Below, in pieces: positions 1-64,000 of a DNA stretch of 64,000 nucleotides (the stretch's first letter is position 1; the number at the start of each line of letters is the position of its first letter). This DNA comes from a bacterium 1XD8-76 (lineage in GTDB: Bacteria; Bacillota; Clostridia; Lachnospirales; Lachnospiraceae): contig RAZE01000005.1 of NCBI GenBank assembly GCA_003611955.1, positions 62,001 to 126,000 on the forward strand, in the 5' to 3' direction. Under the pieces are notes generated by a model. It was given only the letters and a program-made list of their open reading frames with translations, was not told the origin of the DNA and did not search any database. The translations under genes and the position numbers were made by a program.

Positions 1-277
1 TGCTCATATCCACGGCGGAGAACACAAAGTCCACCTCAGCCGCCACCTTATCCACTTCGTTGACATTCATCACGACAATGCCTTTTACCTTTTCCGGCAT
101 CGGCGTCTTCATCTTCCATCTGCCGCCCACTGCCTCCTCATAGGTTTTGCCCGCCGAACGGGGACTTGCAGCGATCGTTGTCACCTCGAACCAGGGGTGA
201 TCCTCCAACAGGGAGATAAACCTCTGCCCCACCATCCCGGTTCCGCCTAAAATTCCTACACGCAATTTTTCATTCAT
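1..277 (-). CDS. asd: Aspartate-semialdehyde dehydrogenase, N-terminal part (cut by window edge)
   Basis: Only the first 92 or so residues are inside the window. The protein begins [20 protein letters not shown], a Rossmann NADP-binding glycine motif, and continues with HPWFEV and [14 protein letters not shown], which fit the fungal/archaeal-type subfamily of Asd found in many Clostridia. The enzyme reduces aspartyl phosphate to aspartate semialdehyde for lysine, threonine, methionine and diaminopimelate synthesis. The ATG at 275-277 has TAAGGAGGAG upstream. It starts 15 bases after the argH stop on the same strand, so the two are probably co-transcribed. The active-site cysteine lies outside the window. 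Confidence 0.88.
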
Positions 278-292
278 AATATCTACTCCTCC

Positions 293-1666
293 TTATTTTA
301 AGTATTCTTTATAGATCGCGATCACCTTCTCCATCGCCTCCCTGCCCGGCGCACCGATGGTCAGCCGCTTATCCACACAGGTCTGCAGGGAAACCGCATC
401 GTAAATATCCTCCTCGAACCTGTCGCTGATCTCCCGCATCTCCGACAGGGGCAGCTTATCGATGGAAGTGTTTTTCTCGATACAATACAGTACCAGCCTT
501 CCCACGATGCCGTGCGCCTCCCTGAAAGGCACACCCTTTCCCACCAGATAATCTGCAGCGTCCGTGGCGTTGGTAAATCCTTTCATGGCGCTCTCCGCCA
601 TCCGCTCCTTCCGGAACTTTATCGTAGCCAACATCCCGGTAAACAGCAGGATACAGTCTCTCACCGTGTCAAAGGCATCAAAAGCCGCCTCCTTATCCTC
701 CTGCATATCTTTATTGTAGGCGAGAGGAAGCCCCTTCATGACGGTTAAAAGCGCCATCAGGTCCCCGTAGACTCTCCCCGTCTTTCCCCGCACAAGCTCC
801 GCGATATCCGGATTTTTCTTCTGCGGCATGATCGAGGAGCCGGTGGAGTAGGCATCGTCTATCTCGACGAACCGGTACTCATCGCTGTTCCAGATTATGA
901 TCTCCTCCGAAAATCTCGACAGATGCATCATCACGATACTGAGCGCCGACAAAAACTCCAGCAGATAATCCCTGTCCGACACGGCGTCCATACTGTTGAG
1001 CGCCGGCCCGTCAAACCCCAGCTCTCCCGCCGTGTACTCTCTGTCCAACGGATAAGTTGTCCCCGCCAGAGCTCCCGCCCCCAGAGGGCAGATATTCATT
1101 CTTTTCAGGATATCCTGCATCCTCAGCCGATCCCGATGGAACATCTCAAAATACGCGCCCATATGATGGGCCAGCGTCAACGGCTGCGCCTTCTGCAGAT
1201 GGGTGAAACCGGGCATGTACGTATCCGTATTCTCCTCCATGATCCCCACCAGGACCTCCAGCAGCCTCCCCAGCAGAAGGTCCGTCTGCTGCACCTGGAG
1301 CCTCGCATAGAGCCGCATATCCAGCGCCACCTGGTCATTCCTGCTGCGCCCGGTATGCAGTTTCTTTCCGGCATCTCCTATTCTCTCGGTGAGCACCGCC
1401 TCCACAAAACTGTGGACATCCTCGAAGCTTTCGTCGATCGCAAGCTTCCCGTGCTCCACATCCTCCAGGATGCCGGCCAGTCCCCCCGTTATCTCCTCCG
1501 TCTCCTTCTGTGTCAGGATCCCCTGTCTCCCCAGCATCCTCGCATGGACGATGCTGCCCTCGATATCCTGCGTCAAAAGCCGTTTGTCAAACCCGATGGA
1601 AGCGTTGAACGCATAGACCAGTTCATCCGTCTTCTTCGTAAACCTTCCGCCCCATAACTGTGCCAT
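293..1666 (-). CDS. argH: Argininosuccinate lyase
   Basis: A 457-residue protein of normal family length. It cleaves argininosuccinate to arginine and fumarate, the last step of arginine synthesis, as a cytoplasmic homotetramer. The fumarase/aspartase superfamily signature GSSIMPQKKNPD is intact, as are N-terminal LWGGRF and HTGRSRNDQV. A promoter-like TTGTCA-N17-TAATAT lies upstream. It is followed closely by asd, an unusual partner, since argG is not beside it in this window. Function is secure from motifs. Confidence 0.96.
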   Translation of the reverse strand: MAQLWGGRFTKKTDELVYAFNASIGFDKRLLTQDIEGSIVHARMLGRQGILTQKETEEITGGLAGILEDVEHGKLAIDESFEDVHSFVEAVLTERIGDAGKKLHTGRSRNDQVALDMRLYARLQVQQTDLLLGRLLEVLVGIMEENTDTYMPGFTHLQKAQPLTLAHHMGAYFEMFHRDRLRMQDILKRMNICPLGAGALAGTTYPLDREYTAGELGFDGPALNSMDAVSDRDYLLEFLSALSIVMMHLSRFSEEIIIWNSDEYRFVEIDDAYSTGSSIMPQKKNPDIAELVRGKTGRVYGDLMALLTVMKGLPLAYNKDMQEDKEAAFDAFDTVRDCILLFTGMLATIKFRKERMAESAMKGFTNATDAADYLVGKGVPFREAHGIVGRLVLYCIEKNTSIDKLPLSEMREISDRFEEDIYDAVSLQTCVDKRLTIGAPGREAMEKVIAIYKEYLK

Positions 1667-1717
1667 ATTATCACACTGTCCTTTTCCTTTTGTTTTTTCT
1701 ATTTTCAGCTCCGCATA

Positions 1718-1746
1718 ATATTACCACAAATTCGGCTATCTGACAA
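1718..1746 (-). promoter_or_regulatory. Probable sigma-A promoter of argH-asd
   Basis: On the minus strand TTGTCA (1741-1746) and TAATAT (1718-1723) are separated by 17 bases, about 50 bases upstream of the argH start. No ARG-box-like palindrome was recognised around it. Confidence 0.6.
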
Positions 1747-1816
1747 GAAAAGCTAAAACAAAATTTAATAATCCCACATCCCGATACAACAAACACCGAC
1801 ATCGCCCACACCTTTT

Positions 1817-1845
1817 TTGTCGTCCCACATAGAATAATATATATC
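1817..1845 (+). promoter_or_regulatory. Probable promoter of the SsuBC-type ABC genes
   Basis: TTGTCG (1817-1822) and TATATC (1840-1845) with a 17-base spacer, followed by an AAAGGAG ribosome site before the GTG start at 1871. No riboswitch-like conserved core was recognised in 1747-1870. Confidence 0.5.
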
Positions 1846-1870
1846 ATTTTAAAACAAAGGAGCGCTTTTT

Positions 1871-2662
1871 GTGGAAACCTCGTACCTTTCCCTCGACCAT
1901 TTATCCTATGCTTATCACGGTATGCACGGGGAGACCTGTGCGCTTACCGATATATCCTTCTCCGTAAAAAAAGGGGAGTTTATCGCTATTGTGGGACCAA
2001 GCGGGTGTGGTAAATCCACGCTCCTCTCCCTGATTGCCGGACTCCTCACACCGGAAGCAGGAAAGATCCTTTTTCCCATGCTCTCGCAGGGGGAGAGCCC
2101 GAAGATCGGCTATATGCTGCAGAGGGATCATCTCTTCGAGTGGCGTACCATCTATAAAAACGTGACTCTGGGACTGGAGCTGGGCCGTCTCTGTACGCCG
2201 GAAAAGCTCGCCAAGGTAGACCGCTATCTGAAAGATTACGGCCTCTGGGACTTTCGCGGCAAACGTCCCAGCGAACTCTCCGGCGGCATGAAACAGCGGG
2301 CCGCCCTGATCCGCACACTGGCGCTGGAACCCGAGCTTCTCCTGCTGGATGAGCCTTTCAGCGCCCTGGACTATCAGACACGTCTGCAGGTCTCGGCGGA
2401 TATCTCCCGGATCATCCGGGCGGAGAAAAAAACGGCGCTGTTAATCACCCACGACCTGTCGGAAGCGATCTCCATCTCCGACAGAGTCATCGTCTTATCA
2501 AACCGCCCCGCCACAGTAAAGATCCAGATCCCCATCCGGCTGACTCTGACTGACGACAGTATGCTGGCGGCCAGAAACGCACCGGAATTTAAAACCTACT
2601 TTAATCTGTTATGGGAGGAATTGCATGATGACACTGCAGGAACAATATATCAGAAAGCATAA
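1871..2662 (+). CDS. ABC transporter ATP-binding protein, nitrate/sulfonate/taurine (SsuB/TauB) type
   Basis: A 263-residue nucleotide-binding subunit. It carries Walker A GPSGCGKST (residues 42-50), a Q-loop glutamine near 84, the signature LSGGM at 136-140, Walker B LLLLDEPFSALD near 157-168 and the switch histidine in LLITHDLSEA. This set and the short length fit the SsuB/TauB/ThiZ class that powers import of sulfonates, nitrate or pyrimidine precursors. The start is a GTG at 1871 preceded by AAAGGAG. The 3' end overlaps the permease gene by 38 bases, which suggests translational coupling. No substrate-binding gene is adjacent, so the substrate cannot be assigned. Confidence 0.9.
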   Translation: METSYLSLDHLSYAYHGMHGETCALTDISFSVKKGEFIAIVGPSGCGKSTLLSLIAGLLTPEAGKILFPMLSQGESPKIGYMLQRDHLFEWRTIYKNVTLGLELGRLCTPEKLAKVDRYLKDYGLWDFRGKRPSELSGGMKQRAALIRTLALEPELLLLDEPFSALDYQTRLQVSADISRIIRAEKKTALLITHDLSEAISISDRVIVLSNRPATVKIQIPIRLTLTDDSMLAARNAPEFKTYFNLLWEELHDDTAGTIYQKA

Positions 2663-3416
2663 ACGCTACCACCGGATGATCTTTATCGCCCGACTCTGCA
2701 TTATCGCCGTGTTTCTCCTGGTCTGGGAAATGTCCGCCGATATGGGGTTTATCGATCCGTTCTTCTTTTCGAGCCCCTCGAGAGTGTGCAAAAGCTTTGC
2801 CGAGCTGTACCGGGAAAACGATCTGTCAGTCCATATCGGCATCACGCTTTTAGAGACGATCCTCAGCTTCCTTCTGGTATTCGGCATCAGCATGCTGACC
2901 GCCACTCTGCTCTGGTATTCGGATAAGGCATCGGCCATCCTGGAGCCCTATCTCGTAGTGCTCAATTCCCTGCCGAAATCCGCCCTCGCGCCACTTTTCA
3001 TCGTCTGGCTGGGCACCGGCATCAGGACGATCATTGTCGCCGGTATCTCCGTCGCCATCTTCGGCGCCATCATCAGCCTGTATACCGGCTTTTCCCTGAC
3101 AGAACCGGAAAAATGCATGCTGATCACCACTCTGGGCGGCAGCCGAAAACAAATTTTCAGCAAGGTGGTTCTGCCCTCCAATGTTCTGTTGATTTTAAGC
3201 ACCATGAAAGTCAATATCGGCCTGTCTTTAGTGGGCGTTATCATCGGAGAATTCCTCGCCGCAAGACGGGGGCTTGGCTACCTTATCATCTACGGAAGTC
3301 AGACCTTTAAAATGTCGATGGTCATCACTTCCATCGTGATTCTCTGCGTGATCGCCATGCTGCTCTACCTGATCCTGCAGCTTGCGGAACACTGGTACAA
3401 AAAAAGGGTGCTGTAA
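2625..3416 (+). CDS. ABC transporter permease, SsuC/TauC type
   Basis: A 263-residue inner-membrane permease with about six hydrophobic segments and the BPD_transp_1 layout. The EAA-type loop that contacts the ATPase is at about residues 165-185 (TTLGGSRKQIFSKVVLP). It pairs with the overlapping ATPase gene. The start ATG at 2625 has GGGAGGA just upstream inside the ATPase gene. The stop codon lies in the loop of a hairpin that seems to terminate the converging chromate-transporter operon. Substrate is unknown because no binding protein gene is in the window. Confidence 0.88.
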   Translation: MMTLQEQYIRKHKRYHRMIFIARLCIIAVFLLVWEMSADMGFIDPFFFSSPSRVCKSFAELYRENDLSVHIGITLLETILSFLLVFGISMLTATLLWYSDKASAILEPYLVVLNSLPKSALAPLFIVWLGTGIRTIIVAGISVAIFGAIISLYTGFSLTEPEKCMLITTLGGSRKQIFSKVVLPSNVLLILSTMKVNIGLSLVGVIIGEFLAARRGLGYLIIYGSQTFKMSMVITSIVILCVIAMLLYLILQLAEHWYKKRVL

Positions 3417-3424
3417 AGCACCCT
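3395..3424 (-). terminator. Intrinsic terminator of the chromate-transporter pair
   Basis: Perfect 8-bp stem AGGGTGCT (3405-3412) / AGCACCCT (3417-3424) with loop GTAA. On the minus strand the hairpin is followed by a run of T (A run 3399-3405 on plus). The loop contains the stop codon of the converging permease gene. Confidence 0.75.
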
Positions 3425-3438
3425 GCCGCACGATTCGA

Positions 3439-4002
3439 TCATACCGCATACACAACTGCCCCGGCACATGCCGCAAGGAAAATCAGCGCAAACGGAGAAA
3501 TCCGTTTTCTCTTTCCTTTCTTTGCTCCGAAATAAACCGTCCCCAACACGGCTGTGAGGAGCAACGCCCTCCGATCCGGCACCATCCCGGAATCGAATGC
3601 CACACAGTTATTTAGTATCATATAACATCCCACTCCCAAAATGATTCCTGTCACACAGGGCTCCACTCCCCGCAGAAACGCCTGTACAAATTGATTCCGA
3701 AGCATATTCTTTAAAATTTCCATGACCAGCACAATGATCACAAAAGAGGGAAGTATCACCGCCAGGGTTGCCGCCAGTGCCCCGGTTAGCCCGGCCTGGC
3801 TGCTGCCCACATAGGTGGCCAGATTGACCATGATCGGTCCCGGCGTACTCTCGCTCACAGCGATCATGTACGTCACCATCTCATCGTCCATCCATCCGTA
3901 GGACAAAACCACATCCCGTATCAACGGTATCGCACCGTACGCGCCCCCGAAGGAAAATATGCCGACCTTCAGAAACCCCCAAAAAAGATCCGCATAGATC
4001 AT
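3439..4002 (-). CDS. Chromate transporter family protein (short CHR), second of a pair
   Basis: A 187-residue protein with the single CHR domain of short-chain ChrA proteins. Near the N-terminus it has FFSFGGAYGAIPLI-like and ESTPGPIMVNLATYVG sequences, which are the conserved family motifs, followed by several hydrophobic helices. Short CHR proteins work as heteromeric pairs and here the partner overlaps by 4 bases upstream. Members export chromate or import sulfate-like anions in some species; the physiological substrate in gut-type Clostridia is unclear. It is terminated by the hairpin at 3395-3424. Confidence 0.85.
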   Translation of the reverse strand: MIYADLFWGFLKVGIFSFGGAYGAIPLIRDVVLSYGWMDDEMVTYMIAVSESTPGPIMVNLATYVGSSQAGLTGALAATLAVILPSFVIIVLVMEILKNMLRNQFVQAFLRGVEPCVTGIILGVGCYMILNNCVAFDSGMVPDRRALLLTAVLGTVYFGAKKGKRKRISPFALIFLAACAGAVVYAV

Positions 4003-4577
4003 TTCTCCTCACCGCCTTTCCGCACCTCTTTCCCGCAGGTGAAAAACAGCACAAGGCTCACCGTTCCCGCGATCAGGATCAGCGCAACCGAGGAGAAATC
4101 CCAGGAAAAAATGTTGAGCAGCAGCATGGCGATGCAGGAGCAGGACATGATGACAAGCGGCATCGGTCTCTTCTGCATTTTCTTTATCATTCTGAACCCC
4201 GCATCCAGAATAAGAATGCCCACCGCAGCTTTGATCCCCCTGAACGCATTGGCAATCAGCGTGATCTCGAGAAAGTTGTCGAGAAACATGGAGATCAGAT
4301 AGATGATGACAAAGGACGGCAGCACCATCCCGAAAGTGGCCGCCGCAGCGCCCGCGAAGCCTTTCTGTCGATACCCCACAAAAGTGGAGCAGTTGATGGC
4401 CACCGGCCCCGGCGTCGATTCCGCGATGACCGTGATATGCATCATGTCGTCATGTGTGATCCACCGCTTTTTTTCCACACAGGTGTGCTCTATCAGAGAG
4501 ATCATCGCGTATCCTCCGCCAAAGGTAAACAGGCCGATCCTGGCAAATGTCAGAAATAATTCAAACAGTATGTTCAT
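3999..4577 (-). CDS. Chromate transporter family protein (short CHR), first of a pair
   Basis: A 192-residue short CHR membrane protein. It starts MNILFELFLTFARIGLFTFG and contains GGYAMISLIE and ESTPGPVAINCSTFVGY, the duplicated-half motifs of ChrA. An open frame extends upstream to 4640 but the added residues are polar and unlike the family, and GGGG lies before the ATG at 4575-4577, so I chose the shorter start. It overlaps the next gene by 4 bases. The pair would form a complete antiparallel ChrA-like carrier. Confidence 0.83.
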   Translation of the reverse strand: MNILFELFLTFARIGLFTFGGGYAMISLIEHTCVEKKRWITHDDMMHITVIAESTPGPVAINCSTFVGYRQKGFAGAAAATFGMVLPSFVIIYLISMFLDNFLEITLIANAFRGIKAAVGILILDAGFRMIKKMQKRPMPLVIMSCSCIAMLLLNIFSWDFSSVALILIAGTVSLVLFFTCGKEVRKGGEEK

Positions 4578-4661
4578 CCCACATATCCCCGCAAATTTCG
4601 TATTTGCTCCTATTTTATTACAGCTGTCCGCTCTTTGCAACGGGGATGTTTCTCTGCTCTC

Positions 4662-7166
4662 TCACTCCGGACTTTCCACCGCCTCCACGATACTCCTCCT
4701 GCCGATCCTTTGAAGCGGCACAAAGTCGGCGAGCAGACAGGCTCCGATCGACAGAAGCGAAGCCTCCGCCGCGGGCAGAAACGGCAGGGCGATCCACCGG
4801 AAATCTCCTTCCGCCCCCGCCTCCACCAAAAGCAGGCAGAGATATCCCGCCGCAACGCCGATGAGAGACGCGGCAATCCCCATGTAAGCGCCCTCCCACA
4901 AAAATACCCTGTACAGACTCCCCACGCTCATGCCGACAGCCCTCTGGATGCCGATCTCCGCAATCCTCGTATGGATATTGGTGCTGGTCGTATTGACGAT
5001 ATTCAACAGCCCGATCAGCCCCACAAACAGGATGATCCCCCACGCCAGCAGGCGGATCTGCTCAAAGCTCTCCGCCAGCTGTCTGTCCGTGTCCTCGTAA
5101 GAGAGCCAGGTGGTGCCGGGCACTCGCCCTGCAAGCGCCTCCATCTTTTTGTCGAAGACTTCCCTGTCTGCGCCCTCCTCCAGCGACGGCAGAAGCTCGC
5201 TGTAATTGACTATTTCAGTCAATTCCGTGTACAGACTCTCGCTCACCAAAACCTGTACCCCATTGACAAAACCGTTATTCCCCGTGGAAAAATATCTCTC
5301 ATACCCGTCGAGGGTGTGGAGCACGGTAAGCTCCTCCCCCGCCACAACGATATTTTCCCCCGCGTGGATCTCGGTCCTGGGCATCTCCTCCCCGTCAAAG
5401 ATCAGAGGCAGCGGGTTGCGCACCACACAGCCATCCCCCGCTTCAAGTTTCTCGAGCGCCTCCCCAGAGAGACAGTCCGAAAGTCCCGCCTCCATATATT
5501 CTTCGTTCATCCCGATGACCTGGAAGGTCTCGCCGGGCTTAAGTCTCCCCTCAAAGGCGATCCCCACAGGACAGCCATCCCCGTCGATATCGTAGAGGGA
5601 AAACTGAATCGCCGCCACGGAGGAGACCTGTCCATCCGCCGAAAGCTCCGAAAGCTCCTGCGGAGAAAACCCTCCCTGCTCATTGATGATCGAATAATCC
5701 CCCATATGCTCCCCCGCAGTGCCCGCCGTATTGAACAGGGAAACGCTTCCCTGCAGCACGATAAACACCGCGATGCTCATCACCAGGGAGAGCACGGTGA
5801 GCGCCGTGCGTCCCGGATTCCGTCTCAGATTCAGCCCGGCGCAGTACCGCTCAAAATGACGGATATCCTTGACCCTGCGGTCCCGCCGCCTGATCCTCGT
5901 CTTCCTTTCTTCCATGGCAAGAACCGGGGACGTCTTCGCCGCATAGCGGGCGGCGGGCAGCGCTGCGGCGAGCAAAGCCCACAGCGTAACGCCCGCGCTC
6001 ACCGCCAGATACGCCCAGCTGCCGGAGCTGTTCTCCTCTATCAGCCTGCCCAGCTCAGCCGCATCCCGCACCAGAAAGATCTCCGGCGACAACAGCCCCG
6101 TGGCAGCTTTCAGAATCCCCTCCGCCGACAAAACCCCCGCCAAAAGCCCTGCCGGGATCCCCGGCACGCACAACAGGGCGATCTGCAGAAGCACCAGGAG
6201 ATACAACTGTCCCTCCTCCGCGCCGATCGCCCGAAGCACACCGTACTCCCTTATCCTGCGGGCGGTATCGATCTTCAGGATGTTGACAACGACAAGCCCG
6301 GCCGCCAGGAGAAACAAAGCCCCGATCATCACGCCCGCCGCCGCCAGGAGCGAAAAACCCTCCGCAGATCCGGACACCTCCGTTCCCCTTCCATCCGCCC
6401 CGGGATCGATCCCCAGCGCCTCCAGATAGGGAACATTGTACAGGACATCCAGCTCATGCACCTGCAGCGTCCCCACGAGATCTTCCACCGTTTCCCGAAA
6501 GCTTTTCCTCTCAGCCGTGCGGATATCCACATTGTAATAGAGATATTCTCCGGGCAAAAGAGCCCCGGCGCTTCCCTCCCCCACAATGCCCGTCACAAGC
6601 CCGCCGGTATAGTTCAGATAATTGTCCTCCATAATGCCCACAAGCACAAAATCCGCCGCAAAGTCAAAGCTCTCCGTCTCGATCCCGTGCCGCAGCGCCT
6701 TCGAGAGCTTCAGAGGGATATGATCCCCGATCTGTTTTCCGTCAGCCAGATACCGCAGCACATTTTCCGGCAGAGCAATCTCCATGGGGTTCTCCGGCAG
6801 CTTTCCCTCCTTCAGTGTGCTAAACGTCGGATAGATCTCCGCCGTATTCCCCTGGTACTCGGTGAGCCCCAGCGACAGCAAGGCGTTCAGCTCCGCCGTC
6901 CCCAGCGTGACGGACCGCCCCACGAAAGACAGGCGCGGATCGTTCTCCAGGACAGTCGTCTGCTCCTCGTCCATCTGCAGCAGCGTGACATAGCGGTCCC
7001 CGCCGATGGCGATGGCCTGCTGCTGGCGCATGGCGGAAAGTACGCCCACGGACTGACCGATCACCGTTGTCATCATCGTGGACAAAACCACGGCGAGCAG
7101 GATCAAAAGAGAGGTCACCCGCTGTCCCGTTATCACTTTGAATACATAACCCCTGTATGATCTCAT
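4662..7166 (-). CDS. ABC exporter permease with two FtsX domains
   Basis: An 834-residue membrane protein. It has an N-terminal helix, a large extracytoplasmic domain, an FtsX domain near residues 285-400 (VVNILKIDTARRIREYGVLR followed by AIGA), a second extracytoplasmic domain, and a C-terminal FtsX domain near 705-830 (NTTSTNIHTRIAEIGIQRAV). The pattern of helix, DTARRIREYGVLRAIGA-type coupling loop and three helices is typical of MacB/LolC superfamily permeases, which act by mechanotransmission on peptides or lipids. It overlaps its ATPase gene by 4 bases and lies downstream of a response regulator and kinase, which suggests an envelope-stress or antimicrobial-peptide response. Confidence 0.9.
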   Translation of the reverse strand: MRSYRGYVFKVITGQRVTSLLILLAVVLSTMMTTVIGQSVGVLSAMRQQQAIAIGGDRYVTLLQMDEEQTTVLENDPRLSFVGRSVTLGTAELNALLSLGLTEYQGNTAEIYPTFSTLKEGKLPENPMEIALPENVLRYLADGKQIGDHIPLKLSKALRHGIETESFDFAADFVLVGIMEDNYLNYTGGLVTGIVGEGSAGALLPGEYLYYNVDIRTAERKSFRETVEDLVGTLQVHELDVLYNVPYLEALGIDPGADGRGTEVSGSAEGFSLLAAAGVMIGALFLLAAGLVVVNILKIDTARRIREYGVLRAIGAEEGQLYLLVLLQIALLCVPGIPAGLLAGVLSAEGILKAATGLLSPEIFLVRDAAELGRLIEENSSGSWAYLAVSAGVTLWALLAAALPAARYAAKTSPVLAMEERKTRIRRRDRRVKDIRHFERYCAGLNLRRNPGRTALTVLSLVMSIAVFIVLQGSVSLFNTAGTAGEHMGDYSIINEQGGFSPQELSELSADGQVSSVAAIQFSLYDIDGDGCPVGIAFEGRLKPGETFQVIGMNEEYMEAGLSDCLSGEALEKLEAGDGCVVRNPLPLIFDGEEMPRTEIHAGENIVVAGEELTVLHTLDGYERYFSTGNNGFVNGVQVLVSESLYTELTEIVNYSELLPSLEEGADREVFDKKMEALAGRVPGTTWLSYEDTDRQLAESFEQIRLLAWGIILFVGLIGLLNIVNTTSTNIHTRIAEIGIQRAVGMSVGSLYRVFLWEGAYMGIAASLIGVAAGYLCLLLVEAGAEGDFRWIALPFLPAAEASLLSIGACLLADFVPLQRIGRRSIVEAVESPE

Positions 7167-7858
7167 CTCCGCACCTCCTCTGCTTCTGTGCCATCCTCCC
7201 TGTGCAGGATCCCGTCCACGATCGAAAACCTTCCTGGTGCCATCGACGCGATCCTGTCGTCGTGGGTGATGACCATGAGCGCCGTCCCCGTCTCCTCCGG
7301 CGCTCTTTTTAACAGTTCCATGACCTCCCCGCCGCTTCTGCTGTCCAGATTTCCGGTGGGTTCGTCCGCAAAGACGATATCCGGCTTCGCGGCCAGAGCT
7401 CTGGCGATCGCCACCCGCTGTTTTTGTCCCCCGGAAAGTTCATGGGGCAGATGGGAGAGTCTCTCTCTGATACCCAGCAGTTCCGCAAGCCTGTCGATAT
7501 AGGCCTCATCCGGTTTCTTTTTGTCTAACAGCACCGGCAGCAGGATATTTTCCCTCGCCGTCAGAACGGGCAGGAGATGGAACTGCTGGAAGACAAAACC
7601 GATCCTCCGGCGCCGGAACGCAGACAGCTCTCTGTCTGTCATATCGTAAATGTTCCTGCCGTCGTACAAAAGCTCCCCCGATGTGGGACTCTCTAACCCC
7701 GACAACAGATGTAAAAGCGTACTCTTCCCGCTGCCCGACGGCCCCGTCACAGAGAGAAAATCCCCCGGCAGGATCTCCAGACACGCTCTGTCAAGCGCCG
7801 TGACCTGCCGCTCCCCCTCCCCGTATATCTTTGACAGTTCTTTCGCTTCAATGCGCAT
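7163..7858 (-). CDS. ABC transporter ATP-binding protein, LolD/MacB type
   Basis: A 231-residue ATPase with Walker A GPSGSGKST (39-47), signature LSGGQKQRVAIARAL and Walker B FADEPTGNLDSR, the last being characteristic of the LolD/MacB/FtsE class. It energises the overlapping FtsX-type permease. The ATG at 7856-7858 has AAGGAGG upstream. A likely promoter and an 11-base-period direct repeat lie in the 60 bases that separate it from the kinase gene. Confidence 0.93.
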   Translation of the reverse strand: MRIEAKELSKIYGEGERQVTALDRACLEILPGDFLSVTGPSGSGKSTLLHLLSGLESPTSGELLYDGRNIYDMTDRELSAFRRRRIGFVFQQFHLLPVLTARENILLPVLLDKKKPDEAYIDRLAELLGIRERLSHLPHELSGGQKQRVAIARALAAKPDIVFADEPTGNLDSRSGGEVMELLKRAPEETGTALMVITHDDRIASMAPGRFSIVDGILHREDGTEAEEVRR

Positions 7859-7874
7859 AAAATATGCCCTCCTT

Positions 7875-7925
7875 ATTATAGATTAAGGAGAGCATACCTC
7901 ACAAATCTCAAGAAACACTCAAGAA
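7875..7925 (-). promoter_or_regulatory. Promoter with direct repeats upstream of the LolD-type ABC genes
   Basis: On the minus strand TTGTGA (7899-7904) and TATAAT (7875-7880) are 18 bases apart. Immediately upstream of the -35 are two perfect copies of an 8-mer, CTCAAGAA on plus at 7907-7914 and 7918-7925, with an 11-base period. OmpR-family regulators bind such repeats, so this is a candidate site for the regulator encoded at 9082-9753. The repeat overlaps the end of the kinase gene. Confidence 0.6.
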
Positions 7926-9076
7926 TCCGTGTAATATTTTCCCGAGAAAACCGCCGACACCGCCGCTCCGCCTCCCGGCCTGTTCTCCAGATGCAGGGAT
8001 CCGCCGTGCTTTTCGCACAACAGGCCGCTTCCATAGAGCCCCATCCCGAAATGCCGGTTCTCCAACCCTGTCCTTCCGAACGGTTTCGGACCGTCCTTCA
8101 ACACATTATCCGGAAAGCCCGCACCGTCGTCCTCCACAGTGAGCATCAGCATATCCTCCTGTGCCGAGAGTGTGATCTCCACCCTGTTCTCCGCGAAACG
8201 GGAAGCGTTGTCAATCAGATTCTCCGCCACAGTCAGAAAGATCCCGTGATCCAGAAGAACTTCTCTCCTCCCGGGACTGTCGATTCTCCCGCCGGAAGCT
8301 TTCTCGCCGGAAGTTTTCCCGCAGGAGACCTCCCCCGCTGAAACTTCCACCTCCAGAGAAGGACAAAACAGCCTCGCGGTCTCTTCCAGTTCCCCGAGAA
8401 GCACGGAAAGCGGAAGTCTTTTCTCCTTCACCGGCATCTGCTCCAGCTTCTGTATACCGCTCATCGCCTCGATGTACTGCTCGATCCGCGCCGTATAAAT
8501 ATCCAGTCTCTCAAGCGCCTGCGGATCCTCCCTGTTCTCCCTCAGAAGGCGCACTGTCCCCTTCAACACGGTGACAGGGTTCCGCAGATCGTGGGCGAAT
8601 GCCGCGTTCAGCCGCCTGCGCTCCTCGTTCTGCCGCCAGAGTTCCCTGTTCGTCCTCTGCAGTTCCGCCCTCATGCTCTCAAACGCCGCGCAGACCTGCC
8701 CCAGTTCATCCGCCCCCGCCTCGGGAAAAGAAAAATCCAGATCGTGACGGCGGATATTCTCCGCGCCTTCCCGCAGCAGGGCGATAGGCTCCTTCAGCTT
8801 CCATCTGTAGAACAGGAGTCCCGCCATCCCCAGCCCCGCAACAGGCAGCAGAAGCCCCGCGGCAAGCGGAACTGCCGTCAATATCTCCAGCATCCTCTGC
8901 TCTTCCGGGGTCGGCTTTTCCAGTTCGGTCATCGTACCGTCCGGCAGGATCGTCACGCCGCCGGATGGGTACTCCCTCCTCTTTCCCTCACAGACAGTCC
9001 AGATCAGCAGACACAGCAAAAGCGCCGTCAGGATCCCCCAGAGGGAGAGCAGAAAAAACGCTTTTTTCAGGCTCAT
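7919..9076 (-). CDS. Sensor histidine kinase (HAMP, HisKA, HATPase)
   Basis: A 385-residue membrane kinase. An N-terminal helix, a short extracellular loop of about 45 residues and a second helix precede a HAMP segment (EPIALLREGAENIRRHDLDF). The H-box is FAHDLRNPVTVLKG, with the N-box ENLIDNASRF, G1 VEDDGAGFPDN and a G2 GMGLYGSG following. Two ATGs are possible: 9083-9085, which overlaps the regulator stop, and 9074-9076. I chose the second because GGGAAGG is 9 bases upstream of it, while it abuts the first. It pairs with the upstream regulator and probably controls the adjacent ABC exporter. Confidence 0.9.
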   Translation of the reverse strand: MSLKKAFFLLSLWGILTALLLCLLIWTVCEGKRREYPSGGVTILPDGTMTELEKPTPEEQRMLEILTAVPLAAGLLLPVAGLGMAGLLFYRWKLKEPIALLREGAENIRRHDLDFSFPEAGADELGQVCAAFESMRAELQRTNRELWRQNEERRRLNAAFAHDLRNPVTVLKGTVRLLRENREDPQALERLDIYTARIEQYIEAMSGIQKLEQMPVKEKRLPLSVLLGELEETARLFCPSLEVEVSAGEVSCGKTSGEKASGGRIDSPGRREVLLDHGIFLTVAENLIDNASRFAENRVEITLSAQEDMLMLTVEDDGAGFPDNVLKDGPKPFGRTGLENRHFGMGLYGSGLLCEKHGGSLHLENRPGGGAAVSAVFSGKYYTDS

Positions 9077-9081
9077 ATCCT

Positions 9082-9753
9082 TCATCCTTCCCACTGATAA
9101 CCGCACCCCCAGACTGTTCTTATATACTGCTTTTTTGTGTGCTGTGCAAACTTCCCGCGGATCTTCCTGACATGCTCCATGATCGTGTCGCTGTTTCCCT
9201 CCCCGTCCAGACCCCAGATGCGCTCGTAGATGCGCTCCCTGTCAAACACCTGTCCGGCATTCACGGACAGCAGTTCTATGATGTCAAACTCCCGCCTGGA
9301 GAGGGGGATATTCTCGCCTCTCACCGTCACCGACCTGGCGGAATAATCGATGGTCAGTTCCCCGAAAAAGCGCGCCGTGCACTCGCTTTTCCTGCGCATC
9401 TCCCGCCTTAAATGGGCGCTGATCCTGGCCTCCAGTTCCTCCGGATCAAAAGGCTTTACGATATAGTCATCCGCCCCTGCCCTGAACCCCTGGATCTGGT
9501 CGGCGGACTCCACCCGCGCCGTCAAAAATAAAATCGGACAGGAGACGTACTCTCTGATCCGCCGGCAGACGCTGATACCGTCCAGATCCGGCATATTGAT
9601 GTCTAAAAGAATCAGATCCGGCTTCCCGGAAACCTTCTCCAGCGCCTCAAGGCCGCTTCCGGCGGTCAATATTTCATACTCCGGCTTGAAGTATCTCTCC
9701 AACATGTCCACGATGCCGGGTTCATCGTCCACGATCAGTAATGTCTGCCTCAT
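9082..9753 (-). CDS. OmpR-family response regulator
   Basis: A 223-residue regulator with a receiver domain (VDDEPGIVDML, phosphoacceptor Asp51 in LLDINMPDLDG, Lys in IVKPFDPEEL) and a C-terminal winged helix (LSRREFDIIELLSVNAGQVF, RKIRGKF, VWGCGYQWEG). The start is ATG 9751-9753 with GGAGAGG upstream; a longer frame reading into the tRNA region is rejected. It is the first gene of the regulator-kinase-ABC cassette. The kinase starts at or just after its stop codon. Confidence 0.94.
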   Translation of the reverse strand: MRQTLLIVDDEPGIVDMLERYFKPEYEILTAGSGLEALEKVSGKPDLILLDINMPDLDGISVCRRIREYVSCPILFLTARVESADQIQGFRAGADDYIVKPFDPEELEARISAHLRREMRRKSECTARFFGELTIDYSARSVTVRGENIPLSRREFDIIELLSVNAGQVFDRERIYERIWGLDGEGNSDTIMEHVRKIRGKFAQHTKKQYIRTVWGCGYQWEG

Positions 9754-9792
9754 AGCCTCTCCATACCAAATGAAAACAAATAAAAATTTTTC

Positions 9793-9821
9793 TTGCCAAA
9801 ACTCCCAAAACCTATTATAAT
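9793..9821 (+). promoter_or_regulatory. Probable promoter of the two tRNA genes
   Basis: TTGCCA (9793-9798), 17-base spacer, TATAAT (9816-9821), about 40 bases before the first tRNA. It lies between the regulator start (minus strand) and the tRNAs (plus strand). Confidence 0.65.
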
Positions 9822-9861
9822 AATATCGTTGTCTGAGAAAACGATCAGATAACTGGAAAAT

Positions 9862-9934
9862 GCTGGAATAGCGCAGTCGGTAGCGCAACTGATTCGTAAT
9901 CAGTAGGTCGAGGGTTCAAGTCCCTTTTCCAGCT
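9862..9934 (+). tRNA. tRNA-Thr (anticodon CGT)
   Basis: A 73-base cloverleaf: acceptor GCTGGAA/TTCCAGC with discriminator T, D stem GCGC/GCGC, anticodon arm ACTGA-TTCGTAA-TCAGT, and T arm GAGGG-TTCAAGT-CCCTT. The anticodon CGT reads ACG. No CCA is encoded, as is common in Clostridia for part of the tRNA set. Confidence 0.93.
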
Positions 9935-9955
9935 CTCAAAAAACCTCATAACTTC

Positions 9956-10029
9956 GGAAGCATAGCTCAGCTGGGATGAGCGCTCGCCTGACTAGCGGGA
10001 GGCCAAGGGTTCGAGCCCCTTTGCTTCCA
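9956..10029 (+). tRNA. Probable tRNA-Val (anticodon GAC) with unusual loop bases
   Basis: A 74-base cloverleaf: acceptor GGAAGCA/TGCTTCC with discriminator A, D stem GCTC/GAGC, anticodon arm CTCGC-CTGACTA-GCGGG, and T arm AAGGG-TTCGAGC-CCCTT. Positions 34-36 are GAC, reading GTC/GTT. Position 37 is T rather than a purine and the base before the second D strand is T rather than A, so the assignment is less certain than for the neighbouring tRNA. A T run follows at 10030-10036. Confidence 0.75.
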
Positions 10030-10047
10030 TTTTTTTATGCCAAATTT

Positions 10048-10866
10048 TTACCGGGTCCTGCAGCATTCCCTGCAGGGGACCAATCTTTTGCTCCTTGCTT
10101 CCCCGTACGTGATCCTCTGTACATTCTCGTCTCTCTTATTCACAATATATCTGCAGTTTCGATCGCGGTGATAAAAGTCTGTCCCGGCGAAGTAGCATTC
10201 GGGTTCTGCCGGCAGTGTCGTGATATACTCCGGTGTGCTGTGTCTGTCTATATAGTCGAAAGTCAGCGATTCCGTGGCCAGCTCCGGTATCAGATAGTTC
10301 GGAGCCGCACCGTATCTCGTATCCGTTCCGTACCCTTCCGAAAAAATGCACAGGGGATTCCCCTGAAATCCGTTCTTTATCATGCTCTGAATCTTTTCCA
10401 GGCTGATCACGTGGACTTCCGAGAACTGATCGTCTATGAAAAAAATAAGGAAACTGCGGCTCTCTATCTTTGTCTTCTCCACAAATGCGCACATGTTCTC
10501 ATATACCGGGACGATATCCAGATAGAAGCTCTCACACCCATAGTTCGCGATGACGGATCCCCTCTGTGTCGTCCCGCCGAATTTCGTCTTCTGGAACTTG
10601 ATCGACTTCAGCTTGATCTCCGCATACACGTACCTCTCTCCATCGATACGGATCACATAATCCGAAGCGCCCCTGACCCAGGCATTTTGCTGCACATTCG
10701 GCGCAAACTGTCCAAACCATATCTCATCGTATCTCATCTTTTCCACTTCACGCTCTGAACCCTGCCTCAGAATACGGCAGATCGTGTCGATGGCTTCCGG
10801 CTCCTTCTCCTTCGCCATGTTCCAGCGCCTGTTTCTCTCCCTGTTATACAATTCCCTGTTATCCAT
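10048..10866 (-). CDS. PD-(D/E)XK-like protein with C-terminal Cys/His finger, third gene of a type III RM locus
   Basis: A 272-residue protein I do not recognise as a named family. Asp69 and Glu83-x-Lys85 (in SDYVIRIDGERYVYAEIKLK) are spaced like a PD-(D/E)XK nuclease active site on a beta-hairpin. The C-terminal 42 residues have His233, Cys238, Cys265 and Cys268 in a layout (CRY...EN...GEA...VPCREC) like the small Ada-type metal-binding module. The ATG at 10864-10866 overlaps the end of the helicase gene and has GGGAGA upstream, so it is translationally coupled. The upstream helicase lacks a visible nuclease domain, so this may supply cleavage. That role is an inference. Confidence 0.65.
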   Translation of the reverse strand: MDNRELYNRERNRRWNMAKEKEPEAIDTICRILRQGSEREVEKMRYDEIWFGQFAPNVQQNAWVRGASDYVIRIDGERYVYAEIKLKSIKFQKTKFGGTTQRGSVIANYGCESFYLDIVPVYENMCAFVEKTKIESRSFLIFFIDDQFSEVHVISLEKIQSMIKNGFQGNPLCIFSEGYGTDTRYGAAPNYLIPELATESLTFDYIDRHSTPEYITTLPAEPECYFAGTDFYHRDRNCRYIVNKRDENVQRITYGEARSKRLVPCRECCRTR

Positions 10867-13057
10867 CCGTATTCTCTCCCTTCTTCCCCCGGGTACTCTC
10901 CGTCCGTAAGATCCGCACATGGGTGATCAGGCGGCGCAACAGCCAGGCCATATCCGAGTAATCATATTCCGCCGGCGTAAACCATTCGCTCCCGCCCATA
11001 TCCCCCGAAAGATTATCCTTTATCAGACAGTACTCTCCGTAGAGCAATCCGTACTTGATGTACAGAAGCTCACAGGGACAGGCAAGGAAAAATTCCCGAA
11101 AATTCCGGTACGTCTCCGGGGACAGCGCAAGCTTTGTGCGGACGGGATCTCCCGAGCCAGATCGATATGTCGCCCTGTCCTTTCTCTTCGACAACTCTCT
11201 CTCCTCACCTGTCTCCCTGTCATGGCTTTTCTTCCCTCCCGCGACAGTATCCATCACATCCCGATCGGTAGCGAACACAAACAGCGTCTCCAGAAGCTGA
11301 TTTTTTCTGTGATCCCCCCGGTCAAGCCGTCTTCTCGAATCTTCTGTGGGTCTGATCCGGATCCCGCGCCCGATGGCCTGCGGGACAAACTTCCTGGCGT
11401 CCCTGCTGCCTATATCTATCAGATTGACCACGTTGGGGCGGTTCGTGTCCCACCCCTCATAGAACGCCCGGCTCCCACACAGCATGGTGATATCCGGATC
11501 GGTCTCGATCCTCTCAAAAATGCTGTCGATGGTGATACTCTTCGTCACACTGTAATTATTTTCGTCCGACATGATGCTCTTCTCAAATTTATCTCTCTCC
11601 CCGATCTTGATCAGTCCAAAGATTTTTTCTGAGGTCTCCAGCTTCATGCCCGTCTCCTGCACATCCTCCGAATGGATAAATTCGATTTTTCCGAAGGTGG
11701 AAGAATGGAAAAGATCCGATAAGATCGTCGCTATCTCCGTCTCCTCCAACAGCTCAAAAAACGATTTTCCGGAATAGACTTTATCCGTAATTTCCAGACT
11801 CTCCTTCCCAAGGGAGTATCGGATCCGGTCCCCGTGAAATTCCCGCTCCAGAAGTTCCCGCTTCGCTTCCAGGTACAGTTCCCTCTCTATCTTTCCGTTC
11901 ACAAGCAGTTCGATAATCCGGAAATAAGTTTTCAGATCGGAATGGCTGGTATTGACGGTTCCGACCAGCGTCATCAGCAGCGGGGAATGATACAGCCCCC
12001 TCTCCGCCCAAGATCTCCTGATTGCCGAATACACAATAAACGACTTTATCACTTCCTTCTGTTTTTCCAGTTCGTCGAGTTCCGATCCGCTTCTTCGGAA
12101 TGTGTACAGGGTATTGCTCAGGAAAATATTCTTGCCGTATCTGTGCTCTATAAACTTTTCCAGATTGAAATTATACAAGGTGGTCTGGAAATCGATCTCG
12201 TCCGCGAAAGTCGCTGAAAAATTGAAAAGAAACCCGTTTCTCGTCAGCGCCGTGAAATATCCCTTCGCCAGAGAGTAATCGTTATCCCCTCTGTGGGCCT
12301 CGTCCAGGATCACATACCAGTTTCCGTCGTTGTCCATGTCACAGTGGGATATAAAATTTTCGGTGGACTTCTCCCGGATCAGGTCGCTCCGGTAGTAGAA
12401 TACGTCCGTGCTCCCCGCCGAGACAGGCTTATCATACCCTTCAAAGTCCTTCAGAGAGATAAATTCTATCTCGTTCTCCCCGTCCGGATCGCCGCCAAAG
12501 TCTTCCGCCTCCCTCATGATCTGCTCCACAATATAATCCTTCGGCGTCAGCAGCAGGATCGGCTTCTCCGGAATCAGATTCCGCTCCATCAGCCTCTTCA
12601 ACAGATCGATCAGTTTCACGATGACGACAGACTTCCCGGAGGCCGTGGCCATCCAGAAGGCGCAGCGGTTATAAAAATGTTTCGCCTCAATGTACTCTAC
12701 GCCGTCCCCGACGGTCTGTTCAAAGTATCTGTTGCGCGTAAAATATACAAACTTTTCGTTTAGCGATCCCTTTCTGTCCTTCGTATATCTCTCCAGTCTG
12801 TTTTCCAGAGAGAAGCCGGGTCTCGCCTCCTCGTAGACTCTAATGAGCCTTTCTTTGCTTTTTCCCGTGTTTTCTCCCTCGAACCGGTAGTCGCGATAGT
12901 ACAAATACAACAGTTTCAGACAGTTATGGACAGCCTCTCTCTGATAGTCATACAACCTCTTATTACGGCTAAACCGGGAGAGATCGGCGGCTGCCTCCGC
13001 AAAATCCTCTATGTCCCCGATCCCGCCCAAAATGTCTTCCAGCAGGCACTTTTCCAT
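10859..13057 (-). CDS. Type III restriction enzyme Res-like helicase, without visible C-terminal nuclease domain
   Basis: A 732-residue superfamily 2 helicase. Motif I is ATASGKS (137-143), motif II DEAH (252-255), motif III SAT (281-283), with YEGWDTNRPNVV near 533-545 and motif VI QAIGRGIRIRP (560-570). These are typical of type III Res subunits, which translocate or switch on DNA after Mod recognises its site. Type III Res proteins usually run to 900-1,000 residues and end in a PD-(D/E)XK domain. Here about 160 residues follow motif VI and I see no D...ExK in them. The start is 4 bases after the mod stop, with GAGAGGG upstream. The next gene may supply the nuclease. Confidence 0.88.
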   Translation of the reverse strand: MEKCLLEDILGGIGDIEDFAEAAADLSRFSRNKRLYDYQREAVHNCLKLLYLYYRDYRFEGENTGKSKERLIRVYEEARPGFSLENRLERYTKDRKGSLNEKFVYFTRNRYFEQTVGDGVEYIEAKHFYNRCAFWMATASGKSVVIVKLIDLLKRLMERNLIPEKPILLLTPKDYIVEQIMREAEDFGGDPDGENEIEFISLKDFEGYDKPVSAGSTDVFYYRSDLIREKSTENFISHCDMDNDGNWYVILDEAHRGDNDYSLAKGYFTALTRNGFLFNFSATFADEIDFQTTLYNFNLEKFIEHRYGKNIFLSNTLYTFRRSGSELDELEKQKEVIKSFIVYSAIRRSWAERGLYHSPLLMTLVGTVNTSHSDLKTYFRIIELLVNGKIERELYLEAKRELLEREFHGDRIRYSLGKESLEITDKVYSGKSFFELLEETEIATILSDLFHSSTFGKIEFIHSEDVQETGMKLETSEKIFGLIKIGERDKFEKSIMSDENNYSVTKSITIDSIFERIETDPDITMLCGSRAFYEGWDTNRPNVVNLIDIGSRDARKFVPQAIGRGIRIRPTEDSRRRLDRGDHRKNQLLETLFVFATDRDVMDTVAGGKKSHDRETGEERELSKRKDRATYRSGSGDPVRTKLALSPETYRNFREFFLACPCELLYIKYGLLYGEYCLIKDNLSGDMGGSEWFTPAEYDYSDMAWLLRRLITHVRILRTESTRGKKGENTDG

Positions 13058-13061
13058 GTGC

Positions 13062-15692
13062 TTATCCCTCTCCCCACCACAATAACGGACGAATCAGACG
13101 GATAAATTTTAATTTTTCCTCCTCCGTCATCTTTTCAAAATCCGTCCTGACTTCCAGATCGGCTCCCCTGTCCTCCACCAGGATCCCTGCATCGGTATAG
13201 CCTTTGATCCTCTTTCCCAGAAGATTGCTCACACTCTCGTTGATGTCGATATCGTCAGCTATTTTCTCCGGTATAAATTCTATATTTTCTGTTATTTTGA
13301 CACTGCCCAGCAGCTTCCGATCCTGCTCAAATATATACTGCTCATAGGGGCTTACCGCGGAGTAACGCATATATTTCCTCCCGCTGTCGTACTCCATCTT
13401 TGCAAGGGTATCCGCGTATTGCTCCAGGGAGTAGTATTTCACGATCCCGGCAACCGACAGTTTTTCGTGGGCCTTCTCCACTCTCCGCTTCAAAACGGTC
13501 TCCGCATAATCGTTGACCTCGATCAGAACATAGTCCACCTGCACATCCGGATTCTCCCGGGCGAAGGACAATACGGCTTCCCCCGATGTCCCGGAACCGC
13601 CGAAGAAATCCATGAAGGTGACGTTCCTCTTATATCTCGTCGAAAAAGTGATGAGATCGGAGATCAGCGACACCGGTTTCGGGTGAATATCGCTGATCCA
13701 CTCCCCGAGACTTTTGACATTATCCAGCGTCCTGTTTAACTCCTCCGTCCCCACCGCATTGTTGTATCTGGTTTTTTCCGCGCAGAACAGAGAGGACAGA
13801 TGGTTGTATTCCTTTCTGCTTCTCTCCGGCTCCCTCCGCAGAAAATAGAAACTGTATATGTCCTCATCCCGCAGATCCGGATTCCGTTTTCTCTTCGCCT
13901 TCTTGAATGCATCCCACTCTTCTTTCGTTTGGATAAAGACGATCTGCCACTCGTAACCCTCATTGAGGCCTTCCGGTTCCTGTTCCAGCGCCCTGTTATA
14001 ATTGTCCTCCCCCAAAAACCACCCGAATCTCACGGAAGAGTTGTAGTGGATCGGCGGATAATGGTCGATGTTCAGATACGGATTATGTACCCTGTACTGG
14101 GAACCTTTTCTCCCCCCGTCCACTTTGTACAGGGGGGCGCGTTTTTTGTAGGGAATGCCGTCTATCAGCGATATACTGCCTGTGCGCTCCGTCTCCTTTG
14201 CCCCGACAACGCCCGCGCTCTCAAAAGCCTTCTTATTTTTCGTGTAGCACAGCATGTAGTCGTGGTGCAGATCAATACAGCTCGCCGTGGTTCTCCCCGC
14301 CTTGGTTTTTCGGATAAAATTGCACACAAAATTGTTTTTGCCGAAGATCCTGTCACATATCAGTTTTAACTCGTACAACTGTTTGTCACTGATGCTGATG
14401 TAGAGGACTCCGTCCTCCGCCAGCATATTTTTGGCGATGCCCAGACGGTCGCTCATCATGGACAGATAGCTGGCGCTCTCGTAACCGTCAATGTACTCGA
14501 AGGAATCCTGATCCGTGTTGTAGGGCGGATCGATATACATGACATCCACCCTGTTTCGGTACGTCTTTTGGATGGTGTGGAGCGCCTGATAATTTTCACT
14601 GTCGATGACGACGCCCCTTACCTTCGTCTCACAGCTGTTGTATATCTCCTGTTCCAGATCTTTGAACAGCCCCGTGTCCAGCATGAGATACGGATGTTCC
14701 CTCAGGTAAGTTTCGTCTATCTCCTCATTTCCCTCTATCGTTTTCTGATCTTTCCACTTCCCGATCTGTCTGTCAAAATTTTTGTGCGCGAGCACCTTCC
14801 CCACCGTCTCGCCTCCAAGGGACGCGACGGAACACAGATACCCCAGCCCTCTTACAAACTTCGGCTTGTCCCATATCCTCACCAGCTCGTCCTCAAACTG
14901 GGCGATGAAATCCGTCAGTTTCCCCGCGTACCGATGGATCAGTTTCATCTCCTCAAGCCGTCTGGCATCGAAGACGTTCTCCTCCCGCAGCAGCAGATCA
15001 TGCATATAGTAGTCAAGCTGCTCCTTCAGGAATCTGCCGGCATTTTTGTTGATAAAGTAGTCTGCCTGCGACTGCCTTTTGAACAGCTCCATGCCCTTTT
15101 CCATCTCATCCGCATCCACCTGCAGGCCCTTTTTGGCCGCCTCCCGCAGGATCCCTTTCAGGTCCGTTTTGGCGTTGCCTTTCGCGTAGGTGACAAGAAG
15201 CCTTATCACGTTGTCCTCTATGCGGTCCAGAGAAAAGAGCAGCTTTCTCTTCTCATTGTTCTTGCGGTTTTCCAGCGCCGACACATCAAAAGAAACGGCA
15301 ACATTCTCATTGACCTCCACTTTCGCGTCGTCAAATAATGTTTCCGTTTTCACATAGTACAACATATTGGTCTTATAAAAAAGCGAAACGTCCTCCCTGT
15401 TGGAATACACTTTTTCATAGACGTTTTTGTTTTTCGGCGTCTTCACAAAATAGATGCTTCCCGCCTCGCTGAAATACTTCTCAAAAAAAGAGTACAGTTT
15501 ATCGTAAAACTCCTCCCGAAAGCTCCCGGCGATGAGAGGTTCCCTCTCCGCTTCCTCCCGGAAGATCTGCATGACGCTGCCGTAATACTCATGTTTGACC
15601 GCGAGGAGATTCACGTACCCTCCGACACCGTTGATTTTCTTCCCCGTGAATATATCCTCCAGGAGTTGATAGAAATTTGTCTCACAGCTCAT
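13062..15692 (-). CDS. Type III restriction-modification methyltransferase (Mod), beta class, long N-terminus
   Basis: An 876-residue DNA methyltransferase. The catalytic motif IV DPPYNT (388-393) comes before the SAM-binding motif I FFGGSGTSGE (696-705), the beta-class order of N6-adenine type III Mod proteins. The long insertion between them would hold the target recognition region. About 360 residues precede motif IV, longer than in EcoP15I-type Mod, and I do not recognise that part; it contains no obvious catalytic motif. It starts 24 bases after fabT on the same strand, with GGAAAG upstream, so it may be read from the fabT promoter. Confidence 0.9.
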   Translation of the reverse strand: MSCETNFYQLLEDIFTGKKINGVGGYVNLLAVKHEYYGSVMQIFREEAEREPLIAGSFREEFYDKLYSFFEKYFSEAGSIYFVKTPKNKNVYEKVYSNREDVSLFYKTNMLYYVKTETLFDDAKVEVNENVAVSFDVSALENRKNNEKRKLLFSLDRIEDNVIRLLVTYAKGNAKTDLKGILREAAKKGLQVDADEMEKGMELFKRQSQADYFINKNAGRFLKEQLDYYMHDLLLREENVFDARRLEEMKLIHRYAGKLTDFIAQFEDELVRIWDKPKFVRGLGYLCSVASLGGETVGKVLAHKNFDRQIGKWKDQKTIEGNEEIDETYLREHPYLMLDTGLFKDLEQEIYNSCETKVRGVVIDSENYQALHTIQKTYRNRVDVMYIDPPYNTDQDSFEYIDGYESASYLSMMSDRLGIAKNMLAEDGVLYISISDKQLYELKLICDRIFGKNNFVCNFIRKTKAGRTTASCIDLHHDYMLCYTKNKKAFESAGVVGAKETERTGSISLIDGIPYKKRAPLYKVDGGRKGSQYRVHNPYLNIDHYPPIHYNSSVRFGWFLGEDNYNRALEQEPEGLNEGYEWQIVFIQTKEEWDAFKKAKRKRNPDLRDEDIYSFYFLRREPERSRKEYNHLSSLFCAEKTRYNNAVGTEELNRTLDNVKSLGEWISDIHPKPVSLISDLITFSTRYKRNVTFMDFFGGSGTSGEAVLSFARENPDVQVDYVLIEVNDYAETVLKRRVEKAHEKLSVAGIVKYYSLEQYADTLAKMEYDSGRKYMRYSAVSPYEQYIFEQDRKLLGSVKITENIEFIPEKIADDIDINESVSNLLGKRIKGYTDAGILVEDRGADLEVRTDFEKMTEEEKLKFIRLIRPLLWWGEG

Positions 15693-15716
15693 CGCGGTCT
15701 TTCCTTCCTTTTCCTG

Positions 15717-16175
15717 TCAGCAGACAATATTCTGTTTCCCATAGCCCTTAAAAAAATCATTCACTGCATCCAGCACTTTCATCACGATCGGCATATCGCT
15801 CTCGTCCAGCCTCGCCAGCACCGCCTCCGTCATCTGTCTGTGGTATTCTTCATGGTGCCGGTAGGCCGCTACGCCCTTCTCCGTCAGCTTCAGGAAAACG
15901 ACTCTTCTGTCCTCCTCGCTGCGGCTCCGCTCCACGTACTGCTTTTTCACCAGGTGGTTGACCGCCGTAGTTAATGACCCCATCGTGATACTCAGTTTTT
16001 TTGCCACTGCGGACATATTTTTATCTTCGTTCAGTCCGATGGCCTCGATCACATGCATATCGTTGTTCGTCAGATCCTTAAATTCGTCGGTTATGATCGC
16101 TTTTGCCTCCAACTCCCAGATCTCATTCACCAGCCGGACCAATAAATTGTTTACTTTTCTGTAAATGTCTTCCAT
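15717..16175 (-). CDS. fabT: MarR-family regulator of fatty-acid synthesis, FabT-like
   Basis: A 152-residue winged-helix regulator. It matches the FabT pattern: an EMH-like NDMHVIEAIGL, a recognition region ITMGSLTTAVNHLVKKQYV, and the wing RSEEDRRVVFLKLTEKG. FabT represses fatty-acid synthesis genes when long-chain acyl-ACP is bound. It sits at the distal end of the fab operon, unlike the promoter-proximal position in streptococci, and has its own promoter. FabT-box-like palindromes on the fabH promoter support the identification. Confidence 0.87.
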   Translation of the reverse strand: MEDIYRKVNNLLVRLVNEIWELEAKAIITDEFKDLTNNDMHVIEAIGLNEDKNMSAVAKKLSITMGSLTTAVNHLVKKQYVERSRSEEDRRVVFLKLTEKGVAAYRHHEEYHRQMTEAVLARLDESDMPIVMKVLDAVNDFFKGYGKQNIVC

Positions 16176-16236
16176 TTCTTTCCGTCAACCTTTTTCTTTT
16201 TTATTCTGCTCCCGGCCTTTTATTTTCATTGTTATG

Positions 16237-16265
16237 AGTATACAATAAAATAAACTTCCGGTCAA
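16237..16265 (-). promoter_or_regulatory. Probable promoter of fabT
   Basis: Minus strand TTGACC (16260-16265), 17-base spacer, TATACT (16237-16242), in the 107-base gap between the nitronate-monooxygenase-like gene and fabT. No palindrome like the one on the fabH promoter is present here. It may also drive the restriction-modification genes downstream. Confidence 0.65.
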
Positions 16266-16282
16266 AAGATATTTTTCAATGT

Positions 16283-17347
16283 TTATAACAAAGAATCCAT
16301 AACTTCTCTCACCGTCTCCAGTTTTTCCGCCCTGTAGGCATAAGCGCCGCAAAACAGCAGGGCATCCTCCACCTCGCCTTTCGCCGCGTGGATCAGAGAA
16401 TCCGTTATACAGTAAGGAATCTTCGCCGGCTCGCAGTTTCTCAGGCATCCGTGGCAGGGACTGTGGGGAATCTTCTCTCCGGCATTCACCTTTTTCATAA
16501 AGTCGTTCAGGATCGCTCTCCCCGGCATCCCCACCGGGCTTTTTACGATCACGATGTCCTCCTCTTTCGCCTTCAGGTAGGCCTCCTTGAAGCGGATATC
16601 GGCATCGCACTCCTCGGTCGTCACAAACCGGGTGGCCACCTGGATGGCGTCCGCCCCCAGCGCGAAAGCGTGCTGCGCCTGCTCTCTGTTTTCGATGCCT
16701 CCCGCCAGGGCAACGGGGATCTTCTTCCCGTACCGCTCCTCGTACTCTCTCACGACCACGATGATCTTTCCGATCTCCTCGTCGTAGTCAGCAGTTTCCT
16801 CCTCCAGATAATCCGTGAGCTGCCCCCTCGTGAAGCCGAGATGCCCACCGGCCTTCGGCCCTTCTATCACCAGCAGATCCGGCACTCTGTTGTACTTTCT
16901 GTCCCAGAATTTTAAGATCACGCCAGCCGAACGCCCTGTGGAGACGATCGGTGCAAGCATCGTCCCGGCATCCCCGACTAACTTCGGCAGTTCGGTGGGC
17001 AGACCCGCTCCGCTGATAATAATATCAGCCCCCGTTTCCACCGCCGCCTGCACATATTCTTCATAATGTTTCAGAGCCACCATGATGTTAAAACCGATCA
17101 CGCCGTCCGGCGCAATCTTTCTCGCCTTTTCATACTCCTTTCGGATAGCGCGGAGATTCGCCGCCAGCGGATCTTTGTCAAAATCCGGTTCCCGATAGCC
17201 GATCTGCGCGGAGGAGATAATACCGATCCCTCCTTCTTTCGCCACCGCTCCGGCCAGATTCCCCAGGCTAACGCCCACTCCCATACCGCCCTGTATGATC
17301 GGCTTCTCTACTGTTAAACTGCCTATTTTTAACGGTTTTATACTCAT
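16283..17347 (-). CDS. Nitronate monooxygenase / FabK-family FMN enzyme, last enzyme gene of the fab operon
   Basis: A 354-residue TIM-barrel flavoprotein of the 2-nitropropane dioxygenase/FabK family. Visible family features are PIIQGGMGVGVS near the N-terminus, GFNIMVAL, IISGAGLP and PVALAGGI...ALGADAIQVATRF. The C-terminal tail has HGCLRNCEP and CITDSL, cysteine-containing and absent from the true fabK at 24350-25288. Its position in the operon suggests a role linked to lipid synthesis, but sequence alone does not give the substrate. Confidence 0.8.
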   Translation of the reverse strand: MSIKPLKIGSLTVEKPIIQGGMGVGVSLGNLAGAVAKEGGIGIISSAQIGYREPDFDKDPLAANLRAIRKEYEKARKIAPDGVIGFNIMVALKHYEEYVQAAVETGADIIISGAGLPTELPKLVGDAGTMLAPIVSTGRSAGVILKFWDRKYNRVPDLLVIEGPKAGGHLGFTRGQLTDYLEEETADYDEEIGKIIVVVREYEERYGKKIPVALAGGIENREQAQHAFALGADAIQVATRFVTTEECDADIRFKEAYLKAKEEDIVIVKSPVGMPGRAILNDFMKKVNAGEKIPHSPCHGCLRNCEPAKIPYCITDSLIHAAKGEVEDALLFCGAYAYRAEKLETVREVMDSLL

Positions 17348-17388
17348 GATTTTACCCTTTCTATTTGACCTGCCGCCGGTGCCGCTTC

Positions 17389-19089
17389 TTACATCTTACG
17401 GAAACGCCCGTATCTGTGCTCTCTCAGTTCCTCTTGTGACAGCGCGCCGTACTTCTCCAAAAATTCCATCACGGCGCCGTCCATCCGGTCCGTCACAACA
17501 TCGAGGTTCTCCGAAGTAAGTTCCTCCGGCTCCTCGAAAACCTGCTCCACGATGTTCTGTTTCAACAGATTTTCCGCCGTTATCTTCATCACCTTTGCCG
17601 CCTCTTTCGCCTTACTGCTGTCCTTCCACAAAATACTGGAAAAACCTTCCGGCGACAGGATCGAATAGACCGCGTTCTCCAGAATCCACACTTCGTCGGA
17701 TGTGGCAAGAGCCAGCGCCCCGCCGCTGCCGCCTTCTCCCACGACCACGGACAACACCGGGACGCCGAGTGCGGACATCTCATAGATATTCCGGGCAATC
17801 GCCTCGCCCTGTCCCCGCTCCTCGGCCTCGATGCCGCAGAACGCTCCGGGGGTATCCACAAAGCAGATCACAGGTCTCCCGAATTTTTCAGCCTGCCGCA
17901 TCAGGCGAAGCGCCTTTCGGTAGCCCTCCGGCTTCGGCATCCCGAAGTTGTGGGCAATATTTTCCTTCGTTCCCTTGCCCTTCTCCTGGGCGATCACCGT
18001 CACCGGCATCCCGTGGAATCTGGCAATACCGCCCACGATCGCCGCGTCATCTCCATAATATCTGTCCCCGTGGAACTCGATAAAATCCGTAAACAGAGCC
18101 CGGATATAATCGCTCCCGGAGGGGCGGTCGCTCTTTCTGGATTTCAGCACTCTGTCCCACGCCTCCAGACGTTTTTTCTTTTTCTCCCCGACGGTTTTTA
18201 CCGCTTTTCGAGGAGCCTGCGTCGAAACCGAAAGTGCCTTCTCTTCATGGAGCTTCAGGATACGGGACAGCTCTCCCTTCAACTGTTTTCGCTCCACGAT
18301 GGCATCCAGAAAACCATGCTCCAGCAAAAACTCCGAGCGCTGGAATCCTTTCGGCAGCTTCTGCCCGATGGTCTGTTCGATGACCCTCGGTCCGGCAAAA
18401 CCGATCAGCGCGCCCGGCTCCGCCAGGATCACATCTCCCAGCGTGGCAAAACTTGCCGTCACACCTCCTGTGGTGGGATCGGTCAGCACGCTGATGTAGA
18501 GAAGCCCCGCCTCGCTGTGTCTTTTAAGTGCCGCGGAAGTTTTCGCCATCTGCATCAAAGACACGATTCCCTCCTGCATCCTGGCGCCGCCGGAACAGGC
18601 GAATATCACGACCGGAAGCCTCTCTTTCGTCGCTCTCTCCACCGCGCGGGCGATCTTCTCTCCCACGTTCTGTCCCATGCTGGCCATCAGGAAACGGCCG
18701 TCACAGACCCCGAGCACCACATCGCTCCCGTCGATCTTTGCCTTCCCTGTCACAACGGCTTCCTTTAACCCCGTCTTTTCCTGCTGCAGTTTCAGTTTAT
18801 CCAGATAACCTTTGTACCGCATGGGGTTGACCGGGCGCATCTCTCTTTCCCACTCCTCAAAACTGCCCTCGTCCGCAACCATCCGGATCCGATTCATCGC
18901 AGGCATATGGTAATATCCGCCGCATTTGGGACAGATATAATATCCGTTTTCCACATCCTCCGTGAGAATGACTTTTTTACACAGATTGCACTTCCGCAAA
19001 AGTCCTTCCGGCACTTCGGATTTCGTCTCCTGATCTCTGGTTTCGACAACGAAAACCTGACTCTTTTTGAACATGTTGTCCAGATTCAT
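17389..19089 (-). CDS. accDA: Acetyl-CoA carboxylase carboxyltransferase, beta and alpha subunits fused
   Basis: A 566-residue fusion. The N-terminal part is AccD-like, with a zinc ribbon (Cys34, Cys37, Cys53, Cys56), SGGARMQEG and DPTTGGVTASFA. From about residue 275 it is AccA-like, with IVGGIARFHGMPVTVIAQ, MPKPEGYRKALRLM and GEGGSGGALAL. In E. coli these are separate 300-residue proteins. The enzyme moves the carboxyl group from biotin-AccB to acetyl-CoA, giving malonyl-CoA. The ATG has CAGGAG 8 bases upstream. It follows accC on the same strand. I saw no stop or frameshift between the two parts. Confidence 0.93.
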   Translation of the reverse strand: MNLDNMFKKSQVFVVETRDQETKSEVPEGLLRKCNLCKKVILTEDVENGYYICPKCGGYYHMPAMNRIRMVADEGSFEEWEREMRPVNPMRYKGYLDKLKLQQEKTGLKEAVVTGKAKIDGSDVVLGVCDGRFLMASMGQNVGEKIARAVERATKERLPVVIFACSGGARMQEGIVSLMQMAKTSAALKRHSEAGLLYISVLTDPTTGGVTASFATLGDVILAEPGALIGFAGPRVIEQTIGQKLPKGFQRSEFLLEHGFLDAIVERKQLKGELSRILKLHEEKALSVSTQAPRKAVKTVGEKKKKRLEAWDRVLKSRKSDRPSGSDYIRALFTDFIEFHGDRYYGDDAAIVGGIARFHGMPVTVIAQEKGKGTKENIAHNFGMPKPEGYRKALRLMRQAEKFGRPVICFVDTPGAFCGIEAEERGQGEAIARNIYEMSALGVPVLSVVVGEGGSGGALALATSDEVWILENAVYSILSPEGFSSILWKDSSKAKEAAKVMKITAENLLKQNIVEQVFEEPEELTSENLDVVTDRMDGAVMEFLEKYGALSQEELREHRYGRFRKM

Positions 19090-19137
19090 ATTTTATACTC
19101 CTGCATATAATATATACTTTCATTTATGTCCGGTATG

Positions 19138-20481
19138 TCATTTCCCAGATATTCTCTGAATAAATTCCACGTCGATATTCCCTTCCAGATAATCCGGGTG
19201 ATGCAGGAGCTCATACTGGTAGTCCACGTTGGTATCGACCCCTTCGATGATCACTTCCCCCAGAGCACTCTGCATCTTGCGGATCGCCTCTTTCCGGCCC
19301 TTGCCCCAAACGATCAGCTTCGCTATCATGGAATCGTAGTAGACCGGGATCGTATAGCCGCTGTACACCGCCGTGTCGATGCGGATTCCCTTTCCGCCGG
19401 GCAGATACAGATCCTCTATCGTCCCGGGCGACGGTCTGAAACCCTTTTCCGGGTTTTCCGCGTTGATCCTGCACTCGATGGCATGCCCCTGGATTCTGAT
19501 ATCCTTCTGCTCAAATTCCAGCTTCTCCCCCGCTGCGATCTTGATCTGCGCTTTGACCAGATCCACGCCGGTGACCCACTCCGTAACGGGATGTTCCACC
19601 TGGATCCTGGTGTTCATCTCCATAAAATAAAAACGGTCGTCTCTGTCCAGGAGAAATTCGATCGTGCCGGCGTTCACATAGCCTGCCGCCCTGGCAGCTT
19701 TCACAGCCGCCTCCCCCATCCTGGCCCGCATCTTTTCCGTGAGAACCATGCTGGGAGCTTCCTCGATCAGTTTCTGATGGTTTCTCTGGATCGAGCAGTC
19801 TCTCTCCCCCAGATGCACCACATTTCCATAGCTGTCGGCAAGAATCTGAAACTCGATATGGCGCGGATTTTTCACGAGACGTTCCAGATACATCCGTCCG
19901 TCCCCGAAACCGTTCACCGCCTCTTTCTGCGCTGTCCGGAAGCACTCCTCAAAGTCCGCCGGATCGCTGACCTCCCGCATCCCTTTTCCGCCGCCGCCCA
20001 GAGCAGCCTTGATCATGATCGGATAGCCGATCTTCTCGGCCTCCAGAAAAGCCTCCCCGCAATCCGTGAGCGCCTCCTCCGTCCCCGGCACCACCGGCAC
20101 GCCCGCCGCTATCATCGTTTTTCTGGCTTCCTGTTTGTTGCCCAGCTTATCCATGACCTCCGGGGAAGGGCCCACGAAAGTGATACCGCACTGTCTGCAC
20201 AGGTCCGCGAACTTACTGTTCTCCGACAGAAAACCGAACCCCGGATGTACCGCGTCCGCCCCGGAGACCACCGCAGCACTGATAATGCGTTCCATGCTCA
20301 GATAGCTCTCCGAAGCGGGAGCTTCCCCGATACAGATCGCCTCATCCGCCAGTTTCGCGTGGAGCGCTTCCCTGTCCGCCTCCGAGTAGACCGCCACCGT
20401 CTGAATGCCCATCTCCCTGCAGGCGCGGATGATCCGCACCGCTATCTCTCCCCGGTTCGCAATCAAAATTCTATTAATCAT
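19138..20481 (-). CDS. accC: Acetyl-CoA carboxylase biotin carboxylase subunit
   Basis: A 447-residue ATP-grasp enzyme that carboxylates the biotin of AccB using bicarbonate and ATP. It begins MINRILIANRGEIAVRIIRA and contains the glycine-rich ATP loop AALGGGGKGMREV, EKLVKNPRHIEFQ-like text and FYFMEMNTRIQVEHPVTE. A start 12 codons further upstream is open, but the ATG at 20479-20481 begins at the conserved N-terminus and has GGAAGGG upstream. It lies between fabZ and accDA in the operon. Confidence 0.95.
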   Translation of the reverse strand: MINRILIANRGEIAVRIIRACREMGIQTVAVYSEADREALHAKLADEAICIGEAPASESYLSMERIISAAVVSGADAVHPGFGFLSENSKFADLCRQCGITFVGPSPEVMDKLGNKQEARKTMIAAGVPVVPGTEEALTDCGEAFLEAEKIGYPIMIKAALGGGGKGMREVSDPADFEECFRTAQKEAVNGFGDGRMYLERLVKNPRHIEFQILADSYGNVVHLGERDCSIQRNHQKLIEEAPSMVLTEKMRARMGEAAVKAARAAGYVNAGTIEFLLDRDDRFYFMEMNTRIQVEHPVTEWVTGVDLVKAQIKIAAGEKLEFEQKDIRIQGHAIECRINAENPEKGFRPSPGTIEDLYLPGGKGIRIDTAVYSGYTIPVYYDSMIAKLIVWGKGRKEAIRKMQSALGEVIIEGVDTNVDYQYELLHHPDYLEGNIDVEFIQRISGK

Positions 20482-20522
20482 GTATGTCACACCCTTCCGA
20501 CTATACTTCCGCTGCACTGGTT

Positions 20523-20951
20523 TCAGCCGATCATAAAAGTCAGCTCCGCGCTGACGACGACCTTGCCGTCCACGCTCGCCACAGCTTCCCCGATTCCCAG
20601 TGGACCTTTCTGTTTGATAATCTTTGTCTCCAGACGCACTTTGTCCCCGGGCACCACTTTCCCGCGGAATCTGCAGTTCTTAATACCGCCGAAATAGGCC
20701 GTTTTCCCACGGTTTTCCTCCATGCTGAGGATCGCCACAGCACCGGCCTGCGCCAGCGCTTCCACCGTCAGCACTCCCGGCATAACCGGTTCTTCCGGAA
20801 AATGTCCCGCGAAAAACTCCTCACGGTAGGAGACGCATTTATATCCCACCGCATACTGCCCCGGCTCATAGTCCTCAATATAGTCGAGCAGTAAAAAGGG
20901 ATGCCTGTGGGGTATAATTTCCTTTATCTGTTTAATATCCAAATGATTCAT
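20523..20951 (-). CDS. fabZ: 3-hydroxyacyl-ACP dehydratase FabZ
   Basis: A 142-residue hotdog-fold dehydratase with [10 protein letters not shown] and the active-site segment [20 protein letters not shown], giving catalytic His50 and Glu64. It removes water from 3-hydroxyacyl-ACP in each elongation round. No separate fabA is present. The gene is between accB and accC, as in other Firmicutes fab clusters. Confidence 0.95.
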
Positions 20952-20968
20952 TATGCTATTGCCTTTCT

Positions 20969-21376
20969 TTATCTGATCCGAAACAGCTCCTGACCGAATT
21001 CCACCGCCTGACCGTTTTCAGCCAGCACTTCCGTGACAACGCCGTCAAACTCGCTCTCGATCTCATTCATCAGTTTCATGGCCTCCACGATGGCAAGAGT
21101 CTGGCCTTTTTTCACGGTATCGCCGACTTTCACAAAGGGTTCAGCCCCCTCCTCCGGCGCCTCGTAAAAAATACCCACCAGCGGGCAGGTCACCACCTGA
21201 TCCCGCGCTGTCTCCTCCTCCTGCAAAACCGCTTCCACGGACGGCAGAGCTGCTGCCACCTGCACCGCCTCCGGTTTTTCCATCTGCACTTTCACGCCGT
21301 CCTCCTCATACTCAAACCTGGAGAGCCCGGAGCGGGACACTGTCTCAATGAGCTTTATAAGATGATCCATTTCCAT
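20969..21376 (-). CDS. accB: Biotin carboxyl carrier protein of acetyl-CoA carboxylase
   Basis: A 135-residue carrier with a C-terminal biotinyl domain. The biotinylated lysine is in EAMKLMNEI, followed by the symmetrical half-motif [19 protein letters not shown] Pro/Ala/Glu-containing linker separates it from the N-terminal helix region [18 protein letters not shown] is 9 bases upstream of the first ATG. Confidence 0.95.
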
Positions 21377-21396
21377 AGATGATTGCTCCTTATCTG

Positions 21397-22635
21397 TTAA
21401 TCCTCAAATTTTTTCACCACAAGAGACGCGTTATGTCCGCCGAATCCCAGGGAATTGCTCATCGCATAGCGAAGCTCTTTCTCCACCGGCGCACCCAGAG
21501 TGTAATTTAAGTCGCACTCCTCATCCGTCTCCTTCGTCCCCATGGTCTGGTGCACAAAGTTATCCTGCAGGCTCTTCACGCAGACGATGAATTCCACAGC
21601 GCCCGCCGCGCCCAACAGATGACCGATCATGGATTTTGTGGAATTGATCTGCACATCCTTCGCCGCCTCCCCGAAGGCCAGCTTGATCGCTCTCGTCTCG
21701 AACAGATCGTTGTGGTGAGTAGATGTGCCGTGGGCATTGATATAGTCCATCTGTCCCGGCTCCACGCCCGCCTCTTTCATCGCGTATTCCATCGCCTTCG
21801 CCGCGCCGCTGCCGTCCTCCATGGGCGCCGTGATATGATAGGCGTCGCCGGTGGCGCCGTAGCCCACGAGCTCCGCATAGATATGTGCGCCTCTCTTTTT
21901 CGCGTGTTCCAGCTCCTCCAACACCACGACACCGGCTCCCTCGCCCAGCACAAAGCCGTTTCTCTCCTTATCAAAAGGAATGGACGCACGCATCGGATCC
22001 GGCGTCGTGGAGAGCGCCGTCAAAGAAGAGAAGCCCGCTATTCCCGTAGGACAGACGCTGCTCTCCGCGCCGCCCGCCAGCATCACTTCCGCATCTCCGT
22101 ACTGGATCGCCCGGAACGCGTCTCCGATACTGTTTGTGCCGGTCGCGCAGGCCGTCACCACATTCGTACATTTTCCCCGCAGTCCAAGCTGAATGGAAAT
22201 GTTTCCCGCCGCCATATTGGAGATCATAAGCGGCACCATCAACGGATTCACCCGGGAAGGCCCTTTCGTCAGAATCTTTTCATATTCCCGTTCGATCACC
22301 TGCAGAGAGCCGATGCCGGAACCTACGATCACGCCCGCCCGGAACGCGTCTTCCTGCTGCATGTCGAGCCCTGCATCCTCAAAGGCCTCCTTTGCCGCCG
22401 CCACCGCGAACTGAGAAAAAGGTTCCATACGTCTCGCCGCCTTGGCATCCATGCGCTCCTTCGGATCAAAATTTTTCACTTCCGCCGCCAGCTTCACCTT
22501 GTAATCCGCGGTATCAAATTTTGTGATCTCGCCGATTCCAACCGTCCCCTTTTTCACGGATGCCCAGAACTCTTCCACTGTATTTCCGATCGGGGTTACC
22601 GCCCCGAGCCCTGTTACAACTACTCTTCTTTTCAT
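21397..22635 (-). CDS. fabF: 3-oxoacyl-ACP synthase II
   Basis: A 412-residue condensing enzyme with the Cys-His-His triad: Cys163 in VVTACATGTNSIG, His in HGTSTHHND, and His in STKSMIGHLLGAAGAVE. The C-terminal NSLGFGGHNASLV glycine loop is present. It extends acyl-ACP with malonyl-ACP. It lies downstream of fabG and before accB. Confidence 0.96.
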   Translation of the reverse strand: MKRRVVVTGLGAVTPIGNTVEEFWASVKKGTVGIGEITKFDTADYKVKLAAEVKNFDPKERMDAKAARRMEPFSQFAVAAAKEAFEDAGLDMQQEDAFRAGVIVGSGIGSLQVIEREYEKILTKGPSRVNPLMVPLMISNMAAGNISIQLGLRGKCTNVVTACATGTNSIGDAFRAIQYGDAEVMLAGGAESSVCPTGIAGFSSLTALSTTPDPMRASIPFDKERNGFVLGEGAGVVVLEELEHAKKRGAHIYAELVGYGATGDAYHITAPMEDGSGAAKAMEYAMKEAGVEPGQMDYINAHGTSTHHNDLFETRAIKLAFGEAAKDVQINSTKSMIGHLLGAAGAVEFIVCVKSLQDNFVHQTMGTKETDEECDLNYTLGAPVEKELRYAMSNSLGFGGHNASLVVKKFED

Positions 22636-22680
22636 GATTACCTCGCTCTTTTCTTCTTCTCGCAGTTGAACTGATGACGT

Positions 22681-23421
22681 TCACATGCACATGCCGCCAT
22701 CCACATGCAGCACCTGGCCCGTGATATAGGCCGCTTCGTCGGATGCCAAAAATGCCGCCGCATGGGCCACCTGCATCGGGTCTCCCAGCGTACCCATGGG
22801 GATCGCCGATGCGATCTGCGCTTTTACTTCATCCTTTAACTGCCCTGTCATATCGGTGCTGATATACCCCGGCGCGATCGCGTTCACCGTGATCCCGCGG
22901 GGGGCCAGTTCCTTCGCCACCGACTTGGTCAACCCGATCACCCCTGCCTTGGAGGCCGCATAGTTCGCCTGCCCGGCATTGCCCGAGACGCCGACCACCG
23001 ACGCCATATTGATGATACGTCCGCTCCTCTGCTTTAACATCTGCCTGGAGACAAAGCGGATCATATGGAACGTCCCCTTTAAATTGACCTGGATCACTTT
23101 GTCGAAGGCTTCCTCGGACATGCTCATCAACAGGCCATCCTTTGTGATGCCAGCATTGTTCACCAGAATGTCGATCCTGCCAAACTTTGCCGTGATCTCC
23201 TTCACAAAGTTTTCACACTGTTTGAAATCCGACACATCGCACCGATAGATGAAAGACTTGCCGCCCGCCTCTATGATCTCTTTTTGTACTTCCTTTGCCT
23301 TTTCTTCCGAACCGTTGTAATTGATGATAACCTGCGCGCCAAGCTCAGCCATATGCACGGCGATGGCTCTCCCGATTCCCCGGGATGCGCCGGTTATCAC
23401 TGCTATCTTATCTGCGAACAT
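22681..23421 (-). CDS. fabG: 3-oxoacyl-ACP reductase
   Basis: A 246-residue short-chain dehydrogenase. The NADP loop GASRGIGRAIA is at 11-21, NNAG at 88-91, and the catalytic Ser141, Tyr154 and Lys158 are in ASVVGVSGNAGQANYAASKAG-type sequence. The C-terminal HVDGGMCM is characteristic of FabG. It reduces 3-ketoacyl-ACP with NADPH. Confidence 0.95.
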   Translation of the reverse strand: MFADKIAVITGASRGIGRAIAVHMAELGAQVIINYNGSEEKAKEVQKEIIEAGGKSFIYRCDVSDFKQCENFVKEITAKFGRIDILVNNAGITKDGLLMSMSEEAFDKVIQVNLKGTFHMIRFVSRQMLKQRSGRIINMASVVGVSGNAGQANYAASKAGVIGLTKSVAKELAPRGITVNAIAPGYISTDMTGQLKDEVKAQIASAIPMGTLGDPMQVAHAAAFLASDEAAYITGQVLHVDGGMCM

Positions 23422-23445
23422 ACCAAACTCCTATTTTTTATATTC

Positions 23446-24357
23446 CTATTCCGTCACTTTCTCCATATCTTCCCACTTTGCCACCTGCAGCACTTTTGCC
23501 TGCGGCGCGATCTTTTTCATAAATCCCGCCAGGGTTCTGCCCGGACCGATCTCCACAAAAGTATCTACGCCCTCGGCCAGCAGGGTCGCCATGCTCTGCA
23601 TCCAGCGCACCGGCGAGTACACCTGTTTTGCCAGCAGTTCTTTGATCTCCCCGCTGTCCGTCACCTTCTCAGCCGTCACGTTGGTGATATAGGGAATCTT
23701 CAGGGAAGTGAACTCCATATGTTTCATCTCCTCCAAAAGCGCCGTCCCCGCCTCCTTCAACAGGGGGGAATGGAAGGGACCGCTGACGTTCAGCATAATG
23801 CAGCGTCTCGCGCCCGCCGCCTCCAGTTTCTCCTTCGCCGCCGCCACCTGATCCGTTTTTCCTGTGATCACGATCTGTCCCGGACAGTTATAGTTGGCGA
23901 TACTCACATCCTCAATCTCCTCCAGAATCTGTTCGATCACCTTTTCATCCAGCGCCAGCACCGCGCACATGGCGCCCTCCCCCGCCGGAACCGTGTTCTG
24001 CATGAGGATTCCGCGCTTTCTGACGAGCCGAACCGCCTGCATCTGCGTCATCGCCCCGGCCGCTGTGATGGCGGCGTACTCGCCCAGGGAGAGTCCCGCT
24101 GCGATATCCGCACGGACGCCCCGGTTCTCCAACTCCTTCGTGATGGCGAGATACGTCGTGACAAGCGCCGCCTGCGTATACTCTGTCAGATCCAGTCTGT
24201 CATTTTTCTCAAAACAGAGTTCCTTCATGTCAAGCTCCAGCGTCTCCGATGCCCGATCAAACACCTCTCTGGAGAGAGCGCTGTTGTCGTAAAAATCTTT
24301 ACCCATGCCGGCAGTCTGTACACCCTGCCCCGGATAGAGAAATGCTGTCTTACTCAT
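23446..24357 (-). CDS. fabD: Malonyl-CoA:ACP transacylase
   Basis: A 303-residue acyltransferase with FLYPGQGVQTAGMG, catalytic Ser90 in GLSLGEYAAI and His196 in NVSGPFHSPLL. It loads malonyl groups onto ACP for FabH and FabF. It overlaps fabK by 8 bases. Confidence 0.95.
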   Translation of the reverse strand: MSKTAFLYPGQGVQTAGMGKDFYDNSALSREVFDRASETLELDMKELCFEKNDRLDLTEYTQAALVTTYLAITKELENRGVRADIAAGLSLGEYAAITAAGAMTQMQAVRLVRKRGILMQNTVPAGEGAMCAVLALDEKVIEQILEEIEDVSIANYNCPGQIVITGKTDQVAAAKEKLEAAGARRCIMLNVSGPFHSPLLKEAGTALLEEMKHMEFTSLKIPYITNVTAEKVTDSGEIKELLAKQVYSPVRWMQSMATLLAEGVDTFVEIGPGRTLAGFMKKIAPQAKVLQVAKWEDMEKVTE

Positions 24358-25288
24358 AAATTCCTGTTCCTTTCAGTAAAGCGTCCGCCTCCGCAGCCAG
24401 TTTTTCGATCAGCTCTCTGCAGCTCATACTCTCTCTTACCATTCCGGCAATCTGTCCGGCCATCAGGCTTCCGCCCTTCACATCGCCCTCCACGACTGCC
24501 TTGCGCAGGCCGCCCACTGCCAAAAGCTCCAGCTCTTCCAGAGACGCGCCTTTTCCTTCCATCTCCAGATATTTTCTCGTCATCTCGTTGCGCAGAGCCC
24601 GCACCGGATGTCCCGTACTTCTCCCCGTCACTCTCGTATCGATATCTTTTGCGCTCAAAATACGGTCCTTATAATTCTGATGTACCTGACACTCGTGGGT
24701 CACGACAAAATGCGTTCCCATCTGTACGCCCTTCGCGCCCAGCATAAACACTGCCGCAACACCTCTTCCGTCCGCGATACCGCCCGCTGCGATCACGGGA
24801 ATCTGCACCGCGTCCACGATCTGGGGGACAAGCACCATGGTCGTCGTCTCCCCGATATGGCCGCCCGCTTCACATCCCTCCGCCACCACGGCGTCTGCGC
24901 CGGCGCGTTCCATTCTCTTTGCCATGGCGACAGATGCCACCACGGGAATCACCTTGATCCCGGCTTCCTTCCACATCTTCAAATATTTTTCCGGATTGCC
25001 CGCACCGGTCGTCACAACCGGCACATTCTCCTCCACCATCACATTCGCCACTTCGTCCGCATAGGGGCTCATCAGCATAATATTGACGCCGAAAGGCCTA
25101 TCCGTCAGCTCTTTCATCTTCCGCACCTGATCTCTGACCCAGTCCGCCGGAGCGTTTGCCGCCCCGATCAGGCCAAGCCCGCCGGCATTTGATACTGCAG
25201 ATGCCAGATGGTATTCAGCCACCCATGCCATACCTCCCTGGACGATCGGATATTCGATCCCCAGCAGCTTTGTCACTTCTGTCTTCAT
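24350..25288 (-). CDS. fabK: Enoyl-ACP reductase II (FMN-dependent)
   Basis: A 312-residue TIM-barrel flavoprotein that performs the last reduction of each fatty-acid cycle. Typical FabK sequence includes YPIVQGGMAWVAEYHLA, GLGLIGAANAP, FGVNIMLMSP, EGCEAGGHIGE and PVIAAGGIADGRG. No fabI or fabL homologue is in the window, so elongation here depends on FabK, as in streptococci and many Clostridia. The gene sits between acpP and fabD. Confidence 0.94.
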   Translation of the reverse strand: MKTEVTKLLGIEYPIVQGGMAWVAEYHLASAVSNAGGLGLIGAANAPADWVRDQVRKMKELTDRPFGVNIMLMSPYADEVANVMVEENVPVVTTGAGNPEKYLKMWKEAGIKVIPVVASVAMAKRMERAGADAVVAEGCEAGGHIGETTTMVLVPQIVDAVQIPVIAAGGIADGRGVAAVFMLGAKGVQMGTHFVVTHECQVHQNYKDRILSAKDIDTRVTGRSTGHPVRALRNEMTRKYLEMEGKGASLEELELLAVGGLRKAVVEGDVKGGSLMAGQIAGMVRESMSCRELIEKLAAEADALLKGTGIYE

Positions 25289-25302
25289 GTACAGCCTCCG
25301 CC

Positions 25303-25539
25303 TTATTCCTTATGTTCTTCGATATATTTTGCCACTTCCTCAATGCAGGTGAGATGTTCCAGATCTTCCGCCGGAATCTCAATGCCGTATTCTTCCTCCA
25401 GTGCCATGGCCAGCTCAAATAAATCCAGGGAATCTATTTCCAGATCCTCTTTGAATTTTGCCTTAGCCGTCACGGTCTCCAGTTCCATGTTCAGATTCTC
25501 CGCTGCGATCTCTCTGATCTTTTCTACCATTTCATTCAT
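25303..25539 (-). CDS. acpP: Acyl carrier protein
   Basis: A 78-residue acidic protein with the phosphopantetheine attachment Ser37 in EDLEIDSLDLFELAMALEEE. It carries growing acyl chains for the surrounding Fab enzymes. GGAGG lies 8 bases before the ATG. The 92-base gap after fabH contains a short hairpin (25591-25605) that could adjust its expression. Confidence 0.96.
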   Translation of the reverse strand: MNEMVEKIREIAAENLNMELETVTAKAKFKEDLEIDSLDLFELAMALEEEYGIEIPAEDLEHLTCIEEVAKYIEEHKE

Positions 25540-25590
25540 TTTTTTAACCTCCGTCTTTTCTTCGTCTTCTGATATTCTCTATATGATAAA

Positions 25591-25605
25591 CCGGAAAGGT
25601 TCCGG
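25591..25605 (-). other. Short hairpin between fabH and acpP
   Basis: CCGGAA/TTCCGG with a 3-base loop, followed on the minus strand by TTTATCATATAG. It is weak for a terminator. It could be a processing or partial attenuation site raising or lowering acpP relative to fabH; this is speculative. Confidence 0.3.
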
Positions 25606-25631
25606 ATATCATTCTATCCCAGGCAGGCGCC

Positions 25632-26594
25632 CTATATCCCCCATTCCAGGATATTGCCGCTCCAGGTCAGCCCCGCTCCGAATCCCGCCAGCAGGATCTT
25701 ATCTCCCTTTTTCAACTTCCCCTGTCTGTTTATCTCATCCAACAGCAGCGGAATGCTTGCCGAAGAGGTATTTCCATAGCTCTGCAGATTCATCGGAAAC
25801 TTCCAGGACGGTTCGCCTATATGCCTCGCCACCGCTTCCAATATCCGGCAGTTTGCCTGATGCACCACAAACCAGTCGATCTCCTCCTGTTTTACTCCGT
25901 TTTTCCGCAGCACCTCTCTGATCAGTTCCGGCACCTTGCGCACCGCAAATTTAAAGATCTCCTGCCCGTTCATATCGATGTAGAACTCTCTGCCGAAACC
26001 GCTCTTTTCCACCGCCAGTCTGTTCTTACAGGTCAGAGCCCATCCTTTCTCTCCGTCGGAATGGGTGACGGAAAGAAAATGCTTTCCGGGAACGCTTTTC
26101 AGCACCGCCGCCCCCGCTCCGTCCCCAAACAGAATGCAGGTATTCCGATCCGTCCAGTCCGTCAGATGGGAGAGGCTCTCCGCCGCCACAATGAGCGCCG
26201 TCTTATACTGTCCCGCCGCAAAAAAAGCGTCCGCCATATTGTAGGCGATCACAAATCCGCTGCAGGCTGCATTGATATCGAAGGCCGCTGCACCCTTCGC
26301 GCCGATCTCCCTCTGTACCTCACAGGCCGTGCAGGGCAGTATCACATCGGAGGAAAGGGTCGCCACAATGATCAGTTCGATCTCCTCCGGCGAGATCCCC
26401 GCGCACTCTACCGCCCGCTTCGCCGCCTCGCAGGCCATATATACGGTAGTCTCCTCCTTCGCAATATGGCGTTGTCTTATTCCCGTTCTCTCCTGTATCC
26501 AGGTATCGTTCGTCTCCACCAGTTCCGCTATCCGATCATTATCCATTATGTAATTCGGCGCGTAAGAACCTGTTCCACAAATCACTGCTGACAT
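25632..26594 (-). CDS. fabH: 3-oxoacyl-ACP synthase III
   Basis: A 320-residue initiating condensing enzyme. The Cys-His-Asn triad is visible: Cys111 in DINAACSGFVIA, His in VVHQANCRILEAVARHIG, and Asn in GNTSSASIPLLLDE. It joins an acyl-CoA primer to malonyl-ACP. It is the first gene of the operon; GAGGAG precedes its ATG and the FabT-box-bearing promoter lies 60-90 bases upstream. Confidence 0.96.
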   Translation of the reverse strand: MSAVICGTGSYAPNYIMDNDRIAELVETNDTWIQERTGIRQRHIAKEETTVYMACEAAKRAVECAGISPEEIELIIVATLSSDVILPCTACEVQREIGAKGAAAFDINAACSGFVIAYNMADAFFAAGQYKTALIVAAESLSHLTDWTDRNTCILFGDGAGAAVLKSVPGKHFLSVTHSDGEKGWALTCKNRLAVEKSGFGREFYIDMNGQEIFKFAVRKVPELIREVLRKNGVKQEEIDWFVVHQANCRILEAVARHIGEPSWKFPMNLQSYGNTSSASIPLLLDEINRQGKLKKGDKILLAGFGAGLTWSGNILEWGI

Positions 26595-26643
26595 ATTTTC
26601 TCCTCAAAATGTTCAAACATCAAATATTTTGAATTTATTTATA

Positions 26644-26685
26644 TTTGATTATCAAAGTATATAGCCATTTCGTTTGAATGTCAAG
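26644..26685 (-). promoter_or_regulatory. fabH operon promoter with two FabT-box-like operators
   Basis: Minus-strand promoter TTGACA (26679-26684), 17-base spacer, TATACT (26656-26661). Palindrome TTTGA-TTA-TCAAA (26644-26656 on plus) starts at the last -10 base and covers the expected start site. A second copy TTTGA-ATG-TCAAG (26673-26685) covers the -35. The 17-base surroundings resemble the FabT box described in streptococci (TTTGATTATCAAA core). The arrangement would block RNA polymerase directly. Confidence 0.8.
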
Positions 26686-26712
26686 TAGTTTTATTGTCAA
26701 AATTTATATCAC

Positions 26713-26756
26713 AATTAAAACGGCACCCTCCAAAGTTTCCTTCATCGGATGCCGTT
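26713..26756 (-). terminator. Intrinsic terminator after the aroE-like gene
   Basis: AACGGCACCC (26719-26728) pairs with GGATGCCGTT (26747-26756), 10 base pairs with one G-T, and is followed on the minus strand by TTTTAATT. It ends the DUF1015-glgB-like-mscS-aroE transcript just upstream of the fabH promoter. Confidence 0.7.
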
Positions 26757-26790
26757 CCCGTCTCTGCCTCAAAAATCTCTTCCGCTTCTT

Positions 26791-27639
26791 CTACTCAAAC
26801 TCTTTTCTCAGCGCTTCCTCCATCACATCGACAGGCGCCTCCATGCCGGTCCAGAGCGTAAAGTTTAAGGCCGCCTGCTGCACAAGCATGCCGAGGCCGG
26901 TCACCGTCTTCGCGCCGCGCTCCGCCGCTTCCCGCAGGAAAACCGTCTCCACCGGATGGAAGACCACGTCGCATACACACATTTTTTCGCCCACAGACGC
27001 ATAGTCAATGTCCGGTCTGTCGTTTACATTTGGCGAAAATCCCGCCGAAGTGCCGTTGATCAGGATCTCCGTATCCTCCGGGATCTTCGTCTCCTTTTCC
27101 CATGCCAGATATTCCGCCCGACAGTTCGTCCTCTCATTCAACAGCGTCGCCAGCTCCTTTCCCCGCTCCGCATTTCGGTTGATGACAGTGATCTGCCCGG
27201 CGCCGTTCAGCGCGCACTCCACACAGATCGCTCTCGCCGCGCCGCCCGCGCCGAGCATCGTCACATGCTTTCCCTCTAAGGACATGCCCTCCTTCTTCAG
27301 TGCGGTGACAAAGCCCTTTCCGTCCGTGTTCTCGCCATACAGCTTTCCGTCCCGGTGGATCACCGTGTTGACAGCTCCGATGATCGAGGCCGCCTCGCTC
27401 AGCTCATCCAGAAATCCCAGAACTTTTATCTTGTGGGGCATCGTCAGATTTATGCCTTTCATGCCAAACACACGGACGCTGGCCATCGCCGTCTCCAGAT
27501 CCTCCGGCAGAACCCGGATCGTCAGATAGCGATAATTCAGCCCCTTTGCCTGAAAGGCGGCTTCCTCCACCACGCCGGTAGGATTGTCATCCACCGGATC
27601 CCCGAATACTCCCGTCAACTCCGCGCGATAATTTTTCAT
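26791..27639 (-). CDS. aroE: Shikimate dehydrogenase family protein, variant substrate-binding motif
   Basis: A 282-residue protein of the AroE fold: INLTMPHKIKVL with the catalytic Lys70, NTDGKG with Asp106, and the NADP loop GAGGAARAI. The usual N-terminal G-x-P-x-x-HS-x-SP, whose serines hold the shikimate carboxylate, reads GDPVDDNPTG (13-22). The reaction, 3-dehydroshikimate to shikimate, is therefore probable but the substrate may differ. The ATG at 27637-27639 with GGGGGAA upstream was chosen over a frame 14 codons longer. It is the last gene of its operon. Confidence 0.8.
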   Translation of the reverse strand: MKNYRAELTGVFGDPVDDNPTGVVEEAAFQAKGLNYRYLTIRVLPEDLETAMASVRVFGMKGINLTMPHKIKVLGFLDELSEAASIIGAVNTVIHRDGKLYGENTDGKGFVTALKKEGMSLEGKHVTMLGAGGAARAICVECALNGAGQITVINRNAERGKELATLLNERTNCRAEYLAWEKETKIPEDTEILINGTSAGFSPNVNDRPDIDYASVGEKMCVCDVVFHPVETVFLREAAERGAKTVTGLGMLVQQAALNFTLWTGMEAPVDVMEEALRKEFE

Positions 27640-27696
27640 TGCCGTTTCCCCCTTATATTTTAATACGTCTTCTTCGATCATTATCTATTGCACCCC

Positions 27697-28569
27697 TCAC
27701 TTCACATGCACATCCAGCTGCGGATAGGCGATCTCGATGCCGGCCGCATCTAACGCCAGCTTCGCCTCCTCCGTCATGCGCCACTTCTCCTCCCAGAAAT
27801 CCTCCTGGGCAAAATAGCAGCGCATGTTCAGGATCACGGCGCTGTCCGCCAGCTCCTCCACAAAGACCCTGTACTCCCGCTCCTTCAAAACCTTCTCGTT
27901 CTCTTCCAGCAGGGAGAACAGTACCTCCTTCGCCCTTTTTAAATCCGCGCCGTAGGAAATCCCCACCTGCACATCCATGCGGCGGTCCTTATTGCCCGAG
28001 GCGTTGGTCAGGCTGGTGTTGGCGAGACTGCCGTTCGGCAGGATCACCACCTGGTTGTCTATCGTGCTCAGCCTGGTATAAAAGATCTGGATCTCCGTCA
28101 CCGTACCCATATTGCCGTGGGTATCTTCCTTGATAAAATCCCCCACCTTAAAAGGTTTTAGCAGCATGATCAGCACCCCTCCCGCCAGGTTGGAGAGGCT
28201 TCCCTGAATGGCAAGGCCTATCGCCACGCCGGCGGAGCCCACAAGCGCCACAATACTCGCCGTGTCCACCCCGAACCAGGAAAGCATCATAAAGATCAAC
28301 AGCACGTACAGAGCCGCTTTTACAAAGGAATCCACAAAGGAGCGCACGCCCTCCTCCGCCCCGGCTCTCTGCATGGATCTCTGCAGCATCTTCCGAAACA
28401 GACTGATCAGCCGCACGCCTATCAGAAACAGCAGCACGCAGAGCAGCACCTTCACCCCAAGATTCAGCGCTTTCGACGGCAGTTCTTCCAGAAACACCTC
28501 GATCACACCCGGCTTTAAATTCCCTTCCGCTATCTCCGTAATTCCTTCCATCAGTTCACTGTTTTCCAA
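27697..28569 (-). CDS. mscS: Small-conductance mechanosensitive channel, MscS family
   Basis: A 290-residue membrane channel. Three hydrophobic segments near residues 35-60, 80-105 and 108-135 are followed by the beta domain. The pore helix VGSAGVAIGLAIQGSLSNLAGG and the motif KPFKVGDFI are diagnostic. It opens on membrane tension to release solutes during hypo-osmotic shock. The start is TTG at 28567-28569 with AAGGAG 8 bases upstream. It lies between the glgB-like gene and aroE with short gaps. Confidence 0.93.
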   Translation of the reverse strand: MENSELMEGITEIAEGNLKPGVIEVFLEELPSKALNLGVKVLLCVLLFLIGVRLISLFRKMLQRSMQRAGAEEGVRSFVDSFVKAALYVLLIFMMLSWFGVDTASIVALVGSAGVAIGLAIQGSLSNLAGGVLIMLLKPFKVGDFIKEDTHGNMGTVTEIQIFYTRLSTIDNQVVILPNGSLANTSLTNASGNKDRRMDVQVGISYGADLKRAKEVLFSLLEENEKVLKEREYRVFVEELADSAVILNMRCYFAQEDFWEEKWRMTEEAKLALDAAGIEIAYPQLDVHVK

Positions 28570-28593
28570 TTCCGCGACTCCTTCCCGATCCTC

Positions 28594-30807
28594 TTAAACC
28601 GTCACCTGCCAGATGCTGACGCTGAGCGCCGCCATTTTCACTTTGATGGACTGCTCGCATCCGTCCGCCTTCTTCTCCGCCGCCTTCTTCATCCGCGGAT
28701 TGATATAGCCTTCCCCGCCGTAGCGCACGTCATCCGTATTGAAGATTTCTTTATACTTTCCTGCGTGGGGCACGCCGATCTGTACTTCCCTGTCCACGCC
28801 TGCGAAATTACAGACCACAAACAGCTCTTCCACTCCGGTCTTCGCCTTCCCGGCCTTTCGGATAAAGGTGAGCTTGCAGTTCTCGTGGTCGATACAGTCC
28901 ACCCACTGAAAACCGGATGACTTATAATCTTCCTGATACAGTGCCGGATGCGCCAGATAAAAACGGTTCAGCTCCCTGACCATATTCTGCAGCCCTTCGT
29001 GTCCCTCCTCCTGTAAGATTGCCCAATCTATCCCTCTGTCAGTCTGCCAGGACTCTCTCTCTCCGATCTCCTGTCCCATAAACAGAAGTTTTTTACCGGG
29101 GTGCGCCATATGATACGCATAGGTCAGACGCAGCCCCGCCAGTTTACTCTCCTCTTTTCCCGGTATCCTCTGGTACAGAGACGCTTCCGACATGATCTCA
29201 TGGCTAAAGGGCAGAATATACTTTTCGCTGTAGGCATATACCATGCTCAATGTCAGCTCCTCCTGGTGATGCGCGCGGAAATAGGGATCATACTTGATAT
29301 ACTCCAGATAATCCTTCGTCCAGTCCGTATTCCACTTGTAATCGAATCCCAGTCCGTCCTTCTTCAGTTCCCCTGTCACTCCGGCCCAGGCGGAATACTC
29401 CTCCGCGATCATCAACACCCCGGAATTTCTCTTCTTCATCATCGAATTCAGATGCTTGATGAACTCGATCGCCTCCAGATTTTCGTTCCCGCCGTACATA
29501 TTGGGAAGCCACTGCCCTTCTCCCTTGCCGTAATCCAGATAGAGCATACTGTCCACTGAGACCATGCGCAAACCGTCCGCATGGTACTTCTCCACCCAGA
29601 ACATGGCGTTCGCGATCAGGAAATTTTTCACTTCGCAGCGCCCATAGTTGTACAGTCTCACATTTCGGAACGCATGATTCTTCTTTTTGTCATTCAGATG
29701 TTCGTAAAGGCAGGTCCCGTCAAAATCGGAAAGTCCTTCGTTATATTTCGGAAACCACCCGGGCACCCAGTCCAGGATCACTCCGATCCCCTCCTGGTGC
29801 AGCCTGTCCGTCAGATACTGGAAATCCGCCGGAGTTCCGCAGCGGGAAGTCGGCGCGTAATACGCACAGGTCTCATATCCCCAGGGATCCTCCGGCGTAT
29901 ACTCCATCACCGGCATAAACGCCACATGGGTGTACCCCATATCTTTCACATAGGGAATAAGCTGCCCGGCCATCTCGCGGAATGTCAGCGGAAGAGCTGC
30001 CTCTTCCCCCTCTTTTCCCTGGGCGGCAAAACTTCCGGGGTACACTTCTAAAATATTGAGCGGCGCATTTTCAGCCTGTCTTTCTTTCCGCTCTTTTAAC
30101 CACTTCTCATCATGCCATTCAAAGTTTCCGATGTCGCAGATCACCGACGCGAAATCTCCGCCTCCCTCCGTTCCGAAAGCGTAGGGATCGGTCTTTAAAT
30201 AGGTCAGCCCTCCCTTCACCTTCATCTCAAACTTATAGCAGTCTCCCTCTTTCGCCCCCGGCACAAAGATCTCAAAAATACCGCTGTCCCACAGCCTGCG
30301 CATCTGATGTATTCGTCCGTCCCAGCCGTTGAAATCCCCGACCACAGAAACCCGCAGAGCGTTCGGCGCCCACACGGCGAACTCACATCCCTTCACGCCG
30401 CCAATCTCTGTCAGATGAGCCCCCAGCTTGTCATACAACGTATAATGAATCCCCGCCTCCAGCTTGTCCGTGTCGGATGCGCTTATCTGCGGCAGAAACC
30501 GGTAGGCGTCCTCCACGATCACTTTTTTTCCGTCCTCATAACATACTTCGTACTGGTAGGCACCGATCTTGCGGTAAAACATCATCGCCGCGAAATATCC
30601 GGCTTCGTCCACCATCTCCATCGGCAAAATCTTTTTTTCTTCCCGCAAAAGCACATTGACCGAAACGGCTCCCGGCTGAAATGTCTGAAACACCAGATTC
30701 GCTCCCATGCGGTGCACGCCCAGTATCCGGTGCGGATTATCCTCCTCCGAGTATATGATCCCTTCAATAAATCCCCAATCCATTAGCTTATACAATTTTT
30801 CCTGCAT
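28594..30807 (-). CDS. Glycogen branching enzyme homologue lacking key catalytic residues
   Basis: A 737-residue protein aligned along its length with GlgB: N-terminal CBM48-like domain, then a GH13 barrel with GIGVILDWVPG, DFDGTCLYEH, NYGRCEVKNF and HPGKKLLFMGQE. Active GlgB has DWVPGHFP, RVDAVAS and LSHDEVV. Here these are DWVPGWFP (Trp351 for His), RMVSVDS (Val416 at the nucleophile Asp) and FSHEIMS (Glu537 for Asp). The general-acid Glu in IAEEYSAW is kept. Hydrolytic or branching activity is unlikely; a glucan-binding or regulatory role is possible. ATG follows AGGAGGGGG. Confidence 0.85.
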   Translation of the reverse strand: MQEKLYKLMDWGFIEGIIYSEEDNPHRILGVHRMGANLVFQTFQPGAVSVNVLLREEKKILPMEMVDEAGYFAAMMFYRKIGAYQYEVCYEDGKKVIVEDAYRFLPQISASDTDKLEAGIHYTLYDKLGAHLTEIGGVKGCEFAVWAPNALRVSVVGDFNGWDGRIHQMRRLWDSGIFEIFVPGAKEGDCYKFEMKVKGGLTYLKTDPYAFGTEGGGDFASVICDIGNFEWHDEKWLKERKERQAENAPLNILEVYPGSFAAQGKEGEEAALPLTFREMAGQLIPYVKDMGYTHVAFMPVMEYTPEDPWGYETCAYYAPTSRCGTPADFQYLTDRLHQEGIGVILDWVPGWFPKYNEGLSDFDGTCLYEHLNDKKKNHAFRNVRLYNYGRCEVKNFLIANAMFWVEKYHADGLRMVSVDSMLYLDYGKGEGQWLPNMYGGNENLEAIEFIKHLNSMMKKRNSGVLMIAEEYSAWAGVTGELKKDGLGFDYKWNTDWTKDYLEYIKYDPYFRAHHQEELTLSMVYAYSEKYILPFSHEIMSEASLYQRIPGKEESKLAGLRLTYAYHMAHPGKKLLFMGQEIGERESWQTDRGIDWAILQEEGHEGLQNMVRELNRFYLAHPALYQEDYKSSGFQWVDCIDHENCKLTFIRKAGKAKTGVEELFVVCNFAGVDREVQIGVPHAGKYKEIFNTDDVRYGGEGYINPRMKKAAEKKADGCEQSIKVKMAALSVSIWQVTV

Positions 30808-30865
30808 GTTCCCCCTCCTGTCGTTTCTTTATGATGATTTTTTGTTTCCGTCCATTTTCTGCAGC

Positions 30866-32101
30866 TCAGCGGATCGAATGGATAAATATCCCGCTCCGCA
30901 GCTTCGGCTCAAACCATGTGGATTTCGGCGGCATCAGACGTCCCGCGTCAGCCACCGCAAAAAGTTCCTGAATATCTGTCGGATAGAGCGCAAAGGCCGC
31001 CCTGCAGTCTTCCCGGCATCTTTTTTCCAGTTCGCTTAGCCCCCTGATCCCTCCGACAAAATCGATCCGCTTATCCGTTTTCGGATCCTCAATGCCGAAG
31101 TGCGGCGCAAAAACCCTGGACTGTAAAATGGAGACATCCAGATTTTCCACCGGATCTTCCGAAAAACAGTGAGGCTTTGCGGTCAGTTTATACCAATTTT
31201 CTTCCAGATACAGAGAAAATTCTCCCTTCTTTGTCGGTTTGTAAATACCGGACAATTTCTCCACCGCAAAATCCGTCTCCAGCTTCTGCAGCAGCTCCCC
31301 CGCGCTCATCCCGTTCAGATCCTTCAATACTCTATTATAATCCAGAATCCGAAGCTCCTCCTCCGGAAACAGTACCGACAGAAAGAAGTTAAACTCTTCC
31401 TCCCCCGTATAGCCCGGGTGCTGCGCCCGGCGTTTCAGACCGACCTTCACCGCCGAGGCACAGCGATGATGGCCGTCCGCGATATAGACCGCATCCATCC
31501 CGGCGAAAGCCTCCCTGATTTCTCTCTGACTCTCTCCGTCCGCCACCTGCCACACCTGGTGCCGGATGCCGTCTTCGGACACCCAGTCGTAGAGCGGATC
31601 CTGCGCCGTCTTTTTTTGCATGATCGTCCGCAGCGTCCCTGTCTGCCTGTACGCCAAAAAGATCGGGCCGGTCTGAGCATCGCAGGTATCCACATGGCGG
31701 ATCCTGTCCTGCTCCTTATCCTCCCTCGTATTTTCATGCTTTTTGATCACCCGGCTCTCATAGTCGTCTATGGACGCACACGCCACAAAACCATGCTGAG
31801 TATTCCCCTCCATGGTGAGCGCGTATATATAATACATGGGCTCCTCTTCCGCCACAAAATCCCCCGCCGCTATCCGTCCATCCAGCAGTTCTTTCGCCCG
31901 TATGTACACCCGTTCGTCATAGGTATCCACGCTCTCATCGAAAGAGGTCTCCGCTCTGTCGATCGCCAGAAAAGAATCCGGACTTTTCTTTACAACCTCT
32001 GTCGCCTCTTTTCTGTTGTACACATCGTAAGGAAGCGCCGCGATCTTTTCCACTTTTTCCGGAACGGGACGCACCGCCCGGAACATTCTAATATCAGCCA
32101 T
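30866..32101 (-). CDS. DUF1015 family protein
   Basis: A 411-residue cytoplasmic protein of the DUF1015 family, common in Clostridia. Recognisable parts are IRMFRAVRPVPEKVEKIAAL, PYDVYNRKEA, YIADGHHRCASAVK and LSVLFPEEELRILDYNR. The conserved DGHHR cluster hints at a metal-dependent or phosphate-handling function, but none is established that I know of. ATG 32099-32101 has AGGAACGG upstream; a GTG 8 codons earlier is weaker. In other Clostridia it is often next to serA-serC; here those genes are about 10 kb away. Confidence 0.85.
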   Translation of the reverse strand: MADIRMFRAVRPVPEKVEKIAALPYDVYNRKEATEVVKKSPDSFLAIDRAETSFDESVDTYDERVYIRAKELLDGRIAAGDFVAEEEPMYYIYALTMEGNTQHGFVACASIDDYESRVIKKHENTREDKEQDRIRHVDTCDAQTGPIFLAYRQTGTLRTIMQKKTAQDPLYDWVSEDGIRHQVWQVADGESQREIREAFAGMDAVYIADGHHRCASAVKVGLKRRAQHPGYTGEEEFNFFLSVLFPEEELRILDYNRVLKDLNGMSAGELLQKLETDFAVEKLSGIYKPTKKGEFSLYLEENWYKLTAKPHCFSEDPVENLDVSILQSRVFAPHFGIEDPKTDKRIDFVGGIRGLSELEKRCREDCRAAFALYPTDIQELFAVADAGRLMPPKSTWFEPKLRSGIFIHSIR

Positions 32102-32155
32102 ATCCGTTCCTGCCTTATCTTTCACGTTATTATCATCAGTTTAACAAAATATGCT

Positions 32156-32183
32156 TTGCAACACAATATTTCGGTGATAAAAT
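32156..32183 (+). promoter_or_regulatory. Possible promoter of the small protein at 32234
   Basis: TTGCAA (32156-32161), 16-base spacer, TAAAAT (32178-32183). The region is AT-rich, so the match may partly be chance. Confidence 0.4.
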
Positions 32184-32233
32184 AATAAAAGAGTTGTAAA
32201 AATATAAATACAGTTTGACAGGAGATCGATCAT

Positions 32234-32518
32234 ATGACAAGCGAAGAAAGAGAAATGTTTACCAGAATCAGAGAATATGCCGATGAGGCCCTGAAAGATT
32301 TTGACACCGATCCTCAGAAGACGCCGATTTCTTTCCAGCTCCAGAAACTCCGACCTGTTATGCAGGAAATTGCGATGGAAAAACAGATGTCCGTGGAAGA
32401 CGTCTTTATCAAATACATGGATCTGGCCAGTGAGGACGCCGTGGAGAGAGAAAAACAGTTTCAGGAAAGCCTGGATGGGGACAGCAGTTTTTCCGGGCGG
32501 GCGAATCGAGTGGAGTGA
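32234..32518 (+). CDS. Small conserved-looking helical protein, function unknown
   Basis: A 94-residue charged protein with no signal peptide or membrane segment and predicted helical character (EEREMFTRIREYADEALKDF, LQKLRPVMQEIAMEKQMSVE). AGGAGATCGATC precedes the ATG, the codon use is normal, and a terminator hairpin follows, so it is a real single-gene transcript. I do not recognise the family. Confidence 0.75.
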   Translation: MTSEEREMFTRIREYADEALKDFDTDPQKTPISFQLQKLRPVMQEIAMEKQMSVEDVFIKYMDLASEDAVEREKQFQESLDGDSSFSGRANRVE

Positions 32519-32564
32519 AATTCCACCCTCAACCTATCAGTGCTCTTTTCTTCCTGCAAGGCAT

Positions 32565-32609
32565 ATAAAAAGGACTCTCCGCACCACGCAGAGAGTCCTC
32601 TTTATTATA
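32565..32609. terminator. Bidirectional intrinsic terminator
   Basis: AGGACTCTC (32571-32579) / GAGAGTCCT (32591-32599), 9 perfect pairs, with CTTTATTATATT downstream on plus and TTTTTATATG downstream on minus. It serves both the small gene and the converging purine permease. Confidence 0.8.
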
Positions 32610-32650
32610 TTAAGTTACAAATCAAATTCTGCTCCGCTGCCCCGACCACA

Positions 32651-34048
32651 TCAGTGCGTCACAAAGAACATCACCGCGAACAGCACGCCTATCACCCATG
32701 TGCCCGCCTTGATCTCCTTCGCCTTACCGGAAAACAGACAGATAAAGATATGCGCGATCACGCCGAACGCGATACCGTAGGAGATATTGTAGGTCATCGG
32801 CATCATCGCCACGGTCAAAAAAGCCGGAACAGCCGTATCCGCGTTCAGCCAGTCGATATTTCTGACGCAGTTCATCATCAGAACACCCACATAGATCAAC
32901 GCCGCTGCCGTCGCGCAGCCTGGAATCAGCGCCGCGACAGGGCTCAAAAACATCGCGATGAAGAACAGTGCACCTGTCACAACGGAAGAGAAACCGGTTC
33001 TGCCGCCCTCAGCCACACCCGCGGAGGATTCCACGAAGGTTGTGACGGTGGAAGTACCGCAGACCGCGCCGCAGGTGGTCGCGATGGCATCCGCCAACAT
33101 GGCCTTGTCCATATTCGGCACCCTGCCGTCCTTCGTCAGAAGGTCTCCTCTCGCGCAGGCGCCGTACAGCGTTCCCAGCGTATCAAACATGTCCACCAGA
33201 CAGAAAGCAAGCTCTGTCGTGACGATCAGCACCACCAGCTCTGTCGTCGTATGTCCCGCCAGATACTCCGAGAAATCAAATCCATCCGTAAACACCTTTC
33301 CGAACGCCTGGGAACCGAAATCCGCAAACGCCGTGAACGGGTTGAAACTCAGGGATGCCGCAAAACCATCGTAAAAGCCAGCGACCGTAAATCCCAGAAT
33401 ATAATAAGCCACTGCACCGCCCACAATACCGAGAAGCACAGAACCCTTCACGCCTCTCTTAGACATGACCGCTATCGCGATCACACTGCCGATCGTCACA
33501 AGGATCGGCATAACGGAAGCCCAGGTCGCCGTCCCCGAAAATACATTCAGGGAGACCAGCGTCACACAGGTGGACTCGTTATTCACAACGATCCCTGCAT
33601 TCTGCAGACCGATAAACGCGATAAACAGGCCGATACCTGCCGGAATCGCCACCCTCACATGATCCGGGATCGCCTCAAAAATCTTCTCTCTGAGGCCTGT
33701 CACGGTCAGGATGATAAAAATAATGCCGTCCACCAGCACCAACACCAGCGCATTGGCGTAGGTCAGACCGAAACCGAAACATACGGTGTACACAAAAAAT
33801 GCGTTCAGCCCCATACCGGAAGCCTGCGCAAGCGGCAGGTTGGCAAGCACACCGATCAGGATCGTGCCGATCACAGCGGAGATCGCCGTCGCGATATAGA
33901 TCGCGTTGTAGGACACAGTGCCCAGATCGGCAAACATACCGGCATTTACCATCAGGATATACGCCATTGCCATAAATGTTGTCAGCCCCGCAAGCACCTC
34001 GGTTCTGACGGTCGAACCCTTTTCTTTCACTTTGAAGAAATTCTCCAT
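32651..34048 (-). CDS. NCS2-type purine permease (AzgA/PbuG/PbuO group)
   Basis: A 465-residue membrane protein with about 12-14 hydrophobic segments. It begins MENFFKVKEKGSTVRTEVLA and has GLTTFMAMAYILMVN, ASGMGLNAFF and the second-half GTSTVTTFVESSAGVAEGGRTG split across motifs, all typical of the AzgA branch. These are proton-coupled importers of guanine, hypoxanthine or adenine. A guanine-type purine riboswitch lies in the leader, supporting guanine/hypoxanthine transport. ATG 34046-34048 follows GGAGGAG. Confidence 0.93.
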   Translation of the reverse strand: MENFFKVKEKGSTVRTEVLAGLTTFMAMAYILMVNAGMFADLGTVSYNAIYIATAISAVIGTILIGVLANLPLAQASGMGLNAFFVYTVCFGFGLTYANALVLVLVDGIIFIILTVTGLREKIFEAIPDHVRVAIPAGIGLFIAFIGLQNAGIVVNNESTCVTLVSLNVFSGTATWASVMPILVTIGSVIAIAVMSKRGVKGSVLLGIVGGAVAYYILGFTVAGFYDGFAASLSFNPFTAFADFGSQAFGKVFTDGFDFSEYLAGHTTTELVVLIVTTELAFCLVDMFDTLGTLYGACARGDLLTKDGRVPNMDKAMLADAIATTCGAVCGTSTVTTFVESSAGVAEGGRTGFSSVVTGALFFIAMFLSPVAALIPGCATAAALIYVGVLMMNCVRNIDWLNADTAVPAFLTVAMMPMTYNISYGIAFGVIAHIFICLFSGKAKEIKAGTWVIGVLFAVMFFVTH

Positions 34049-34107
34049 ACTCTCTTCTTCTCCTCCTTTTGTTCTGCCATGTCCACAGGACACGGCACAC
34101 TTTGCTG

Positions 34108-34131
34108 CGGTATAATTTTCTTATTATACCG
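34108..34131 (-). other. Strong hairpin in the purine permease leader
   Basis: CGGTATAAT / ATTATACCG, 9 perfect pairs with a 6-base loop, between the riboswitch aptamer and the permease start. It has no T run after it on either strand, so it is not a standard terminator. It may be part of the expression platform. Confidence 0.5.
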
Positions 34132-34197
34132 TGTGAGGAATCAGCCTATTCGAACTGTATCGGGGAAAAGAAACCTCTCTTTTGTACTTTATCTTTT

Positions 34198-34269
34198 CTT
34201 CCGGTAGTCAGATATTTACGGTATCTGGTAGAAACTCCGGAACCCTATTATCCGGATTATATCGAAAAG
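34198..34269 (-). promoter_or_regulatory. Purine riboswitch aptamer, guanine type
   Basis: On the minus strand the conserved core is complete: J1/2 TATAAT, P2 TCCGG/CCGGA, J2/3 GTTTCTACC, P3 AGATA-CCGTAAA-TATCT, and J3/1 GACTAC. The pyrimidine at the specificity position (74 in xpt numbering) is C, which selects guanine/hypoxanthine rather than adenine. A P1 helix with TTTTCG/CGGAA pairing closes it. About 150 bases separate it from the permease start. Confidence 0.9.
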
Positions 34270-34299
34270 CTGTCTCCTGAGTTTATAAAAATTTTATAA

Positions 34300-34328
34300 A
34301 TTATACGTTCTAAGTATATCATGGGCAA
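34300..34328 (-). promoter_or_regulatory. Promoter of the riboswitch-purine permease unit
   Basis: Minus strand TTGCCC (34323-34328), 17-base spacer, TATAAT (34300-34305), starting about 25 bases upstream of the aptamer. The 34049-34402 interval is thereby explained by promoter, aptamer and leader hairpin. Confidence 0.7.
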
Positions 34329-34402
34329 AAAACGTCTACAATCGTCATATTTTACAAAGTTCCCATAAAAATTCGCCCTTTCCTGTATCACATAATGGTG
34401 CA

Positions 34403-35923
34403 TCAGATAATGATACAGATCATCTTCCCGTTGCTCTCATTGACGATCCTCTGCATTGTATCCTGCAGTTTCAGCTGGCACTCGTCTCCCATCATGCCAA
34501 TCTTTCCGTGGATACCGTCCTGGACAAGCTGTTCGATCGTCTTCCCAAAAATATTCGTATCCCATATCCCGTTTTCCGCCTGCTCCTCCGCCTTGATAAA
34601 CTCGATCAGGTCCTTTGCCTGCTCCTCCGTTCCCACGATCGGAGCGATCTCCGTCTCGATGTTCGCGCGAATCATATGGATCGACGGGCTCTCCGCCTTG
34701 ATCTTCACACCGTATTTGTTGCCGTGCCGTATGATCTCCGGTTCCTCCAGAGATATCTCCCCCTTCTCCGGCGCAACGACGCCATATCCTTTTCTTCTGA
34801 CCAGATTTAACGCTTCCTCCACCTTTATGTACTCTCGCTTCATCACCGCAAATTCTTTCAAAATCTGCATCAGCTGGTACTCATTTTCCACTCTCTGTCC
34901 CATCATCTCGCTGAGCAGCTCATAGTAGTAGCTCTCCTCCACCTCCAGCACGATACGGATCGTACCGTCCGCCAGGGAAATCTGCTCCAGCTTCACGTTA
35001 TTGATATAGGGACAATCCAGTGTCAGTTCCTGTTTCATAAACTGATGCATCGTGCTGACGGATTTCATCAGCTCTCTCACCGTCTCGATCAACGCCTGCT
35101 TCATCTCATGCTCACAGGGCAGCATCTCCACCCATTTCGGCATGTAAAACTCGATCTGGGATACCGGAAATTCATAGAGAGCTTCCTGCAGAATCTCCTG
35201 CACATCCCCCTGCTTCATCTGCTCGCAGTTCACCGGCAGCACTGCCACATGATACTTCTCCTCCATCTCCTTTGCCGTCTGCTTTGTCTCCTCGCTGTAA
35301 GGTTTTGCCGAGTTTAAAATGATCAGAAAAGGCTTGCCCATTTGTTTCAGTTCCTGTACGGTCCGCTCCTCCGCCTCCCTGTAATCATTTCTTACAAACT
35401 CGCCGAAGCTGCCGTCGGAAAACACGGCGATCCCTATTGTGGAGTGATCCTTGATCACCTTCTCCGTGCCGATTTCCGCCGCCTGTGTGAAGGGTATCTC
35501 CTCCTCAAACCAGGGCGTCTTGACCATTCGCTCCACATCTTCCTCCAGCGCTCCCGCCGCCCCGGGAATCATAAAGCCGACACAGTCCACCAGCCTCACC
35601 TTCATGTTGATTCCGTCCTGCAGACTGATCTCCGCCGCTTCCTGCGGAATAAATTTGGGTTCTGTCGTGGTGATCGTCTTCCCGGTTCCGCTCTGAGGCA
35701 TCTCGTCTAACGCCCTCAGTTTCTCATGTTCGTTTTCCATATAGGGCAGCACAAGGAGATCCATAAACCGTTTGATAAACGTGGATTTTCCTGTTCTGAC
35801 AGGCCCCACCACTCCCAGATAGATCTCTCCGTCTGTCCGAAATCTGATATCTCTGTATAAATTAAATTCCTTTTCTCTCCCTGCGGGTTCCCCCGCTCCG
35901 CCGGCGGTATGCAAATGTTCCAT
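34403..35923 (-). CDS. spoIVA: Stage IV sporulation protein A, spore coat assembly ATPase
   Basis: A 506-residue protein, slightly longer than the usual 492 because of an N-terminal extension. NLYRDIRFRTDGEIYLGVVG leads into the Walker A GPVRTGKST (40-48). VDCVGFMIPGA, HSTIGIAVFSDGSFGE and the C-terminal IGMMGDECQLKLQDTMQRIV are diagnostic. SpoIVA hydrolyses ATP to form the basement layer of the spore coat on the forespore membrane. Its presence is the strongest sign that the organism forms endospores. AATGGAGGGG precedes the ATG. Confidence 0.97.
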   Translation of the reverse strand: MEHLHTAGGAGEPAGREKEFNLYRDIRFRTDGEIYLGVVGPVRTGKSTFIKRFMDLLVLPYMENEHEKLRALDEMPQSGTGKTITTTEPKFIPQEAAEISLQDGINMKVRLVDCVGFMIPGAAGALEEDVERMVKTPWFEEEIPFTQAAEIGTEKVIKDHSTIGIAVFSDGSFGEFVRNDYREAEERTVQELKQMGKPFLIILNSAKPYSEETKQTAKEMEEKYHVAVLPVNCEQMKQGDVQEILQEALYEFPVSQIEFYMPKWVEMLPCEHEMKQALIETVRELMKSVSTMHQFMKQELTLDCPYINNVKLEQISLADGTIRIVLEVEESYYYELLSEMMGQRVENEYQLMQILKEFAVMKREYIKVEEALNLVRRKGYGVVAPEKGEISLEEPEIIRHGNKYGVKIKAESPSIHMIRANIETEIAPIVGTEEQAKDLIEFIKAEEQAENGIWDTNIFGKTIEQLVQDGIHGKIGMMGDECQLKLQDTMQRIVNESNGKMICIII

Positions 35924-36010
35924 AAAAAATCCCCTCCATTAAACTGCTGTTTACTCCATTATCTTGTAACAGTTTATGAAGGGGAAAATGCCTGTATGAC
36001 TTTAAAATAT

Positions 36011-36715
36011 TCAAATTTCAAATGTTGCGCCCTCTTTATCCAACATCACTATGTTTTTCACATCGGGCCTCGCGTTTCGATATCTGCGGATGATCTCCGG
36101 CTTTTTCCAGAAATGCATCGGAAAAACCACCTCCGCCTTGGCTGTCTTCAAAAATATATCCATTCCGCCGAATGCGAACTGCTCCTGCCTCGGATCGAGA
36201 GGTACAAAAGCCGCGTCAAAATGCTGCCCTTTTATCCGCTCCATCTCCCGCCTGAAATTCGCTTCCATGTTGTTGTTGTGCGCCTTCGTCTCCCCCTCCC
36301 ATTTCCAGAGGTTCAAATCGCCGGCATGATAAAAATTATACTTTTCGCCGTTTTCTGTCACCGTCACAACAAAGGCGACCCCCACATCCGTGGACCGCAA
36401 TGTCCCTATCGTGATACCGCCATCTTCCGTGCGATATGTCTCATGAGCTTTTACGAAAAGCAGTTCCTGTCCGCCCGCCAGCTCCTCCGCCTGTTTTCTG
36501 CGGATATCTTTCGACAGTACATACGTGATGCGGCTCTCATACTGCAGGGCAAAAATCTCTTTATTATAGTGATCCTGATGACTGTGACTGACAAACACCG
36601 TCAGCTTTTTTTCCGATGAAAACACCGGCAGCTTCCCGGTGTAATAGTCGAAGAGCAGATAATGCTCCTTCGTCTCCGCCAGAAAGCCGCTGTGTCCCAG
36701 ATAGGTTATTCTCAT
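36011..36715 (-). CDS. Metallo-beta-lactamase-fold hydrolase
   Basis: A 234-residue protein beginning MRITYLGHSGFLAE. The zinc motif HSHQDH is present near residue 44, followed by AGDLNLW near the middle and FPMHFW near the end, which complete a UlaG/YtnP-like metal site. The substrate is unknown. ATG 36713-36715 begins 7 bases after the stop of the S-component gene, so the two are co-transcribed; an upstream in-frame start overlapping that gene lacks family similarity. A ribosome site is not obvious. Confidence 0.8.
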   Translation of the reverse strand: MRITYLGHSGFLAETKEHYLLFDYYTGKLPVFSSEKKLTVFVSHSHQDHYNKEIFALQYESRITYVLSKDIRRKQAEELAGGQELLFVKAHETYRTEDGGITIGTLRSTDVGVAFVVTVTENGEKYNFYHAGDLNLWKWEGETKAHNNNMEANFRREMERIKGQHFDAAFVPLDPRQEQFAFGGMDIFLKTAKAEVVFPMHFWKKPEIIRRYRNARPDVKNIVMLDKEGATFEI

Positions 36716-36722
36716 TCTTTTG

Positions 36723-37271
36723 TCAGAGAGCCTTTTTTGCCCTCGTCTTGCTGTAGGCAAACAGTAAGAGCGTGCCGATCACACCCGCGGAGATCGCGTT
36801 GAGGATCGTCGCTGTCACACCCTGCGTAAACACCAGGTTGGCAGGCTCAGCATAGATCACGATATCTAACACCGGCGCTACGATGATCCAGGCCACCGCG
36901 TTGGAAATGATCTGGTATGCGTTGAACATCAGAATATCTTTCACGCCGAAAATGCCTTCCTCCACTTTCAGTCTCGGGTATACAAGACCTGTACCGAAAC
37001 ATGCAACGCCGCTGGCAACCACCCAGCTCCACCATGCGGAACCGTACTGCACGGAATCAGACAGAGCGTGACCGATAAAAGCGATGAGTCCCCCCGCTAT
37101 CGGTCCGAACAGCGCGCCGAAGAACGCACCGATACCATAGGCAGTCTGGATCTCCGTCTCAGGAACTCCTGTGGGCACCTTCACATACATGAACAGCAGT
37201 GTGAACAGCGCCGCGCCAAGGCCTGTTGCCACGATGGTCTTTGTCTTAAACTCAAACATTTTCTTTTGCAT
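36723..37271 (-). CDS. ECF transporter S component, UPF0397 family
   Basis: A 182-residue membrane protein with about five to six helices. TKTIVATGLGAALFTLLF, GVPETEIQTAYGI, GPIAGGLIAFIGHALSD and GSAWWSWVVASG match the UPF0397 family of energy-coupling factor substrate-binding components. The T and ATPase genes are 1.8-4.3 kb upstream on the same strand, separated by a SAM-hydrolase-like gene and an oppositely oriented lipoprotein gene. The ligand is not established. ATG follows AAAGGAGGAG, and a structured 115-base leader precedes it. Confidence 0.85.
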   Translation of the reverse strand: MQKKMFEFKTKTIVATGLGAALFTLLFMYVKVPTGVPETEIQTAYGIGAFFGALFGPIAGGLIAFIGHALSDSVQYGSAWWSWVVASGVACFGTGLVYPRLKVEEGIFGVKDILMFNAYQIISNAVAWIIVAPVLDIVIYAEPANLVFTQGVTATILNAISAGVIGTLLLFAYSKTRAKKAL

Positions 37272-37386
37272 CTTACATCTCCTCCTTTGTCTGCGGAATG
37301 CCGCCGCAGCGGTTTTTGTCCATGGAGCCGCGGGATATACACGCTTTCCCCGACTCCAGTATCATTCTTTTGCAGAATATACTGCC
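37272..37386 (-). promoter_or_regulatory. Structured 5' leader of the ECF S-component gene (possible riboswitch)
   Basis: The predicted transcript starts near 37386. It can form three helices: GCAG/CTGC (37372-37375 with 37382-37385), GGAGCC/GACTCC (37324-37329 with 37352-37357), and CTGCGG/CCGCAG (37291-37296 with 37304-37309) just before the ribosome site. I could not match it to TPP, FMN, cobalamin, preQ1, THF, SAM, lysine or ZTP cores. No T run is present, so any control would act on translation. Confidence 0.45.
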
Positions 37387-37392
37387 ACAAAA

Positions 37393-37421
37393 AGAGTACA
37401 TAATATTGATGACTTTGTCAA
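37393..37421 (-). promoter_or_regulatory. Promoter of the ECF S-component gene
   Basis: Minus strand TTGACA (37416-37421), 17-base spacer, TACTCT (37393-37398). It is back to back with the lipoprotein promoter on plus at 37439-37467. Confidence 0.7.
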
Positions 37422-37438
37422 GTTCCGATATATTTTCA

Positions 37439-37467
37439 TTGTCAAAACAATGTTGTCGTGCTATAGT
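37439..37467 (+). promoter_or_regulatory. Promoter of the acidic lipoprotein gene
   Basis: TTGTCA (37439-37444), 17-base spacer, TATAGT (37462-37467), about 70 bases before the ATG at 37541, which has AAAGGAAAA upstream. Confidence 0.65.
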
Positions 37468-37540
37468 GAGTACGCACAGATGATCTCTATTCTTCCTGAT
37501 CTGTGCACCGACAATATAAAAACGAAAGGAAAAAAGTACA

Positions 37541-38080
37541 ATGAAACACTACAAAAAAATATCTGCGCTCCTCCTGGCTGCAGTGCTCGCATTTGCCATG
37601 ATCGGCTGCGGCAGTTCAGCCGCTCCCGAGGATACGGCTGCCGAACAATTTGGAGCGGAAACGGAAGAAACCGGAACGGAGGAGGATGAAGAGTCTCCGG
37701 AAGCTGCAGAACCCGAGACGACGACGGACGACGAACCTGCAGAAGCTGCAGAACCTGAGGCGACAGACAATGAGCCCGCAGAAACCACAGAGCCCGAAAC
37801 TGCGGACGACGAGCCCGCAGAAGCACCTGCAAAAGAAACCGAATACAAAAACGGCACCACAACGGTTCTGGCAGATGACGGATATTATTACTATGAGTTC
37901 AAATTTGTGGACGGCGAACTTGTCTTCGGAGACCTGGAGAGCGAGGAAGGCAAGGGCGGCTGGGGCGAAGGTACCGGTTACGATATCGAAAAGTGTCCGT
38001 TTTACGGCATGACAGTCGAAGAAATCAAAGAGAAACTGGAAAATGATAATTATTCCGTCACTATCCAGAGCGCGGAGTAA
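37541..38080 (+). CDS. Lipoprotein with acidic imperfect-repeat linker and small C-terminal domain
   Basis: A 179-residue secreted lipoprotein. A basic start and hydrophobic segment end at lipobox MIGC, with Cys23 as the lipidated residue. Residues 30-103 are an acidic linker of imperfect repeats with the core DDEPAEA and TEPET, also visible in the DNA. The C-terminal 75 residues (TTTVLADDGYYYYEFKF, KCPFYGMTVEEIKEKLENDN) may form a small domain I do not recognise. It is transcribed against its neighbours between the two parts of the ECF locus. Confidence 0.85.
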   Translation: MKHYKKISALLLAAVLAFAMIGCGSSAAPEDTAAEQFGAETEETGTEEDEESPEAAEPETTTDDEPAEAAEPEATDNEPAETTEPETADDEPAEAPAKETEYKNGTTTVLADDGYYYYEFKFVDGELVFGDLESEEGKGGWGEGTGYDIEKCPFYGMTVEEIKEKLENDNYSVTIQSAE

Positions 38081-38092
38081 AATGGGCAGGGA

Positions 38093-38117
38093 CGGAATGG
38101 CAGATCCTGCTATTCCG
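38093..38117. terminator. Hairpin between lipoprotein and SAM-hydrolase-like genes
   Basis: CGGAATGGCAG / CTGCTATTCCG with a 3-base loop and one G-T pair, located in the convergent gap. It lacks a clear T run on both sides, so termination is uncertain. Confidence 0.4.
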
Positions 38118-38154
38118 CCTCTGATACAATTTCAGCTCAGCAATCATTAAACAA

Positions 38155-38997
38155 TCAATGCACAAACTCCACCGTCCACTCCGGTCCGTAACTCAGTCCG
38201 TACTGCTCACAGAAGCTCCCCTGGGAGACTGCCAGCGCAACCTTCATCAGCTCGTTGTTGTAGACCATCGGCGCGCCTTTCTCGGCATAGCCGAAGCTCT
38301 TGTGAAACAGCACTTTCTGATCAAAAGCAACCTTCCCGTCATGCCGAACCGTCACCTGCACATCCTGTCCGTAGGAAAACCCTGCCTCCTCAAAGGCTTT
38401 GAGCGGAATGTTTGTCCACAGGTTTCCGAAATTCGGATCGTTGATCTCAAAGATCCCCTGCACTTTTCCCTCTTCGATAACAGGTTCTAAGATCTCATGC
38501 TCCACGATCTCCTCCACCGGATACTCGGGGCCTACCCCCTCGAAATCGATGATACCGCTGGCAAGGCGCGCCGCCGTGTAACCGAACAGATCCCGTCCGT
38601 GGAAGATCGCAACTCCCTCCGTTCCCTTTCCGCGCAGACGGTTGACGCTCTCGTCGATCTCCCGCACCGCCTCGATGCCGATAAAACGCTTCACATGGGT
38701 CAGGGAGCCGTTGTCCGGCGTCACAATATAGTAGCCGTCCACGGTCTTCGCCACACAGGCGCGGCGTTTTGTGCCCACCCCGGGATCTACCACCGAGACG
38801 TAGATCGTCCCCTCGGGCCAGAACTGCAGACTCTGGTACAGGCGGTAGCTGGCGCTCCACGTATCATACTGGGGAAGCTCATGGGTCCCGTCCATGATCT
38901 CCAGTTCCCTGTCCACGGTCTTCACCACCCCGTACATGGAGCTCACCGCCCCCTCTTTGTAAGTAAAATCGGTCTGAAATACTAAAATTGGTTTCAT
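38155..38997 (-). CDS. SAM hydroxide adenosyltransferase / SAM hydrolase family (DUF62)
   Basis: A 280-residue protein beginning MKPILVFQTDFTYKEGAVSS, with VVDPGVGTKRRACVAKT, VTPDNGSLTHV and GRDLFGYTAARLASG. These match the DUF62/fluorinase superfamily; non-halogenating members split S-adenosylmethionine to adenosine and methionine with water. It follows the EcfT gene by 34 bases on the same strand, so it probably serves the transported compound. I infer a link to SAM, adenosine or methionine-related uptake. Confidence 0.88.
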   Translation of the reverse strand: MKPILVFQTDFTYKEGAVSSMYGVVKTVDRELEIMDGTHELPQYDTWSASYRLYQSLQFWPEGTIYVSVVDPGVGTKRRACVAKTVDGYYIVTPDNGSLTHVKRFIGIEAVREIDESVNRLRGKGTEGVAIFHGRDLFGYTAARLASGIIDFEGVGPEYPVEEIVEHEILEPVIEEGKVQGIFEINDPNFGNLWTNIPLKAFEEAGFSYGQDVQVTVRHDGKVAFDQKVLFHKSFGYAEKGAPMVYNNELMKVALAVSQGSFCEQYGLSYGPEWTVEFVH

Positions 38998-39031
38998 ATT
39001 TTTCTCCTTATATATTTTTTATATTTTATAT

Positions 39032-39865
39032 TCACACAAACGGATTCCAGAACCTCGATCCGTTCACGAAAAACGATAAACTCAGGGATCCCGCCAGAAT
39101 AAACGCCCCGAACACCAGCGCCCCCCAGTCTCCTCTCCTCAGAGGCTTCGCCACGTACCAGGTCCTCTTCTTATGTTTTCCGAATCCCCGCAGATCCATC
39201 GCGTTGCTGATCAGTTCGATCCGGTCCAGCGTGGAGAATATCAATGGGATACAGATATTCATCGTATTCTTCACCCGGACGCCCAGCTTCTCTTTCCTGG
39301 ACAGATCCAATCCCCTGCTCTGCTGCGCCACGGCGATATCCTGGTAACTGCGGATCATATCCGGAAAATACCGCAGCGTCAGCGACAGCGCATAAGCCGC
39401 CTTATAGCTCACCCCGATCCTGCTCAGGGAAGCCGCAAACTCGCTGGGGTTGGTCGTCAGGAGAAAGATCATCCCCAGAGGCACCACCGAGGCGTACTTC
39501 GTCGTCTTTGTGATCTGGTATAAGAGCTGCTCTTTTGTCACCACATAAAAGTCCGTGATCCGAAACAGTTCGTGCCTCGTCCCGTAGATCTCCGTGCCGT
39601 AAGTCGGACTGAACAGAAACGTCAAAAGAAAGTTCATCAGCAGGAAGATAATGACATAGATCAGCATGATCTTGATCTGCTTAAACTGAAGCCCCGAAGC
39701 CTTGAAGATAATTCCCGACACGATCATGACAAACAGGATATACCGGATATCGTAGGAGAACATAACCGAGAACGTCATAAAAATAAAACAGAACAGCTTT
39801 GTCAGCCCCGACAGGTTGAAGATAAAATTGTCTCTGTCTACGTAGTCAAAAAGTTTTGCCTTCAT
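39032..39865 (-). CDS. ecfT: ECF transporter transmembrane T component
   Basis: A 277-residue membrane protein (CbiQ/EcfT family) with helices near residues 25-65, 65-85, 110-135 and 245-270. The coupling region AYALSLTLRYFPDMIRSYQDIAVAQ and the ARG-like QSRGLD motif contact the ATPases. It overlaps the double-ATPase gene by 4 bases. Together with the UPF0397 S component it would form an ECF importer. Confidence 0.9.
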   Translation of the reverse strand: MKAKLFDYVDRDNFIFNLSGLTKLFCFIFMTFSVMFSYDIRYILFVMIVSGIIFKASGLQFKQIKIMLIYVIIFLLMNFLLTFLFSPTYGTEIYGTRHELFRITDFYVVTKEQLLYQITKTTKYASVVPLGMIFLLTTNPSEFAASLSRIGVSYKAAYALSLTLRYFPDMIRSYQDIAVAQQSRGLDLSRKEKLGVRVKNTMNICIPLIFSTLDRIELISNAMDLRGFGKHKKRTWYVAKPLRRGDWGALVFGAFILAGSLSLSFFVNGSRFWNPFV

Positions 39866-41583
39866 GCCCGCATGTTCCTCCTCTCATAGTCGATAAACTT
39901 CTGCACAAACCCTTCCGCGTCCTCTATCCCCGTCAGCTTCGCCAGCTCGTAGAGGGATGTCACTTTCAGGTTCGCGGCACCTGCGATCTCCTCGTTCGTC
40001 AGTATCTCCACCGCACTGGCATCCCCGATTTTCTTCCCATCTGAGATTACGATCGCATGGGATGTGTACTCCAGCATCAGGTGCATGTCGTGGGTGATCA
40101 TCAGGATCGTCACCCCGGATTCATTCAGACTCTTCAGAAATTCCATGATCTCCGTGTAGTGGTGGTAGTCCTGCCCCGCCGTGGGCTCGTCCAGTATCAG
40201 TATCTTCGGATCCATCACCAGCATGGAGGCGATCGTCACCCTCTTCTTCTGGCCGTAGCTCAGGGCGGATATGGGCCACTTTTTAAACGGGGAGAGACCG
40301 CAGATCTTTAACGCTTTCTCCACCCGCTCCGCGATCACGTCCTCCGGCACATCGTTCAGGCGAAGCCCCAGCGCCACCTCATCGAAGATCATCGGCTTAC
40401 AGATCATCTGGTTCGGATTCTGCATCACGTAGCTGATGATCTTCGACCGCTCCTTGATCGTCTGCCCCTTCATATCCTCACCGCCGTAGAGAAGTCTGCC
40501 GCTGTCCTCGCCTACAAACCCGCAGATCACCTTCGCCAACGTGCTCTTTCCCGCGCCGTTGGTTCCGACGATGCTCACCATCTCCCCCTCGCGGATCTCG
40601 AAATTGATATCCTGCAATATCTTTCGCTTCTTCGTATACTGAAAGTCGAGATGCTCCGCCTTGAGAATCACCGGCCTCTCTTTCTCTTTCGGTTTCTCCT
40701 GCAGCTGCCTGTCCCACTTTAACACCGCATCCTGCACCGCCGGGATATCCAACGTCGCAAGCCTGCCCGCACGATGAGCCTCCTTCACCTCCACGCCCGC
40801 ATACTTTAACGCCGTCACATAGAGCGGCTCCCTGATACCGTATTTTCCCAGAATATCCGCCGCCATCATCTGATCCGGCGTCATATCCGCCACAACGCGC
40901 CCATCGTTCACCAGCACAATCCTGTCCACATCCCGGTACAGCACATCCTCCAGACGATGCTCGATGATGACCACCGTCTTGCGGTATTCCCGCCAGACCT
41001 TATCGATCAGATCGATCGCCGTCTTCCCCGTCGCCGGATCCAGGTTGGCCAGGGGTTCATCGAACAGCAGGATGTCCACATCATCCACCAGAACCCCCGC
41101 GAAAGCGACTCTCTGCTTCTGCCCGCCGGAGAGTTCAAAGGGCGAGGACTTTAAAAGCTGTCCCATATCCACCATGTCCGCAACTTTCTGCACCGTCTCC
41201 TTCATCTCATCCTGTTTCACCAGATCGTTCTCCAGCGCGAAGGCGATGTCCTCCCCTACCGTCAGGCCGATAAACTGTCCATCCGCATCCTGCAGCACCG
41301 TCCCCACCCGCTTGGAGAGCTCAAAAATATTCATCTCCTGCGTCTCTTTCCCGCAGATCTTTAGGGAACCCTCCACCTTTCCGTGGTAGGAAAAGGGTAT
41401 CAGCCCGTTCAGGCAGTGCCCCATCGTGCTCTTCCCGCTGCCGCTTGGTCCCACGATCAACACCTTTTCCCCCTCATAGATCTTCAGGTCGATGTCGTGC
41501 AGTGTGGGCTCGGCCTGACTGAAATACTGAAATGAAAACTTTTCAAACTCAATGACCGCATTCTTTCTGCCGCTTTCCTCCAT
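39862..41583 (-). CDS. ECF transporter ATPase with two fused nucleotide-binding domains
   Basis: A 573-residue protein with two ABC cassettes. The first has Walker A GPSGSGKST (45-53), signature ELSGGQKQR and Walker B LLFDEPLANLDP. The second, from about residue 310, has GTNGAGKST, signature LSYGQKKR (degenerate at the second Gly position) and LILDEPTAGQDY. One gene thus replaces EcfA1 and EcfA2. The ATG at 41581-41583 with GAGGGGGAG upstream is preferred over a frame extending to 41625 that starts in basic, non-conserved sequence. Confidence 0.9.
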   Translation of the reverse strand: MEESGRKNAVIEFEKFSFQYFSQAEPTLHDIDLKIYEGEKVLIVGPSGSGKSTMGHCLNGLIPFSYHGKVEGSLKICGKETQEMNIFELSKRVGTVLQDADGQFIGLTVGEDIAFALENDLVKQDEMKETVQKVADMVDMGQLLKSSPFELSGGQKQRVAFAGVLVDDVDILLFDEPLANLDPATGKTAIDLIDKVWREYRKTVVIIEHRLEDVLYRDVDRIVLVNDGRVVADMTPDQMMAADILGKYGIREPLYVTALKYAGVEVKEAHRAGRLATLDIPAVQDAVLKWDRQLQEKPKEKERPVILKAEHLDFQYTKKRKILQDINFEIREGEMVSIVGTNGAGKSTLAKVICGFVGEDSGRLLYGGEDMKGQTIKERSKIISYVMQNPNQMICKPMIFDEVALGLRLNDVPEDVIAERVEKALKICGLSPFKKWPISALSYGQKKRVTIASMLVMDPKILILDEPTAGQDYHHYTEIMEFLKSLNESGVTILMITHDMHLMLEYTSHAIVISDGKKIGDASAVEILTNEEIAGAANLKVTSLYELAKLTGIEDAEGFVQKFIDYERRNMRA

Positions 41584-41617
41584 CGTCTCTCTCCCCCTCT
41601 TTTTCTTTCTGCATCGC

Positions 41618-41646
41618 GAAAGCACCGACTCTTCACCGGTGCTTTC
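41618..41646. terminator. Hairpin between serA and the ECF ATPase
   Basis: GAAAGCACCG (41618-41627) / CGGTGCTTTC (41637-41646), 10 perfect pairs with a 9-base loop. On the minus strand it lies just after the serA stop but no T run follows it, so it may terminate serA transcription weakly or stabilise the 3' end. Confidence 0.5.
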
Positions 41647-41664
41647 CCTTTTCTGTTACCTCAT

Positions 41665-42828
41665 TTACTTCACAACTCTCACACGGAATACACCCCTGAT
41701 CGCGCGCAGTTTCTCCACGATATCCTCCCCCGGCTTCGTCTCCACATCCAGCATTGTGTAGGCCACTTCCCCACGGGATTTATTGGTCATATCGGAGATG
41801 TTGATGCCCGCCTCACCCAGAACTGACGTGAATTTCGTGATCATGTTGGCGATATTTTTATGGAACACCGCAATGCGCCCCGCCTTCGTGCAGATACCCA
41901 TATCACAGTTCGGATAGTTGACGGAATTGACGATATTGCCATTCTCCAAGTAATTCCGCAGCTCTTTCACGGCCATTTTCGCGCAGTTATCCTCGGACTC
42001 CTCCGTGGAAGCTCCCAGGTGCGGAATGACGATACATCCCTCCTGCCCCGCCGTGATCGTATTCGGGAAATCCGTCACATACTTTCTGATCCTGCCGGAG
42101 TGGATGCCCTTCAACACCGCTTTCTCATCCATCAGCACATCCCTGGCAAAGTTTAAGAGAATCACACCCCGCTTCATCTTGGAGACCGCCTCCTCGTTCA
42201 CCATACCTCTCGTGGCATCCATCAGCGGCACATGGATCGTGATGATATCGCAGTACTCGTAGATATCATCCACATTCAATACATGATGCACATCGCGGCT
42301 CAAATTCCACGCCGCATCCACCGATACATAAGGATCATAGCCGTAAACTTCCATGCCCAGATGCTTCGCCGCGTTCGCCACCCGCACGCCGATGGCGCCC
42401 AGGCCGATGATGCCGAGCTTCTTGCCCTCCAGCTCTGTCCCGGCAAATTTCTTTTTCTCCTTCTCAGCCGCCTTCGCGATGTCCGCGTTGTCCTGCTCGG
42501 ACTTCACCCACTCGATGCCGCCCACCACGTCGCGGGATGCGAGCAGCATACCGGCAATCACAAGCTCCTTCACGCCGTTGGCGTTCGCCCCCGGCGTGTT
42601 GAATACCACGATGCCCTTCTCCGCGCACTTCTCCAATGGAATATTGTTGACGCCGGCTCCCGCCCTCGCCACCGCCAGAAGATTTTCCGGCAGATCCATC
42701 TCATGCATGGACGCGCTTCTGACCAAAATACCGTCCGCCTCCGTTATCTCGTTCGTCTTCGTGTAATCCGGCGTAAACCGGTCAAGCCCCACCTTCGCGA
42801 TGGGATTCAGGCAATGATATTTATACAT
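41665..42828 (-). CDS. serA: D-3-phosphoglycerate dehydrogenase with C-terminal ACT domain
   Basis: A 387-residue short-form PGDH. It has the Rossmann motif GIIGLGAIGVRVANAA, the catalytic Arg/Glu/His region (RSASMHEMD; LLNFARDVLMDE; VIPHLGASTEESEDN) and a C-terminal ACT domain (LGEAGINISDMTNKSRGEVA). It oxidises 3-phosphoglycerate to phosphohydroxypyruvate, the first step of serine synthesis. It is 2 bases after serC and shares its promoter. Confidence 0.93.
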   Translation of the reverse strand: MYKYHCLNPIAKVGLDRFTPDYTKTNEITEADGILVRSASMHEMDLPENLLAVARAGAGVNNIPLEKCAEKGIVVFNTPGANANGVKELVIAGMLLASRDVVGGIEWVKSEQDNADIAKAAEKEKKKFAGTELEGKKLGIIGLGAIGVRVANAAKHLGMEVYGYDPYVSVDAAWNLSRDVHHVLNVDDIYEYCDIITIHVPLMDATRGMVNEEAVSKMKRGVILLNFARDVLMDEKAVLKGIHSGRIRKYVTDFPNTITAGQEGCIVIPHLGASTEESEDNCAKMAVKELRNYLENGNIVNSVNYPNCDMGICTKAGRIAVFHKNIANMITKFTSVLGEAGINISDMTNKSRGEVAYTMLDVETKPGEDIVEKLRAIRGVFRVRVVK

Positions 42829-42830
42829 AA

Positions 42831-43913
42831 TTATTTGTGCTCCTCCTCAAACTTCCGCATGAACGCCACTAACGCCTCCACGCCCTCCTTCGGCATCGCG
42901 TTATAGATGGAAGCGCGCATACCGCCAACGGTCCTGTGTCCCTTCAGGTTCTCAAACCCTGCCTTCTTCGCCTCCGCCACAAACAGCGCATCCAACTCCG
43001 CATCCCCCGTCACAAACGGCACGTTCATCAGAGAACGATCCTCCTTTCTGACAGTCCCTTTGAACAGAGCGCTCTCATCCAGAAAATCGTAGAGTATCTT
43101 TGCTTTCTCCTCATTGCGGCGCTTCATCTCCTCCAGTCCGCCCATGGCCTTCAGCCATTTGAATACCTTGCCGCAGATATAGATACCGTAGCAGGGAGGC
43201 GTATTGTACAGAGAGTCATTGTCCGCATGCGTCTTAAACTTCATCATGGTAGGAGTACCGGGCAGCACCTCGTCGGAAATCAGATCCTCCCTGATGATCA
43301 CGATCTGCACGCCCGCAGGTCCCACGTTTTTCTGCACGCCCGCATAGATCACACCGTATTTTGTCACATCCACCGGCTCGGACAAAAAGCAGGAGGATAC
43401 ATCCGCCACAAGGATCTTTCCCTTCGTATTCGGCAGCGTATGGTACCTGGTGCCGTAGATTGTGTTGTTCTCACAGATATAGACATAGTCCAGATCGTCG
43501 GGGATATCCAGATCGGAGCAGTCCGGTATGTAGGAGAAAGTCTGATCCGCGGAGGATGCCAGTTCCAGGGCCTCCCCAAAGATCTTCGCCTCCTGATAAG
43601 CCTTCTTCGCCCACTGACCGGTCAGAATATAGCCCGCCTTTTTATTTTTCATCAGGTTCATCGGCACGGACGCAAAAAGAAGACTTGCGCCGCCCTGCAG
43701 AAACAGTACCTTGTAGTTATCGGGAATGTTCATCAGCTCCCGCAGATCCGCCTCCGCCTCTTTGATGATCTTATCATACACTTTGGAGCGATGGCTCATC
43801 TCCATCACGGACATCCCGCATCCCTCGTAGTCCAACATCTCATCAGCCGCTTCTCTCAGCACTTCCTCCGGAAGCACCGCAGGGCCGGCCGAAAAATTAT
43901 ATACTCTCGCCAT
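42831..43913 (-). CDS. serC: Phosphoserine aminotransferase
   Basis: A 360-residue PLP enzyme starting MARVYNFSAGPAVLPEEVL. The PLP lysine is Lys195 in IYAGVQKNVGPAG; FLQGGASLLFASVPMN and NTPPCYGIYICG are also typical. It makes phosphoserine from phosphohydroxypyruvate and glutamate. GGGAGG precedes the ATG. Confidence 0.96.
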   Translation of the reverse strand: MARVYNFSAGPAVLPEEVLREAADEMLDYEGCGMSVMEMSHRSKVYDKIIKEAEADLRELMNIPDNYKVLFLQGGASLLFASVPMNLMKNKKAGYILTGQWAKKAYQEAKIFGEALELASSADQTFSYIPDCSDLDIPDDLDYVYICENNTIYGTRYHTLPNTKGKILVADVSSCFLSEPVDVTKYGVIYAGVQKNVGPAGVQIVIIREDLISDEVLPGTPTMMKFKTHADNDSLYNTPPCYGIYICGKVFKWLKAMGGLEEMKRRNEEKAKILYDFLDESALFKGTVRKEDRSLMNVPFVTGDAELDALFVAEAKKAGFENLKGHRTVGGMRASIYNAMPKEGVEALVAFMRKFEEEHK

Positions 43914-43969
43914 GGTTATTCCTCCCGTCTTTTTCGGTTCACATACAACAGAATCTTCGTCAAATATTT

Positions 43970-43998
43970 ATTCTACCTTTTCAAAACGGAGAAGTCAA
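43970..43998 (-). promoter_or_regulatory. Promoter of serC-serA
   Basis: Minus strand TTGACT (43993-43998), 17-base spacer, TAGAAT (43970-43975), 57 bases before serC, just past the end of the L,D-transpeptidase gene. Confidence 0.65.
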
Positions 43999-44001
43999 CT
44001 C

Positions 44002-45456
44002 CTATTCCTGTTGTTCTTTCTCGTAGTACAGTATCACCGGCATACCGATCTCCGCCAGCCCGTAAACTTTCTCCGCCGCCTCAAAGGGCAGATTGATGCA
44101 TCCGTGGGACCCCTCCCGCTTATAGATATCGCCGCCGAAGACATCGCGCCAGAGCGCGTCATGTATCCCCACGCCGCCCTTCACCGGCATCCAGTAATTC
44201 ACGTGGGAGGCATACCCGGGCCCCCGCAGGATCCTGTTCTCCTGTTTTCCATATATGTAATAGATCCCCTCCGGCGTCCCCCTGCGGCGCATCATATTGC
44301 CGGTGACGACAGGTGTTTCCACTTCCGCCTCCCCGTCCAGGTAGAACCACAGCCTCTGCTTTGTCATATTGATCTCGATATAGGTGTCTCCTATATCGTC
44401 CTCCCCCCTCGCGTAGGCTTCCCGGAGATAGGACGGAACGTGAGTCTCGCTCTTTCGCTCCGCAAGCGCCTCGCTGAGCCATTTCACTTCCGCTTTCCTG
44501 TCCAGCTGCGTCCCGTAATTCCCTTTTTCCAGCGTGACCACACCACCGCCCGTCATCGTGAACTCTCTGGGCTTTCCGTACGTGTCATAGGTATCGGCCA
44601 GTTTTTCTATCGCCGCCTCGGTCTTTTCCTGGTCCCAATAAAATCTGCCCTCCTCATCCCGCAAAAAGGACAGCTCTTCTCCCTCCTCCGCCGCCAGCAG
44701 AGACACCAGAGTTTTCCGGTCAAACCGCACCTTTTCCGCCCCCATATCATAGATGATCTCAAAATCCAGAAATTCCTGCAGCTCCCGGTATAGTTCCTCC
44801 TGCTGCCTTTCCGACTCATCCGTCTTTTCGTCATAATAGCAGGCATCCGAGAGCAGGATACTGTTTTCTCCGGACTCTATCGCGTCTATACACTCATACA
44901 GCGCCCTGTCCGTATCCAACCGTCTCTTCTTTCCGTCATAGAGGCGCAGTCCCTCCTCGTCCCTCTCGATCCGGACACAGTTCTCCCTGCCCTTCTCCGC
45001 CTGCACGATCTCTTCCGACAAAAACGCCTCCTCGAACTTCGCCTTCCCTTCCTCCGCAAAAACTATGGCGGGTTCCAGCTCATAGCCGCCCTCCTGCAGA
45101 AACAGATTCCGGATCCACAAGAGCGGTCTCTGGTCCTGCAGCAGCTGTCTCAGCCCCTTCTCGTAGTCCAGCTTCACGGTTCGCTCATCCAGCACAAAAT
45201 AACTGCTGACCCGCTCCTCCTCCGACAGCTCTGCCCCCTCATAGCAGGGGTAGATCACGGTGATCCCCGGCTCCGGCTGCTTCCCCAACAGTTCTGCATT
45301 GACTTCCTCCACGGTCTTCCCCGTACAGTACACCCCGTTGATCCAGGTGCCGAGCGAAAACCCGTCCATATAATAACAGGCGATTCCCAGATAGGCGCCC
45401 GCGCACAACAATAGAAACAGAATAACGATACAGCGTATTTTTTTCCCTGTCTTCAT
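44002..45456 (-). CDS. L,D-transpeptidase (YkuD) with N-terminal peptidoglycan-binding domains
   Basis: A 484-residue exported protein anchored by one N-terminal helix (about residues 7-28, no lipobox or clear cleavage site). The middle 300 residues resemble tandem PG_binding_4 domains. The catalytic YkuD domain at the C-terminus has His432 in GIHDALW and Cys453 in SHGCINLP. These enzymes make 3-3 peptidoglycan cross-links on the outer face of the membrane. ATG 45454-45456 has AGAGGATC upstream. Confidence 0.92.
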   Translation of the reverse strand: MKTGKKIRCIVILFLLLCAGAYLGIACYYMDGFSLGTWINGVYCTGKTVEEVNAELLGKQPEPGITVIYPCYEGAELSEEERVSSYFVLDERTVKLDYEKGLRQLLQDQRPLLWIRNLFLQEGGYELEPAIVFAEEGKAKFEEAFLSEEIVQAEKGRENCVRIERDEEGLRLYDGKKRRLDTDRALYECIDAIESGENSILLSDACYYDEKTDESERQQEELYRELQEFLDFEIIYDMGAEKVRFDRKTLVSLLAAEEGEELSFLRDEEGRFYWDQEKTEAAIEKLADTYDTYGKPREFTMTGGGVVTLEKGNYGTQLDRKAEVKWLSEALAERKSETHVPSYLREAYARGEDDIGDTYIEINMTKQRLWFYLDGEAEVETPVVTGNMMRRRGTPEGIYYIYGKQENRILRGPGYASHVNYWMPVKGGVGIHDALWRDVFGGDIYKREGSHGCINLPFEAAEKVYGLAEIGMPVILYYEKEQQE

Positions 45457-45559
45457 AAATGATCCTCTTTTGTTCCCAACGATATCTGACAACATTATAG
45501 CAGATATTCCAAAATATAGTATACCTTATTCGGAAAACTCCGAAAGTAACATTTGTCTC

Positions 45560-45588
45560 TTGAGCTGTAACAGCGCCCAAAATAAACT
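45560..45588 (+). promoter_or_regulatory. Possible promoter of the cupin PGI-HPS-PHI operon
   Basis: TTGAGC (45560-45565), 17-base spacer, TAAACT (45583-45588), 23 bases before the ATG. No recognisable cre or RpiR palindrome is obvious here. Confidence 0.4.
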
Positions 45589-45611
45589 GCTGCTCAAGGA
45601 GGAAAAATATC

Positions 45612-46421
45612 ATGAAAATCTTACACTCAGGTCTTCCCGTTTTCATGCGGGATACCGACGGCACACTATCTTTCGAGGACGGACTTATCTGTGACGGCTC
45701 CTCCTCAAAAACCGTCGGTCAGATGGAAGGACTCATCCGAAATCCCGATTCCATCGACAGAGAGGAGCGGATGTATGAGGCGTACCGCAATATCCGTTTC
45801 CCGGAACACGAAAGTTTATTTCATCGTTACGATTTCCGCTATGACATCACCGTGATACAGCCCGGTACGGTAAATGGCGAATTCAAAAAAACTTCCGGCC
45901 ATTATCACGGTTATATAGCGGGCGGTCTTCACCCCTACCCGGAAGTCTACGAAGTGATCCACGGCGAGATCTTATTTATCCTGCAAAAATCACATAACTT
46001 CGACAGGGACGAAGAACCCGTTATCGAGGAACTGAAAGCAGTCCATGTGAAGGAAGGCAAATCCATCATTATACCGCCCTATTGCGGACACGGCTCTATC
46101 AACCCGACGGACGGCATCTCCATGTTCAGCAACCTTGCCGTCGTCTCCTGTCCTCTGCACTACGGACCGGTTCAGAAAAAGCACGGCCTCGCCGCCTGCG
46201 CTATAAAAGCCAAAGACAGCTTTCGAGTGATACCAAATGAAAACTACCACAATCTTCCCCCTGTCAAATTATGCAGACCGGTGGAAGAACCTTCTCTCGG
46301 TATCGCTTTCGGCGTCCCCTGTTACAATACCTTTTTATCCCATCCGGAGCGCTACGATTTTCTTTTGCATCCGGATTCTTACATGGACACAATAAATCAG
46401 ATGACGGAGGAGGTATCCTGA
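45612..46421 (+). CDS. Cupin-type glucose-6-phosphate isomerase family protein
   Basis: A 269-residue cupin. The metal-site region TSGHYHGYIAGG, HPYPEVYEVIHGE and PPYCGHGSINP match the archaeal-type (cupin) phosphoglucose isomerase family. That enzyme interconverts glucose 6-phosphate and fructose 6-phosphate. It is the first gene of a three-gene operon; AAGGAGG precedes its ATG and its stop overlaps the next start (TGATG). In Bacteria this type is uncommon; in this setting it may act on a related sugar phosphate. Confidence 0.8.
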   Translation: MKILHSGLPVFMRDTDGTLSFEDGLICDGSSSKTVGQMEGLIRNPDSIDREERMYEAYRNIRFPEHESLFHRYDFRYDITVIQPGTVNGEFKKTSGHYHGYIAGGLHPYPEVYEVIHGEILFILQKSHNFDRDEEPVIEELKAVHVKEGKSIIIPPYCGHGSINPTDGISMFSNLAVVSCPLHYGPVQKKHGLAACAIKAKDSFRVIPNENYHNLPPVKLCRPVEEPSLGIAFGVPCYNTFLSHPERYDFLLHPDSYMDTINQMTEEVS

Positions 46422-47050
46422 TGAAATTACAGATTGCGGTTGATATCGCCGACAGCAAAAAAATCATGGAAATTGCAGAACAGATAGCGGATATCATCGA
46501 TATTTTTGAAGTGGGAACACCGGCCATCATGAAGGAGGGAATGCTCCCGGTTAAAATGTTAAAAAAAGCGTATCCCGACATGACGGTTCTGGCCGACAGC
46601 AAGATCGTAGACGGCGGCGCAATAGAGTGTAAAGATATATGCGAATGCGGCGCCGATATCGTTACCGTTCTCGCGCTGGCGGACAGCGCCACGATAAAAG
46701 AAGTCGTAAAAACGGCGCATCAATACGGGAGAAAAGTACTTGCCGATCTGTTGTGCGTGACCGATATCCCGGCGCGCTCCAGGGAACTGATCGAGATGGG
46801 GGTCGACTATATCGGCGTGCACACAGGAGTGGATATGCAGCAGGAGGGACGCACTCCTCTCGCGGATCTGAGAGAGTTGATCCGCGCTGTGGGAACTGAC
46901 TGTTCGGCTGTAGCGGGCGGCGTCAATCTCCGTTCTCTGCCGGACTACGCAGCAGAAAATCCGGAGATCATCATCGCCGGCAGCGCGCTGTACAAAGCAG
47001 ACGATGTCCGGAAGGCTGTGCTTCAAATGAAGGAGGTAATGCACTCATGA
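46421..47050 (+). CDS. 3-hexulose-6-phosphate synthase family protein
   Basis: A 209-residue TIM-barrel protein of the HPS/KGPDC (OMP decarboxylase superfamily) group. MKLQIAVDIADSKKIMEIAE, DIFEVGTPAIMKEG and VLADSKIVDGG, which holds the superfamily D-x-K-x-x-D motif, are followed by GVDYIGVHTGVD and AVAGGV. HPS condenses ribulose 5-phosphate with formaldehyde or runs in reverse. The neighbouring isomerase favours HPS over 3-keto-L-gulonate-6-phosphate decarboxylase. The start overlaps the cupin stop by one base; GGAGGAGG is upstream. Confidence 0.85.
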   Translation: MKLQIAVDIADSKKIMEIAEQIADIIDIFEVGTPAIMKEGMLPVKMLKKAYPDMTVLADSKIVDGGAIECKDICECGADIVTVLALADSATIKEVVKTAHQYGRKVLADLLCVTDIPARSRELIEMGVDYIGVHTGVDMQQEGRTPLADLRELIRAVGTDCSAVAGGVNLRSLPDYAAENPEIIIAGSALYKADDVRKAVLQMKEVMHS

Positions 47051-47610
47051 CAACAAAAGAAATCTTATTGACGATCACCGATGAGCTGACGGACTGTTTT
47101 GCTGATCTAAAGGAAGAACAGCTGTCCGAACTGGAAGAAAAAATACGGAAAGCGAACAAAATATTTGTCGCCGGAGCAGGGCGCTCACTGATGATGATCC
47201 GCGGCTTCGCCATGCGGCTGATGCACATGGGGTACAGATCCTATGTGGTGGGCGAAACCTCCACTCCCGCTCTGGAAGCCGGGGATCTGCTCATCATCGC
47301 TTCCGGAAGCGGCAATACGGAAACCCTGACCGTCATCGCCGACAAATGCAAACGTCTCGGCGGCGTACTCGCGCTGATCACCACTATGCCGGATTCCCAT
47401 ATCGGAAAGAAGGCCGACTGTATCGTCCATGTACCCGCCGCCACCACCAAAAACAGCGCCAATACCAGGCGCTCCATTCAGCCCGGCGCCAATACATTCG
47501 AGCAGTCTGTGCTGCTTCTGGGGGATGCCGTCATCATCCGGATGATGAGCGGAAAAACAATGGATGCAAACAACGAAAAACTTATGAAACTGCACGCAAA
47601 TCTTGAGTGA
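47047..47610 (+). CDS. 6-phospho-3-hexuloisomerase family protein (SIS domain)
   Basis: A 187-residue SIS-domain protein with KIFVAGAGRSLMMIRGFAMR, IIASGSGNTETL and the PHI-type tail SIQPGANTFEQSVLLLGDAV. PHI converts hexulose 6-phosphate to fructose 6-phosphate, the reaction after HPS. It overlaps the HPS gene by 4 bases (ATGA). Confidence 0.9.
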   Translation: MTTKEILLTITDELTDCFADLKEEQLSELEEKIRKANKIFVAGAGRSLMMIRGFAMRLMHMGYRSYVVGETSTPALEAGDLLIIASGSGNTETLTVIADKCKRLGGVLALITTMPDSHIGKKADCIVHVPAATTKNSANTRRSIQPGANTFEQSVLLLGDAVIIRMMSGKTMDANNEKLMKLHANLE

Positions 47611-47639
47611 ACATTTTTCAACGAAAAAGGACAAAAAGT

Positions 47640-47667
47640 CCGCCGGATCAGCTATGAGATTCGGCGG
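47640..47667 (-). terminator. Terminator after the rpiR-type gene
   Basis: CCGCCG (47640-47645) / CGGCGG (47662-47667). On the minus strand it is followed by ACTTTTTG. The stem overlaps the last codons and the stop of the regulator. It lies in the convergent gap with the hexuloisomerase gene. Confidence 0.6.
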
Positions 47668-48377
47668 GCTAATATTTCTATCAGAAAGATAACAGGCACC
47701 TGCGTAGTAAGGTTGCAGTAGGGATCCGTCTTTTTCTCCGCCAGATGATAAGAGATATTCATGTCTGCCATTCTGGCAACAGTGGAACCGGAATTGTTTG
47801 TAATGCTGAGAACTTTGCAGTTATGGCTCTGAAAGTTCCGCAGCAGATCGATGACCGGCCTGGACTCGCCGGAGACCGACAGGGCGATGACAAGTACATT
47901 GCCCTGCATATCCCGCAGCAGCGGATAATAGGGATCTTCAATACTGGACGAAAATTTCCCGAAATTGGAAAAATACCTTGCACCGTAAGCGCCAAGCGTT
48001 CCGGAAGCGCCCATTCCCACAAAGTAGACTCTCTCCGACCGCCGGATCATGGCAACGGCCTTCTCGATCATTTCTTCAAACGCTCCTGTACAGGTGCGTT
48101 TAAAATACTGAAGAATTTCCTCCACATCGCCGCCTGGGGGAGTCAACAATTTCTCCCCCAGCATCCTGCGTATCTTCTCCTTAAATTCAGAGTATCCACT
48201 GCAGCCTGTCTTTTCGCAGAACCTTAAAACGGTGGCAGTGGAGACATAGTTTTCGCGGGCCAGGTCCCGGATAGTCAGATAGGCGGCCTTTTCCTTGTTG
48301 GCAATAATATATTTATAGATAGCCAGCTCTGTCTCGCTGAATCTCTGAATATGTTCGTAAGAAAATAAATCATCCAT
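47652..48377 (-). CDS. RpiR-family transcriptional regulator
   Basis: A 241-residue regulator. The N-terminal helix-turn-helix (LTIRDLARENYVSTATVLRF) is followed by a SIS domain (RVYFVGMGASGTLGAYGARY, IALSVSGESRPVIDLL) that binds sugar phosphates. It is the last gene of the minus-strand sugar transcript, 3 bases after the aldo/keto reductase, and faces the hexuloisomerase operon, so it is a good candidate to control one or both. Confidence 0.9.
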   Translation of the reverse strand: MDDLFSYEHIQRFSETELAIYKYIIANKEKAAYLTIRDLARENYVSTATVLRFCEKTGCSGYSEFKEKIRRMLGEKLLTPPGGDVEEILQYFKRTCTGAFEEMIEKAVAMIRRSERVYFVGMGASGTLGAYGARYFSNFGKFSSSIEDPYYPLLRDMQGNVLVIALSVSGESRPVIDLLRNFQSHNCKVLSITNNSGSTVARMADMNISYHLAEKKTDPYCNLTTQVPVIFLIEILARRIS

Positions 48378-48380
48378 GGT

Positions 48381-49373
48381 TCACGCCTGTTTTAATATCT
48401 CATCGATCCGTTTCCGTTCGTCCTCCGTGAAATCCATCTTCTCCATAAAACCTATATTCTCTCTCAACTGTTCCCAGTTTCTCGCGCCGGAAATAACGGA
48501 AACGCTTTCTTCTCTTGCCATGATCCACGCCAACGCCATCTGCGACAGAGCCTGTCCCCTTTCCTCCGCCAGCTCATTCAGCTTTTTCGCTTTCTCAATA
48601 TTTTCTTCCGTGATCAGAGAGTCCTGTCTATGGAAGGTTCCTCTGGCCGCCCTGCTGCCGACAGTGATACCGTCAAAATACTTCTTTGTGAGAAGCCCCT
48701 GCGCCAGCGGTGAAAAGCACACTGCGCCCATCCCCTCCTCCTTCAGAACATCGTACAGTCCATCTTCCACCCAGCGGTCAAACATCGAATAGGACGGCTG
48801 ATGCACCAGGAGATGTACTCCCATTTCTTTTAAAATAGCGCTCGCCCTTTTTGTCTCCTGCGCCGAATAATTGCTGACGCCCACATACAGCGCTTTTCCC
48901 TGGCGGACGATCTGAGCCAGCGCATCCATCGTCTCCTCCATGGGCGTCTCCGGATCCGGTCTGTGATGATAAAAAATATCCACATAGTCCAGTTTCATTC
49001 TCTTTAAACTCTGATCCAGACTTGCCGTCAGATATTTCTTCGACCCCCAGTTTCCATAAGGCCCCGGCCACATGTCATATCCCGCCTTTGAACTGATCAG
49101 CATCTCATCCCGGTAAGGTCTCAGATCCTTTTCCATGATCCTTCCGAAGGTCTCCTCCCCGCTGCCATACGGGGGACCGTAATTATTTGCAAGGTCAAAA
49201 TGTGTAATACCGTTGTCAAAAGCTTTCCTCACCGTCTCCCTGCAGGTTTCAAACTCGTTGATTCCGCCGAAATTCTGCCAGAATCCCAACGATATCACCG
49301 GGAAAAGCAGGCCGCTTTTTCCGCATCTCCTGTACTTCATTGTCTCATATCTCGCATTGTCTGCCTGATACAT
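48381..49373 (-). CDS. Aldo/keto reductase, YghZ (AKR14)-like
   Basis: A 330-residue NADPH-dependent reductase. The tetrad is visible as Asp in FDLANNYG, Tyr in the same motif, Lys in ISSKAGYDMWPGPYG and His in IFYHHRPDPETP. The SSKAG...WPGPYG...S sequence is typical of YghZ, which reduces L-glyceraldehyde 3-phosphate and methylglyoxal in E. coli. AAAGGAGA precedes the ATG. It sits between the sensor kinase and rpiR genes. Confidence 0.85.
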   Translation of the reverse strand: MYQADNARYETMKYRRCGKSGLLFPVISLGFWQNFGGINEFETCRETVRKAFDNGITHFDLANNYGPPYGSGEETFGRIMEKDLRPYRDEMLISSKAGYDMWPGPYGNWGSKKYLTASLDQSLKRMKLDYVDIFYHHRPDPETPMEETMDALAQIVRQGKALYVGVSNYSAQETKRASAILKEMGVHLLVHQPSYSMFDRWVEDGLYDVLKEEGMGAVCFSPLAQGLLTKKYFDGITVGSRAARGTFHRQDSLITEENIEKAKKLNELAEERGQALSQMALAWIMAREESVSVISGARNWEQLRENIGFMEKMDFTEDERKRIDEILKQA

Positions 49374-49394
49374 TATTTTCTCCTTTCCTGAAGA

Positions 49395-51161
49395 TCACAC
49401 GATGCCCTTCGGCACTCTGATCTTAATCACTGTTCCCAAATCTGATTTACTGTATATCTTTATTCCATACGGTTCTCCAAAGTGCAGACGCACCCTGAGA
49501 TTCGTATTAAACAGGCCGATATGTCCTTCCCCGGTTTTTCCTTCTTCCAGGAGAATCCTCAGCTCGCTCAGCCGGCCTCCGGAGATTCCGACCCCGTTAT
49601 CCATCACACATATCAAAACCTCATCACCGAGATTCCTCACCCGGAGCTTTATTTTTCCCGCCTGCTTCATTTCACTTCTGGCAAGCAGTCCGTGCTGAAT
49701 CGCATTTTCGATCAGGGGCTGCAAAAAAAGTTTCGGCACTCTCACATCCATACAGCCGTCTTCCCTGTCGCACACCACTTCAAAGAAATCGCCAAACCGC
49801 ATCTTCTGAATCTGAATATATTTTTCGGCTATACGAAGTTCATCCTGCAGACGCACCAGATCTTCCCCCTCCGAGAGACTGTAATGCAAAATATCACTCA
49901 GATTTTCAATCATCTGGTTCGCCGGACAGTACCCTTTCGCAGCCTCCATCACTTTCCAGTAGATCGTTTCCATCGTATTGTAGAGAAAGTGGGGATTTAT
50001 CTGCATCTGCAGCGCCTTGATCTCCGCCCTCTCCAGCTGGATCTGTTTCTCGTAATCCTGAACGATCGCCCGCCTGTGCTGCTCAAAAATTTTCAGAACA
50101 CTCTGGAAAAAATAATCGTATTCCTCCCCTATCTGATGCAGTTCTTCCGGATATTCGCCGCTCTCCTCATAATAGTCAATAATGGAGGCAACCTGACTTT
50201 GAAGCGTGTAGCGTCTCCGCGTCATGATCCACGACAAAATGATTCCCAGTACGGCAGTGGAGATCATCACGCAGAATATCATCCCGAGCATGGGCATCGC
50301 CAGTTTCAGTTCCTCCGAGATCGGCGCCAGAAACAGATACGTAAGCCCGAGATGTTCGTTTTCCATTCTGTAAGCGATATACCAGCTGTTTCCCGCACGG
50401 ATAAACGTCTCTTCCTCGCCGGAAACCAGCATGTTCCTGAGCAGCGTCTCGTCTACCCCCGGAATTTCCTGTGCCGCAAACAGTATTTCCCCCGTTCTGT
50501 AGCCGACATAAATGCTCTGCGCATCATCATCCACATATCGCTTTAACCTTTCGTTCACCTTATCGACCAGAAAATTCAGCGTGACGATGCCGTAATTCGC
50601 ATGGTTTTTGGATGTATAATATTTTCTTGATATCGAAACAACTTCCGTATCCTTCTTTTCAAAATAATACTGTTTCAGCGAACGCCTTATCACATCCGGC
50701 ATCTCCTCTTCCCCGTTCACCATCTCCAGCCATTCTTTATCGAAAAAGTCTGAGATCGGGACAAGCCCCTGCTCCGACAGAATGACCTTATCATAATTCA
50801 CATAGTAGATGTACGCCGAATGCAGATACAGCTTTGTATAGACAGGCGTGCTGACAAAAGTGCGTATCAATTCCTGATCTCTGCTCTCCGTATAAGTATA
50901 GGTCTCATTAGACAGAAGTCTCTTCAATATGATCATGATTTGCGTATTGGGCCACATCGAATACATATAGTAATCCATATCCCCCACCATCTCGCTTATA
51001 TTGTCATCAGCCAGCTGCAGCGCGTGCATATACTCCTCTCTGCTGTTGCGATGCTCGCTTCTCAACAGAAAAACCGTCATCAAAATTCCCAGAAGTCCGG
51101 TTACGACAATAACAGGAAAAACCATATTCCTATAATATTTGATCCACTCATTTCTTTTCAT
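49395..51161 (-). CDS. Sensor histidine kinase, YesM/LytS-like
   Basis: A 588-residue membrane kinase. One helix near residues 12-32 and another near 290-315 flank a sensory extracellular domain of about 250 residues. The His_kinase box is IKALQMQINPHFLYNTMETI, then HATPase motifs PLIENAIQHGL and VMDNGVGI. It overlaps its response regulator by 4 bases. YesMN pairs regulate nearby sugar ABC transporters, and the CUT1 genes are just upstream. Confidence 0.92.
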   Translation of the reverse strand: MKRNEWIKYYRNMVFPVIVVTGLLGILMTVFLLRSEHRNSREEYMHALQLADDNISEMVGDMDYYMYSMWPNTQIMIILKRLLSNETYTYTESRDQELIRTFVSTPVYTKLYLHSAYIYYVNYDKVILSEQGLVPISDFFDKEWLEMVNGEEEMPDVIRRSLKQYYFEKKDTEVVSISRKYYTSKNHANYGIVTLNFLVDKVNERLKRYVDDDAQSIYVGYRTGEILFAAQEIPGVDETLLRNMLVSGEEETFIRAGNSWYIAYRMENEHLGLTYLFLAPISEELKLAMPMLGMIFCVMISTAVLGIILSWIMTRRRYTLQSQVASIIDYYEESGEYPEELHQIGEEYDYFFQSVLKIFEQHRRAIVQDYEKQIQLERAEIKALQMQINPHFLYNTMETIYWKVMEAAKGYCPANQMIENLSDILHYSLSEGEDLVRLQDELRIAEKYIQIQKMRFGDFFEVVCDREDGCMDVRVPKLFLQPLIENAIQHGLLARSEMKQAGKIKLRVRNLGDEVLICVMDNGVGISGGRLSELRILLEEGKTGEGHIGLFNTNLRVRLHFGEPYGIKIYSKSDLGTVIKIRVPKGIV

Positions 51162-51925
51162 TCCTGTTTTTGTCCCTTATTTCTGTAATCCCTCGGGCTC
51201 ATCCCATAAAATTTTCTGAATGCCCTCGTGAAGTTTTTTGAATTATTGTACCCGACTCTCTCGCTGATCTCATAGATCTTTCCATAAGTTTCCGACAACA
51301 GCCTGGCCGCCTCCTGCAGCCTTACTCTCTGCACATATTCCGAAAAGCTCATACCCGCCTCCGCACTGAACAGTACGCTCAGATAGGAGGAACTGAGATT
51401 CACATGAGCCGCGGCATCCGCAAGCTTGATCTCCGCATAGTTTTTTTCTATATATTCTTTTACCTCTCTGATGATCTTTCCCTTATAGTCAAACCCTGTG
51501 TTGTCGTACAGGTTTCCGGTTTCAGACTTTTTACTCCCGTCCTCCGAATCCAGCTCCTTTTTCAGCCGCTCAAACAGTTCCGCTATCTTTCTATAGTCCG
51601 TGGGTTTTAATATATAGTCATAAACCCCCAGCTGCAGTCCTCTTCTCGCATACTCAAATTCGTTGTATGCGCTGAGAAGTATAATCTTTCCGGAAAAATC
51701 ACATTTTTTTAACTGTTCTATCAGCTTCAGCCCATCCATAACAGGCATTTTAATATCTGTCATCAATACATCGATGGGTTTTTCATCTTCCTCGATTATT
51801 TTCAGCGCCTGTTCGCCGTTTCTGGCCTGGCCGACTACCTGAAAGCCCAGCTCTGCCCACGGAAAAAAATTAGCAAGTCCATTTCGTATCCCCACTTCGT
51901 CATCCACAATCAGTAAACGATACAT
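51158..51925 (-). CDS. Response regulator with AraC-type DNA-binding domain, YesN-like
   Basis: A 255-residue regulator. The receiver domain has VDDEVGIRNGL and phosphoacceptor Asp in LMTDIKMPVMDGL. The C-terminal AraC pair of HTHs is LADAAAHVNLSSSYLSVLFS and ISERVGYNNSKNFTRAFRKF ending in GMSPRDYR. It is 80 bases downstream of the permease genes. It probably activates the upstream transporter operon. GGTAT repeats in 55,143-55,395 are possible target sites. Confidence 0.93.
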   Translation of the reverse strand: MYRLLIVDDEVGIRNGLANFFPWAELGFQVVGQARNGEQALKIIEEDEKPIDVLMTDIKMPVMDGLKLIEQLKKCDFSGKIILLSAYNEFEYARRGLQLGVYDYILKPTDYRKIAELFERLKKELDSEDGSKKSETGNLYDNTGFDYKGKIIREVKEYIEKNYAEIKLADAAAHVNLSSSYLSVLFSAEAGMSFSEYVQRVRLQEAARLLSETYGKIYEISERVGYNNSKNFTRAFRKFYGMSPRDYRNKGQKQE

Positions 51926-52005
51926 TCTATACCTCTCGTTCTGAAAATTTACTTTTCATTTTAGCATGGAATCACCATTCCCACAACTGAGCCGCCTTTC
52001 CTTTT

Positions 52006-52830
52006 CTATCCCTTAATCCCCTGTGTCGCCATCCCGTCTATCAGATATTTTTGCCCGAACATATAGACCAGAATACAGGGGATCATGGACACCAGAGACA
52101 TTGCCAGCACGGTGCTCCAGTTGACCGCCGACGCCGAATCCAGACTCATCCGAAGCGCCAGCGACACTGGATATTTGCTCACGGAGCTGATGTAGATCAA
52201 CACGTTGAAAAAATCGTTCCATGTCCAGATAAACTGAAACAGAAAAGCCGAAAACAGGGCCGGTTTCAATATCGGCAGCAACACATATATCAATGTCTTA
52301 AAAGAGCTGCAGCCGTCTATCTTCGCCGCATCGTCCAGATCTCTCGGTATCCCGCGGAAAAACTGTATCATCATATAGATAAAAAACGGTGTACAGGCAA
52401 ACAGCGCGGGAACGATGAACGGATAATATGTGTCATTCCAGCCCAGGCGGTTAAAAAGGATAAACCGCGGGATGATCAGCACCGTATTGGGCAGCATCAA
52501 TGTAGATATCATCAACATCATAAGAAGTTTTTTCATCGGAAACGTGAACCGCGCGAACCCATATCCCACCAGACAGCTCGATATCGTAGTAAACGCCGCT
52601 GTCGGAACCACCAGCTCCAATGTATTTAACAAAAATCTTCCAAAACTGTTCTGTCCGGTTCCGCGCCAGCCGAGCGTATAGGAATCTGTCTGCCATTTTT
52701 GCGGCAGCAGCCTGATCGAACCGAATATCTCACTGTTGGGTTTGAAAGAAGAAAACACCAGCCATATCAGAGGATAAACCATGATCAGCGCCACCAGGCA
52801 CAAAAATGCATACGATAAAATTTTTTTCAT
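52006..52830 (-). CDS. Sugar ABC transporter permease, MalG type (CUT1)
   Basis: A 274-residue inner-membrane permease with six helices. The EAA loop DDAAKIDGCSSFKTLIYVLL and the terminal GMATQGIKG tail are typical of MalG/YtcP-like CUT1 subunits. It is 11 bases after the MalF-type gene. No ATPase gene is in the cluster, which is usual for Firmicutes CUT1 systems sharing MsmK-type ATPases. Confidence 0.93.
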   Translation of the reverse strand: MKKILSYAFLCLVALIMVYPLIWLVFSSFKPNSEIFGSIRLLPQKWQTDSYTLGWRGTGQNSFGRFLLNTLELVVPTAAFTTISSCLVGYGFARFTFPMKKLLMMLMISTLMLPNTVLIIPRFILFNRLGWNDTYYPFIVPALFACTPFFIYMMIQFFRGIPRDLDDAAKIDGCSSFKTLIYVLLPILKPALFSAFLFQFIWTWNDFFNVLIYISSVSKYPVSLALRMSLDSASAVNWSTVLAMSLVSMIPCILVYMFGQKYLIDGMATQGIKG

Positions 52831-52841
52831 CTTCTCCTCCT

Positions 52842-53738
52842 CTAGTCTTCATAGTGAACCAGCCCATCCGAAAGCCGGAAAATCGTGAACGTAAATAGAA
52901 TGATGATCACAAACAGAATCCAGGACTGCGCACTGGCATAGCCCATTTTAAAGTATCGGAATCCATTCTCGTAGAGCATCAGCCCATAAAGGTAAGTTTC
53001 TTTCAGCGCGCCGCCTCCCGTAATGACAAAGGCAGCCGTAAAATCCTGAAAGAGCTGGATCATCTGCATCACCAGATTAAAAAGGATGATGGGCGAAAGC
53101 ATCGGCAGGGTAATGCGGAAGTATTTCTGCACGGCATTTGCCCCGTCGATATCAGCCGCTTCATACAGGCTGTCCGGCACCTGTTTCAAACCTGCCAGAA
53201 AAAGCACCATAGAAGAGCCAAACTGCCATACCTGGAGCAGGCTTATGACGGGAAGGGAGGTTTTCGGACTCCCTATCCAGTCAAAAGCTTTATATCCTGA
53301 AAATACTGCTCCGATCAGCGTATTTAACAATCCCGTCTTCATGAATATAAAACGCCATAAAATGGTGATCGCCACGCTTCCCCCGAAAATAGAGGGAAGG
53401 TAATAGACAACCTTGAATATACTGATCCCTTTCAGCTTCTGGTTCAACAGTCCCGCAATAAACAGAGAAATGATCATCTTTAACGGCAATGCTATCGCCA
53501 CATACATAAATGTAGCTTTCATGGACTTCAGAAATAACCGGTCATTTGTAAATATTTTAATATAGTTTTGCAGTCCTACGAATTTGTAATCATTCAGCAT
53601 GGTAAAATCCGTAAAAGAATACAGAAAAGACATCACCAGAGGATAGAGCTGAAAAGCCAGAAATCCTATGATCCAAGGAGTCAGATAAAACATACCGGTA
53701 TATTCTCTCTTCCATTTTTTCCATTTATTGTTCTGCAC
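52842..53738 (-). CDS. Sugar ABC transporter permease, MalF type (CUT1)
   Basis: A 298-residue permease starting at GTG 53736-53738 with GGAGGG upstream. Six helices are visible, and the EAA loop YEAADIDGANAVQKYFRITL is conserved. It pairs with the MalG-type permease and the lipoprotein binding protein. Confidence 0.93.
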   Translation of the reverse strand: MQNNKWKKWKREYTGMFYLTPWIIGFLAFQLYPLVMSFLYSFTDFTMLNDYKFVGLQNYIKIFTNDRLFLKSMKATFMYVAIALPLKMIISLFIAGLLNQKLKGISIFKVVYYLPSIFGGSVAITILWRFIFMKTGLLNTLIGAVFSGYKAFDWIGSPKTSLPVISLLQVWQFGSSMVLFLAGLKQVPDSLYEAADIDGANAVQKYFRITLPMLSPIILFNLVMQMIQLFQDFTAAFVITGGGALKETYLYGLMLYENGFRYFKMGYASAQSWILFVIIILFTFTIFRLSDGLVHYED

Positions 53739-53765
53739 TGTTTTCCCTCCAAGCCATTTTGCAGT

Positions 53766-55142
53766 TTAATTACCTGCCAGTGTCGCAAGCGGATCCTGAA
53801 TCGTGTTTAAAAATTCCTCCGCTGCCTCCTCCGGCGTCAAATCTTTATAGAGCACTCTCGACAAGATTTCCGTGCTGATCGAGGTGATCTCGGAATTGTC
53901 GTGATATCCGTTCTGCGCTGTCCCCGCATTCGCGGAAGCTATCTCGATACCCGTCTTCAAATCGGGATTTAACAGATCGTTTTCCTCCAGAATTCCCCTC
54001 GCTTCAGCGGTGGCCGGCACGCCTCGGCAATCGCCCAAAATCTTGATCGCTTCCTCATCTGTCATCATCCAGTTGGCAAATTTCAGACATTCCTCCACGC
54101 TGACGGAATCTTTGTTGATCGCCAGTACCATGGAAGGCTTACAGTTGATTCCCGTGTCCGCGGCTCCTTCTATCACAGGAAGTCTGCAGCAGCCGATATC
54201 CTGCACATTGTCATTGATCAGGGACGGATAATCGGATGCCCATCGGATAAGAAGCGCCGCCTCGCCGTTCGCCCATATCGGATTCTGATCGATATTTCCG
54301 TTGTAGGCCATAGTCTCCTCCAACGGCTGTATCAGATCTTTCTCCTCCAGCTCCAACAGGTAGGCATATGCATTAGCCAGCTGCTCCTTCGTAAAGTTGA
54401 CGGTAAAATCATCATTGATCCACTGCCCGCCGCACTGCTGCAGGACATAGGGCTTGAACACATTTTTTTCGAGCGTGTGCAGATCACTGTGTAAAAATAC
54501 CTTGTCCGGATTCGTCGCTTTGAATTTTTCTCCCTCCGCGATCAGATCTTCCCAGCTCCACTCCGTACTCTCATCAATAGATAATCCTGTCTCCTTCACC
54601 ACATCGCGATTGAAGAAAAGGGTAAATCCATTCTGCGCCATGGGCAGCGCCGCCAGCTTATCTCCCTCAGAACACCAGCCTTTGGTGTAATCCATATCAA
54701 ATTTGCCAAAATCTATGATGTCATATTCCTCCAGATTTACAAAGAAATCCCCCTGCGCCGCCAGTTCCGTGATCCACGGGTAATCCAGCTGAATAACATC
54801 CGGCGCCGTTCCTCCCGCCAGCTGTGTCACCAGTTTTTCATAGTAGCTGGAGATGGTAGAATACTCGCCTTCAATGTGCACGCCTGTCAGTTCTTCATAT
54901 TTTGCCAGCGCTTCCAGTGTTTTTTCGTGGCGCGTGTCGGACCCCCACCAACAAAATCTCAGATTGACATTTTCGCCGCCGCTTTCTTCCTGTGGCGGCG
55001 CTTCCTCAGCCGCCTGTTCCCGAGCAGTTTCCATCTCTTCCGCCGCTTCAGGCGTCTCGGTCTGTTGATTCCCGCACCCTGTTATCATACTGGCTAATAT
55101 CACTCCGGTGAGCAGCAGAGCCATCATTCTTTTCTTTCTCAT
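53766..55142 (-). CDS. Sugar ABC transporter substrate-binding lipoprotein (CUT1)
   Basis: A 458-residue extracellular solute-binding protein family 1 member. The signal peptide ends in lipobox MITGC with Cys23, followed by a Glu/Ala-rich linker. The mature domain has LRFCWWGSDTRHEKTLEALA and GTAPDVIQLDYPW, as in oligosaccharide or pectin-fragment binding proteins. It is the first gene of the minus-strand sugar transcript. The exact ligand cannot be read from sequence. Confidence 0.92.
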   Translation of the reverse strand: MRKKRMMALLLTGVILASMITGCGNQQTETPEAAEEMETAREQAAEEAPPQEESGGENVNLRFCWWGSDTRHEKTLEALAKYEELTGVHIEGEYSTISSYYEKLVTQLAGGTAPDVIQLDYPWITELAAQGDFFVNLEEYDIIDFGKFDMDYTKGWCSEGDKLAALPMAQNGFTLFFNRDVVKETGLSIDESTEWSWEDLIAEGEKFKATNPDKVFLHSDLHTLEKNVFKPYVLQQCGGQWINDDFTVNFTKEQLANAYAYLLELEEKDLIQPLEETMAYNGNIDQNPIWANGEAALLIRWASDYPSLINDNVQDIGCCRLPVIEGAADTGINCKPSMVLAINKDSVSVEECLKFANWMMTDEEAIKILGDCRGVPATAEARGILEENDLLNPDLKTGIEIASANAGTAQNGYHDNSEITSISTEILSRVLYKDLTPEEAAEEFLNTIQDPLATLAGN

Positions 55143-55244
55143 ACCTTTCTCTTCTCCTTTTGATATTTTGTATATATTTTATTTGCTACAACACTATTTT
55201 ATATTGATTTTTCACAATATTAAAAGGTGTCCACATTTGTAAAA

Positions 55245-55300
55245 GGTATCATAATATACCAAATTTTGTCAAAAAACCTTAATACATTTTATATGGTATC
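55245..55300. repeat. GGTAT repeats in the divergent sugar-operon control region
   Basis: GGTAT-N6-ATACC at 55245-55260 and GGTATC at 55295-55300 share GGTATCAT and are exactly 50 bases apart, about five helical turns. They lie between the substrate-binding-protein start and the aldolase promoter. They are candidate sites for the YesN-like or RpiR regulator. The region is AT-rich, so chance is possible. Confidence 0.4.
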
Positions 55301-55319
55301 ATTTCATTTTCACACCCCT

Positions 55320-55348
55320 TTGACAGAAATCATACCTCTTTTTATAAT
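55320..55348 (+). promoter_or_regulatory. Consensus promoter of the DapA-family aldolase operon
   Basis: TTGACA (55320-55325), 17-base spacer, TATAAT (55343-55348), a perfect consensus, 47 bases before the ATG, which has AAAGGAGG. Such a strong promoter is likely to be controlled by a repressor. Confidence 0.8.
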
Positions 55349-55395
55349 GAAGCCAGCCTAAAAATAACATACAAAAACAAAGGAGGTTTTTCAAC

Positions 55396-56301
55396 ATGAC
55401 AAACAAGGAATTCTGGAAAGGAATTATTCCGGCCCTGATCACCCCGGTAAACGAAGACGGCACTCTGGATCTGGACAGCCTGGAAAAGGTGATCGAAAAT
55501 ATCATCGCATCCGGCTGCCACGGTCTTTTTGTCGCAGGTTCTTCGGGTGAACCTACCAACTTGAGTTCCAGGACAAAACGCGATGTCATCTCCAATGCGA
55601 TCCGCATTGTAGACGGCCGGATTCCCATCTGTGTGGGGACTATCGCGCCCGGAACGCAGCAGACTATAGAACTGGTAAAAGAAGTGCAGGATATGGGATG
55701 CAATTTCATCTGCAGCACTCCGAATTTTTATATGCTCAATGAGAGGCAGGAGGACATCATTCATCATTTTGAAAAAGTCTCCTCCCAAACCGGCGCCAGG
55801 ATCATGATTTATAATAACGATGCCACTGTCGGTCAGACTATCCAGGCGGAAACTTTCTATAAAATCGCAGAGATTGATAACGTGATCGCCTACAAAGATA
55901 CACGCCCCGACTGGGAAAATCATCTGAAAGCGCTGGCATTCCTGCGCGACAAAGATATCAGCCTGATCTCCGGCGGCGAATATATGCTCGGCCCCAGTAT
56001 TCTGATGGGAGGCCAGGGAAATATCGCCGCTGCCAGCAACGTGTTTCCAAAACTTTTCGTCGCTCTGTACGACGCTGCAATATCACAGAATATACCCCTC
56101 ACACTGGACCTGAACTATAAAATCGCCAGACTCAACGATGCCGCCACAAGAACCGGAAACGGGTGGCTGTGGGGAATCAAATACATTGCCCACCGCTTTG
56201 GCCTCTGCCAGTACACTGTGGCAGGCAACTTCACCCCACTCACCGGCGAACAGGAACGGGCTCTGGATGTCATCATAGACGAATTGTCAGAATACCGTTA
56301 A
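55396..56301 (+). CDS. DapA/NanA-family Schiff-base aldolase
   Basis: A 301-residue TIM-barrel lyase. GSSGEPTNLS (48-57) replaces the GTTGE motif with small changes, the catalytic lysine is Lys167 in VIAYKDTRPDW, and Tyr112 lies in TPNFYMLNE. Dihydrodipicolinate synthase itself would have TPYYNKP and GIKDSSGD, so this is more probably a 2-keto-3-deoxy-sugar-acid aldolase or related lyase. It is followed by a D-lyxose-isomerase-like gene and is divergent from the CUT1 transporter, so it probably acts on the imported sugar. Confidence 0.85.
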   Translation: MTNKEFWKGIIPALITPVNEDGTLDLDSLEKVIENIIASGCHGLFVAGSSGEPTNLSSRTKRDVISNAIRIVDGRIPICVGTIAPGTQQTIELVKEVQDMGCNFICSTPNFYMLNERQEDIIHHFEKVSSQTGARIMIYNNDATVGQTIQAETFYKIAEIDNVIAYKDTRPDWENHLKALAFLRDKDISLISGGEYMLGPSILMGGQGNIAAASNVFPKLFVALYDAAISQNIPLTLDLNYKIARLNDAATRTGNGWLWGIKYIAHRFGLCQYTVAGNFTPLTGEQERALDVIIDELSEYR

Positions 56302-56325
56302 CACTTTACAAAAGAGGAAAAAGCA

Positions 56326-57009
56326 ATGAAAAGATCAATGATCAACGCCTGTATCAGGGAGTTTGAAGAAATGCTCCGTGAATACCGGTTCGCTCTTCCC
56401 CCGTTTCTTTCCTTTACCCCTGAAGAATGGACACAGAAGGGACATGAATACGACGAAATAAGGGATAACGCTCTGGGATGGGATATCACGGACTACGGGG
56501 AAGGACATTTTGAAAAGAAGGGACTCTCTCTGATCACTTTGAGAAACGGAAATGTGCATAATGACAAATATACAAAGTGTTATGCCGAAAAAATCATCAT
56601 GCTCAGGGAAGGACAGCTCTCCCCCAATCATTTCCACTGGAATAAAATGGAGGACATCATCAACAGAGGAGGCGGAAATCTGATTTTCCGTCTCTGGAAT
56701 GCCACCAAAGACGGAGAACTTGCGGATACGGATGTCTTAATCAGCAAAGACGGCCGCAGCTACTATGCAAAAGCCGGTGAAGATATCATTCTCACTCCCG
56801 GAGAATCCCTCACGCTCTACCCTTATTGCTATCATGAATTTATCATACAGCCCGGCGGCGGGAAATCGCTGATAGGGGAGGTCTCCAAATGTAACGACGA
56901 TAATACGGATAACCACTTTCTGGAGGCACAGGGACGTTTCCCTTCCATCGAGGAAGACGAACCGCCCTACAGACTGCTCTGCACGGAATATCCCACTGCC
57001 AGAGATTGA
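56326..57009 (+). CDS. D-lyxose/D-mannose isomerase family protein
   Basis: A 227-residue cupin of the D-lyxose ketol-isomerase family. The metal-binding HFHWNKMEDIINRGGGNL and YPYCYHEFIIQPGGG segments are conserved. Characterised members interconvert D-lyxose and D-xylulose or D-mannose and D-fructose. It is 24 bases after the aldolase, with AGAGGAAAAAG upstream, and ends at a strong terminator. Confidence 0.88.
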   Translation: MKRSMINACIREFEEMLREYRFALPPFLSFTPEEWTQKGHEYDEIRDNALGWDITDYGEGHFEKKGLSLITLRNGNVHNDKYTKCYAEKIIMLREGQLSPNHFHWNKMEDIINRGGGNLIFRLWNATKDGELADTDVLISKDGRSYYAKAGEDIILTPGESLTLYPYCYHEFIIQPGGGKSLIGEVSKCNDDNTDNHFLEAQGRFPSIEEDEPPYRLLCTEYPTARD

Positions 57010-57018
57010 AACCGTTAG

Positions 57019-57075
57019 AAAAAAGAACTGTTGTAAACGCAGATGGATAATCTGTCGGAACAACAGTTCTTTTTT
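57019..57075. terminator. Strong bidirectional terminator
   Basis: AAAAAAGAACTGTTGT (57019-57034) and ACAACAGTTCTTTTTT (57060-57075) form a 16-bp stem, with a CAGAT/ATCTG extension in the loop. It serves the lyxose-isomerase gene on plus and the MATE gene on minus. Confidence 0.92.
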
Positions 57076-57126
57076 CTCTGAAACACTACAATTCTTACGA
57101 TCTGCCGAAAACTGATCTACACTTTT

Positions 57127-58467
57127 TTATTCCACAACTTCTTCCAAAGGCAACGCCTTTGTATATCGCACTATTTTCAGGGCCACATAAACCACCACCA
57201 GCAATTCCGTAACTGGCATCGCAAACCAGACCGCATCTCCCCCAGCCACTGCCGGAAGGATGTAGATCAACATCCCGCTAATCACGGCTCCTCTGGCAAC
57301 AGAAACAATGAAAGAAGCCATCGGTCTCATCAGTGCCTGAAAATAGTAAGTAGAAAAAATATTAAGCGGAAGCAACAGGAAAGAAATGCCATAACTGCAA
57401 ATGACCCCCGGGGCAATGGCCAGGATTTCCTCTGTTGGCGTCATAAAAATATGGACGAAAAAATTGGGGACAAAAACAGCAAGTGCCGTCCAAACCACTC
57501 CAAACACCGCCGCTGTCCCTAATGCATATTTCAAAATCTGCACAATCCGTTTCCCTTTTCCCGCACCAAAATTTGCAGAGAGCATCGGCTGGGACGCCTG
57601 GCCGATGCTGTAAGCACAGCACTGAACAAACGTGCTGACATTGATGATGATGCCGTAGACTGCCAGCGCATCCGTTCCCAGGTATTTTAAAATCTGCCTG
57701 TTAAACAACATTGTAAGAATCCCCATCGCCACATCGATAAAAAAGGTGGAAAACCCGGTTATGCAAATGGATTTTATAGTGAAAAACAACTCCACAGGTT
57801 TTACAAACCTTAAAGTATTTTTTTTACTGCAAAAATGCGTCAGCATTACCAGCAGGGAAAAAACAGATCCCATAGCAGTTGCAAGGCCCGCTCCCATGAT
57901 GCCCATCTTCAGCACAAACACAAAAAAATAATCTCCAAATACATTAAAAATTCCGCCAAACAACACTGCTTTCGTAGCAAGGGCAGGATCCCCATCGTTG
58001 CGCAGAAAGGCTGACATAAGCTGTGTAAACAGGAAACTCGGCACCACAAATTTAACCGGAAGCAAATAACTCCTTGCCAGCGGGAGCAGCGTTTCTTCTG
58101 CCCCAAACAGCCGCAACAACTCCACGTCATAAAAGATGACCGCCAGCCATGTAAGAGCAGCAAAAACTGCTGCTCCGATAACCGCAGCAGTAAAGTATTC
58201 ATTGGACCTTTTCTGATTTTGTTCAGATACTCCCCGCAATGTAGTAAAAAGTACAGAACCTCCGATTCCCATAAGCAGCCCCAGGCTGTATATGATATTC
58301 CAGACAGGGGCAACCACAGCCAGCGCTGCCGTGCCTTCCGGTCCCTGATACTGTCCGACCATCGCCATATCCACCGCACCGTAAATAGACGAAATCAGTG
58401 CGCTGCCGAATGCCGCGGCCAGATACTTAAAATACATTGATTCGATTTTACTTGTAAGCAGATCCAT
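57127..58467 (-). CDS. MATE-family multidrug/toxin exporter
   Basis: A 446-residue membrane protein with about 12 helices and the two-lobed MATE pattern (AVDMAMVGQYQGPEGTAALA near the start, GQASQPMLSANFGAGKGKR in the second half). MATE proteins expel cationic drugs or natural products using Na+ or H+. ATG 58465-58467 has AAGGAA upstream; a frame extending to 58506 reads charged sequence across the attenuator region. It is divergent from pheST, behind a leader with a terminator, so expression is probably induced. Confidence 0.9.
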   Translation of the reverse strand: MDLLTSKIESMYFKYLAAAFGSALISSIYGAVDMAMVGQYQGPEGTAALAVVAPVWNIIYSLGLLMGIGGSVLFTTLRGVSEQNQKRSNEYFTAAVIGAAVFAALTWLAVIFYDVELLRLFGAEETLLPLARSYLLPVKFVVPSFLFTQLMSAFLRNDGDPALATKAVLFGGIFNVFGDYFFVFVLKMGIMGAGLATAMGSVFSLLVMLTHFCSKKNTLRFVKPVELFFTIKSICITGFSTFFIDVAMGILTMLFNRQILKYLGTDALAVYGIIINVSTFVQCCAYSIGQASQPMLSANFGAGKGKRIVQILKYALGTAAVFGVVWTALAVFVPNFFVHIFMTPTEEILAIAPGVICSYGISFLLLPLNIFSTYYFQALMRPMASFIVSVARGAVISGMLIYILPAVAGGDAVWFAMPVTELLVVVYVALKIVRYTKALPLEEVVE

Positions 58468-58504
58468 ATCGTTTCCTTCCTCACCTGTTTTCTTTTTGCT
58501 CCCC

Positions 58505-58557
58505 AAAATAAAAAAGCCGGATAAAGAACAGACCTTTCAATCTGCGCCTTATCCAGC
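58505..58557 (-). terminator. Attenuator-like terminator in the MATE leader
   Basis: GCTGGATAAG pairs with CTTTATCCGGC on the minus strand (58548-58557 with 58516-58526), followed by a T/A-rich tract (A11 region 58505-58515 on plus). It lies between the promoter at 58600-58628 and the MATE start, so transcripts must pass it to reach the gene. Confidence 0.7.
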
Positions 58558-58599
58558 ACATTACTTCCACTGAGCAATATACCCTCCGAACTGACAATA

Positions 58600-58628
58600 A
58601 TAATATTAAATACAGAGCCGTTTGTCAA
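58600..58628 (-). promoter_or_regulatory. Promoter of the MATE gene
   Basis: Minus strand TTGACA (58623-58628), 17-base spacer, TATTAT (58600-58605). The transcript would begin near 58593 and include CGGAGGGT soon after its 5' end. Confidence 0.75.
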
Positions 58629-58661
58629 GCCAATTTTGCACCAAAATTACTCCGAAAAATA

Positions 58662-58689
58662 TTGACATTTTTTAAACAATCATTATAAT
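58662..58689 (+). promoter_or_regulatory. Promoter of pheST
   Basis: TTGACA (58662-58667), 16-base spacer, TATAAT (58684-58689). The transcript begins near 58697. It is back to back with the MATE promoter, 33 bases apart. Confidence 0.75.
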
Positions 58690-58721
58690 ATTCAGTTGTA
58701 TATGTCGGAGGGTGAAACACC

Positions 58722-58761
58722 AGACAAGACAATTTTTTTCGCAATTGCCTTGTCTTTTTTT
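58722..58761 (+). terminator. Attenuator-like terminator in the pheST leader
   Basis: AGACAAGACAATT (58722-58734) and AATTGCCTTGTCT (58743-58755) form a 13-position stem with one mismatch, followed by seven T. It lies between the promoter and pheS, so most transcripts should stop here unless an anti-termination signal acts. The leader is too short for a T-box. CGGAGGGT precedes the hairpin, as in the MATE leader. Confidence 0.8.
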
Positions 58762-58827
58762 GAATAAATAGAAAACGGCGCCTGATGCCGCTTATCAAAA
58801 ACCGCAGAATCAGAAAGGAGCATTGCA

Positions 58828-59865
58828 ATGAAAGAAAAAATCACCGGTATTTTATCCGAAGCAAAAACCAAAATTTCTGCAGCCGCCAATGAAGGCGAAC
58901 TGCAAAGCGTAAAAAGCGCTTACATCGGCAAGCAGGGAGCATTAAGTCTCCTGATGAAAGAGCTTCCGAATCTGGTTCCCTCACTCCGTCCAGAAATGGG
59001 AGCCATGCTGAACCAGGCCAAGAACCGTGTGACTGACTTGGTTGACGCAAAAAGAATGGAGCTGAAGCTGAAAGCCTCCGAGGTATCCCAGGATTTCGAT
59101 TGCTCTGTTCCGGGAATCATGCCGACAGGCGGCGGGCTCCATCCAATCACACAAATGTGCTATGACCTGAACGAAACCTTCCGCTCCATGGGATTCGAGG
59201 TTTTTCAGGAAGATGAGATCACAAGCGAGCTGTACGCCTTTGACAAGCTGAACTTCCCACAAAACCATCCGGCACGTGAAAGCATGGACACCTACTGGCT
59301 GGCAGGTCATGACAAAGGAGGCACAAATGAAAAACTCTGCCTGCGTCCCCATCTCACAGGCGGCAGCGTCCGTTACATGCAGACACATAAACCGCCCTAC
59401 CGTTTTGTATATCCGGGGCGTGTTTACCGGAACGAAACCACAGACGCACATCATGAGAGGGCCTTTTTTCAATACGAAGCGCTGATCGTAGACAAGGACA
59501 TCACTTTCACATCAGGCAAAGTAATGATCAAAAGCATCCTGAGCAAGGTATTTGGCACGGATGTAGCCGTCAGGATGCGCTCCGGTTTCTTCCCCTTCGT
59601 AGAACCGGGATTTGAGATCGACATGGAATGCCAGGTCTGCGGCGGCAAAGGATGCAGCGTCTGCAAGCATGTGGGCTGGATCGAGGTCATGCCGGGCGGT
59701 TCCCCCCATCCCAATGTACTCCGGGCTGCCGGACTTGACCCGGATGAATATACGGGCTTCTATGTAAATATCGGTCTGGACAGGCTTGTTATGATGCGCT
59801 ATGGCGTGGATGACGTAAGGCTGTTTCACAGCGCCGACTTAAGATTCCTGAAACAATTCAGATAA
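58828..59865 (+). CDS. pheS: Phenylalanyl-tRNA synthetase alpha subunit, divergent pocket
   Basis: A 345-residue class II synthetase subunit. N-terminal coiled coil, then HPITQM, NHPARESMDTYW, PGRVYRNETTDAHHE (motif 2), FFPFVEPGFEIDM, a Cys-rich CQVCGGKGCSVC and the end LRFLKQF are all in place. The pocket differs from usual PheS: RTHTSPVQ is RPHLTGGS (173-180), FHQIEG is FFQYEA (213-218), and GFAFGMGxER is GFYVNIGLDR (310-319), putting Tyr312 at the Ala294 (E. coli) site that sets amino-acid size. It may be a second, specialised PheRS. AGAAAGGAG precedes the ATG. Confidence 0.9.
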   Translation: MKEKITGILSEAKTKISAAANEGELQSVKSAYIGKQGALSLLMKELPNLVPSLRPEMGAMLNQAKNRVTDLVDAKRMELKLKASEVSQDFDCSVPGIMPTGGGLHPITQMCYDLNETFRSMGFEVFQEDEITSELYAFDKLNFPQNHPARESMDTYWLAGHDKGGTNEKLCLRPHLTGGSVRYMQTHKPPYRFVYPGRVYRNETTDAHHERAFFQYEALIVDKDITFTSGKVMIKSILSKVFGTDVAVRMRSGFFPFVEPGFEIDMECQVCGGKGCSVCKHVGWIEVMPGGSPHPNVLRAAGLDPDEYTGFYVNIGLDRLVMMRYGVDDVRLFHSADLRFLKQFR

Positions 59866-59876
59866 GGAGAGGAAAA

Positions 59877-62321
59877 ATGAAATTATCATTATCATGGATC
59901 AAAGACTATGTAGCCATCCCGGAAAATATAGATTTGAAAAAACTGGCATACGATCTGACAATGTCTACCGTAGAGGTGGAGGACACGGAAGATCTGGCCC
60001 GCCGTTTTGACCATATGGTCGTCGGCGTTATCAGGAAAATTGACGTCCATCCCAATGCCGACAAGCTGCGGGTATGCAGAGTAGACATCGGCGAAGGTGA
60101 AGACAAAGAGATCGTCTGCGGCGGAATCAATCTTACGGAAGGCATGCGCGTGGCAGTCTCCTGTCCCGGCGCCACTGTACGCTGGCATGGTGAGGGAGAG
60201 CCCGTGGTGATCAAAAATTCCAGACTCCGAGGCATAGAATCTTTCGGTATGATCTGCGCTTCAGATGAGATAGGGCTTGGCGACCTGTTTCCGGCATCAC
60301 AGGAGGCGGAGATTTTGGACCTGTCTGCCTTTGATGTGCCGGCAGGGACTTCCCTCGCAGATGCCCTGGACATGAACGATATCCTGTTGGAAATCGACAA
60401 TAAATCCATGACAAACAGACCGGATCTCTGGGGGCACTACGGCATTGCCCGCGAGATTGCCGCTCTTTACGATCTTCCCCTCACTGAAATCACACCATAT
60501 AAGGCCGAAGCAGAATCCGATTTTAAAGTTGAGATCGCATCACCGAACAGATGTTTAAGATACATCGGCGTGGAAATGTCCGGCGTGGAAGTAAAGCCGT
60601 CTCCCTACCAGATACAGAACAGGATCTGGAAAGCGGGGATGCGCCCCATCAATGCGCTGGTAGATATCACAAACTATGTCATGCTTGCCACAGGAAATCC
60701 AACCCATGCATTTGATGCAGACAACATTACGGGACATATCGTTGTCAGGCCCGCTTCTGACGGCGAGCGGCTTGACCTGCTGAACGGCAAAGAATTAGAA
60801 CTGTGTAAAGACGATCTGGTAATCACAGACTCCGAAGGACCGGTTGCCCTTGCCGGGGTTATGGGCGGTTCCAAAGATTCCATTCTGCCCGAAACCAAGC
60901 GTGTTATTTTGGAAGTGGCAAACTTTGAGTCTACAGGCATCAGGAGAACGGCGCTCCGCTACGATAACCGCACCGAGGCCTCCTCCAGATATGAAAAGGC
61001 CATTGATCCGGAACGATGCGGGCAGGCTCTGGCTCTTTCCATGCAATATTTTACGACATTGTATCCGGAGATGAAAGTAACCGGATACTGTGACCGGTAC
61101 GTAAAAAAACCTGACCGGGCAGAAATTGACGTCAGCCTTAAGTGGCTGGCAAAACGTCTCGGGAAAAACCTGTCAAATGACCTGATCCTTCACAAACTGG
61201 AACTGCTTGGCTTCGACGTAAAGATCAATGACGACAACATGCATGTCACTGCTCCCGCATGGCGTTCCACCGGCGATATTTCCATTAAGGATGATGTCAT
61301 GGAAGAAGTGGCGCGAATGTATGGCTATGATCATTTTGAAGCAACAGAATTCGTCACTGCTTTCTCGGGGGCGATCAATCAGAAAGAGCAGGACCTGATC
61401 AGAAATATCAAGGAATATCTTGCAGTCCGCTGCGGAATGCAGGAAGTTTACACATATCCCTGGATGAATGATGCCTTTGTAGATGCCCTGCTCCGGAACA
61501 CGGAGGGCGTCCTGAAGCTGGCTACGCCTCCTGCACCGGACTTAAGCTGTATCCGTTCTTCTCTGCTTCCCAATCTTTGTGAAGCGGTTGTAAAAAATGA
61601 GCGATATTTCAATGATTTTTCTATCTTTGAAGAAGCCCAGGTCTTTTTTGATAAAAATTATGATTCTCTGTACGATAATACAGAATCCCTGCCGGAACAA
61701 CGCAGGCATATCGGGGCAGCTTTTGCCAGCAGCATGAAAAACATCACCGAACTTTTCCGGGAAGCCAAAGGCGTTCTCGAATATATGCCCCGATATACGC
61801 ACATGGAGGCCTTCGCTTTTAAAAAAGAGATAAAACCGGTATGGACAGACAATGTGGTATGGCTGAATATTTTCCTGGAAGATGAGAAGATTGGCGATAT
61901 GGGGCTTTTAGCCAAAAAGGTATCCCTGGAATGCGGAATCAAAAACCTCTCCGTCATACTCTTTGAGCTGGATGCCACAAAACTGAAACCGCTAAAATCC
62001 AGAACCAATAAATTCACCCATCTGGCGGAGTATCCGGAAACGGACTATGACATCTCCATGCTTTTCGAGTCGAGTGCCATGTGGACAGAGATTTACGATA
62101 TCATCATGGGCAAAAAGAAAGCAAGCGCACTTTTGAAAAATGCTTCCTTTGTAGATGAATATCATGGAAAACAGATCCCGGAGGGAAAGAAGTCCGTAAC
62201 GATCCGCCTGACCATCGGATCTGATGAAAAGACACTGACTTCCCAGGAGATTGAAAATACGGCGGACCATGTCATGAAAAAACTCAGTAAAACGATGGGA
62301 GCAGAGCTTAGAACACAATAG
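59877..62321 (+). CDS. pheT: Phenylalanyl-tRNA synthetase beta subunit
   Basis: An 814-residue subunit of normal length. It starts MKLSLSWIKDYVAIPENIDL and has the tRNA-binding (EMAP-like) domain at about residues 40-150, B3/B4 editing region (NALVDITNYVMLATGNPTHA), B5 domain, the class II-like core (YGYDHFEATE; LSCIRSSLLPNL) and the C-terminal anticodon-binding fold. It forms the alpha2-beta2 enzyme with pheS, 11 bases upstream. GGAGAGG precedes the ATG. Confidence 0.94.
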   Translation: MKLSLSWIKDYVAIPENIDLKKLAYDLTMSTVEVEDTEDLARRFDHMVVGVIRKIDVHPNADKLRVCRVDIGEGEDKEIVCGGINLTEGMRVAVSCPGATVRWHGEGEPVVIKNSRLRGIESFGMICASDEIGLGDLFPASQEAEILDLSAFDVPAGTSLADALDMNDILLEIDNKSMTNRPDLWGHYGIAREIAALYDLPLTEITPYKAEAESDFKVEIASPNRCLRYIGVEMSGVEVKPSPYQIQNRIWKAGMRPINALVDITNYVMLATGNPTHAFDADNITGHIVVRPASDGERLDLLNGKELELCKDDLVITDSEGPVALAGVMGGSKDSILPETKRVILEVANFESTGIRRTALRYDNRTEASSRYEKAIDPERCGQALALSMQYFTTLYPEMKVTGYCDRYVKKPDRAEIDVSLKWLAKRLGKNLSNDLILHKLELLGFDVKINDDNMHVTAPAWRSTGDISIKDDVMEEVARMYGYDHFEATEFVTAFSGAINQKEQDLIRNIKEYLAVRCGMQEVYTYPWMNDAFVDALLRNTEGVLKLATPPAPDLSCIRSSLLPNLCEAVVKNERYFNDFSIFEEAQVFFDKNYDSLYDNTESLPEQRRHIGAAFASSMKNITELFREAKGVLEYMPRYTHMEAFAFKKEIKPVWTDNVVWLNIFLEDEKIGDMGLLAKKVSLECGIKNLSVILFELDATKLKPLKSRTNKFTHLAEYPETDYDISMLFESSAMWTEIYDIIMGKKKASALLKNASFVDEYHGKQIPEGKKSVTIRLTIGSDEKTLTSQEIENTADHVMKKLSKTMGAELRTQ

Positions 62322-62333
62322 GCTTAACACAAA

Positions 62334-62376
62334 GGCAGATAAGGAGCTGACATATACTGTCAGCACTTTATCTGCC
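62334..62376. terminator. Hairpin between pheT and the GH1 gene
   Basis: GGCAGATAA (62334-62342) / TTATCTGCC (62368-62376) with an inner GCTGACA/TGTCAGC stem. It lies in the convergent gap and could end both transcripts, although the following T runs are short. Confidence 0.65.
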
Positions 62377-62398
62377 AAATCTTAAAACAATTTATCCA

Positions 62399-64000
<1,602 letters not shown>

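Follow-up and report, generated by a model that had tools for sequence, protein, structure and literature searches.

A type III-like restriction-modification operon with a short, nuclease-less Res and a separately encoded candidate nuclease

Type III restriction-modification (RM) enzymes carry the motor and the nuclease in one chain, and their ATP-driven communication is hard to separate from the cutting; given a pair of unmethylated sites in inverse orientation, they cleave in an ATP-dependent manner about 25–27 bp from one of the two. An operon of the Lachnospiraceae bacterium 1XD8-76 raises the question of what cuts the DNA when Res comes without its nuclease. The locus lies in a 64,000-nucleotide stretch of contig RAZE01000005.1, referred to below as the window. 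The first-pass annotation, made from the letters of the DNA, proposed either a split Res or a new effector subunit. The nuclease-less type III Res and the conserved overlapping third gene stood up to the analysis presented here, whereas the split Res did not.

Organization and conservation of the operon

Three open reading frames, mod, res and a third gene, follow one another in this order on the minus strand (Table 1), at the places and with the 8-base overlap of res and the third gene that the first-pass annotation had given. The third-gene frame also contains a further ATG at 10920, earlier than the one at 10866. The MarR-family gene at one border belongs to the chromosomal flank and lies outside the system; in two genomes of the same genus that are devoid of the operon (empty sites L049 and L050), MarR is followed directly by tRNA-Thr.

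Table 1. Positions of the operon, its segments and its borders in the window.
Feature	Position	Strand	Description
tRNA-Thr(CGT)	9862-9935	+	borders operon
tRNA-Val(GAC)	9956-10029	+	borders operon
Third gene	10048..10866	-	272 aa, candidate PD-(D/E)xK nuclease with C-terminal Cys/His cluster
Cys/His cluster, candidate zinc site	10060..10197	-	C224, H233, C238, C265, C268, C269
Candidate catalytic segment D69-Y ... E83-I-K85	10612..10662	-	invariant in 3-row alignment A5
res (short)	10859..13057	-	732 aa, SF2 helicase/translocase
res stop/third-gene start overlap	10859..10866	-	8 bases, ATGGATAA
Res C-terminal part after helicase core	10862..11242	-	residues 606-732
RBS-like GGGAGAG	10874-10880	-	7 nt upstream of third-gene ATG at 10866
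mod	13062..15692	-	876 aa, type III-like beta-class DNA methyltransferase
MarR-family regulator	15717..16175	-	other border of the island

The mod-res-third gene order, which the first-pass annotation had suggested surveying, recurs with the same frames and the same overlap in G008, a genome of another species in the genus, and its third protein shows 90% identity to that of the window. Between the two species, the dN/dS ratios are 0.11 for mod, 0.19 for res and 0.22 for the third gene (0.15 for residues 1–130 of the latter). An assembly error or frameshift as the source of the arrangement was ruled out by the identical frames and overlap in G008, and the conservation of all three genes at dN/dS of 0.11–0.22 likewise argues against a frameshift confined to one assembly. 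The third gene has a dS of 0.235, double the value for mod and res (0.10–0.12), which indicates that its history differs from theirs.

Mod and a Res protein without the fused nuclease

Mod belongs to the beta-class N6/N4 methyltransferase family and to its type III subgroup, as indicated by matches to Pfam N6_N4_Mtase (1.3e-23) and PADLOC MTase_III PDLC03638 (1.8e-141). The motifs DPPYN and FGGSG are readable in its sequence, and its N-terminal part is common to its Mod subfamily. Res, encoded by the adjoining gene, is a member of the SF2 helicase family with motif I (TASGKS), DEAH, SAT and motif VI (QAIGRGIRI, residues 560–568). Among the VIA-align matches listed for the Res model, EcoP15I Res (4zcf_C) shared the top place with other SF2 translocases; none of the 50 matches listed for the whole Res reaches past residue 620. 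A search of PDB sequences with the Res profile gave no match at 0.01.

The chain ends 164 residues past motif VI, in agreement with the roughly 160 noted in the first-pass annotation. Residues 606–732 form mostly helices in the predicted model and end near the point where the nuclease region starts in full-length Res; residues 610–732 have no Pfam match. The C-terminal PD-(D/E)xK nuclease was found in 19 of the 23 comparable Res proteins and is absent from four (the window, L009, L018 and L039) that fall into three lineages and all stop at about the same point of the alignment. A profile HMM built on the nuclease fused to type III Res, which recovers all 19 full-length relatives (6 of them not used in building it), gave nothing at E<=1 in the six frames of the window, L004 (standing for L009), L018, L039 and L065, while the positive controls L013, L042 and L046 were found at 2e-59 or better in a repeat of the six-frame search. 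The complete nuclease that could have been overlooked in the 732 residues was thus looked for and not found, and its absence from Res is more than an unseen motif. As the Res chain holds no nuclease, the system is a type III-like variant and not a canonical type III member.

The short form requires three changes on the tree, and an origin in a single clade was rejected (p-AU 2.3e-11). Judged by this phylogeny, the fused nuclease was lost three separate times in the Res clade. The surroundings of the other short forms differ. In L018, the second short-Res lineage, a 148-aa protein with a PD...ExK-like motif (TTDIDF...FLEVK) is encoded between mod and res, at 7185–7631 of that locus; it has no match of note in Pfam, PHROGs or NCBIfam and no relatives in viral contigs. 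In L039, the third lineage, the stretch read holds mod and the short Res with no nuclease-like neighbour, so a short Res is not always accompanied by a neighbouring partner.

The third protein and its family

The residues pointed out in the first-pass annotation are present, namely D69, E83 and K85 and the C-terminal Cys/His residues. The triad is invariant in all three rows of alignment A5, including a pair of rows that share 90% identity, and the distant homologue carries the segment as PDY...EIK. A strict D...ExK regular expression, written after the motif had been seen, matched 6 of 230 distinct ORFs of at least 250 aa, non-coding ones included, and 4 of 228 after removal of the third protein and its orthologue. 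The C-terminal spacing read from the sequence, H233-x4-C238-x26-C265-x2-C268, may resemble that of an Ada-type zinc site; the comparison of this C-terminus with Pfam gave no match to an Ada-like zinc domain, and the cluster is missing from the distant homologue.

The third protein matched nothing in Pfam, PADLOC or NCBIfam, and the library searches revealed neither a PLD match nor a match to any other family. PHROGs returned only two families of unknown function (E 0.19–0.25). Against PDB sequences, phmmer with the single sequence found none, and the profile gave one irrelevant row (E 1.6). The AlphaFold model, built from two sequences, the third protein and one close orthologue, reaches a pLDDT of only 34.9 and places no strand where the motif lies. 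Sequence similarity within the PD-(D/E)xK superfamily is typically very low, as stated in the accessible part of PMC1189080. From its motif, conservation and context, the third protein is likely to be a nuclease.

Relatives of this protein are scarce. A homologue was found in 2 of 98 genomes of relatives, the genome of the window included. Across the phylum, 9 of 396 genomes gave matches at E<=0.05. Two of these matches are real, namely that of the window itself and one distant homologue (genome G441, locus L065; 43–48% identity); the other seven are short and weak (0.005–0.044). A profile search of 284 genomes hit one, again G441, which is itself a row of that profile. Plasmids and phages yielded none at 1e-5 and only chance-level rows (E 2–7) at a loose limit, and none at E<=1 when the L065 homologue served as the query. 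No member of the family was found in the viral contigs; one pattern match to the motif there was discarded, since its ORF looked unrelated on reading. Among the genomes searched, the family was seen in three species only.

The G441 operon resembles that of the window in that the homologue adjoins a methyltransferase gene, lying directly behind it and overlapping it. The two operons differ in their partners, as the methyltransferase of G441 is type IIG/Eco57I-like and accompanied by a PLD-like gene of 202 aa, the homologue lacks the Cys/His module, and no type III Res was found within the stretch read. By sequence, the third protein thus belongs to a small family that also stands behind a different methyltransferase.

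Origin of the arrangement and relation to known systems

We consider it probable that this is a type III-derived operon with a nuclease acting in trans, in which the lost fused nuclease was replaced by the non-homologous third protein. Mod, judging by its motifs, would recognise and methylate its site, and the short Res, with its helicase fold and motifs, would act as an ATP-driven switch or translocase for communication along DNA. The ancestral Res would have lost its fused nuclease, leaving the cut to the PD-(D/E)xK-like product of the third gene. This protein may join the Mod–Res complex via the C-terminal helices of Res (residues 640–725) or its own Cys/His module, and would cut once unmethylated sites have activated the motor. 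Replacement is preferred to a fission-like event because the third-protein family is also found behind a different methyltransferase. The observations suggest that the cutter is exchangeable in such systems.

It is unlikely that the operon is a methylation-only relic whose methylase and motor persist in an epigenetic or anti-restriction role, with the third gene having some other function. L039 looks like such a relic, and retention of a motor for methylation is conceivable, as some type III systems, DthLIII and FnoB1III among them, are reported to need co-expression of Res to methylate (accessible part of PMC8259958). However, both species with our operon have conserved the third gene and its overlap with res, and the D/E/K triad is kept even in the distant homologue. 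We find it improbable that the third protein is a stand-alone restriction enzyme (type II or modification-dependent) travelling behind a crippled type III operon. Neighbouring genes can be independent passengers, as 5 of the 22 loci of the clade have other genes in the mod–res gap, and the higher dS of the third gene and the position of its homologue beside another methyltransferase agree with such a history, but the 8-base overlap, the RBS-like stretch and the gene order kept in two species do not, nor does the fact that no methyltransferase of its own was seen between its neighbours in the window.

A true split Res, in which a stop or frameshift detached the original C-terminal nuclease domain, is very improbable: the third gene does lie in the same position downstream of res, and 732 plus 272 aa approximates a full Res, yet no similarity between the third protein and the fused nuclease could be detected (best BLASTP E 0.14; hhalign probability 0.5%, at a profile Neff of only 1.3 that leaves room for very remote homology), the fused-nuclease HMM matches in no frame, and the sole distant homologue stands in a non-type III operon.

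The replacement reading can be set against known systems. Canonical type III RM (EcoPI, EcoP15I and the full-length Res of Rhodothermus, Desulfofundulus and others of the clade) shares with the window the beta-class Mod with DPPY and FGG, the SF2 Res downstream and the mod-res order; in the window, however, Res has 732 aa instead of 946–1042, lacks the nuclease and is followed by the third gene. CglI and NgoAVII possess a PLD-type R protein and a 5mC methyltransferase. Their protein families differ from those of Mod and Res in the window, which are type III families. Like the window with its candidate nuclease, they distribute methyltransferase, nuclease and helicase over three genes, and their cleavage depends on both the N- and the R-protein as well as on extensive nucleotide hydrolysis (accessible part of PMC4267653). 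The type III m4C systems BspHIV and Eco86II also have a third gene tied to mod-res, but it lies 5' of mod and encodes an extra SF2 ATPase, and their Res keeps the C-terminal PD-(D/E)XK nuclease, as far as the accessible part of PMC8259958 describes them. Among the matches listed from open-licence papers, none was recognised as describing a type III system whose nuclease has a gene of its own.

A broader reading, which we offer tentatively, is that the nuclease was unplugged from Mod–Res at one fixed joint in three lineages, and that at least two of them recruited mutually unrelated stand-alone PD-(D/E)xK-like proteins, one from a family serving a type IIG-like methyltransferase. When the profiles of the third protein, the L018 protein and the fused nuclease were compared with one another, no relationship emerged (probabilities of 0.2–0.5%), at a Neff of 1.0–1.3 on the third-protein and L018 sides that could leave remote kinship unseen. 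On the broader reading, type III would be a motor whose effectors can be swapped, in the manner of CRISPR or CBASS.

Annotation would otherwise be expected to label such loci truncated type III systems. If the proposed replacement is true, a separate non-homologous nuclease would make it possible to study methylation, motor and cutting singly, and the type III effector would be replaceable in evolution.

The mod-res-third gene unit and its chromosomal site

The start codon of the third gene overlaps the res stop (ATGGATAA) and is accompanied by an RBS-like GGGAGAG; this overlap and the coordinates (see table) confirm the layout of mod, res, and an overlapping third gene read in the first-pass annotation. 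The window Mod matched N6_N4_Mtase and, in PADLOC, the type III methyltransferase model PDLC03638 (1.8e-141); Res matched ResIII. Ten further window genes that were checked appeared housekeeping-like, uptake-like, or had no match. The conserved gene order sought by the same annotation is present in G008, a genome of the same genus, in which locus L004 carries the three genes in identical order and frames. Between the window and L004, dN/dS was 0.11 for mod, 0.19 for res, and 0.22 for the third gene (0.15 for its residues 1–130), and mod, res, and the third gene are a conserved unit. The dS of the third gene (0.235, with 0.31 for residues 131–215) was twice that of mod and res (0.10–0.12), perhaps as a result of recombination within that gene, the sole explanation offered here.

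In the operon-free same-genus genomes G006 and G003, MarR is followed by tRNA-Thr and a response regulator; in carrier genomes, MarR and tRNA-Thr are separated by the operon together with a tRNA-Val. This empty site was found in two of the five non-carrier genomes with a regulator match, and MarR was not found in the 1.5-kb flank examined in the remaining three; two of nine genomes had no regulator match. The GC content of the three operon genes (0.49–0.51), the three flanking genes (0.55–0.59), and the whole window (0.516) makes composition only a weak hint. The operon resembles an island, perhaps obtained by horizontal transfer, next to tRNA genes; the carriers may have gained it or the operon-free genomes may have lost it. 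With TTG at 9888 as its listed start, the response-regulator ORF shares its first codons with the tRNA-Thr, and the gene therefore probably begins further in.

Coordinates of the operon genes and of features at the compared loci
Locus	Coordinates	Strand	Feature	Context
Window	13062-15692	minus	mod	contig 55 of G000, the window's own genome
Window	10859-13057	minus	res	contig 55 of G000
Window	10048-10866	minus	third gene	contig 55 of G000
Window	9862-9935		tRNA-Thr	
L004	9274-10092		third gene	G008
L005	6476-7929		CBASS-like SMODS nucleotidyltransferase and Cap15 receptor	Rhodothermus marinus plasmid, between mod and full-length res
L006	5920-10204		Res interrupted by IS256-family transposase	Athalassotoga plasmid
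L012	6864-7928		nucleotidyltransferase/HEPN	mod-res gap
L018	7185-7631		148-aa PD-ExK-like protein, TTDIDF...FLEVK	between mod and short res
L019	2794-3681		HATPase_c_4 protein	mod-res gap
L039	4502-9231		mod and Res without fused nuclease	G624
L041	6658-7368		236-aa PD-ExE-like protein, DPYDIDLIV...ILIEVEE	gap of mod and full-length Res
L045	8225-12978		mod matches in two ORFs ~1.9 kb apart	
L065	569-5131		PLD-like gene, methyltransferase gene, third-protein homologue	G441

Loss of the fused nuclease from Res

Res relatives were gathered from plasmids, species-genome contigs (11 loci), viral contigs (6 loci), and 398 phylum genomes, 12 of which, the window's own included, matched Res at 1e-25. 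An order-level search (392 genomes, single-sequence query) and a family-level search (397 genomes, profile) each gave a Res match in the window's own genome only. Counts refer to 23 distinct close-clade Res with both ends present: the window, L009 (the named-collection counterpart of L004, a contig equal to it in length and sequence context), L018, L039, L005, L010-L017, L033-L036, and L041-L046. Excluded were L006, split by the IS256 element and with its C-terminal nuclease present; L019, whose Res is cut by a contig end; duplicates L020-L028 and L040; distant Res L007, L008, L029-L032, L037, and L038; plasmid matches H3, H4, and H6; and phage match H28. The mod of L045 may be interrupted, as its matches occupy two separated ORFs.

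A fused C-terminal nuclease is present in 19 of the 23 Res. These proteins are 946–1042 aa long, and their terminal domain contains PDF(I/V/L)FW ... F(V/I/A)DPK. An HMM built from 13 of them recovers the remaining six and L006; it matched no frame of the window, L004, L018, L039, or L065, either in the first search or in a rerun that included three positive controls. The four short Res, of 732 aa in the window and L009, 748 aa in L018 (Anaerolineae), and 735 aa in L039, reach about one common alignment point, just before the 'V..E...LK.LE.EI.HF' leading into the nuclease, and their final 17–25 residues read as unalignable; the alignment program scatters the last few residues downstream, and raw end columns therefore differ. 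The Res tree requires three changes for the short form. Closest to the window Res in this tree is L041 (99/97), which carries the fused nuclease. A single clade of short Res was rejected (p-AU 2.3e-11), with long-branch effects possible in this test because the branch leading to the window Res pair measures 2.48 changes per column.

The third protein as a candidate nuclease

The third protein had no match in Pfam, PADLOC, or NCBIfam. Against PDB sequences, phmmer returned none and a profile one irrelevant row (E 1.6); among PHROGs only two families of no assigned function appeared (E 0.19 and 0.25). Of the earlier interpretation, the nuclease-free window Res is borne out by the HMM search and its controls, whereas the split-Res option is not supported, since no similarity of the third protein to the fused nuclease was found (hhalign probability 0.5%). 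Its single distant homologue, in G441 from another family of the phylum, is 48% identical over 5–198 and 43% over 207 columns (alignment score 418 versus a shuffled maximum of 52). Both proteins have WVRG..DY ... Y.Y.EIKLK, with PD in the homologue, from which the Cys/His module is absent. The homologue gene follows directly, and overlaps, a gene for a 1033-aa Eco57I/type IIG-like methyltransferase, itself preceded by a 202-aa PLD-like gene; close to a contig end, these genes form an uncharacterised restriction-like system. As members of the family occur in DNA-methyltransferase operons of two different kinds and carry D...ExK, it is most simply seen as a candidate restriction nuclease.

Other genes occupy the mod-res gap in 5 of the 22 clade loci where both genes are visible, so neighbourhood alone proves little; the case for the window's third gene rests on gene overlap, conservation, and the G441 homologue. 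The 148-aa protein of L018 has no recognisable similarity to the fused nuclease or to the third protein. Nothing nuclease-like was read beside mod-res of L039, where the contig ends 632 bases past res; this pair may be a methylation-only relic or may have its partner encoded elsewhere.

Proposed mechanism and known systems

Helicases of the type III type often carry a restriction-fold nuclease fused to one end or the other (PMC2292703). The closest principle to the window operon is CglI/NgoAVII, in which the methyltransferase, the nuclease, and the helicase each have a gene of their own (PMC4267653). No type III system whose nuclease is encoded separately was recognised in passages of PMC12707154 or among the literature matches listed. 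Judged from its genes, the window operon is probably a new type III-like restriction variant whose nuclease has been exchanged and would act in trans.

Type III enzymes of the Mod2Res1 form undergo ATP-triggered diffusion and cleave once inverted sites meet (PMC8259958). The gene set of the window operon, its homologies, its conservation, and the loss of the fused nuclease are observed here; by analogy, Mod, Res, and the third protein may assemble. Site recognition would then fall to Mod, switching and sliding to the short Res, and cleavage in trans to the third protein. A dependence of methylation on Res is reported for two type III systems from thermophiles (PMC8259958). If these Res-dependent systems belong to the clade of the window Res, a Res stripped of its nuclease would uncouple methylation from cutting.
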